In this document: in pieces, positions 1 to 32,578 of the stretch
Numbering within the stretch: the first letter of the stretch is position 1
Layout: every line of letters begins with the position of its first letter
IMG/VR virus record: IMGVR_UViG_3300031658_000054
Span: 1 to 32,578 of that record
From: a virus
Reading direction: 5' to 3' (one strand)
Length of the DNA: 32,578 bases
Program-made: the position numbers and the translations under genes
The notes under the pieces: generated by a model
Database searches by the model: none
Told to the model about the DNA's origin: nothing
The model's input: the letters and a program-made list of their open reading frames with translations, nothing else

Positions 1-189
1 AAGATAGAAACATTTAAAACAAGAAAAGAAGCATTTATCGAAGAGGAAAAAGCTATTAAGAGCGAAAACCCTAGATGGAACAAGATACACAACAAGAATA
101 GAAAAATAGATCACGAGTGGTATATAAATAAAGTTGCTAAATATTTAACAGCAATACTAGCTATATACTTAATAATACCAGGAGAATGA
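1..189 (+). CDS. GIY-YIG nuclease, C-terminal part (truncated by window edge)
   Basis: The reading frame is open from base 1 to a TGA at 187-189. It encodes the last 62 residues of the same protein found complete at 31526-31846, differing by only a few bases. It keeps the catalytic-Glu region of the GIY-YIG fold and the hydrophobic C-terminal tail (LTAILAIYLIIPGE). The N-terminal half with the GIY/YIG strands lies outside the window. It is followed one base later by the methyltransferase gene, as in the right-hand copy. It is most likely the same locus seen twice because the contig closes on itself. Confidence 0.8.
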   Translation, partial: KIETFKTRKEAFIEEEKAIKSENPRWNKIHNKNRKIDHEWYINKVAKYLTAILAIYLIIPGE

Positions 190-190
190 A

Positions 191-907
191 ATGAAATTAT
201 ATAATGAAGATTGCTTAGTAGCAATGGATAGACTGATAGAGCAAGGAATAGTGGTAGATGCTATCATAACAGACCCACCTTATGGAACAACAGCTTGTAA
301 ATGGGATAGTGTTATTCCATTCGATGAAATGTGGTTAAGATTAAACAAACTCATAAAACCAAACGGTGCAATAGTCTTGTTCGGAAGTGAACCGTTTTCA
401 AGTGCTTTAAGAATGTCAAATATTAAAAATTATAAGTATGACTGGGTGTGGAATAAAAAATTAGCAGGAAATGCAATAGTAGCAAAACACCAACCACTTA
501 AAATACACGAATTAATACATATATTCTCAAAGAAAGGAAGAGCTACTTATATTCCCCAAAAAACAAAAGGAAAGCTAAGAAAGAAAATGTTTTCAAAGAT
601 AGTTCAACCAAAAACTCTAAATAAAGTAACTGAAGCAAAAGAAACTTTTAATGATGAATATTATCCTAAATCAATACAAGATTTTTCAATGGCAAATAGA
701 TTAAATAGACTCCACCCAACACAAAAGCCAATAGAATTATTGGAATATTTAGTAAAGACCTATACAATCGAAAACGAGTTAGTTTTAGACTTCACGATGG
801 GAAGTGGTACTACAGGAGTAGCTTGTAAGAACTTGAATAGAAGTTTCATAGGAATAGAAATGGATGAAAACTATTTTAATATCGCAAAAGAAAGGATTAG
901 AAAATGA
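191..907 (+). CDS. DNA methyltransferase, allele 1 (beta-class, DPPY)
   Basis: A 238-residue site-specific DNA methyltransferase, probably N6-adenine. Catalytic motif IV (DPPY, residues 28-31) comes before the SAM-binding motif I (FTMGSGTTG, about 201-209), the order of beta-class enzymes. The centre reads GTTACKWD then an NG-rich SAM-domain strand (PNGAIVLFGSEPF), a family common in phages. The likely role is protection of phage DNA from host restriction or marking of self DNA. It sits one base after the GIY-YIG gene and overlaps the next ORF by 4 bases (ATGA). Its first ~31 and last ~42 residues match the right-hand copy at 31848-32513, but the core between them is unrelated in detail. The target sequence cannot be read from the protein. 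Confidence 0.92.
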   Translation: MKLYNEDCLVAMDRLIEQGIVVDAIITDPPYGTTACKWDSVIPFDEMWLRLNKLIKPNGAIVLFGSEPFSSALRMSNIKNYKYDWVWNKKLAGNAIVAKHQPLKIHELIHIFSKKGRATYIPQKTKGKLRKKMFSKIVQPKTLNKVTEAKETFNDEYYPKSIQDFSMANRLNRLHPTQKPIELLEYLVKTYTIENELVLDFTMGSGTTGVACKNLNRSFIGIEMDENYFNIAKERIRK

Positions 908-1086
908 GCCACACAGAATACATCAGGAGAGTAGAAGCGATCAAATCAAGTGCAGCTTCAATAGAAAGAAGAACACAAGCGCTAGAGCAATTAGACATAG
1001 AATACAACGGGATAGATCAAAGGAACGTAACAATACTAAAAGAGATTAATGCAGGAAGTTCTGAACTTAGAGTAGGAGAAATTTAA
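904..1086 (+). CDS. Small charged helical protein of unknown function
   Basis: A 60-residue protein starting inside the methyltransferase stop (ATGA overlap), so it is probably translationally coupled to it. The sequence is rich in Glu, Arg and Ala with heptad-like spacing (VEAIKSSAASIERRTQALEQ) and is predicted to be helical. The beginning of a second copy (MSYTEYIRRVEA, with H3 changed to Y) follows the second methyltransferase at 32510. The constant linkage suggests a partner of the methyltransferase, but no function is recognised. An overlapping ORF at 864-1049 in another frame is rejected because it lies mostly inside conserved coding sequence. Confidence 0.65.
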   Translation: MSHTEYIRRVEAIKSSAASIERRTQALEQLDIEYNGIDQRNVTILKEINAGSSELRVGEI

Positions 1087-1090
1087 TCTA

Positions 1091-1119
1091 TTGTAATATT
1101 AGAATACTTGTGCTATAAT
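1091..1119 (+). promoter_or_regulatory. Sigma70-like promoter with extended -10
   Basis: TTGTAA at 1091-1096, a 17-base spacer, then TGC-TATAAT with TATAAT at 1114-1119. The predicted transcription start (about 1125-1127) falls on the ATG of the next gene, implying a leaderless or near-leaderless mRNA. The stretch ACTTGTGnTATAATA recurs at about 4998-5012. Confidence 0.6.
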
Positions 1120-1124
1120 ACGTT

Positions 1125-1298
1125 ATGAAAATAACTAATAGAGAAATAGCAAACAGAGCCAGAATATCAGAAGCAAGGTTTTATTATATGAAACGACACA
1201 ACCCAAGGATAGCAGAACTGCTAATTAAGGGTGCTTTATCAGAGTTGCTACTCCCTATTGATTATTTTGATAATTTTATAAAACAGAAAGGAAAGTAG
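1125..1298 (+). CDS. Small HTH-like protein
   Basis: A 57-residue protein beginning MKITNREIANRARISEA. The segment TNREIANRARISEARFYYMKR resembles the helix-turn-helix of small phage and plasmid regulators, and the protein is basic at the N terminus. There is no Shine-Dalgarno sequence before the ATG. Instead a good promoter places the transcription start at the start codon. It is the first gene of a rightward run of small accessory ORFs. It may regulate that run or its own promoter, which is inference from size and position. Confidence 0.6.
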   Translation: MKITNREIANRARISEARFYYMKRHNPRIAELLIKGALSELLLPIDYFDNFIKQKGK

Positions 1299-1475
1299 AT
1301 GAACTTTGACAAGATTAAACCAACAGAGTCGATAGTAACAGAAGAGAGATCTTTTACTGTTAATGCAAGTTTTACTTTTTCTGAATCAGATTTAAGTGAT
1401 CCAGAGATAAAGAGATTTTTTGATATGCTATCAGAAGATACAATAACTGAAGATGAACCACAAACACTCCAGTAG
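1299..1475 (+). CDS. Small acidic protein, unknown
   Basis: A 58-residue protein whose ATG immediately follows the TAG of the HTH gene, with GGAAAG as the ribosome site. It is strongly acidic towards the C terminus (MLSEDTITEDEPQ). No family is recognised. It overlaps the next ORF by 23 bases. Confidence 0.55.
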   Translation: MNFDKIKPTESIVTEERSFTVNASFTFSESDLSDPEIKRFFDMLSEDTITEDEPQTLQ

Positions 1476-1641
1476 AACACAGATTACCACTCTAGTAGAT
1501 GCAGTAGTATGTAGATACGAGAGTGATATTCAAGAATTAGAAGCAAGACTGAATCGAGCTAATAAAAGAATCGAGTTAGCATCAGTTCTAGTAGATGCAA
1601 TGATAATATCAAGAACAAGGGAAAAGCTAAATGCAAAGTAA
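1453..1641 (+). CDS. Small helical protein, unknown
   Basis: A 62-residue protein with a probable coiled-coil segment (YESDIQELEARLNRANKRIE). Its start lies within the previous gene (23-base overlap) and its end overlaps the secreted-protein gene by 11 bases. The unbroken overlapping series supports translation, but the function is unknown. An opposite-strand ORF over 1262-1480 is taken as a shadow. Confidence 0.5.
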   Translation: MNHKHSSRTQITTLVDAVVCRYESDIQELEARLNRANKRIELASVLVDAMIISRTREKLNAK

Positions 1642-1861
1642 TTTTATTAAAATAGTATTAATACTAACTATTTCACTAAGCCTACACGCAAAGAGCGCAG
1701 GATATATTCAATATAAAGATGTAAAATGTGAATGCAAAAGATTACCTATAACAATAATATGGGGAGATCAGGGATATGAATGTGTATGTAAGGACGAGAA
1801 CGCTTTGCCACTCAGAACTCAACAAGATATTAATCGTATTGTACCAAAAAAGGATAAATAG
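1631..1861 (+). CDS. Small secreted (periplasmic) cysteine-containing protein
   Basis: A 76-residue protein with an N-terminal signal peptide: a basic start (MQSNFIK), a hydrophobic core (IVLILTISLSL) and an HAKSAG cleavage region. The mature part has paired cysteines (CECK and CVC) suited to periplasmic disulphides or metal binding. Phage-encoded secreted proteins expressed from accessory loci are often superinfection-exclusion or host-modifying factors. Here that is inference only. Confidence 0.65.
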   Translation: MQSNFIKIVLILTISLSLHAKSAGYIQYKDVKCECKRLPITIIWGDQGYECVCKDENALPLRTQQDINRIVPKKDK

Positions 1862-1975
1862 ATGAAACAATGGACTAAAACAGAACTATATTATTTAATA
1901 AGAAACAAAAAGCAACCACCAAGAGAAGTAATGATAGTAGTAACAACTATGGGAACGATGCACGTTAAAGTATGA
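1862..1975 (+). CDS. Short basic peptide, unknown
   Basis: A 37-residue ORF (MKQWTKTELYYLIRNKK) whose ATG follows the previous stop directly and which overlaps the next ORF by 4 bases (ATGA). The tight overlaps on both sides are the only support. No family is recognised. Confidence 0.45.
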   Translation: MKQWTKTELYYLIRNKKQPPREVMIVVTTMGTMHVKV

Positions 1976-2094
1976 AAACTACACTATACTACAAGCAAAA
2001 AATCAAAGCATTGAAAAAAGAGATCAAAGCATTAAAGAAACCTAAGAAAATAGAGATGCACAACGTATGGATGATGGAGGTAAACTATGAGTAG
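1972..2094 (+). CDS. Short lysine-rich peptide, unknown
   Basis: A 40-residue ORF with a repeated helix (KIKALKKEIKALKKPKK), highly basic and possibly nucleic-acid binding or coiled coil. It starts in an ATGA overlap and ends 8 bases inside the YopX-like gene. Its tail carries the GATGGAGG ribosome site used by that gene. Confidence 0.45.
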   Translation: MKTTLYYKQKIKALKKEIKALKKPKKIEMHNVWMMEVNYE

Positions 2095-2446
2095 AGAAAT
2101 TAAATTTCGAGCATGGAATGACAATGCAAACACAATGGCAGTACAAGGAACACCGGACTTAGAAACCTTATCATCCTTTATATTTCACTATGGTGATAAT
2201 GACTTAATGCAATACACTGGACTAAAAGATAGAGATGGCTTAGAGATTTTTGAAGGGGACTGCGTAGCTTTACCATTTAGAAATGAATTGAGAATGGTTT
2301 TTAAAGTTATCTATAATTCTTCGAGAGCTTCATTTGAGTGTGTAGATGTATTGAATCAAAGTAACTATAGATTCTCTAATGATGGTGTATTAGCATATAA
2401 AGTTATCGGAAATATATATGAAAATCCAGAGTTATTAAATGAGTAA
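2087..2446 (+). CDS. YopX-family protein
   Basis: A 119-residue protein with the YopX signature: REIKFRAWN at the N terminus, MQYTGLKDRDGLEIFEGDCV in the middle (about residues 54-73), and a C-terminal strand with VIGNIYENPELL. YopX proteins are widespread in phages and prophages as small beta-rich proteins of unknown biochemical role. The length is normal for the family and the ribosome site GGAGG is strong. It lies in the accessory or early region ahead of the terminase genes. Confidence 0.88.
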   Translation: MSREIKFRAWNDNANTMAVQGTPDLETLSSFIFHYGDNDLMQYTGLKDRDGLEIFEGDCVALPFRNELRMVFKVIYNSSRASFECVDVLNQSNYRFSNDGVLAYKVIGNIYENPELLNE

Positions 2447-2555
2447 AATTTCAGATAAAGAAAGAAAAGCCATTCACTTAATGAGTATGAATGAACTAAT
2501 AGAACTACAGAATGATATAAAAGAAGAGATCAATAATAGGAGATTCGGATTATGA
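2439..2555 (+). CDS. Small helical protein, unknown
   Basis: A 38-residue charged ORF (MSKISDKERKAIHLMSMNEL) overlapping the YopX-like gene by 8 bases and the small terminase gene by 4 (ATGA). It is probably translated as part of the chain. The function is unknown. Confidence 0.45.
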   Translation: MSKISDKERKAIHLMSMNELIELQNDIKEEINNRRFGL

Positions 2556-2941
2556 GTAAACTAACACCTAAGCAGGAAAACTTTTGCCAAGTATACGTAC
2601 AAACTGGAAATGCAACAGAAGCATTTAAAAGATCATACTCTACAATTAAGTACAAACCGAAGTCTATAAATGAGAAAGCATCACAGTTTTTAGTAGATGT
2701 CAAGATAAAGTCAAGGATTGATGAACTTAGAGCTAAGATCGAGTCAGAGAGCATTATGACAGCATCAGAGATACAGCAATTTTGGACTGTAACCATCAAG
2801 GACGAAGAACAAGATATGAAAGATCGAATCAAGTGTACAGACCTCCTAGGGAAGTGTATCGGTATATTTGAAAAGGACAACCACCAAAAAGGCGAAGCAC
2901 TAAGTAAATGTTATTTGCCTTTAAAAGATAAGGATAACTAA
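2552..2941 (+). CDS. terS: Terminase small subunit
   Basis: A 129-residue protein with the N-terminal DNA-binding region typical of Terminase_2-type small subunits: LTPKQENFCQVYVQTGNATEA, followed by ASQFLVDVKIKSRIDELRAK (helix-turn-helix then connecting helix). Known role: it recognises the phage packaging site and stimulates the large subunit. It lies two small genes upstream of the large terminase, the usual order. The start is set by GGAG and an ATGA overlap with the preceding ORF. An antiparallel ORF at 2530-2880 is a shadow. Confidence 0.85.
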   Translation: MSKLTPKQENFCQVYVQTGNATEAFKRSYSTIKYKPKSINEKASQFLVDVKIKSRIDELRAKIESESIMTASEIQQFWTVTIKDEEQDMKDRIKCTDLLGKCIGIFEKDNHQKGEALSKCYLPLKDKDN

Positions 2942-2942
2942 A

Positions 2943-3155
2943 ATGAAAGATAAAATAGAATTGAACTTTAAAGTAGGGAGAGATGATCTTGGAGAGTTTT
3001 TTCAGCATTCATTAGGTGCAGAGGAAATAAGAATGAATATATCAAAGAACTATTATGAAAAAGTAGATGAACTGATGATACAGAATATGCCGGAGGACAT
3101 CTTCGAAGATTTAGCAGCGAAGATAAAAAGAGAGAAAGAGAGAAGAAGTAATTAA
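2943..3155 (+). CDS. Small acidic protein between the terminase genes
   Basis: A 70-residue protein with no recognised domain. It is rich in Glu, Asp and Lys and largely helical (ENQ-type sequence around IQNMPEDIFEDLAAKIKR). It starts one base after terS and overlaps the following membrane peptide by one base. The position suggests a packaging or early-head function, but nothing specific can be assigned. Confidence 0.55.
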   Translation: MKDKIELNFKVGRDDLGEFFQHSLGAEEIRMNISKNYYEKVDELMIQNMPEDIFEDLAAKIKREKERRSN

Positions 3156-3226
3156 TGGAACTCTATTTTGGATTATTCTTTTTTGCAGTAGGTGTTGTTT
3201 TAATTATATCACTTAGAGATATATAA
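3155..3226 (+). CDS. 23-residue single-span membrane peptide
   Basis: The sequence MELYFGLFFFAVGVVLIISL plus three residues is almost entirely one transmembrane helix. It fits exactly between its neighbours with TAATG junctions on both sides, which argues for real translation although it is very short. Function unknown. Confidence 0.45.
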   Translation: MELYFGLFFFAVGVVLIISLRDI

Positions 3227-4542
3227 TGGATGGTTACATACCAACCCCAGTTCAAAAGATAGCATTAGAATCTACAGCAGATGAAGTTCTATTTGGAGGA
3301 GCAAGAGGATCAGGTAAAACAGTAACAGCTATGCACTGGCTTTTATACGATGTACATAGACCACAATTCAGAGCATTAGTAATTAGAAGGAATGCTACAG
3401 ACCTTGCAGACTTTATAGAGAGAAGCAGAACATTGTATGTAGGATATGGAGCAACAGTATCAGGAAACCCTGCAACCGTAAAGTTTCCAAGCGGTGCTAT
3501 TATATATACCGGACACCTGGGAACTCCGGATGCTTATACTAAATACCAAGGGTGGCAGCTACATAGATTATTAATGGAAGAAGCAACTCATATTCCATCG
3601 GAGAAACTATATGAGAAGCTTTTAGGATCAGTAAGATCAGTAGATGCAGATATTCCAACACAAGTATTTCTAACTACCAATCCTGGTGGTCCTGGAGCAG
3701 AGTGGATAAAAGAAAGATTTAAAATAGGGAATAAAGCCCACAGAATAAAGTTTATAGAAAAAGAACGTACTTTTGTTTATATTGACTCAACTATTTATGA
3801 TAATCCTCACTTATTAAAAGCTGATCCGTCGTATTTGAAATATCTTGAATCACTACCAGCGCAATTAAGAGAGCAGTGGTTAAATGGATCTTGGGATGAC
3901 TTCGATATTGAAGGAGCATATTATATTAAACAAATGAACTCAGCAGAGAAAGACGGAAGAATAACAATAATACCTTTTGAAACTTCATTAAGAACATTTA
4001 CTTTTTGGGATCTTGGAATATCAGATGCTATGAGTATATGGACTATGCAGTTATTAGGAAATGAATTAAGGATGGTAGATTACTATGAGAACACGGGAGA
4101 AGGATTGGCTCATTATATTAACTATTTACACGATCTGCGTGATCGTTACAATTTCACTTATACCTCACATTATGCTCCACACGATATAGCAGTAAGAGAA
4201 TTATCTACTGGAGTATCAAGAGAAGTAACAGCGAGGAAGATGGGTATTAACTTTGTAAAGGTTAAAAGATCAAGCAGTATATCATCAGGCATAGAAGCTG
4301 CTAGAAATGTAATAGGTAGATGCTGGTTTGATGCAGACAGAACTAAAGACGGAATCAGATGTTTAAAGAACTATCGTAAAGAGTTTGATGAAAAACTAAA
4401 TAGATTTAAAGATCAACCATTGCACGACTGGAGTTCACACGGAGCAGATGCTTTTAGAACATTCGCAGTAGCATTTCAACAGATAAGGAAAGACAATAGA
4501 CCGGCACAAACAAATCAAGTAGAATGGAGTGATTATGATTAA
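3226..4542 (+). CDS. terL: Terminase large subunit (ATPase/nuclease)
   Basis: A 438-residue DNA-packaging motor. Walker A is GGARGSGKT at residues 24-32, Walker B with catalytic Glu is RLLMEE at 115-120, and the coupling motif is near TTNPGG. The C-terminal RNase H-fold nuclease is indicated by TFWDLGISDAMSIW, HYAPHDIAVRE and HDWSSHGADAFR, giving spaced acidic metal ligands. The length is normal for a compact podoviral TerL. It is coupled by TAATG to the preceding peptide and overlaps the next ORF by 8 bases. If packaging is headful, the genome would be circularly permuted, which fits the repeated window ends. Confidence 0.95.
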   Translation: MDGYIPTPVQKIALESTADEVLFGGARGSGKTVTAMHWLLYDVHRPQFRALVIRRNATDLADFIERSRTLYVGYGATVSGNPATVKFPSGAIIYTGHLGTPDAYTKYQGWQLHRLLMEEATHIPSEKLYEKLLGSVRSVDADIPTQVFLTTNPGGPGAEWIKERFKIGNKAHRIKFIEKERTFVYIDSTIYDNPHLLKADPSYLKYLESLPAQLREQWLNGSWDDFDIEGAYYIKQMNSAEKDGRITIIPFETSLRTFTFWDLGISDAMSIWTMQLLGNELRMVDYYENTGEGLAHYINYLHDLRDRYNFTYTSHYAPHDIAVRELSTGVSREVTARKMGINFVKVKRSSSISSGIEAARNVIGRCWFDADRTKDGIRCLKNYRKEFDEKLNRFKDQPLHDWSSHGADAFRTFAVAFQQIRKDNRPAQTNQVEWSDYD

Positions 4543-4720
4543 ATTTACAGAAGAAGAACAATCTCAATATGATAATTGGAGTAAAGAACAACTTTATGAA
4601 GCTTATATCCTAGCAAACGATGCGTTCAAAGAAGAGAACAAAAGAGCGAATATGGCTCAAAGAGAATTAAAGAGGGTGGAATGGGAAGTAAAGCAGATAT
4701 TAAAAAGTTTAGAGAACTAG
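4535..4720 (+). CDS. Small coiled-coil protein, unknown
   Basis: A 61-residue highly charged helical protein (FTEEEQSQYDNWSKEQLYEA). The ATG at 4535 is preferred over an in-frame GTG at 4529 because a GGAG site lies 6 bases before it. It overlaps terL by 8 bases and the next gene by 40. No family recognised. Confidence 0.6.
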   Translation: MIKFTEEEQSQYDNWSKEQLYEAYILANDAFKEENKRANMAQRELKRVEWEVKQILKSLEN

Positions 4721-5010
4721 TAACTAAATATGTTCCTTGCGTAGGAGATGTTAATGATAACCTTGATGACTTCTTTAACAGTAATTATACCATTGTGTTT
4801 TTAGAGGGAGATGGATTATTTGGGTACACAGAAGAAGAGGATCATATATTTTGGTGTTTCGCCTATGATGATAATAAGTTGCAGAATACAAGGAAAATAT
4901 ACAAAATAGCTAAAAAAATGACAAAAAAGATACTTTATTGTGGTATTTCAGACAAATATCGCAATAATTCAATAAAATTGGAAGACGATTTGTATCAACT
5001 TGTGATATAA
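4681..5010 (+). CDS. Small virion-region protein, possibly T7 gp13-like
   Basis: A 109-residue alpha/beta protein. The order of strands and the ending DKYRNNSIKLEDDLYQLVI recall small podoviral proteins of the gp13/acyltransferase-like group, but no catalytic motif can be identified. The start lies 40 bases inside the previous gene, with AGAGGG as ribosome site. A later ATG is not obviously better. An extended -10 promoter overlaps its last codons. Confidence 0.5.
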   Translation: MGSKADIKKFRELVTKYVPCVGDVNDNLDDFFNSNYTIVFLEGDGLFGYTEEEDHIFWCFAYDDNKLQNTRKIYKIAKKMTKKILYCGISDKYRNNSIKLEDDLYQLVI

Positions 5011-5012
5011 TA
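4998..5012 (+). promoter_or_regulatory. Promoter-like extended -10 (ACTTGTGATATAATA)
   Basis: TATAAT at 5006-5011, preceded by TGTG in the same 15-base frame as the promoter at 1105-1120. No clear -35 is seen at 17 bases. It lies 33 bases before the ATG of the 5044 gene, which has the TTAAGGAG ribosome site, so it probably drives the portal and head gene block. Confidence 0.5.
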
Positions 5013-5043
5013 TTGAACAAATAAATTAATTTAAGGAGTTAAT

Positions 5044-5427
5044 ATGGGTGGATTAAAGAAAGTATACAATAAAACAAAGAAGTCGGTATCAAAAGTAGTT
5101 AAAAAGACGGGAGATGTAACGGTGGGTGCGATAAACGATTATCAAAAAGCAATAGGGGTAGACCAAATTAATAAATGGGCAGTCCAAGGAGTTAAAGGTA
5201 TTACTGGAATAACAGCAGCAGAATCAGCAAAAGATGCACTAGATTTTCAAAAAGAACAGTCAGCAGCAGCAGAGAAATTGAGATTAGAGCAAGAGAAGAT
5301 GATTGCAGATGAACAAACAATAGCAGATGCTTCCGCATTAGAAAGAAGACAAAGATTATCAAAAGGTAGAGGAAGTCTATTGTCTGGTACAGCAACTGGA
5401 ATTACAGTTGGTAAGAAGTTAGGGTAA
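5044..5427 (+). CDS. Small basic structural protein (T7 gp6.7/gp7.3-like)
   Basis: A 127-residue protein: a Lys-rich N terminus (LKKVYNKTKKSVSKVVKK), a central Gln/Glu-rich helix (about 60-95), and a C terminus ALERRQRLSKGRGSLLSGTATG. That tail closely resembles small virion/tail-assembly proteins encoded just before the portal in T7-like podoviruses. It has an optimal ribosome site (TTAAGGAG) and a promoter-like -10 upstream. The role in the virion is inferred from position and from this C-terminal motif. Confidence 0.6.
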   Translation: MGGLKKVYNKTKKSVSKVVKKTGDVTVGAINDYQKAIGVDQINKWAVQGVKGITGITAAESAKDALDFQKEQSAAAEKLRLEQEKMIADEQTIADASALERRQRLSKGRGSLLSGTATGITVGKKLG

Positions 5428-5660
5428 TGATAAAGACACCAATCATAGCAAATGCTAAAGATGGACTTTATACAACAGAAAATTACGCAAGAATTATATG
5501 TAACTCTTGCGGAAATAAGAATGTTGATGAACTAAAGCCAGGGCAACCGTTCGACAGTATAAAAAAGTGTGCGTGTCAAGAGATCAAACCCGCACCCAGA
5601 AGAAAACCTGCAGCCAAAGCAGTAGTAGTTGAAGAAACTCTTGAATTAAAGGCAGAGTAA
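5427..5660 (+). CDS. Small zinc-ribbon-like protein
   Basis: A 77-residue protein with one CxxC pair (CNSCGNKN) and a later CAC, spaced like a one-site zinc ribbon. It has a Pro/Ala/Lys-rich linker (APRRKPAAKAV) and an acidic tail. It is joined to both neighbours by TAATG overlaps. The function is unknown. The position just before the portal gene suggests assembly or structural use. Confidence 0.55.
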   Translation: MIKTPIIANAKDGLYTTENYARIICNSCGNKNVDELKPGQPFDSIKKCACQEIKPAPRRKPAAKAVVVEETLELKAE

Positions 5661-7174
5661 TGCTTACGTATGAACAAGTCAATAGAAGATTATCAGCTGC
5701 TAAGTCACTAAAAAGACTAAGAGAGCAGGATATACGAGATGCTTATAACTATACACTACCAGAGAGAAACACATTCGATAAAGTTGTTCCAGGGAATAAC
5801 AAAAGAAGCGTAAAACTCAACACGAGTATAGGAAAAAAAGCATTAAAAGGTTTTGCAGATAGATTAACTTCTACATTAGTTCCACCAGGTACTCAATGGA
5901 TGAAGCTAGAAGCAGGAACAGATGTAGACGATAAAGAATCAGATGCAGTAAATAAGTATTTAGAAGATACTACAAAGATTTTATTTACTCATTTAGATTA
6001 TTCAAACTTCACAACACAAATTAATGAATCATTTTTCGATCTTGGTATATCTACTGGAGCAATCATAGTTAGAGAATCAGATGGAATACAATCATCATTA
6101 ACATTTCAAGCAGTACCATTAACGGAACTATTTATAGAGAGATCAACAGATGGAACTATTAACACAGTATGGAGAGAATTCAGACTAACAGTTAGAGAGA
6201 TTAAAAGCACTTGGAAGAATGCTAAGATGACTGAATCATTATTACAACTAGAGAGAGATAAACCGGAAACAGAAGTAACTCTAGTAGAGGGATACGTAGA
6301 AGATGGTAAATCTAATCGAATGCAGCTTATGTATGGAAAAGATAAAGTATTCTTAATAGATGATGAAATAGATTTTAATCCTTTTGTAGTATTTAGAGAA
6401 TGGACTATCCCAGGAGATACTTACGGATACGGTAGAGCGATGAGTGCTATCGAAGATCTTAAATCACTTAATGCAATCAAGCGAGATTATTACAAGAGTC
6501 TTAACTGGGTAGCCAATCCAATTTTTAAAGCTAATGATGATGGTATTATTAATCCCTCAACAGTAGTAGTTAAGCCAGGTGCAGTAATTGGTGTAGGAAG
6601 TATGGATAGTTTAGATGTATTAAATACTGGAGGTCGTCCAGATCTATTAGAATTTGAAGTTAGAAGTTTAGAGAACTCTATTAACGAAGTCTTTATTAGT
6701 AAATCATTCGGAAACATAGAGGAAACACCAGTAAGAACAGCAACAGAGATGAGTATTAGAAATGCAGAGATGGCACAAAATAGTTTAGCTGCATCTACAA
6801 GAATACAATCAGAGCTATTAGAAAAGATCACTGCTAACTGCGTGAAGATATTAAAGAAAGCTGGTAAAATTGCAGACTTCAAAGTGGATGGTAAAGAAGT
6901 AGCAATTAAATTTGTTAATCCTGCTACTAGACAACAAGACGAATCAATACTTGCAGGATATTCAAGATATGGGCAAATGATGCTAGAGATGCAGATGCCA
7001 CAAGATTTACAAGCACAAAAGATTAAAATAGAAGATCTACCATCTATGATATGGGAGAAACTTGGATTACCAAAGTCAGGACAAAGAAATGACGAAGAGA
7101 TACAAGGAATACAAGAGCAACAAGCACAACAAGCTCAACAGCAACAAATGGCAGCACAAGGAGGTCAAGCATAA
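5660..7174 (+). CDS. Portal protein (head-to-tail connector)
   Basis: A 504-residue protein of the podoviral head-to-tail connecting family. The N terminus LTYEQVNRRLSAAKSLKRLR with YTLPERN, then ADRLTSTLVPPGTQWMKLEAG, is characteristic of T7-like connectors. The core contains PGDTYGYGRAMSAIEDLKSLN, and the C terminus is Gln-rich (IQEQQAQQAQQQQMAAQGGQ). The ring-forming portal is the DNA entry and exit channel and the docking site for TerL and the tail. The length is normal. The gene is TAATG-coupled on both sides. Confidence 0.93.
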   Translation: MLTYEQVNRRLSAAKSLKRLREQDIRDAYNYTLPERNTFDKVVPGNNKRSVKLNTSIGKKALKGFADRLTSTLVPPGTQWMKLEAGTDVDDKESDAVNKYLEDTTKILFTHLDYSNFTTQINESFFDLGISTGAIIVRESDGIQSSLTFQAVPLTELFIERSTDGTINTVWREFRLTVREIKSTWKNAKMTESLLQLERDKPETEVTLVEGYVEDGKSNRMQLMYGKDKVFLIDDEIDFNPFVVFREWTIPGDTYGYGRAMSAIEDLKSLNAIKRDYYKSLNWVANPIFKANDDGIINPSTVVVKPGAVIGVGSMDSLDVLNTGGRPDLLEFEVRSLENSINEVFISKSFGNIEETPVRTATEMSIRNAEMAQNSLAASTRIQSELLEKITANCVKILKKAGKIADFKVDGKEVAIKFVNPATRQQDESILAGYSRYGQMMLEMQMPQDLQAQKIKIEDLPSMIWEKLGLPKSGQRNDEEIQGIQEQQAQQAQQQQMAAQGGQA

Positions 7175-7380
7175 TGAAGAAAACAGCAGAAGAAATAGAT
7201 TTACTTATTAGAGGTACATTTAATACTGAAATTGGGGAGAAATGTTTGGATCATCTTGAGTCAGTATTTGTAGATAGAGAGATGTATGTACCAGGTATGA
7301 CATTTGATCAAGTAGCCTTACGACAAGGCGAAGCGAATGTGATTAAAAAGATTATAAAGGAAGTAAGAAATGGCAGATAG
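7174..7380 (+). CDS. Bbp19-like small virion-region protein
   Basis: A 68-residue protein. The segment CLDHLESVFVDREMYVPGMT followed by FDQVALRQGEANVI resembles the small Bbp19-type proteins encoded between portal and scaffold in several podoviruses. The ATG overlaps the portal stop, and the gene overlaps the next by 11 bases. The exact role is unknown, perhaps a minor head component. Confidence 0.6.
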   Translation: MKKTAEEIDLLIRGTFNTEIGEKCLDHLESVFVDREMYVPGMTFDQVALRQGEANVIKKIIKEVRNGR

Positions 7381-7894
7381 AGAACTACAAACCGTCTTAA
7401 ATAGTGGAGAGCTAACCGGCATTAAGTTAGGAGGAACAGCAACAGCAAATGAAGTAGCTACTAAAGCAGATATTGAAGCGTCTATTATAGCAGTAGGTAC
7501 TCATATCGCTCAACCTTCACAAACTCTAGTCGCAGGAGTAGAGGAGCAGTTATTTTATTTCGATACTCAAACGATATTGATAGGAGCAGACTTAGTATCT
7601 AATGTAACTACAGACACTATAACGATAGTAACATCAGCAACTTATAAAATAGGTGGCGCAATTACGGCAGAAGCTGCCAATGGAGATGTTATTGATATTC
7701 ACTTAGCAGTAAATGGAGCAGATGTAGGATTACATAATTCAATGACTGGTAGAGGAGCAGGGAAGAAAGTTACTGTTTCTTATTTTGGGGCAATATCTTT
7801 AAGTGCAGCAGATGAGCTAACTCTCTCTGTTGGATCAACCGGAACATCGATAATAGTTGATGCTTCGAGTATGGTAATAGAGAAGGTTTCTTAA
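7370..7894 (+). CDS. Virion protein with C1q/TNF-like jelly-roll domain
   Basis: A 174-residue protein: a short N-terminal anchor (about 1-45, GIKLGGTATANEVATKADIE) then a beta-rich domain (about 55-172). Its pattern is SATYKIGGAITAEAANGD, a strand with VNGADVG, VTVSYFGAISLSAADELTL and a final SSMVIEKV. This matches the layout of C1q/TNF-like trimeric jelly rolls used as head decoration or head-fibre tips. It is placed with head genes, so it is probably displayed on the capsid. Confidence 0.6.
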   Translation: MADRELQTVLNSGELTGIKLGGTATANEVATKADIEASIIAVGTHIAQPSQTLVAGVEEQLFYFDTQTILIGADLVSNVTTDTITIVTSATYKIGGAITAEAANGDVIDIHLAVNGADVGLHNSMTGRGAGKKVTVSYFGAISLSAADELTLSVGSTGTSIIVDASSMVIEKVS

Positions 7895-7960
7895 TCCTTA
7901 GGGTACTTTTCGGAGTATCTTATAGAGTTAATAGCTCAAAATCAAATTAAAGGATACTAG

Positions 7961-8611
7961 ATGGCAGAAGAAACCACTACCCAAGAAACAACAGAAGCTA
8001 CAACAACAGACGAGAGTACCGGAGAAATAACAGAAACTCTATATTTAGATGGTAAATATAAAAGCGTATCTGATTTAGAGAATGGATACAGAGAGTTAAA
8101 TAAATCTTACACTCAAAAGACACAAGAATTTGGATCATTCCAAGGAGCGCCAGAGGAATATACCTATAATGAAGGTGTAGAAGCAAGTGATTTTGCTACA
8201 AAGTGGGGTAAAGAAAACCAATTATCAAATGATGGACTTAATAGTCTAGTGGATGGTTACAATAAATACCAAGAAGAACAAATAGTAGAGTATCAAAATA
8301 CACAACTTGAAGCACTTGGAGAAAATGGAAAAGAAAGAATCCAAAATGTAAATGATTATCTAAATGCTAACCTTGGAGAAGATCACGGATTAGATGTAGA
8401 TTCAGCAAAAGGAGTTGAAGCATTAGAAAGATTAATATCTTCTAGTAAACAAGCTGCACCAGTATCAAGACCTACAGCACCAAGTGCTAATAGAGATGAT
8501 ATTAGAGAGATGCGATTCGCTAAAGATGAGTATGGTAATAGAAAAATGAGTAGTGATCCTGCTTATAGAGCCAAAATTGAAGCACTAGAACGTGAGATGC
8601 TAGGAGCATAA
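7961..8611 (+). CDS. Capsid scaffolding/assembly protein
   Basis: A 216-residue acidic, largely helical protein directly upstream of the major capsid gene, the usual place for a T7 gp9-type scaffold. The N terminus is Thr/Glu-rich and disordered (about 1-25). It is followed by KYKSVSDLENGYRELNKSYT and GAPEEYTYNEG, a conserved scaffold pattern. The C-terminal helix (MRFAKDEYGNRKMSSDPAYR) resembles the capsid-binding end. Ribosome site AAAGGA. Expected to direct procapsid assembly and leave the mature head. Confidence 0.85.
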   Translation: MAEETTTQETTEATTTDESTGEITETLYLDGKYKSVSDLENGYRELNKSYTQKTQEFGSFQGAPEEYTYNEGVEASDFATKWGKENQLSNDGLNSLVDGYNKYQEEQIVEYQNTQLEALGENGKERIQNVNDYLNANLGEDHGLDVDSAKGVEALERLISSSKQAAPVSRPTAPSANRDDIREMRFAKDEYGNRKMSSDPAYRAKIEALEREMLGA

Positions 8612-8627
8612 ACTATTATAATTAACA

Positions 8628-8663
8628 GTTTCCTTGACATAAGGAAACGAATTATAGTACAAT
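8628..8663 (+). promoter_or_regulatory. Major capsid promoter with embedded inverted repeat
   Basis: TTGACA at 8634-8639 and TACAAT at 8658-8663 with an 18-base spacer form the best sigma70-type promoter in the window. A perfect 8-base inverted repeat (GTTTCCTT at 8628-8635, AAGGAAAC at 8641-8648) brackets the -35 box, so it may be an operator or a weak hairpin. The predicted start is near 8670. Confidence 0.65.
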
Positions 8664-8669
8664 ACGTCA

Positions 8670-8840
8670 TATTAAACAATTAATCTAATAGATACCTCAT
8701 TAAGAGCCTTGAAGTTTAAGAGTTTGCAGTTTGTTCTGCGATCCCTTTTATTTTAAGGGGATACCCAAAGAATTAACAAATATTTAGCATTCAGGCACAG
8801 CACCCATAGGGGTTAAATATATAATTAAAAGGAAACAAAA
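8670..8840 (+). promoter_or_regulatory. Long structured 5' leader of the capsid mRNA
   Basis: About 170 untranslated bases separate the promoter from the capsid ATG, unlike the gap-free genes around it. Three small hairpins can be drawn: GCAG/CTGC near 8726-8739, ATCCCTTT/AAGGGGAT near 8740-8763 with one G-U pair, and ACCC/GGGT near 8802-8815. It ends in an A-rich stretch with AAAGGA as ribosome site. It may stabilise the mRNA or tune translation. No known riboswitch class was recognised. Confidence 0.45.
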
Positions 8841-9671
8841 ATGAGTCAAGCACTTAGTTCAGTAGCAAAAGAAGAATTCGATACGGAAGTTAAACACGCG
8901 TATCAAGGTATGAAAACATTAAGAGATTGCGTTAAAGTTAGAAATAACGTTGATGGCGATAAATATGATTTTAGATTAATGGGAAAAGGTCAAGCGACTG
9001 TTAGAACTGGATCATCAGCAGATGTTGTTCCAATGGGTATATCTCACGCAGTTAAAGTTGCAACACTTGCAGATTACGAAGCACCAGAATATACAGATGT
9101 ATATGATGCTAAAACAGTAAACTTTGACGAAGTAGTTGAATTAGCTACTACTATTGCTGGAGCAATGGGAAGAAGAGATGATCAGTCGATTATCAATGCA
9201 CTTGGTACAACTACAGCTACACCAGTAGGTAATGGAGCAGCAGCTTTAGGACTTTCAGCTCTTACAGCAGCAGCACAAGCTTTAAATAAAGTTGAAGCAC
9301 CAATGGAAGATAGATTTATGTTAATTGATGAAAAAGGTTTAAATGATCTTTTAAATGATTCTACAATTACATCAGCAGATTACAATACTGTTAGATTGTT
9401 ACAAGCAGGAGAAATTGATTCTTTTATGGGATTCAAATTCAAAGTTATCGGATCAGGTAGAGCAGAAGGTGGATTACCATTAGCTACAACTGTAAGATCA
9501 GGTTTTGCATTTCATAAATCAGCAGTAGGTCACGCAGTTGGTATTGATATGAAAACTAAAGTTGATTACGTTGCTCATAAGGCATCTTGGTTATCAATGG
9601 GTATGTGGAAAGCAGGATCAGTTGCGATTGATGTTGAAGGAATCATTCCAGTAGAATATGTAGCTGCTTAG
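8841..9671 (+). CDS. Major capsid protein
   Basis: A 276-residue protein following the scaffold gene, with its own strong promoter and a terminator behind it, as expected for the most abundant virion protein. The sequence is consistent with an HK97-fold T7-type capsid: N-terminal helix, a VRNNVDGDKYDFRLMGKGQA strand region, GRRDDQSIINAL spine helix, and MLIDEKGLNDLLNDSTITSA followed by a P-domain-like C terminus ending IIPVEYVAA. It is a little shorter than T7 gp10A but usual for small podoviruses. Confidence 0.88.
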   Translation: MSQALSSVAKEEFDTEVKHAYQGMKTLRDCVKVRNNVDGDKYDFRLMGKGQATVRTGSSADVVPMGISHAVKVATLADYEAPEYTDVYDAKTVNFDEVVELATTIAGAMGRRDDQSIINALGTTTATPVGNGAAALGLSALTAAAQALNKVEAPMEDRFMLIDEKGLNDLLNDSTITSADYNTVRLLQAGEIDSFMGFKFKVIGSGRAEGGLPLATTVRSGFAFHKSAVGHAVGIDMKTKVDYVAHKASWLSMGMWKAGSVAIDVEGIIPVEYVAA

Positions 9672-9692
9672 TAGCTAGTTTATTTATAGAGG

Positions 9693-9720
9693 GGGAGAGA
9701 ACGTACATCTCCCTTTTTAT
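9693..9720 (+). terminator. Rho-independent terminator after the capsid gene
   Basis: A GGGAGA/TCTCCC stem (9693-9698 with 9708-9713, extendable by G-U pairs) and a 9-base loop are followed by TTTTTATT. It lies 22 bases after the capsid stop and would help separate high-level capsid transcription from the tail genes. Confidence 0.8.
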
Positions 9721-9741
9721 TAAATAAATTAAAGGACTAAT

Positions 9742-10305
9742 ATGGCAGGTACATCTTCAGACATACAAATAGCTTCAAATTCACTCATCTTACTCGGTCA
9801 CGAGCCTATTTCTAGTTTTACGGAAGGAACAACTGGATCACAAGTAGCATCTAACTTATACGAATCATCTTACAATAGTATGTTAGTGACTTACAGATGG
9901 AGATTCGCTACAAAGAAAGCTAAACTAGCACGTTTAAGTGAAACACCTTTAAACGATTACAGCTACCAATTCCAATTACCAACAGATCTAATGTATCTTA
10001 TTAGTGCAACTAGCGGTACTGATTATGATATTTACGAAGATAAATTATACAGTAACCAAAAAATAGAAGAGATAGATTATATATATAAAGTAGCAGCGGA
10101 TAAACTCCCTGCATATTATATAAAAGCCTTAGAGTTCTTTTTAGCAATGCAATTTGCAATACCTATTACTGGAGATATTGACAAAATGAGAGCAATGAAA
10201 ACTTTAATGGAAGATCAATTAAGACTAGCAAGACATTCAGATAGCACACAACGTCCTGCAGATACTCTTGATGATAATCCATATTCAGAAGCGAGATGGG
10301 CATAA
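9742..10305 (+). CDS. Tail tubular protein A (gatekeeper/adaptor)
   Basis: A 187-residue protein with the T7 gp11-like pattern: SDIQIASNSLILLGHEPISS at the N terminus, then YRWRFATKKAKLARL, and YIYKVAADKLPAYYIKALEF in the C-terminal helical bundle. In this family twelve copies bind under the portal and link it to the nozzle. Length and position (after capsid, before the nozzle gene) are standard. Ribosome site AAAGGA. Confidence 0.87.
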   Translation: MAGTSSDIQIASNSLILLGHEPISSFTEGTTGSQVASNLYESSYNSMLVTYRWRFATKKAKLARLSETPLNDYSYQFQLPTDLMYLISATSGTDYDIYEDKLYSNQKIEEIDYIYKVAADKLPAYYIKALEFFLAMQFAIPITGDIDKMRAMKTLMEDQLRLARHSDSTQRPADTLDDNPYSEARWA

Positions 10306-10306
10306 T

Positions 10307-12052
10307 ATGGGAGCAGAGTTTCTTCAAGCCAATTTAACAGCAGGAGAATTAACTCCAGAGTTACACGCAAGAACAGATATTGAAAGATATAAGAATGGAC
10401 TAAGCAAAGCTACCAATATGGTTATTCTGCCTTATGGTGGATTAAGACGTAGACCTGGACTAGCTAAAATCACAGATACAAAAGTTAGTGCAGATTCAAG
10501 ACTGATTCCTTTTGTATTTAATACAGCACAGACGTATCTATTAGTAATAAGACCTTTAGCAATAGACATCTATAAAGATGGAGTTATACAATCAACAGAA
10601 GTAACACCATATACAGCAGAGCAGATTTATGATGTTGATGCTATTCAGTCAGCAGATACAGTTATATTCGCTCACGAGTTACACGCACCAAGGAAATTAG
10701 TTAGAGGATTAATTCACACAGACTGGACTTTTAGTACAATTACATTTACTAACCAGCCTACAGAATGGAATATTACAGATGGATACCCAAGAACGTGTAC
10801 TTTTTTCGGTAACAGACTATGGTTTGCTTCATCAACACAAAAACCGACCTCAATATGGGGATCTAAAATTAGTGGATTCTTTGATTTTGGATTAGGAGTT
10901 GGAGCAGCAGACGAAGGTATTGCAGACGAATTAGATACTAATGAATTTAATATTATTAAAAAGATATTTGCAGGAAGAACATTACAAGCATTCACAACGG
11001 GAGCAGAATTCTACAATAGTTCAACAGCTATTACTCCAGAATCTAGTTCTTGGGCGAAGCAAACCGGATATGGAAGTTCAAGTATCAAGCCAATATTTAT
11101 AGATGGAGCAACAATATTTATAGACAGTTCAGAGAGAACAGTTCGACAATACTTTTATGATTATAATGAAGATGGTTATGTATCATTAAATGCTTCAATT
11201 TTATCATCACACTTAATTACTAGAGCAATAGCAATGGATTCCATTAAAGGAACTCAGTATGATGTAGGAGATTATGTTTACGTAGTTAATGAAGATGGAA
11301 CAGCTGCAGTATTTAATACAATGAGAAAAGAAGAAATTGCAGGATGGACTCCTTGGGAAACAGATGGTTTATTTAAAGATGTTTGCGTACTAAATAAAGA
11401 AGTTTACTTTTTAGTAGAGAGAAATGGATCAACATTTATAGAACTATTGACAGAGAACACATATACAGATCATAATGTAGTACAAACTGGAACAAAACCA
11501 ACAGTAGCCAATGTAGTTTCAGGAGCAGATAATATCGTTTCGGGCACAGATAATATCGTACACTCAGACAATTCAACTGGAACTTTAGTATATAGTTTAC
11601 AAACAGATTATGATACAGCATTTTTAACGACAGAATTTAAAGTGGTAGCAGACTTTTCTATTATGGATGATCAGATACCGGCAGGAACAGATGGGAATAA
11701 TACCATATCAGTTGCAAGAGGTGCATACAGACTAGAAACTGGATTAAATTACAAGACAAATGTTACAACTCTTCCAATTTCAACAGAGAGTAAAGCAGGA
11801 GAAACATATCACAGAAGAAAAAGAGTAGTTAAAGTAGATATAAATGTAATAGATAGTCTTGGGGTATATGCAAGAAAAAGATTTACCGGAGATAGAGCAT
11901 TTCCAGTAGTATTAGATGAAGCTCCAACTCCATTTACTGGATTTAAAGAGATGTATTTATTAGGTTACAGTAGAAAAACAGAAATAGAAATTACGCAAGA
12001 AGAACCACTACCTTTTTTATTAAGAGGACTTGGATATGAAATTGCATACTAG
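10307..12052 (+). CDS. Tail tubular protein B (nozzle)
   Basis: A 581-residue beta-rich tail protein. The start at 10307 (MGAEFLQANLTAGELTPELH) is chosen over an upstream in-frame ATG at 10268, because it follows the tubular A stop and opens with the conserved nozzle N terminus. Typical motifs are YKNGLSKATNMVILPYGGLR with RRPG, NTAQTYLLVIRP, and TCTFFGNRLWFASSTQKPT. It forms the tip of the short tail. It continues to a conserved membrane-facing C terminus (LPFLLRGLGYEIAY). Confidence 0.87.
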   Translation: MGAEFLQANLTAGELTPELHARTDIERYKNGLSKATNMVILPYGGLRRRPGLAKITDTKVSADSRLIPFVFNTAQTYLLVIRPLAIDIYKDGVIQSTEVTPYTAEQIYDVDAIQSADTVIFAHELHAPRKLVRGLIHTDWTFSTITFTNQPTEWNITDGYPRTCTFFGNRLWFASSTQKPTSIWGSKISGFFDFGLGVGAADEGIADELDTNEFNIIKKIFAGRTLQAFTTGAEFYNSSTAITPESSSWAKQTGYGSSSIKPIFIDGATIFIDSSERTVRQYFYDYNEDGYVSLNASILSSHLITRAIAMDSIKGTQYDVGDYVYVVNEDGTAAVFNTMRKEEIAGWTPWETDGLFKDVCVLNKEVYFLVERNGSTFIELLTENTYTDHNVVQTGTKPTVANVVSGADNIVSGTDNIVHSDNSTGTLVYSLQTDYDTAFLTTEFKVVADFSIMDDQIPAGTDGNNTISVARGAYRLETGLNYKTNVTTLPISTESKAGETYHRRKRVVKVDINVIDSLGVYARKRFTGDRAFPVVLDEAPTPFTGFKEMYLLGYSRKTEIEITQEEPLPFLLRGLGYEIAY

Positions 12053-12064
12053 AAAGGTAATATA

Positions 12065-12508
12065 ATGTCAGCAGCACAAGCACAAGTAGGATTAACAGCA
12101 GTACAAATAATCGCATCATATAATGCAGGGAAAGCCGCATCGTATGGCTATGAATCACAAGCTATACAAGCAGCACAAGCAGGTAAACAAGCTAAAACTG
12201 ACTCTAAACTATCAGCACTAAGAATGAGTCAAAGATACAACGAAGTGGCAGCAAATCAGGCTGCAATGTTCTCTTCACAAAGTAGATCATTCACAAGTGG
12301 GAGTATTCAAAATATGATGAGAGTGGATCAAGAGAACTTACAATGGGATTTAGACTACAACTCACTAACTGGAGAAATTGGAGCGCTTGGAGTAGAATCA
12401 GACGTAAAGGGATTCGAATCAGCAGCAGAACAAGCAATGGCTGGAGGAATCCAACAAGGACTTCTTCAAGCAGGGCAAGGCTATATAGATTACAAAAGGA
12501 TTAAATAA
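12065..12508 (+). CDS. Small internal virion protein (T7 gp14-like)
   Basis: A 147-residue Ala/Gln-rich helical protein located directly after the nozzle gene, where T7-like phages encode the first internal-core/ejection protein. Hydrophobic-amphipathic N terminus (AAQAQVGLTAVQIIASYNAG), then QSRSFTSGSIQNMMRVDQEN and a Gly/Ala-rich C terminus. Such proteins insert in the outer membrane during ejection. The assignment rests on gene order and composition. Confidence 0.65.
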   Translation: MSAAQAQVGLTAVQIIASYNAGKAASYGYESQAIQAAQAGKQAKTDSKLSALRMSQRYNEVAANQAAMFSSQSRSFTSGSIQNMMRVDQENLQWDLDYNSLTGEIGALGVESDVKGFESAAEQAMAGGIQQGLLQAGQGYIDYKRIK

Positions 12509-14535
12509 TGAGATATGAAAGAGCGCAGCAACAAAGTGCAAACCTTGGATCTGGACGAGGATCACAAGCTGCAACTAGTGTAATAGCATCAAACTTTGTA
12601 TCTTTATCTAATAGATTACAAAGTTTTAGGAAACAAGCATTTCAAGCTGCAGGAGAACAAGCTGCATCACAAGCAGTATCAGATGCAGCTAACGATGATT
12701 TTAAACAGAAGCCTTTTCATAAAGAGAGTGTGCGTACAGTATATGGAAAAGCATATAACAATTCAAGATCAGCTTCGTTTATGACAAACGGAGAGCAAGA
12801 ACTTAATAATAAAGCTAATGAACTATCTCTTACTTATAAACACGATCCTATCCAGTTTAGAAAAGCATATCAAGCATATTTAGATGGAGATATTACTCAA
12901 TTAGCACCGACTCCAGAGATCAAAGCTGCATTATTAATATCAGGAAAGAAGCTACAAAATAGCGCTTATGGTAAATTAGCAGTAGCAAAAGATGCAGAGG
13001 AAACACAATTACAACAGCAAGAATGGGTAAATGGTGTAGATCTTGGAATTCAACAAGTAATAAATATGAATGCTAACGGGGATTATAAAACAGCAAAACT
13101 AATAGAGCAGAATATGTTAGAATATACTCAAACTTTAGTAGATGAAGGAAAACTAAGTCCAGTCGTAGCGTTGAGAGCAGAGAAACAAGTAACTTTTAGT
13201 ATTGATAAAGGAACAAGAGAACAACATTTAAAAGATTTAATAGAGTCTGGAGATATGGAAGCAGCAAGAACTTTTGTGCATACTGGATCAATAGACACAA
13301 GTGAACAATATACACAAGATCAAGCGTACGAGTTAGAAGCATCGCTTACTAAAATCTATACTGGAGCAGTCAAAACACAAGATGCAGTAATTAAAAAGAA
13401 CAATACAAACGCAAATAAAAAAATAAAAGAAGTTATAAAGAAAAAGAAGCAAGGTGTTACAGATCAGGATGAGATACAAATATCAGATGATGAAATATCT
13501 GCTGCAGATCCATTACTTCAAGCTCAATTATTAATACAAAAAAAAACAGATAAATTTATGTTGCAATTCCAAGGATTATCTCAAAGACAGAAAGAAGCAT
13601 TATTATCAGCAAAGAAACAAGACCTAGAGTATTCTTCATTAGACGTATCGATCCAAAAATCAATAGAAGATAACATAAAATCTACTGGGAATGGATATAA
13701 GAACGATCCTTTAGAACAAGGAGCAGTAGAGGGTAGTTATGATAGAACAGAATCAATTATGCCAGGTATGGATACAGTAATTATTGCAGATTTACTAAGA
13801 GAGAGATCATTCCATAGAGATATAAATGTAGAAAATGCAGGATCTACAGCAGATCAAATACTAAGACCAGAAGAGCTAAAAGCTTGGACTGATGTTTTAG
13901 ATGATGGATCAACAGAGGATCAGTTAGGATTATTAGGATTTATAAGCCAACAAGATGGAGATATTTCCAAGACAATATTCAATCAACTATCTAAAAAAGG
14001 TGGTGCTACTTATGCAACAGTTGGTAGTCTAGTTAAAAATGGTAACCAAAGAGCTGCTATTTTGATTTTAAATGGTCAAAAAGCAGATGTAAAAATTAAA
14101 GATGCAGATACAGAAGTAAATGGTAAACTCGCATCTATAATAGGGAATCAAAACATAGAGGTATTCAATCAATACAAGAAGAATACAGAGTTTTTCGCTA
14201 AAGGTAGAATGGCAGAGTCAGGATCAGAAACAAGTGGTACAGACAGACTAGAATCAGTTTATGGTAAAATAGAATCATATAATAGCAAAAAGATATTCTT
14301 ACCTCCAAATACAAACAAAGATCAATTTGATAGCTTCCTATCTGAATATGTAGTAGAGGGAGATGAAGAATTAACAGAGGAAATCCAAGGACTTGCAGGT
14401 ATGTGGGCAAGTGGAGATATACAACTACATTATGACGAAGAAGGGAAATATTTATTATTTAATCCGAATACTGGAAAATACATTAAAAGAGATAAAGATA
14501 ACTTTTTGGAGATAGAATATAATGCCGATAGATAG
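12508..14535 (+). CDS. Internal virion protein (T7 gp15-like)
   Basis: A 675-residue, mostly helical, Gln- and Lys-rich protein with no transmembrane segment. It opens with an SNRLQSFRKQAFQAAGEQAA helix. A Lys-rich segment near residues 290-320 (KKNNTNANKKIKEVIKKKKQ) could bind DNA. The overlaps (1 base before, 14 after) and the place between a gp14-like and a larger ejection protein make it the likely gp15-class component of the trans-envelope channel. The sequence alone shows no catalytic motif. Confidence 0.65.
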   Translation: MRYERAQQQSANLGSGRGSQAATSVIASNFVSLSNRLQSFRKQAFQAAGEQAASQAVSDAANDDFKQKPFHKESVRTVYGKAYNNSRSASFMTNGEQELNNKANELSLTYKHDPIQFRKAYQAYLDGDITQLAPTPEIKAALLISGKKLQNSAYGKLAVAKDAEETQLQQQEWVNGVDLGIQQVINMNANGDYKTAKLIEQNMLEYTQTLVDEGKLSPVVALRAEKQVTFSIDKGTREQHLKDLIESGDMEAARTFVHTGSIDTSEQYTQDQAYELEASLTKIYTGAVKTQDAVIKKNNTNANKKIKEVIKKKKQGVTDQDEIQISDDEISAADPLLQAQLLIQKKTDKFMLQFQGLSQRQKEALLSAKKQDLEYSSLDVSIQKSIEDNIKSTGNGYKNDPLEQGAVEGSYDRTESIMPGMDTVIIADLLRERSFHRDINVENAGSTADQILRPEELKAWTDVLDDGSTEDQLGLLGFISQQDGDISKTIFNQLSKKGGATYATVGSLVKNGNQRAAILILNGQKADVKIKDADTEVNGKLASIIGNQNIEVFNQYKKNTEFFAKGRMAESGSETSGTDRLESVYGKIESYNSKKIFLPPNTNKDQFDSFLSEYVVEGDEELTEEIQGLAGMWASGDIQLHYDEEGKYLLFNPNTGKYIKRDKDNFLEIEYNADR

Positions 14536-16981
14536 AAGTATAATACAAGGCGAAGAATACAGCACAAGCAATTCAATAGGACTCGGATCAGAGTCTATTG
14601 CTAATGGATTCAATGAATCAGTAACTAGCACACTTGGAAGAACTTATGAATATCACGATCAGAATATTAATCAAACACTTATAGAACAGCAGCAAGATTA
14701 TTCAACTCAAAGAGAATCATACGATCCTTATATACAATCAACAGCATCAGAGAAAGCTACTTATAGAGATTTAGTTAAAAGTGGGCAGGTGTCAATGGGA
14801 GATAATGGAGAACTTGTTTATAGGAATGAATCCGTTAAGAATATGTTTGATCCTGCAATTATGAAAGGTGCGTACCTATCACAGAATATAACAGACGATA
14901 CTTTAGATAGTTATTATCAAAGTACAGTCCAAGGAGAGATGGATTTACATAAAAGCAAAGGATATACAACCGGAGGAGAAATAGGACGTATAATAGGTAA
15001 TATTGGAGCTTGGTTTACTGATCCAGAATCAGCAGTAGAGTTTGTAACACCTGGACGAATATTAGGAAAAAGTATATGGAAGAATATGGGAAAAGCTTTT
15101 GGAGTTGAATCTCTAGCAGCCGGAGCAAGTGAAGCAATTAAACAGTATAAGCCTTACGGGATAATAGATCATAAGAGAAGAGCTAATATTAAAGATGAAG
15201 TATCACAAGCAACAGAATCTATTTTATGGAATGCAGGACTAGCAGGAGTTGCTAGAATGGCAGGAAGTGGAATAGAAGATAAGTTCTTTAACGGATTAGT
15301 AAAAGATCTACCAATAGAAGATGCTCTAATAGTAACTCAATGGCAACAAGGTCAAAAATGGAAACTAATTAATGACGTAGAAGCACACAATACAGTATTA
15401 AGACAAGTATCTGATGACTTAGATAATGGAAAGCCAATAGATATTAAAACAGATATTGACATAGAAACACGAACAAGTCCAGATGTGGAATCTGTAAATA
15501 TGAGAGAAGAACAAAACAACCACTTCAATGAACAAGGTTATGCAGATGATGAAGTTGATTTAAATAAAGCAGTAGATGATTCAGTAGATATAAATATAAA
15601 AGAAGATGAAGACGATCTGTTTATAGTAGAGAATATGGAAAAGATAGATAATTTTCCAGATGATGCAGAACTCATAGCACTTAAAAAACAATTTGACGAA
15701 CTATCTCAATTAGAAACTACTCCGGAAGAAATAATAGCAATGGAAGAGTCAATGCCTAAAACGCAAGGATTCCAAACCAAAGAGATGCAAGTTGGTAGCG
15801 AAGTAGTTAATAAAACAGACTTCGATCTTATTAAGAGCTATAAAGAAAAGTCAAGATGGAATAGAGAAAATCCAGACAGTAAAAAAGCTATTAGTCTTGA
15901 AGAAGAAGAAGCGCATAGAGCAAGACCACAAATGTCAGATGATCTTCAAGATATAGACTTTAAAGAAAGCGAAAAAGCAGTATTCAACAAGTTTGGAGAT
16001 AACTTAGCTGCAGGTACAATAGCAGGAGTAGAAACAGACGAACAAGGAAATGTAACTCTTGATCCTGCAAAATTTGTAGCAGGACTTGGTGGATATACAG
16101 CACTTAAATCTTTATACAGAGTAGGAGCATTCGATAATTTACCACAAGAAGTGAATAAGATGGTTAAGAAGCATTTCGGAGTTAATCTTGACACTAGAAT
16201 AGTAGATGATGGAATAGATTATAAGATGGATCATTCAGCACCAGAGCCAGAGGGAGCGAATAGCGGGAGCGATATTTCCGATGTATTCCCAGACAGTCCA
16301 AGTGATAAAAACTTTGAACGATACTATGGAACTGGAGATAAGATAGCTGATCAACAAAGTATATCAGTAATGAAACAGATGGAAAATAATCCAGAGAAAG
16401 AAATCACAATATATAGAGCTGCGCCAGTAGGGAAAGAGATTAACGATGGCGACTGGATCACACTAAGCAAAAAATATGCTACAGATCACGGAGAAAGACA
16501 CTTGGATCATTTAGATGCTTTCGATATAATAGAAAAGAAAGTAAAAGCTAAAGATGTATTCACTAACGGAGATAGTATCAATGAGTGGGGATATTATCCA
16601 CAAGACACAGGCGCTCGAACTATAGATGATATTACTGAATATTTCAAACAAGTTGGAAAAGATTTAGAGCTAAAAACTTTTTTTGTATTTGAAACACCTA
16701 AAGGGGATTTAAGATTAGACACACTGGTTGTACCAAAAGAAATGCAAAAAATAGGAAAGGGTACAAAAGCAATGGAAGAATTAACTAAAATTGCAGACAC
16801 TCAAAGTAAGCTGATAACATTAACACCTGCATTAACAGATAAAATACACGGTACAACTTCAAGAAGTAGACTAGTTAAGTTTTATAAAAAATTTGGTTTT
16901 GTAGAAAATAAAGGTAGAAATAAAGATTTTTCTATATCTGACGGAATGTACAGAATACCAAAAGAAGAGGAAACTAAATAA
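14522..16981 (+). CDS. Internal virion protein with C-terminal ART-like and GNAT-like domains
   Basis: An 819-residue protein in the ejection-protein block. The N-terminal part (about 130-260) has a Gly/Ala-rich amphipathic stretch (GRIIGNIGAWFTDPESAVEF), and the middle is acidic and probably flexible. Around 628-693 lies TIYRAAPVGKEINDGDWITL followed by SKKYA and TNGDSINEWGYYP. R632, S649 and E688 fit an ADP-ribosyltransferase-like R-S-E triad. From about 717 to 815 a GNAT acetyltransferase-like domain follows, with Q742-K-I-G-K-G and LVKFYKKFGFVENKG. It is probably ejected into the cell with the DNA. The two enzymatic calls are motif-level inference, and an unrelated alpha/beta toxin-like fold is an alternative for the first. 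Confidence 0.65.
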   Translation: MPIDRSIIQGEEYSTSNSIGLGSESIANGFNESVTSTLGRTYEYHDQNINQTLIEQQQDYSTQRESYDPYIQSTASEKATYRDLVKSGQVSMGDNGELVYRNESVKNMFDPAIMKGAYLSQNITDDTLDSYYQSTVQGEMDLHKSKGYTTGGEIGRIIGNIGAWFTDPESAVEFVTPGRILGKSIWKNMGKAFGVESLAAGASEAIKQYKPYGIIDHKRRANIKDEVSQATESILWNAGLAGVARMAGSGIEDKFFNGLVKDLPIEDALIVTQWQQGQKWKLINDVEAHNTVLRQVSDDLDNGKPIDIKTDIDIETRTSPDVESVNMREEQNNHFNEQGYADDEVDLNKAVDDSVDINIKEDEDDLFIVENMEKIDNFPDDAELIALKKQFDELSQLETTPEEIIAMEESMPKTQGFQTKEMQVGSEVVNKTDFDLIKSYKEKSRWNRENPDSKKAISLEEEEAHRARPQMSDDLQDIDFKESEKAVFNKFGDNLAAGTIAGVETDEQGNVTLDPAKFVAGLGGYTALKSLYRVGAFDNLPQEVNKMVKKHFGVNLDTRIVDDGIDYKMDHSAPEPEGANSGSDISDVFPDSPSDKNFERYYGTGDKIADQQSISVMKQMENNPEKEITIYRAAPVGKEINDGDWITLSKKYATDHGERHLDHLDAFDIIEKKVKAKDVFTNGDSINEWGYYPQDTGARTIDDITEYFKQVGKDLELKTFFVFETPKGDLRLDTLVVPKEMQKIGKGTKAMEELTKIADTQSKLITLTPALTDKIHGTTSRSRLVKFYKKFGFVENKGRNKDFSISDGMYRIPKEEETK

Positions 16982-19446
16982 TGGCAATAGTAAACATAGT
17001 TAGAAAAGCAGCAAGAACATCAGGACTAGAAGCGCCCCAAATAAAACCAAGTGCAATACCGGAAAGAATTGGTACTTTAGAAGAAGAGATAGTAGTTCAG
17101 GAAGTAAAGAGTCAGAACGCTTCACAAAACTTCGCACAAAAAGAAGCGGAACTGGAAACTGTAGCTAAAGAAACAGAGCAAGGCTATGAACCAACAGTTA
17201 GTCAAGAAGAACTAGATGCTAAGCAAGATAGAGTTAATAAACAGCATCAATTAAAAAGAGATATTTCATTAAGAATTAATAGACTAGAAACAGAACAAAG
17301 AGCAACAGAAGTGCTACAACAAGGAAGAGATAAAGGTCAAAAACCATACGATACTTTATATGATGTACTAAGCAAAAGTGCAGGAGCAGGGAATCCTTTT
17401 AGTAATATGGAATCAAGAGCAACAGCAATTTACACTAGAGTATCTTCTTATATGACAGACGTTAAATCAAATCTTAGAACCAAGTGGGCAGGATTAGCGC
17501 AAGACAGAGAACTTGCAAATGAAATGATTAGATACTTGAAAGATGGAAAAGTAAATGATCAAAAACTTTTTTCAGTAGTTAAAGAGATGGGAGAGCAATG
17601 GAAGAAGTCAGCTAATGCAGTTAAAGTATTAAGAAATAAAGCTGGAGGAGAGATTAGAAAACTAGAAGACTGGATCTTGCCACAAGCTCACGATAAAAGA
17701 GCTATTAAACAAGCAGGAAAAGATGCCTGGGTAAAACAGATCAAACCTATGCTAGATATTGACAGAATACAAAAGCAAAGCGGTGGAGATATTGATGATA
17801 TTTTAAGTAATTCATATGATAATATTACATCACACGAGCAGGGAACTGGAAAAGGTGGGAGTAATTTAGCTAAAAAGAACGAAGAAGCAAGAGTATTGCA
17901 CTTTAAAGATGGCGATAGTATGATTAAATATAATGCTAAGTTCGGAAATGAAGACGTATTTGCTACAATGGAAAACCATTTAATGCGACAATCACAAGAA
18001 ATATCATCTATGCAGATCTTCGGAGCAAATCCAGATATGACATATAATAATTTAAAAGAAACTATTAGAAATGAAGGAGATGGTTTCGGACTATTCGAGG
18101 AAAATAAACTAGATGCTTTATATAATCTATCTACTGGTAAAGTAGACGGCGACAGCATTATTAGTTCAGCTGATAAATTAATAGCAACTATTGGAGGAGG
18201 ACATAGGACTCTACAAGTAGGGGCAAAATTAGGATCAGCTTCAATATCAGCAATAGCAGACTTAGGTAATATTTTCTTAGGTGCTAAATACAGAGGATTA
18301 GATAGTTTTAAAGTATTTGGAAAAGGGCTAGAAACATTATTCCAAGAAGCAATAGGCGGAACTAAAGTAGGTAGGAATACTGAATGGGCAAATAGATTAG
18401 GAATTGTATCAGAGTACGCAAGTGCTAGTCTAGCTAATTCAAGATTCGCAGAAACAACTCAAACCGGAAACCTTGCGAGTGCTAGTGAAGCAGTATTGCG
18501 ATCAAGTGGATTAGGATCTTGGACTAACTCTTTAAGAGCAGGATTCGGCTTAGAATTGAATGGTAAACTATTCCAAGACTTTGGAACATCTTTTGATAAA
18601 TTAAGCTACAAAAATATGATGGAAGAGTACGGGTTTACTTCGCAAGACTGGGATAAGATTAGATCTACTAAGGGAAGAGAGTTAAAGTCTGATTCTTTTT
18701 CTTCTAGTTTTTTAGACATAGAAGAGGTTTATAAAATAGATGAGAATTTAGGATATAGATTATCTGAAATGTTTAATACTGAAATGGATGCTTTTGTTAT
18801 TATGCCTACAAATAGAACAAGAGTATATACAACTTTTGGTAAACAAAAAGGTACTTTGACTGGAGAAGCAGTTAGAAATTTAGCATTATTTAAATCATTT
18901 CCAATATCAGTTATATTAATGCACTCAGCAAGATTATCTAAAATGACCGGAAAAGGTAAAATAGGATATACAGTAGGAGCAACAGTAACATCGACAGTAT
19001 TTGGTGGACTATCATTATTGGCATACGATGCAGTAACCGGAAAGACTCCTAGAAGTATGGATCGTCCTATGTTTGCTTATGAATCAATAGTAAAGGGAGG
19101 TGGATTAGGTATATTTTCAGACCTTTTTGGTTTAGCAGAAAGTAGATATGGGAATGACTGGTATAATGTATTTTTAGGTGTGCCATTTGGTACTGGAGAG
19201 GATATTTCAAAGATCCTAAGAGAAGTAATTAAAGAAGGAACTGGCAAGGACGGAGAACCAATAGCAGAAGCTTATAACACAGCAAAAAAGTACATACCTG
19301 GGCAGAACTTATGGTATACAAGATTATTATTTTCAGAAACTTTAGGCGACTTTATGAATGAAGCTATTGATCCAAAATATTATAAGAAACAACAAAAGAG
19401 AATTAAGTATATGAACGAGCTTGATCAGAAGCCGTTATTTGACTAA
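16981..19446 (+). CDS. Large internal virion protein (T7 gp16-like C-terminal type)
   Basis: An 821-residue protein with an N-terminal coiled-coil half (VQEVKSQNASQNFAQKEAEL and repeats of Glu/Gln) and a C-terminal region typical of podoviral ejection proteins: GLGSWTNSLRAGFGLELNGK, FVIMPTNRTRVYTTFGKQKG, RNLALFKSFPISVILMHSAR. A hydrophobic stretch (YTVGATVTSTVFGGLSLLAY, about 660-680) could be membrane-active. No lytic transglycosylase motif was seen, unlike T7 gp16. It is TAATG-coupled to the previous gene. The 156-residue antisense ORF at 17688-18158 is a shadow. Confidence 0.72.
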   Translation: MAIVNIVRKAARTSGLEAPQIKPSAIPERIGTLEEEIVVQEVKSQNASQNFAQKEAELETVAKETEQGYEPTVSQEELDAKQDRVNKQHQLKRDISLRINRLETEQRATEVLQQGRDKGQKPYDTLYDVLSKSAGAGNPFSNMESRATAIYTRVSSYMTDVKSNLRTKWAGLAQDRELANEMIRYLKDGKVNDQKLFSVVKEMGEQWKKSANAVKVLRNKAGGEIRKLEDWILPQAHDKRAIKQAGKDAWVKQIKPMLDIDRIQKQSGGDIDDILSNSYDNITSHEQGTGKGGSNLAKKNEEARVLHFKDGDSMIKYNAKFGNEDVFATMENHLMRQSQEISSMQIFGANPDMTYNNLKETIRNEGDGFGLFEENKLDALYNLSTGKVDGDSIISSADKLIATIGGGHRTLQVGAKLGSASISAIADLGNIFLGAKYRGLDSFKVFGKGLETLFQEAIGGTKVGRNTEWANRLGIVSEYASASLANSRFAETTQTGNLASASEAVLRSSGLGSWTNSLRAGFGLELNGKLFQDFGTSFDKLSYKNMMEEYGFTSQDWDKIRSTKGRELKSDSFSSSFLDIEEVYKIDENLGYRLSEMFNTEMDAFVIMPTNRTRVYTTFGKQKGTLTGEAVRNLALFKSFPISVILMHSARLSKMTGKGKIGYTVGATVTSTVFGGLSLLAYDAVTGKTPRSMDRPMFAYESIVKGGGLGIFSDLFGLAESRYGNDWYNVFLGVPFGTGEDISKILREVIKEGTGKDGEPIAEAYNTAKKYIPGQNLWYTRLLFSETLGDFMNEAIDPKYYKKQQKRIKYMNELDQKPLFD

Positions 19447-19453
19447 AATTAGA

Positions 19454-19476
19454 TATAATACCAACAAAACAAGGAG
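19454..19476 (+). promoter_or_regulatory. -10-like TATAAT and strong ribosome site before the tail fibre gene
   Basis: TATAAT at 19454-19459 lies 22 bases before the fibre ATG, with AAGGAG at 19471-19476. TTGACT nearby is only 9 bases from the -10 box, so it cannot be its -35. The promoter is plausible but weakly supported. Confidence 0.4.
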
Positions 19477-19481
19477 ATTAA

Positions 19482-22010
19482 ATGGCTTACAACAGTAGCG
19501 ATCCGAGAGCAGAATATGTTTCATCATCAGGACAAACAGTATATCCTTTCACTTTTAAGATATACAAAACGTCAGATGTTAAAGCATATCTAACACCGGT
19601 CGGAAACACAGCAAATGATGCAACTGATATTTTAGTATTAGGTGTAAATTACACAATTACAGTAGACGGAGATAATGGAGGTACTTTCACTTTATTAAGT
19701 CCTGCAACAACTGGAGATAAAGTTACGATAACTAGAGATCTTCCAATTATCAGAGATGTTGATTATCAAACATCTGGAGATTTACTAGCAGAAACTTTAA
19801 ATCAAGATCAAAACTATCAAACTTATATGTTAGCAGATAATGCAGCAAAGAATGATAGATATGTTAAAGTTCCGGAATCAGCACAAAATGTTGATACAGA
19901 TCTTCCAAATCCATCAGCAGATAATTATATCAAATGGAACACAGCAGGAACAGCTTTAGAGAATGACACAACTGCTCCAGTTTGGGCAACAGCAGCAGCA
20001 AATAGTGCAGCAGCAGCTTTAGTTAGTGAAGGTTTAGCAGAAGCAGATAAGGTTCAAACTGGATTAGATAGAACAGCTACAAGTAGTGATGCTTCTAGTA
20101 CCGCTCAGGATAGTATAGATACTAATGATGATAAAATACAAACTACTGCAGATGCAGTGTCTACAGCTTTAGATGCAATAGCTACTAGTAATGATAGGGC
20201 AGCTATAGAAGTTATTTATGACAACTTTGACGATAGATATCTAGGAGCTTTTGCAGTAGCACCAACATTAGATAATGATGGGAATCCTTTACAAGTCGGA
20301 GCAATGTATTTTGATACAGTAGTAAATAATACTAGATTCTATAGTGGTGGCTCTTGGGAAGATCCAGAAGCAACTGCAACTGCAGCAGCATTAAGTACAA
20401 CAGCAGATTTAGCACTAACCAACGCAGATGTAGTATCTACAAATGCAGACGTAGTATTAACTAGCGCGGACGTAGTATCTTCTGGAAATAATGCAACAGC
20501 TACTGAGTTAGATAAATGGATTACAGAAGCAGAGCGGATGACTACAGATAGTTATGCTACAGAACCTGAGAATGTATTTGTTAAGAGTTATGTTAGTGAT
20601 GGAGATGGTACATTTACAGCTACGGATACTACAGAGTATTCAGCTCTACATTGGTCAGCTAAAGCAGAAGCATCAGCTCAAGGTACAGCAGCTAATATTG
20701 CTATAGTAGATACAGCTAGTAAGTTTACGGCTACTAATGTTGAAGCTGCTCTATTAGAAACACAGACACTTAGACAATCACATTTATCAAGTGTAGCATC
20801 TTCAGTACTCCTAAATGGTACTTTAGATATCAGTGGTACAGATTTAACTATTACAGATGCTGAGATTATGTATAGCAATGGTTATGATGAGAACGGAGCT
20901 AAGAACTCGGTAGAGATTATAACTGGTACTAATACAATTACTCCTAGCAATGGATATACTGTAAGTGCTGATAACTATATAAAGAAAATAGAAGGTGGTA
21001 CTTACGTTAGTACTGCTGTAGAACCAGTATATGGTAAAGGTAATAGTAGAGCTTCTGCTGTTAATCCTGATGTGTATGTTGATGGTAAATGGTATGATAG
21101 TATTAATGGTAGTGAGAAGGTAACTAATGGTACTTTTGATACTGTAGCAGACGGTGTGTTTGGTTATGATAATGCTGATGGAACAGTTGATGGTATTACT
21201 AATGACCAAGTCAATATTGTATCAAGCATAGTTAATAATACTTTGAATATTGCAAACAACACTGGTGTTGGCGCAGGTATGAGTTACACTATAACAGGTC
21301 TAACTATAGGTACTAAATATACATTAGCTCAGGATAAAGCGTTATCAGCTACACTTGATTACGCAATAACTAGGATATCTTTTGACAGTAGTACATATAC
21401 AACGCTATCTCTAATAACTGACACTACTGTGGGAATATCTAGTGACTTCGTAGCTGATGCAACATCTGTACTTGTTTACAACTACTCTTATGCTGGCGGT
21501 GTAAACCACTCAATTAAGTATGATAATATCAGTCTATTCGAAACCATAGTAACCCCAGCAACTGCCTACACTACACCTATCACATATCTACCCCTAGAAC
21601 TAGAAGTTGATGCTAGTGGTAACCCAGTGTTAATAACTGATACTAAAAAAGTTGAGGTAGTAGCTGAGAAGATAGTGGCTAAGGAAGTAGCTTGTGATAA
21701 CTTTAAAGGTAAGAATGCTTGTACAGCTTGGGTAAACTTTGATGGTACAACTACACCACCTACTATTAGAGATAGTTTTAATGTAAGTGATGTTGTAAGG
21801 ATTAGCAACGCGGTACAAAGAGTGTACTTTTTAGTACCTATGGATAATATCAACTATAGTATCACAACATCAGGGAGAAATGCAACTATTGGAGCTAATA
21901 CTGTAGCTAGTACGAATACTGATTATGTAGAACTTGATATGTACTCTACTCAGAGTACATTCATTGAGCCTAATGTCGTGGGTGTACAAGTCTTTGGAGG
22001 TAAAAACTAA
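19482..22010 (+). CDS. Tail fibre protein (T7-type N-terminal domain)
   Basis: An 842-residue fibre. Residues 1 to about 150 match the T7 tail-fibre attachment domain (GQTVYPFTFKIYKTSDVKAY, VNYTITVDGDNGGTFTLLSP, ITRDLPIIRDVDYQTSGD). Then comes an Ala/Asp/Thr-rich shaft with near-repeats (NADVVSTNADVVLTSADVVS, about residues 310-330). The C-terminal half holds a probable carbohydrate-binding beta-sandwich (NGTFDTVADGVFGYDNADGT through IKYDNISLFE, about 545-685) and a final tip domain. It is the expected receptor-binding protein. Codon texture changes after about 20800, suggesting a swapped host-range portion. Long antisense ORFs here are shadows. Confidence 0.88.
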   Translation: MAYNSSDPRAEYVSSSGQTVYPFTFKIYKTSDVKAYLTPVGNTANDATDILVLGVNYTITVDGDNGGTFTLLSPATTGDKVTITRDLPIIRDVDYQTSGDLLAETLNQDQNYQTYMLADNAAKNDRYVKVPESAQNVDTDLPNPSADNYIKWNTAGTALENDTTAPVWATAAANSAAAALVSEGLAEADKVQTGLDRTATSSDASSTAQDSIDTNDDKIQTTADAVSTALDAIATSNDRAAIEVIYDNFDDRYLGAFAVAPTLDNDGNPLQVGAMYFDTVVNNTRFYSGGSWEDPEATATAAALSTTADLALTNADVVSTNADVVLTSADVVSSGNNATATELDKWITEAERMTTDSYATEPENVFVKSYVSDGDGTFTATDTTEYSALHWSAKAEASAQGTAANIAIVDTASKFTATNVEAALLETQTLRQSHLSSVASSVLLNGTLDISGTDLTITDAEIMYSNGYDENGAKNSVEIITGTNTITPSNGYTVSADNYIKKIEGGTYVSTAVEPVYGKGNSRASAVNPDVYVDGKWYDSINGSEKVTNGTFDTVADGVFGYDNADGTVDGITNDQVNIVSSIVNNTLNIANNTGVGAGMSYTITGLTIGTKYTLAQDKALSATLDYAITRISFDSSTYTTLSLITDTTVGISSDFVADATSVLVYNYSYAGGVNHSIKYDNISLFETIVTPATAYTTPITYLPLELEVDASGNPVLITDTKKVEVVAEKIVAKEVACDNFKGKNACTAWVNFDGTTTPPTIRDSFNVSDVVRISNAVQRVYFLVPMDNINYSITTSGRNATIGANTVASTNTDYVELDMYSTQSTFIEPNVVGVQVFGGKN

Positions 22011-22157
22011 ATGGATAAAACAATAAGAGGGTTAGTAATAATTGCGGAGGCAAAATTGGCTGGAAAGAATGTTCCTAGAGAATTTATTGAGCAAATATTA
22101 TCTGTGTATTACCGGCACTTTCCAAAAGATATTGCTGAAGCAAAAGGAGAAGAATAA
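22011..22157 (+). CDS. Small protein after the tail fibre, unknown
   Basis: A 48-residue ORF (MDKTIRGLVIIAEAKLAGKN) immediately following the fibre stop and overlapping the next gene by one base (TAATG). The ribosome site is GGAGGT inside the fibre's last codons. The exact packing between two credible genes supports it. No homology is recognised. Confidence 0.6.
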   Translation: MDKTIRGLVIIAEAKLAGKNVPREFIEQILSVYYRHFPKDIAEAKGEE

Positions 22158-22483
22158 TGGCATATACATACTTAAACACATCGGATAATAAATGGTGGAC
22201 AGCAAACAAGAAGCACTCAGAAGACTGGCTAGAGATAGTTAAAGACGAAGAAGGTACAATTACAGCACCTGAGGGTTTAGTCCTTCAGACAGCTAAGGAA
22301 GCACTAGATGCTACACAAGCAGAGTTTAAAGCTACTAGAAATACTCTACTATCTAAACTAGATATAGAGATAAACACAGCTGTAGATGCTGGACTAGATG
22401 TAACTGAACTTCGTGTTTATAGACAAGCATTGAGAGATGCTACAGATACTTGGGTAATGCCAGAACCAATAGAAGAATTATAA
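22157..22483 (+). CDS. Tail-fibre-associated protein, assembly chaperone-like
   Basis: A 108-residue protein: a short N-terminal segment rich in Trp (NKWWTANKKHSEDW), then a helical hairpin (AKEALDATQAEFKATRNTLL) and an ending LRVYRQALRDATDTWVMPEP. The RQALRD...P ending is typical of tail-fibre assembly chaperones and related tail proteins. It follows the fibre gene, which fits. The assignment is by pattern and position. It overlaps the next gene by one base. Confidence 0.55.
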   Translation: MAYTYLNTSDNKWWTANKKHSEDWLEIVKDEEGTITAPEGLVLQTAKEALDATQAEFKATRNTLLSKLDIEINTAVDAGLDVTELRVYRQALRDATDTWVMPEPIEEL

Positions 22484-22986
22484 TGAAAGACATAACAGAA
22501 AAACCAATATTATTGTCAGAAGAAGAACGTAATCATATCGTTACACGTAGAGGACTTGGAGCTCTTAAAAACACCCAAGAGAGAGAAACTATTAATGATA
22601 TGATAGACGACATCACAGAAGAGAAAGAGATCGAAAAAATCGTAGCTCCTACAAAAGAGGAAGCATCAGAAGAGGTGCTAACTTTTGAAGAAGATTTTGC
22701 AAATATGAAAGAATCAATAAGTTTTCTTGAAAGAAGAATAAGAGATATTACATATTTAGTAAATTCTTATAAGGGCGATGTATTAGACAAAGTTCAAGTA
22801 TCAAAAGAGATACTTAAATTAGCAAGAGAAGTTCATCAACTAAGATTACACGTAGACAAACTAGCACCAAAAGTTGGAATCGCATTCTGGGGATTCGCAG
22901 CAGCAGTTGGTTTATTAGCGAGTTTCGTTTTTCCAGAGTTAAGACCAGTTTTAGATGGTATAATTAAATTTATCACGAAAGGATAA
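22483..22986 (+). CDS. Coiled-coil protein with C-terminal membrane anchor (lysis region)
   Basis: A 167-residue protein. The start at 22483 (MKDITEKPILLSEEERNHIV) is chosen over an upstream in-frame ATG because of the TAATG junction. Residues 60-135 are Glu/Lys-rich and helical. A C-terminal segment (IAFWGFAAAVGLLASFVFPE) can span the membrane, ending in IIKFITKG. Its position just before the holin suggests a lysis accessory (antiholin or regulatory membrane protein), which is inference. Confidence 0.6.
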   Translation: MKDITEKPILLSEEERNHIVTRRGLGALKNTQERETINDMIDDITEEKEIEKIVAPTKEEASEEVLTFEEDFANMKESISFLERRIRDITYLVNSYKGDVLDKVQVSKEILKLAREVHQLRLHVDKLAPKVGIAFWGFAAAVGLLASFVFPELRPVLDGIIKFITKG

Positions 22987-22989
22987 AAT

Positions 22990-23358
22990 ATGTTTAGTTT
23001 TTTAGGAAATTTATTTAATGGAGCAGGAGCTTTAAGATCAGTTGAAAATATCGCCAAGGAGTTTATAGACACTCCAGGCGAAAAAGCAAGTGCAAGAGCA
23101 TTATTTGTTAAGACTCTTGATCCAAATGGGTTAAGTAGAAGAATGATAGCAAATAGAATATCGGTATTATATGTAGTTTATGTGATGGTAGCAATGATAT
23201 TACTATTAGCACAAGCATTTAATATTGGAGATGCAGAGGGAGTTACTAAGGCAATTACAAGTATATCAGGACTATTTGTTCCAGTAACAACTATGTTTAC
23301 TATGATTGTTTCAGCATCTTTTGGAGTTCAATTATCTAATAGCATCAAAGGTCACTAA
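22990..23358 (+). CDS. Holin
   Basis: A 122-residue protein with an N-terminal amphipathic region (ENIAKEFIDTPGEKASARAL) that resembles the 3TM-type phage holin family, and two clear transmembrane segments (about 58-77 and 92-113). It sits immediately before the endolysin gene, with a TAATG junction. It is expected to make inner-membrane lesions that release the muramidase. The topology (two or three passes) is uncertain. Confidence 0.75.
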   Translation: MFSFLGNLFNGAGALRSVENIAKEFIDTPGEKASARALFVKTLDPNGLSRRMIANRISVLYVVYVMVAMILLLAQAFNIGDAEGVTKAITSISGLFVPVTTMFTMIVSASFGVQLSNSIKGH

Positions 23359-23918
23359 TGGCAGAAATTAAAGAAGCATATAAAATATTAATGGAGGCAG
23401 AGTTCAGTAAAAATCCGAACTCTTTTCTCCATTTAAACAAAACAGAGTCAGGATATACTCTTGGTGGAATCTATCAAAAATGGCATCCTCACGCAATAGA
23501 CTGGGATTTTATATCTCAAATTGTAGATGCTTGTGATCACGATATTAAAAGAGCATCGAGATTATTATACTTTGATACAAATACCCAAAAGAGTGTGTAT
23601 TCATTATTTAAATTGGAATACTGGGATAAAAACAAACTAGGTCATTTAGATTCACAGATCATCGCTAACGAGCTTTTTATATCAGCTACTAACATTGGTA
23701 ACAAAAAGGCAATTCAACTCGCACAAGAGCTAATAGAGGTTATTGCGGATGGTATTATTGGGGTTAAAACTATTAGAGCATTAAATAATTATGATGAAGT
23801 AGATTTTAGTAACTTATTTGATATAAAAGAAAAAGAAAACTATGATGAGATTATAGAGAATAATCCAGATCTAGCTATTAATGAAGATGGTTGGAACAAT
23901 AGAGCGGAGCTAGTTTAA
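23358..23918 (+). CDS. Endolysin, GH108-like N-acetylmuramidase
   Basis: A 186-residue protein. The N-terminal domain carries NKTESGYTLGGIYQKWHP, in which E30 corresponds to the catalytic Glu of GH108 muramidases (E-x-G-Y...GG-I). A C-terminal peptidoglycan-binding-3-like domain (about 85-150) includes IIANELFISATNIGNKKAIQ and ADGIIGVKTIRALNNY. It has no signal peptide or SAR anchor, so it depends on the holin. The tail after 150 is acidic and is not normally needed. It is located between holin and a membrane protein. Confidence 0.78.
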   Translation: MAEIKEAYKILMEAEFSKNPNSFLHLNKTESGYTLGGIYQKWHPHAIDWDFISQIVDACDHDIKRASRLLYFDTNTQKSVYSLFKLEYWDKNKLGHLDSQIIANELFISATNIGNKKAIQLAQELIEVIADGIIGVKTIRALNNYDEVDFSNLFDIKEKENYDEIIENNPDLAINEDGWNNRAELV

Positions 23919-24178
23919 TGGCAGAAGAATTCGAAAAAGTAAGCAAGTGGAAAAAGATAAAAGATAAGATCCTATTATGGGGTTTTATCATATCTTTAAT
24001 ATCTCTAGGATTCGCAACTAAGCAGATTATAGTTACGAACAAATCAATAGAAATAATTAAATTTAAAGATACAACAGTATTTCTAATCACATATCATTTT
24101 ATGTACAATTTAAAAGATCAAGCCAAAAAAATGAATGATCAAATGGCAAAAGATATGGAGATGATACGCAGTTTATAA
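23918..24178 (+). CDS. Single-span membrane protein, spanin-like candidate
   Basis: An 86-residue protein with a positively charged N terminus, one transmembrane helix (about 19-40, ILLWGFIISLISLGFATKQI) and a helical C-terminal part (NLKDQAKKMNDQMAKDMEMI). Size, topology and position after the endolysin resemble an inner-membrane spanin, but no partner lipoprotein gene is visible. It ends 2 bases from the stop of the convergent - strand gene. Confidence 0.5.
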   Translation: MAEEFEKVSKWKKIKDKILLWGFIISLISLGFATKQIIVTNKSIEIIKFKDTTVFLITYHFMYNLKDQAKKMNDQMAKDMEMIRSL

Positions 24179-24180
24179 AG

Positions 24181-24912
24181 CTATCTATCTCTCATATAAT
24201 CATCAATAATCTTTTTAGTTCCATCAAATCCAAATCCAAATCTAGCTTCATATCCTTTTTTTTGCATTTTAACTAAAAAATTAACCTGCTCCTGGATGTG
24301 ATCATAAATTACAATTCCATTCTTTTTAATCTTTTTTGATCTATAACTCACTCCGTCTTTAAGATATACTTCGGATATGTCTTTTTTAAGCTCAATAAAT
24401 AGTCCAGAAGAAGTTTTATTTGGCTCAGCAATGAAAAGGTCGGCATAACCACGATTGTCTTTTCCTTGGAGCTTTTTCATTCTCATAGCTTGTGGTACTG
24501 TTAGCTTCATATCTGCAATATCGTATCGAAATACTACATTAGGATATTGTATTTGTAGATACCGGCTTACTTTTTCACTTAACTTCGCTTCTAATTGTTT
24601 CATTTTATCGTTCCTTCGATTTTCTTTATATCTAGCTAATCTAATAGCCTTACATTTTGGATCTTTACATATCACTTGCCAATGTTTAGTAGTCCAAACA
24701 TCTACCCCACACTCTTCACATATTATTTTAATTGGATCTTTCAACCTGGCATCAAATGCTCCGCTATAATAAGCTTTAACATTTTTAGCCCTCTTCTCTT
24801 TTTTCCAACAATATTTACATACAGCACCATCTTTAACACTTCCATCAGGTCGCGTATGCTGAATAACGCTGGTCATCGGTAATAATATACTGCAGCCTCG
24901 GCACTTTCTCAC
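24181..24912 (-). CDS. VRR-NUC-type nuclease with N-terminal zinc fingers
   Basis: A 243-residue protein, GTG start 2 bases after the helicase stop and no separate ribosome site, so it is probably coupled. Two Cys pairs (C4/C7 with C32/C35) and a second group (C65, C68, C82, C87) look like zinc ribbons. The C-terminal half has the PD-(D/E)XK nuclease core of VRR-NUC proteins: GYADLF with D158, then LFIELKKD with E174 and K176, then IQEQVNFLVKMQKKGYEARF. Such enzymes act on branched or flap DNA. It is the last gene of the leftward replication operon. Confidence 0.82.
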   Translation of the reverse strand: MRKCRGCSILLPMTSVIQHTRPDGSVKDGAVCKYCWKKEKRAKNVKAYYSGAFDARLKDPIKIICEECGVDVWTTKHWQVICKDPKCKAIRLARYKENRRNDKMKQLEAKLSEKVSRYLQIQYPNVVFRYDIADMKLTVPQAMRMKKLQGKDNRGYADLFIAEPNKTSSGLFIELKKDISEVYLKDGVSYRSKKIKKNGIVIYDHIQEQVNFLVKMQKKGYEARFGFGFDGTKKIIDDYMRDR

Positions 24913-24914
24913 GA

Positions 24915-25778
24915 TTAATTGATTAATGGCATTTCAACACCACCCCCATAAGTAATAATTTCAGGCTGTTTACTGTGATTATTAGAGTAGCTCCTATTAT
25001 TTGCTCTATTAACATAATTTCTGTCCGTAATATCCATCTTCCATATTCGCTCGTTTATTCTATCTTTCTTACAATGTATCATACGGCTATTATCATCTTC
25101 ATTTACAGTTATAAAAAAGCTTACATCGCTATCGTAACTAATATCTCCACTACCTTTAAACTCTAATCTCTTCTCTCTTATATCGGTTAATGCTACTTGA
25201 TTAATCAGTAGAATTATTACTCCCAATTCTTGTGTTAATTTAGATAGAGTACCTGATATTAAACTGGCTTTTTGATAGTCCTGCATTTTTTCTGTTACTT
25301 TAATCTTCATCATCGAATCAATAGCAAAAAACTTTACACCTTTTTTATGTTCTGCTCTGATAATAGTTTCTATATCTACTAAGTAATATTTGTCCTGAAC
25401 TATTACTAAATTATCATCTATATTTGTATTTTGTAATTTATTCGTAACCAATAGATTCTCATACATTTCATAACTAAAAAAAACTGTTCTCTTGTGTGCT
25501 GCGATATTTTCTATAACATTTAAAACTAAAGTTGTCTTACCACTAAAATTAGCTCCTGCAATATTTATAAAACTACCTTCACTAAATCCGCCCATTTCTT
25601 CATCTATTGAATTAATACCGGTTAGATATTTTATCGTTTTACCTTTTGTTTTTACTCTATCTCTAACTTTTCTTAATGTTTCAAGTTCATTAGATTTTGA
25701 TAATTCATTGATTAGCTTTTGCTTTTCTTTTATATCATTTTCTAATTTTAATAATATGGCTTTCTTTTTATCGTCCAT
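24915..25778 (-). CDS. DnaB-like replicative helicase, RecA-type C-terminal part
   Basis: A 287-residue ATPase. A charged helical linker (about 1-48) leads to the RecA core: Walker A GANFSGKT (75-82), TVFFSYEM, Walker B-like VKFFAIDSMMK, then KLTQELGVIILLINQV and HCKKDRINE (arginine-finger region). It corresponds to the C-terminal motor of DnaB family helicases with no N-terminal domain fused. That domain appears to be the separate, 11-base-overlapping gene upstream. It should unwind the replication fork for host or phage polymerase. The tail after about 260 is Asn/Ser-rich. Confidence 0.85.
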   Translation of the reverse strand: MDDKKKAILLKLENDIKEKQKLINELSKSNELETLRKVRDRVKTKGKTIKYLTGINSIDEEMGGFSEGSFINIAGANFSGKTTLVLNVIENIAAHKRTVFFSYEMYENLLVTNKLQNTNIDDNLVIVQDKYYLVDIETIIRAEHKKGVKFFAIDSMMKIKVTEKMQDYQKASLISGTLSKLTQELGVIILLINQVALTDIREKRLEFKGSGDISYDSDVSFFITVNEDDNSRMIHCKKDRINERIWKMDITDRNYVNRANNRSYSNNHSKQPEIITYGGGVEMPLIN

Positions 25779-26115
25779 TTGATAACCTTTCTATTTCATT
25801 TATTTTTATATGTTCATAATACTGTTTTGCTATTGTCATTGGTATTGGAACTCTTCCTACTATGTTAAACCAGTTCTGATGATTACTTGGGCTTACATCC
25901 CTAACCCACGCTTCCATTTTAATAGAAAATAGTGACAAACTTGCCTTGTCTTCTAAATGCTTCATAACTCGCTCACAAATCGTTTTATTGAAGTCGCTTG
26001 TAAAATACTTGGATTCCATCTTAAAAGGCTCTGAGTTGTATTCTATGGACTCTCCGACACTAATAAAGCTGTTTAGTAATGCGCATTCTATTTCATATGT
26101 TGATATATTATACAT
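25768..26115 (-). CDS. DnaB N-terminal-domain-like protein (split helicase partner)
   Basis: A 115-residue protein. The start at 26115 (MYNISTYEIECALLNSFISV) is preferred because it follows the previous stop by one base; an in-frame ATG at 26130 lies inside the upstream gene. The sequence follows the pattern of the DnaB N-terminal helical domain (E-x-A-L-L, then a FTSDFNKTICERVMKHLED helix) and ends as a linker. It overlaps the helicase gene by 11 bases. The two probably assemble as one helicase ring. This is inference from pattern and order. Confidence 0.6.
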   Translation of the reverse strand: MYNISTYEIECALLNSFISVGESIEYNSEPFKMESKYFTSDFNKTICERVMKHLEDKASLSLFSIKMEAWVRDVSPSNHQNWFNIVGRVPIPMTIAKQYYEHIKINEIERLSNGR

Positions 26116-26116
26116 A

Positions 26117-26686
26117 TTAATTCCAAGCATCGTGAGAAGATACTACCTCTTTTTTCTTTTTTACCCATTCGCTTCTACACCAATTTCTAAAAGTTGCTTT
26201 CCAATCCTTTTTAGTTGCATTCTTAGTGGTAGACTTCCAATGATCTGTAAACTTCTCTATTTCAATAATATCTATTTTCTTCTCAACACAGTGGTCTTTC
26301 ATAAAAGAATACAAAGCAGTCTTATTTTCAGAAGATAGATTTTCAAGGGTACACCCTTTAGTATTATTATCCTTATACTTATACTTCTCTTTATACTTAT
26401 AGCTTTCTTTTTTCAAAGAAGGGGGGTTATTATCATTTTCTAAAGGGGGGTTATTTTTAGGAGGCCTCCCCCCTTTTTTACCATTTAAATAGTTACTATT
26501 TTGGTTGTCTATTACTGGTCTTATAGCAGTAAATACTATCTTAGATATTCCTTGTAATTCTATTACTTCATCTTCAAAAGATGCCATTAGAACAGCGTCG
26601 TAAAATGCTAATCTGTGGGTATCGTCCATATCTTTAGCCGCTTCAAAAAAACTGCGGTAAAAATTAAAGGTTTCTCTGTTTTTCAT
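26117..26686 (-). CDS. Replication initiator-like protein (DUF6291 type)
   Basis: A 189-residue protein. The N terminus RETFNFYRSFFEAAKDMDDT with YDAVLMASFEDEVIELQGIS and the linker NGKKGGRPPKNNPP are typical of DUF6291-type phage proteins that precede a helicase gene. The C-terminal part (KSTTKNATKKDWKATFRNW) ends in the CRSEW motif common in these initiator/helicase-loader-like proteins. It probably binds origin DNA or loads the split helicase next to it. It has a weak ribosome site and a long structured leader. The initiator role is inferred. Confidence 0.72.
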   Translation of the reverse strand: MKNRETFNFYRSFFEAAKDMDDTHRLAFYDAVLMASFEDEVIELQGISKIVFTAIRPVIDNQNSNYLNGKKGGRPPKNNPPLENDNNPPSLKKESYKYKEKYKYKDNNTKGCTLENLSSENKTALYSFMKDHCVEKKIDIIEIEKFTDHWKSTTKNATKKDWKATFRNWCRSEWVKKKKEVVSSHDAWN

Positions 26687-26727
26687 TTTGTCTTTCGGAA
26701 CATTAAATTTTAGGTTTGTGATTTTCG

Positions 26728-26810
26728 GTGTCCAATCGCTATCACTTTATAAACCTTAGTGAACGCCCTAGACGAGTGTCTAAGACTTCGCGAGTTGGAC
26801 ACTCACTAAG
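26728..26810 (-). ncRNA. Structured leader RNA with pseudoknot-type pairing
   Basis: Read on the - strand, CTTAGTGA (26810-26803) is directly followed by GTGTCCAA (26802-26795). Their perfect complements TCACTAAG (26762-26755) and TTGGACAC (26735-26728) come later in the same order, giving a pseudoknot (A-B-A'-B') or two mutually exclusive states. Between them CTTAGAC/GTCTAGG forms a 7-pair hairpin (one G-U) with loop ACTC, flanked by CGC/GCG. It is GC-rich against its surroundings and lies between a -10 box and the initiator gene. It could equally be a DNA element (origin or operator). Confidence 0.5.
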
Positions 26811-26822
26811 AATTTATGTTGT

Positions 26823-26828
26823 ATTATA
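26823..26828 (-). promoter_or_regulatory. -10 box for the replication operon
   Basis: TATAAT on the - strand within GTTATAATAC. Transcription would start near 26816 and give a leader of about 130 bases that includes the pseudoknot-like element. No convincing -35 box is present. Confidence 0.45.
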
Positions 26829-26830
26829 AC

Positions 26831-27001
26831 TTATTCTAGCTTAATTCTATACCAAGAACAACTACATACCCTTGTAACTTTAGTATAAGCAGTAGATCTC
26901 CCACTATTCATTCTAAGTTTACAATGTAGACTATCATCTACTTTTACAGCAGACTTACAACCGCTACACTCTATCATTACTACTTTAGATTTTTTAGCCA
27001 A
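26831..27001 (-). CDS. Small zinc-ribbon protein
   Basis: A 56-residue ORF with a TTG start, AGGG ribosome site 7 bases upstream, and a start that overlaps the stop of the preceding membrane peptide (TTGGCTAA). Four cysteines (CSGC near residue 12, a lone Cys at 27, and CSC near the end) suggest a zinc ribbon. The protein is basic (RMNSGRSTAYTKVTRV). It is a candidate regulator or nucleic-acid binder. Confidence 0.6.
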   Translation of the reverse strand: MAKKSKVVMIECSGCKSAVKVDDSLHCKLRMNSGRSTAYTKVTRVCSCSWYRIKLE

Positions 27002-27071
27002 TATAAATCCCTAATACAAATACTGTTATAACTGCCACCGGAATCATTAAAATCATTAATTCTTCTTTCAT
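26994..27071 (-). CDS. 25-residue membrane peptide
   Basis: The peptide MKEELMILMIPVAVITVFVL with five further residues (GIYIG) is one hydrophobic helix. It has a good ribosome site (AGAGGTGG) and overlaps the zinc-ribbon start. It lies between the HTH gene and the replication operon. Function unknown. Confidence 0.5.
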   Translation of the reverse strand: MKEELMILMIPVAVITVFVLGIYIG

Positions 27072-27095
27072 AATACGTCCACCTCTTTTAACATT

Positions 27096-27329
27096 CTACA
27101 ATACTTCTTTTATTAGTGTATATTTAGCTACGAAGCCACCATTGAATTTAATTTGTTCTGATCTGATCGCGTGTCCTGCATCTCTTATATTAGATACCCT
27201 ACTTCTTAGATTCATACCTAGCCCCATAGTCATTGCTTCGAAGCAAGTCAAACTAGCTCCAGATTGTAAGTGTTTTAATATCTTAGAACACTGTGAGTCA
27301 GTCCTAAATGTTTTAATTATACCCTTCAT
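27096..27329 (-). CDS. HTH_39-like DNA-binding regulator
   Basis: A 77-residue protein of the small winged-helix type: QCSKILKHLQSGASLTCFEA, then MGLGMNLRSRVSNIRDAGHA, matching the helix-turn-helix family seen in phages. It is the first gene of the leftward early/replication operon and is divergent from the ribbon-helix-helix gene at 27473. A TATAAT box and AATGT direct repeats lie just upstream, so it may control the divergent region. Ribosome site AAAGGG. Confidence 0.75.
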   Translation of the reverse strand: MKGIIKTFRTDSQCSKILKHLQSGASLTCFEAMTMGLGMNLRSRVSNIRDAGHAIRSEQIKFNGGFVAKYTLIKEVL

Positions 27330-27373
27330 TTTATACCCTTTCTTTTTTAAATATGTGAAATTATTGCATACTA

Positions 27374-27379
27374 ATTATA
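27374..27379 (-). promoter_or_regulatory. -10 box for the leftward early operon
   Basis: TATAAT on the - strand. TTTACA lies 20 bases upstream, slightly too far for a standard -35. It has an about 38-base leader to the HTH start. Confidence 0.5.
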
Positions 27380-27397
27380 AAGACAAACTTAAAGACG

Positions 27398-27433
27398 AAT
27401 GTAAATACAGTTTAATGTACGTTTAAGGAATGT
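27398..27433 (+). promoter_or_regulatory. Three AATGT repeats, possible operator
   Basis: AATGT occurs at 27398, 27414 and 27429, spaced 16 and 15 bases, about one and a half helical turns. The left copy overlaps the candidate -35 of the leftward promoter. It is a possible binding array for the flanking HTH or RHH proteins. The motif is short, so chance remains possible. Confidence 0.3.
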
Positions 27434-27472
27434 TCGTGTAAGCTTTCAACATATTTAGATTAAGGAGGCAAG

Positions 27473-27625
27473 ATGGCGAAGAAAAAAACAACAATTACAT
27501 TTAGAATAACTTTAGAAGATAAAGACTTTTTGAAGGCAGTATCAGACAAAACAGATATTACAATGACTGATATTATAGTAACCGGTGCAATTAAAGAAGC
27601 AAAAAGATTAAATAAGGAGAAATAA
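27473..27625 (+). CDS. Ribbon-helix-helix regulator
   Basis: A 50-residue protein with the MetJ/Arc-type layout: a short beta strand TTITFRITLEDKDF, then two helices LKAVSDKTDITMTDIIVTGA and IKEAKRL. It is the first gene of the rightward early operon, with ribosome site TAAGGAGG. It is divergent from an HTH gene, so both probably share control of the intergenic region. TAATG overlap with the next ORF. Confidence 0.72.
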   Translation: MAKKKTTITFRITLEDKDFLKAVSDKTDITMTDIIVTGAIKEAKRLNKEK

Positions 27626-27765
27626 TGGCAAAGATAAAGCAACTACTAGGGTTAAGTTTGGCGACTAATGAACTAGCAGAAGATTTAAGTAATGATAGTA
27701 TATCAGAAGAAAGATTAAGTAAGACAGATAATTTTATTTATAAGTTATGCGAGATCATATTATGA
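27625..27765 (+). CDS. Small protein in early operon, unknown
   Basis: A 46-residue ORF (MAKIKQLLGLSLATNELAED) coupled by TAATG to the RHH gene, with AAGGAG before its start. It is acidic in the centre. No family seen. Confidence 0.55.
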   Translation: MAKIKQLLGLSLATNELAEDLSNDSISEERLSKTDNFIYKLCEIIL

Positions 27766-27962
27766 ATGAAAAAGAATACAAGGCTTTAGTAGCTAAAGCA
27801 CAAGAGAGTCACTATTCGTCAAGTTGGGAATTAATAGAAGATTCAGATAGTTATGGCGATTTTATAGATGGGATCAGAAGAGCATTATGTGAGAGTAAAA
27901 AAGGTCAAGAGTTATTAGATGATTTATTTACTGATTTTCAAGATGTTTTAAAGTTAGGATAA
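27762..27962 (+). CDS. Small acidic protein, unknown
   Basis: A 66-residue protein (MNEKEYKALVAKAQESHYSS). The start at 27762 is preferred over an in-frame ATG at 27747 because it forms an ATGA overlap with the previous stop. Many Asp and Glu residues, with FTDFQDVLKLG at the end. No family seen. It lies directly upstream of the annealing protein. Confidence 0.6.
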   Translation: MNEKEYKALVAKAQESHYSSSWELIEDSDSYGDFIDGIRRALCESKKGQELLDDLFTDFQDVLKLG

Positions 27963-27966
27963 TATT

Positions 27967-28533
27967 ATGAATGAAAAGGATAAGAAAATGGAAGATTTAG
28001 TAAAGAATTTATCAAAAATACAAAGAGAATTAATATGTACAAAGAATTTATTTAATGCCTTTGGAAAATACAAATATAGAAATTTAGAATCAATATTTGA
28101 TGCTTTAAAATCACACTTAAATGATGAGTTAGTAGTAAAAGTAGATGAAGATTTAATTTTAGTTGGAGATAGATATTATATAAAAGCTATAGCAACTATC
28201 ACAAATGGTAAAGACTCTATAAGTGCAACAGCTTTTGCAAGAGAGTCGTTATCCAAAAAAGGTATGGACGACAGTATGGTTACAATATCAACAAGCTCAT
28301 ACGCTTCCAAAAGTGCTATGCAAAAGCTATTTATGTTAGATGATACAGCAGATATTCACGAAGTAGATGGTCAAGACAATACAACAACAACAGCAATAGA
28401 AACTATTAGAAAACTAATCAAAACTAAAAAAGTAGTTGAAGCAGATTTTTTAAAGTATTTTAAAGTTACAAGAGTTGGCGAACTAAGCTATGACAATCAA
28501 CAAGAAGCAGTAGCAATGCTACAAAAGAAATAG
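27967..28533 (+). CDS. ERF-family single-strand annealing protein
   Basis: A 188-residue recombinase-like protein. The pattern FNAFGKYKYRNLESIFDALK, LVGDRYYIKAIATITNG and TISTSSYASKSAMQKLFMLD is that of ERF superfamily proteins, which anneal complementary single strands in phage recombination and genome circularisation. It is followed by a Gp157-like protein and, further on, SSB, an ERF/Gp157/SSB set common in phages. The C terminus is variable, as usual. An internal ATG at 27988 is a weaker start choice. Confidence 0.85.
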   Translation: MNEKDKKMEDLVKNLSKIQRELICTKNLFNAFGKYKYRNLESIFDALKSHLNDELVVKVDEDLILVGDRYYIKAIATITNGKDSISATAFARESLSKKGMDDSMVTISTSSYASKSAMQKLFMLDDTADIHEVDGQDNTTTTAIETIRKLIKTKKVVEADFLKYFKVTRVGELSYDNQQEAVAMLQKK

Positions 28534-28542
28534 GAGGGTAAG

Positions 28543-29052
28543 ATGAGAATATTTGAAATAGGGGAGCAGTTCCAAGCCCTTTACGAAATGGCCGAACAAA
28601 TAGAAACAGATGAAGACGGAAATACAATAGATAATAGCGATACTTTAGCGGAATTATTCGATGAGTTAGGAAGTAACTTAGAAGGTAAGCTAGAAAATAC
28701 CAACTATATTATCAAAGAATTAGCTGGAGTAGAGCAAATGCTAAAAGATGAAGCTAGAAGACTTACAGAAAAAGCAAAAGTGATGGGAAATAGACAAGCT
28801 AGATTAAAGGATCTAATTAAAAATGCGATCGAGTCAAGTGGTCAAGATAAAATAAAAACTGATAAATTTAGTTTTACTGTAAAAACTTTAGAGTCTTATA
28901 ATTATGAAGATGTTTCTTTGTTTGGTTTAGATAGTAAATTTGTAAGAGTCAAAGAAGAAATCGATAAAACTAAATTAAAAGAATTTATAAAAGCTGGTGG
29001 TTTTATAGATGGTATAAAAATAGATACTAAAACAAGTTTGACTATTAGATGA
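28543..29052 (+). CDS. Siphovirus Gp157-family protein
   Basis: A 169-residue protein. The N-terminal helical region (GEQFQALYEMAEQIETDEDG) leads to a long coiled coil (LENTNYIIKELAGVEQMLKD, EARRLTEKAKVMGNRQARLK) and a C-terminal strand-rich part with FVRVKEEIDKTKLKEFIKAG. This is the layout of Gp157 proteins, found next to ERF/RecT genes. The function is uncertain, perhaps host-range or recombination related. Ribosome site AGGAGGG. It overlaps the next gene by 4 bases. Confidence 0.82.
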   Translation: MRIFEIGEQFQALYEMAEQIETDEDGNTIDNSDTLAELFDELGSNLEGKLENTNYIIKELAGVEQMLKDEARRLTEKAKVMGNRQARLKDLIKNAIESSGQDKIKTDKFSFTVKTLESYNYEDVSLFGLDSKFVRVKEEIDKTKLKEFIKAGGFIDGIKIDTKTSLTIR

Positions 29053-29387
29053 AGATTAGTACACATTTTCAGAAATTCTTTTTTGCTGCGGTTATTCCAG
29101 AGGTAAAGAAAGCGCAGCAACCTTTAAAGTATCAGAATCCATTTACAATGGAATGGTACTTATTGGATATGAGCAAAGTTTCGAATGATGGTATATATAA
29201 TATGATGAAGCTTATTAATCCACACTATCCTAAGCTGCAGAATCTATTACCTGCTAGTACAAAAGTATTAGACAGTAAGATGATGACACAGCACATACAA
29301 TGGATAGAAAGATTCCTAAGTCAGAACGGACATACGTGCAAGTACATTGAAGAAGAATGGAACAGAATATTAGAAGAATCAAGATAA
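29049..29387 (+). CDS. Conserved-looking phage protein, unknown
   Basis: A 112-residue protein (FAAVIPEVKKAQQPLKYQNP, then MSKVSNDGIYNMMKLINPHY). No catalytic motif seen. It starts with ATGA in the Gp157 stop. The aromatic-rich N half and helical C half suggest a compact fold. It is part of the early recombination operon. Confidence 0.6.
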   Translation: MKISTHFQKFFFAAVIPEVKKAQQPLKYQNPFTMEWYLLDMSKVSNDGIYNMMKLINPHYPKLQNLLPASTKVLDSKMMTQHIQWIERFLSQNGHTCKYIEEEWNRILEESR

Positions 29388-29438
29388 CTATGGGACTAGT
29401 TTTGAATTGAATGATTATAAACTAAAAAAGGAAGCAAT

Positions 29439-29876
29439 ATGAAGATATTAAAATTAAAATATAAAACAATTAAGTCTACGGAAACAGGAAGAATCTGGCT
29501 AGATAGAAACATAGGAGCATCAAGAGTAGCTGAAAGTTCAGATGACAAATTATCTTATGGGCATTACCTAACACACAAAGAAGCTAAAGCTATAGCTAAA
29601 TTAGTCAAGGGTTTTAGATTGCCAACACCAGAAGAGTTTAAAGCAGAAGAGTTAGATAATAGCTCTAATGCTTTTAATAAACTTAAAATGCCGATGCCTG
29701 GCTACCGGAATAGGACAGGCGGTGCCGTGAGCAGCGAAGGTTCGGGCGGCCACTGTTGGTCTGGGTCTGTTTCTGGCACAAATGCCCGTTACTTGTTCTT
29801 CAGCTCGAGTGCTACGTACCCCGACAACACGAGCAATCGAGCGTACGGGTTTAGCGTTAGATTAATAAAGAATTAA
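29439..29876 (+). CDS. DGR-type variable protein with C-type-lectin/Fib_succ-like domain
   Basis: A 145-residue protein of the Fib_succ/FGE-like lectin fold: GRIWLDRNIGASRVAESSDD (about 17-36), YGHYLTHKEAKA, GFRLPTPEEF (58-67), NAFNKLKMPMPGYRN (77-91), then HCWSGSVSGTNARYLF (105-120) and the closing NRAYGFSVRLIK (133-144). In known diversity-generating retroelements this is the layout of the variable target protein, with Asn/Ser/Tyr-rich positions around the conserved W and the final GFSVR. The DNA of the last third is GC-rich and unlike the rest. It lies in the early operon rather than beside tail genes. No reverse transcriptase or template repeat is visible. It would be a ligand-binding display protein. 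Confidence 0.8.
   Translation: MKILKLKYKTIKSTETGRIWLDRNIGASRVAESSDDKLSYGHYLTHKEAKAIAKLVKGFRLPTPEEFKAEELDNSSNAFNKLKMPMPGYRNRTGGAVSSEGSGGHCWSGSVSGTNARYLFFSSSATYPDNTSNRAYGFSVRLIKN
29695..29860 (+). other. Probable variable region (VR) of a diversity-generating system
   Basis: Over 29701-29860 the hand-counted GC is 92/160 (57%), against 41/120 (34%) just upstream. The codons encode the lectin-fold ligand-binding face (residues ~86-141), where A-to-N mutagenesis of Asn (AAC) codons would give the observed mix of His, Cys, Ser, Thr, Asp and Tyr. The boundaries are sharp, returning to AT-rich sequence at the last 5 codons. A template repeat was looked for and not found. Confidence 0.6.
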
Positions 29877-29888
29877 AGGATAAATAAA

Positions 29889-30242
29889 ATGAGTATATCT
29901 AAAGAATTATTAAGTGAAGTAATAGGTGTTGATGTCCGATATATGAGTGATGAGTATGATGGAAACCTAGTGCCTTATGAAACGAGAGAGGGTTGGAAAA
30001 CAATTAACATATACGAATTAGCTCATAAGTGTAAAGAGTGGGCTTTATTAAATGGGTTCGACATAATAACCGTAGAAATAGATGAACAATATGTAATATT
30101 AACACCAGATGATTGGCAAACAACCAAAAAGGAGAAGAGAGGCATGAGTTTTGTTATATCCTCTTCTTTTGAAGCTCAAAACACAGAACATGAGGCAATC
30201 TTTAAAGCTTGTCAATGGATATTAGAGAATAAGGATAAATAA
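29889..30242 (+). CDS. Phage protein, unknown
   Basis: A 117-residue protein starting 12 bases after the lectin-fold gene, with AAAGGA as ribosome site. YELAHKCKEWALLNGFDIIT and EHEAIFKACQWILENK are conserved-looking, and the protein is alpha/beta. No function recognised. Confidence 0.6.
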   Translation: MSISKELLSEVIGVDVRYMSDEYDGNLVPYETREGWKTINIYELAHKCKEWALLNGFDIITVEIDEQYVILTPDDWQTTKKEKRGMSFVISSSFEAQNTEHEAIFKACQWILENKDK

Positions 30243-30443
30243 ATGACAATTAAAATGCTTAATGAAATAAAAGAAATAGCAATAATATCTAAAGCACAAA
30301 CCAAACCTAATAAAGTATACCAGACTACAGGTGCAGAAGCTATAGAGTTATGGGATATTATATTAGAGTTAATAGATGATAATATTAAATTACAGTTAGA
30401 GAAGCCTAAAACCAGAATAGTGTATAGACTAAAAGGAAAATAA
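30243..30443 (+). CDS. Small phage protein, unknown
   Basis: A 66-residue protein (MTIKMLNEIKEIAIISKAQT) directly abutting the previous stop. Its centre GAEAIELWDIILELIDDNI is helical. No family recognised. Part of the early operon. Confidence 0.55.
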   Translation: MTIKMLNEIKEIAIISKAQTKPNKVYQTTGAEAIELWDIILELIDDNIKLQLEKPKTRIVYRLKGK

Positions 30444-30444
30444 A

Positions 30445-30543
30445 ATGCCAACAATTAAAGAACAAAAACAATTAAGAAAAGATATAGCAAATGATTTATT
30501 CTTACATAATAGAGTAATGGAATTTTTAAAAGGAGTAAAATAA
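30445..30543 (+). CDS. 32-residue peptide, unknown
   Basis: A short basic helical ORF (MPTIKEQKQLRKDIANDLFL) one base after the previous stop, sharing TAATG with the HNH gene. AAAAGGA precedes the start. Only position supports it. Confidence 0.4.
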   Translation: MPTIKEQKQLRKDIANDLFLHNRVMEFLKGVK

Positions 30544-30863
30544 TGGGAGTGCTTTCAAAATCAAAAGAAGATCCCTTTGATAAAAAAGCATACTTCAATT
30601 ATTTGCATAATAGCGATCAGAGATGTATAATATGCAATAGTTCAAATATCGAGCTGCATCATATCACAGATCTAAAAAATATTAAAGGAGCAAGGAGAGA
30701 TGACAAAAGACTGGTTATTTTATGTAAAAACCACCATAAGGAGAGCAAATTTGGAATACATATTATGAGTAAAGAAGAATTTTACACCGAGGTTATGGAC
30801 TTTGATACGTTAATGTATCATTCAAACAGATTATACCAAGAGTATTTAAAGGAAACAAAATGA
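30543..30863 (+). CDS. HNH nuclease
   Basis: A 106-residue protein with an HNH/zinc motif: C28-x-x-C31, then ELHHITDL (H39, H40), then VILCKNHHKES (C61, H64, H65) and H73. It has the compact treble-clef layout of small phage HNH endonucleases found in recombination or nicking modules. It overlaps the secreted-peptide gene by 4 bases, with ribosome site AAAAGGAG. It may act in recombination together with ERF and SSB, or as a packaging-associated nickase. Confidence 0.82.
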   Translation: MGVLSKSKEDPFDKKAYFNYLHNSDQRCIICNSSNIELHHITDLKNIKGARRDDKRLVILCKNHHKESKFGIHIMSKEEFYTEVMDFDTLMYHSNRLYQEYLKETK

Positions 30864-31048
30864 GAACAATATTAAAAACACTAATAATTACAGCAATAAT
30901 GATGGTAGCTTCACAAGCTGATGTATACGTAAAAGGCTATTACAAGAAGAGTGGAACTTATGTAGCACCTTATGTTAGAAGCAATCCAGATAAAAATCCT
31001 TACAATAATTATTATAGTAAGCCACAAAAATACAAGTACGGATATTAA
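30860..31048 (+). CDS. Small secreted peptide (GYY...NPYNNY type)
   Basis: A 62-residue protein with a signal peptide (MRTILKTLIITAIMMVASQA). The mature part, VYVKGYYKKSGTYVAPYVRS plus NPDKNPYNNYYSK, is a Tyr/Lys/Pro-rich pattern found in small bacterial periplasmic proteins. Its presence in an early phage operon is unusual. Envelope modification or superinfection exclusion is possible, without direct evidence. Confidence 0.65.
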   Translation: MRTILKTLIITAIMMVASQADVYVKGYYKKSGTYVAPYVRSNPDKNPYNNYYSKPQKYKYGY

Positions 31049-31049
31049 T

Positions 31050-31472
31050 ATGTTACCTACAATACAAATATGTGGAAACTTAAAAAGAATGGAAACTAAA
31101 CATCTACCAAGTGGAAAACAGATGACAAAATTTCAACTAGAATGCAGTGAGAAAAACAGTAAAGGGGAGTGGACTAATTTATATATTTCAGGAGAAGTAT
31201 GGGAGAAGTCAAGTGAATTCGTGAATAAATATTTTAAAGATGGATCAGCTGCAATAGTAACGGGAAAACTTTATACAAATATGTATGAAAAACAAGACGG
31301 AACTAAAGTTTATGAAAACAAGTTCTTATTTCCAAACATTGGCTTCGCAGCTAAAGATAGAGTTGAAGTTGCGCCAACACCTGGACTAAATCAAAACTCA
31401 ACATATCAGCAGCCACAGAATCAGCAGCAGATGCCAACAATAGATATGGACTCGGAAGAAATTCCTTTCTAG
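31050..31472 (+). CDS. ssb: Single-stranded DNA-binding protein
   Basis: A 140-residue OB-fold SSB. The start at 31050 (MLPTIQICGNLKRMETKHLP) is chosen over an upstream in-frame ATG at 30972, which overlaps the previous gene and has no OB-fold pattern. Core strands: MTKFQLECSEKNSKGEWTN and AAIVTGKLYTNMYEKQDGTK. The tail is Gln-rich and ends in the acidic DMDSEEIPF typical of SSBs that recruit partners. It likely acts with the ERF protein and the split helicase. Confidence 0.85.
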   Translation: MLPTIQICGNLKRMETKHLPSGKQMTKFQLECSEKNSKGEWTNLYISGEVWEKSSEFVNKYFKDGSAAIVTGKLYTNMYEKQDGTKVYENKFLFPNIGFAAKDRVEVAPTPGLNQNSTYQQPQNQQQMPTIDMDSEEIPF

Positions 31473-31478
31473 TAAAGA

Positions 31479-31511
31479 AATGGTGTATAATTATAAATAT
31501 TGTACACCATT
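31479..31511 (+). promoter_or_regulatory. Palindromic promoter/operator of the GIY-YIG-methyltransferase module
   Basis: Perfect 9-base inverted arms AATGGTGTA (31479-31487) and TACACCATT (31503-31511) flank a 15-base AT-rich centre. TATAAT at 31486-31491 overlaps the left arm, so a repressor dimer binding here could block the promoter. No T-tract follows, so it is not a terminator. AAGGA of the next gene begins just after. Confidence 0.55.
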
Positions 31512-31525
31512 AAGGAATATACCGA

Positions 31526-31846
31526 ATGAAAACATCACTTTATAGATACTATGATAAACGCAAACGATTATTATATATCGGAATAAGCATTAATCCATTC
31601 AAGAGATTATCTCAACACAAGAGAGATAAGTCTTGGGAACATTTGATCCACGATATAAAGATAGAAACATTTAAAACAAGAAAAGAAGCATTTATCGAAG
31701 AGGAAAAAGCTATTAAGAGCGAAAACCCTAGATGGAACAAAATACACAACAAGAATAGAAAAATAGATCACGAGTGGTATATAAATAAAGTTGCTAAATA
31801 TTTAACAGCAATACTAGTTATATACTTAATAATACCAGGAGAGTAA
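31526..31846 (+). CDS. GIY-YIG nuclease with C-terminal membrane tail
   Basis: A 106-residue protein. LYRYYDKRKRLLYIGISINP (residues 5-24) is the GIY...YIG core, FKRLSQHKRDKSW holds the catalytic Arg (R27) and EAFIEEEKAIKSENPRWN holds the catalytic Glu (about E59). This is the compact UvrC/homing-nuclease type. Unlike usual members it ends in a hydrophobic stretch (KYLTAILVIYLIIPGE, about 90-106) that could anchor it in the membrane. It is followed by a methyltransferase, suggesting a restriction-modification-like or homing pair. Its left-edge copy at 1-189 is nearly identical. Confidence 0.82.
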   Translation: MKTSLYRYYDKRKRLLYIGISINPFKRLSQHKRDKSWEHLIHDIKIETFKTRKEAFIEEEKAIKSENPRWNKIHNKNRKIDHEWYINKVAKYLTAILVIYLIIPGE

Positions 31847-31847
31847 A

Positions 31848-32513
31848 ATGAAATTATATAATGAAGATTGCTTAGTAGCAATGGATAGACTGATAGAACA
31901 AGGTGTAGTGGTAGATGCTATTATAACAGACCCACCCTACAAAGTCATTAGTGGAGGAAAGCCAACTAAGAAAGGACAACCATCAGGATTGCTATCTAAA
32001 AATGATGGGAAAATATTTAAACATAATGATTTGAAGGAAGAAGATTGGTTTCCTAAAATATTTGAACTTCTGAAAGAAGGTGGACATTGTTATATAATGG
32101 TAAATACTTTAAATCTTGAAAGATATTTAAGACTAGCAAGAGAAACAGGGTTTAAGTTACATAACTTATTGGTATGGGAAAAGAGCAACTGTACTCCCAA
32201 CAGATGGTATATGAAAAATTGCGAATATACTTTGTTTCTTAGAAAAGGCAAAGCAAACCCTATAAAAATGCTTGGGTCAAAAACAGTACATAAATTTAAA
32301 AATGAGAGTAATAAAGCACATCCATCAGAAAAACCTTTAGAATTAATGAGCTTATATGTTGAGAATAGCACAAATGAAGGTGAGTTAGTTTTAGACTTTA
32401 CAATGGGAAGTGGAAGCACAGGAGTAGCTTGTAAGAATTTAAATAGAGATTTTATAGGAATAGAAATGGATGAAAACTATTTTAATATCGCAAAAGAAAG
32501 GATTAGAAAATGA
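31848..32513 (+). CDS. DNA methyltransferase, allele 2 (beta-class, DPPY)
   Basis: A 221-residue methyltransferase. DPPY (28-31) precedes FTMGSGSTG (about 184-192). The core is different from allele 1: KVISGGKPTKKGQPSGLLSK, a LLKEGGHCYIMVNTLNLERY strand region and NRWYMKNCEYTLFLRKGKAN with HPSEKP. It has the same first 31 residues (few base changes) and the same last ~42 as the copy at 191-907. The exchanged part covers the catalytic-domain body, so target specificity is probably different. It overlaps the next ORF by 4 bases. Confidence 0.9.
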   Translation: MKLYNEDCLVAMDRLIEQGVVVDAIITDPPYKVISGGKPTKKGQPSGLLSKNDGKIFKHNDLKEEDWFPKIFELLKEGGHCYIMVNTLNLERYLRLARETGFKLHNLLVWEKSNCTPNRWYMKNCEYTLFLRKGKANPIKMLGSKTVHKFKNESNKAHPSEKPLELMSLYVENSTNEGELVLDFTMGSGSTGVACKNLNRDFIGIEMDENYFNIAKERIRK

Positions 32514-32578
32514 GCTACACAGAATACATCAGGAGAGTAGAAGCGATCAAATCAAGTGCAGCTTCAATAGAAAGAAGA
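32510..32578 (+). CDS. Small charged protein, N-terminal part (cut by window end)
   Basis: The first 23 codons (MSYTEYIRRVEAIKSSAASI and on) of the same gene as 904-1086, with one amino-acid change (H3 to Y). It starts in the ATGA overlap of the second methyltransferase. Confidence 0.7.
   Translation, partial: MSYTEYIRRVEAIKSSAASIERR

Follow-up and report, generated by a model that had tools for sequence, protein, structure and literature searches.

The window analyzed here, which spans a virus record of IMG/VR in full (32,578 bases), raises the question of why a phage would carry a gene resembling the variable target of a DGR while encoding no reverse transcriptase. The gene, at 29439-29876 on the forward strand, had been described in an earlier note, made from the sequence alone, as a DGR-like variable protein whose ligand-binding third forms a GC-rich island, and which might be diversified in trans by a host or coinfecting element, or be a captured product.

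The FISUMP gene and its place in the phage genome

The open reading frame starts with an ATG, encodes 145 amino acids and is preceded by a likely ribosome-binding site, AAGGAAG, at 29428-29434 on the same strand. Its product matched PF09603 (E=0.0012) and TIGR02145 (E=2.2e-4) weakly, in both cases under the curated cut-off. However, a custom profile built from seven other viral FISUMP C-termini, with the window left out, and run against all window ORFs, found the protein with E=2.4e-19, the next-best ORF of the window reaching 0.09. Moreover, the protein could be aligned at 34-43% identity with full viral FISUMP proteins, gathered by scanning viral contigs for the motif W-(L/M)-DRN-GA; it retains their N-terminal motif, the GFRLPT motif and the entire C-terminal segment, and is devoid of the central insert found in the others. 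It also begins directly at the domain, with no N-terminal extension. On these profile matches and alignments, the protein can be assigned to the FISUMP, or Fib_succ_major, domain family, which bears out the Fib_succ layout proposed earlier, and the gene can be described as a compact FISUMP (Fib_succ_major-type) gene and a putative orphan DGR target.

Searches beyond the family profiles returned little. As regards a C-type-lectin-like fold, two structure predictions were of too poor quality for use, and a structure search with a low-confidence model (pLDDT 55.6, pTM 0.51) gave no meaningful match in the PDB or among viral structures. No tblastn match to the protein was obtained in phages, plasmids or viral contigs, and the lone match in a sample of 398 genomes was spurious, as it contained internal stops. 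A second sample of 398 genomes held five FISUMP genes, all encoding secreted-type proteins, and no YxDD ORF was found near any of these five.

The record has a podovirus-like layout, in which the terminase (3226), head-tail connector (5660) and major head protein (8841) are followed by tail proteins, a tail fibre gene (19482-22010) and an endolysin (23358). A DnaB-like helicase (24915) lies in a leftward replication block, and a rightward block holds ERF (27967), Gp157 (28543), the FISUMP gene (29439), an HNH protein (30543), SSB (30972) and a DNA methylase (31848). This arrangement supports the early-operon position away from tail genes remarked upon in the earlier note. A role as tail fibre is disfavoured, since the structural block does not include this gene, and the phage has a separate tail fibre gene. 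The closest relatives of the portal in the genome collection were only 32-36% identical.

We then compared the region with ten related virus records, chosen by portal protein (the best being approximately 50% identical). In two of these phages (G004 and G006), tblastn of the window proteins placed the erf and ssb matches only about 0.5 kb apart, whereas in the window the two genes are separated by 2.4 kb (28534-30971, forward strand) that contain small genes besides Gp157 and the FISUMP gene. Based on this difference, the longer stretch was taken to be accessory, and the FISUMP gene, as judged from gene order in relatives, is accessory cargo. No FISUMP match was detected in the ten records, most of which are fragments. 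Pfam, PHROGs, NCBIfam and PADLOC gave nothing convincing for the small neighbouring genes at 29049-29387 and 29889-30242, which also had no match in the fetched relatives and may share the accessory block with the FISUMP gene.

Search for a reverse transcriptase, a template and homing signals

The weight to be given to a missing reverse transcriptase depends on the completeness of the record. Bases 1-972 match 31658-32578 on the same strand, a terminal overlap of approximately 0.95 kb, and as this match runs from the first base of the record to the last, it was read as a circle or as terminally redundant ends. Either is the simplest account of the overlap, a tandem duplication being less likely. 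The record, earlier called near complete, is effectively complete: its ends overlap and it closes on itself, giving a genome of approximately 31.6 kb. The absence of a reverse transcriptase from the phage can be stated more firmly for that reason. The two end copies also differ in one respect. The left one holds a methylase allele (A, 191-907) and the right one another (B, 31848-32513), with common flanks and with middles that are unrelated between roughly bases 280 and 785 of the left copy. Neither ORF is disrupted, and the two have different type II methylase models as their best matches. Two phage haplotypes thus seem to coexist and to swap the central part of the methylase, which points to a mixed population.

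No RVT_1 match was found in the window by profile search, which did recover matches in three control genomes, and no window ORF of 150 amino acids or more contains a reverse transcriptase-type YxDD motif. Likewise, an adenine-tolerant scan of both strands detected no template-like repeat. Both absences agree with what had been noticed previously. In addition, the ten related records, mostly fragments, gave no RVT_1 match.

The search was extended to a template outside the phage, with five exact patterns in IMG/VR and one in GTDB contigs. These searches spanned 2.9 million viral contigs and 85,000 species genomes, with patterns that fix guessed constant positions and leave mutable ones free, so that a diverged template would be missed. 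The 5' and 3' patterns had no match in viral contigs, and the centre pattern had none in genomes or viruses. The 17-mer TGGTCTGGGTCTGTTTC occurred at five viral loci, whose surroundings are unlike the segment beyond the 17-mer, and the tail pattern led to one locus (L040) that differs from the segment by 25 mismatches, only 6 of them at template adenines, and lies in an unrelated gene; it was attributed to chance. The same applies to a scan of 369 genomes, from one class around a Methylophaga MAG, which at up to 3 mismatches returned 3 matches against 7 for the reversed control. Finally, blastn of the segment found nothing in phages, and two matches of approximately 30 nt in plasmids (E 0.2-0.6) were discarded. 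The earlier note had called for a template matching the island with mismatches at adenines; none was found in the viral, GTDB, phage or plasmid collections, or in the sample of 369 genomes.

Homing signals of the BPP-1 type, namely a hairpin and a 14-bp GC-only run, are absent downstream of the island. The longest GC-only run measures 9 nt and lies off the 3' end, the only stems are AT-rich and of 5 bp, and the fold z-score is 0.19. It should be considered that the type of IMH varies, as the element of T. denticola is not GC-only (PMC4891356).

The composition island and its counterparts on other viral contigs

The composition of the C-terminal segment does set it apart from the remaining genome. 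Between 29694 and 29861, GC is 0.571, A is 0.196 and third-position C is 0.39, while 4785 in-frame windows over twelve other genes gave a mean GC of 0.346 (SD 0.034, maximum 0.446) and a mean third-position C of 0.085 (maximum 0.286). The highest GC of any other 168-nt stretch in the record is 0.452. Maximum-likelihood edges were placed at 29690 and 29856 (forward strand), with GC of 0.59 between them, so that both the edges (29695-29860) and the contrast of 57% against 34% GC given previously were accurate. None of 140 stretches drawn at random from the genome reaches the likelihood gain of the island, 27.2 (their maximum is 17.3). The island corresponds to the putative variable region, encoding 'P..GYR ... 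W.G..SG..AR.L ... NRAYGFSVR', and is sharp-edged within the binding domain, as required of a DGR target. The N-terminal part of the gene has a composition ordinary for this genome, which argues that the gene as a whole is no recent import from a GC-richer source and that the segment alone differs.

Nevertheless, the island by itself does not prove rewriting, as a foreign segment would also produce one. Depletion of A, in particular, was dropped as proof of DGR activity, since some of the low-A signal at third positions is shared by control FISUMP domains lacking an island, and is partly due to the amino acids of FISUMP proteins.

Other viral FISUMP domains were examined as controls. Contig IMGVR_UViG_3300025769_000715 (G015), a phage contig whose very long protein set includes four or more FISUMP domains, carries two paralogous, island-bearing domains at 8178-8363 and 9765-9950 (L047). 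The C-termini of this pair reach GC of 0.61-0.62 in a 26-kb contig of GC 0.38. Measured from the LK codon, the best island edges are +6 to +180 and +12 to +180 nt for the pair, +6 to +180 for a further control (G011) and +8 to +175 for the window, so that the edges of the pair fall within about 5 nt of those of the window in the domain frame. Measured against its own contig, none of these three control islands has a significant likelihood gain, and FISUMP domains G015c, L019 and G014 have no island.

The G015 pair is informative also in the way its two members differ. Inside the segment, differences amount to 22, 17 and 18 at codon positions 1, 2 and 3, interspersed with long identical blocks, against 27, 26 and 67 upstream of it (chi-square about 9, 1 degree of freedom, calculated by hand). 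This pattern, probably that of two targets of one template, occurs in a 26-kb record without a reverse transcriptase match. The island and the DGR-type change coincide in G015, the sole case showing both, and this tips the balance towards a DGR origin for the segment in the window, as more probable than not but short of proof.

A second pair, from related phages, behaved differently. In L019 (7503-8999) and L042 (14922-16418), the FISUMP domain is part of a fusion with a repeat-rich protein, and the C-terminal part diverges faster (28% of bases, against 4-15% elsewhere), mostly at third positions. As the change is third-position-heavy, this pair was ruled out as a further DGR case. It resembles the window in having a FISUMP domain on phage contigs with no reverse transcriptase found, and in the KGFRLPT and VRLI motifs, and differs from it in the fusion to a long repeat-rich protein, the lack of an island and the ordinary divergence.

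Origin of the C-terminal segment and its meaning

The reading we tentatively prefer, with slightly less than even confidence, is that a DGR-type target gene travels as accessory cargo in a podovirus-like phage without a retroelement, as an essentially frozen variant. The FISUMP gene would have been gained between erf and ssb, and a DGR external to the phage genome would have written its C-terminal segment by template-directed mutagenic homing, before capture or rarely since. The variant now held would be essentially frozen, which we favour over rewriting whenever the phage meets a cell or a partner with a matching template. The protein would be expressed from an early-type gene block as a small, intracellular ligand-binding protein; family and position suggest the binding role, the early expression and the site, and the lack of an N-terminal extension beyond the domain points to an intracellular role. 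Against this reading stand the lack of a template in any collection searched, the absence of BPP-1-type signals, the non-significant control islands and the missing reverse transcriptase of G015.

A serious rival, which we regard as somewhat unlikely, is that the FISUMP binding domain of the protein is an ordinary one, no DGR product, with a C-terminal segment recombined from a GC-richer genome and since subject to normal mutation. Sharp edges and high third-position GC would be expected in this case too, FISUMP proteins do occur in phage contigs with no detected reverse transcriptase, the L019/L042 pair diverges in an ordinary, third-position-heavy manner, and no template was found in the collections searched. 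However, the edges in the window nearly coincide with those of the G015 islands, which bear DGR-type differences, and searches of phages, plasmids, viral and GTDB contigs yielded no DNA of a donor. Present-day rewriting in trans is possible, and it agrees with an island that has not drifted to the genome composition, unlike the rest of the gene, as if it were being renewed. Moreover, BPP-1 lacking avd, TR and brt was diversified in the laboratory by a supplying plasmid (PMC3240598), and cyanobacteria commonly have remote targets inside the same genome (PMC7517822). Active diversification during infection by the DGR of a host or co-infecting element, with many variants in the population, is nevertheless unlikely, given the lack of a template match to the patterns used and of BPP-1-type homing signals. 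That an early phage gene serves as such a target, yielding a diversified intracellular binding protein with no retroelement of its own, is quite unlikely. It would be very surprising if the retroelement belonged to the phage and were merely absent from the assembled haplotype: the ends of the record mix at least two haplotypes, so gene content may vary, but the conserved flanks on either side of the methylase overlap and leave no gap for a cassette of approximately 2 kb, and the related records, mostly fragments, had no RVT_1 match. Overall, the family, the sharp island at the place of a variable region and the missing reverse transcriptase and template of the earlier DGR reading stood, while writing by a DGR is putative and present-day diversification, in trans or otherwise, hypothetical.

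Several known systems share part of this combination. DGR variable proteins with Fib_succ_major or DUF1566 domains are known from human microbiomes (PMC4159848); they belong to the same domain family and their variable part is C-terminal, but they were detected through RT, TR and VR, whereas the window gene comes without RT or TR and encodes a stand-alone protein of 145 amino acids, without the central insert, in an early-type gene block. As precedents for the orphan reading, targets without a reverse transcriptase occur in Nanoarchaeota (PMC4372165) and in Treponema denticola isolates, which lack the template as well (PMC4891356). As in the window, both are missing from the locus or genome; in those cellular genomes, however, the template of a relative shows adenine-specific mismatches, while for this phage no template was found. 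The mtd gene of BPP-1 (PMC3240598) resembles ours in being carried by a phage and in having a variable segment of lectin type at the C-terminus (a putative one, by family, in the case of the window), and trans supply to it works in an engineered setting. Unlike ours, it encodes a tail protein, adjoins avd, TR and brt, and has an IMH and a hairpin. Within a limited search of open-licence papers, no report was found of a phage in nature whose target is diversified by a DGR from another genome.

A gene of DGR-target type, devoid of its retroelement, in a phage whose genome is effectively complete is a real and unusual observation, though not proven to be a DGR product. A large metagenome survey sought variable regions adjoining reverse transcriptases and states that remote targets would be missed (PMC8144416). 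If variable proteins do travel in phages without a retroelement, DGR targets would be under-counted, and phages could borrow the mutator of another genome; the composition island offers a template-free route to further such genes.
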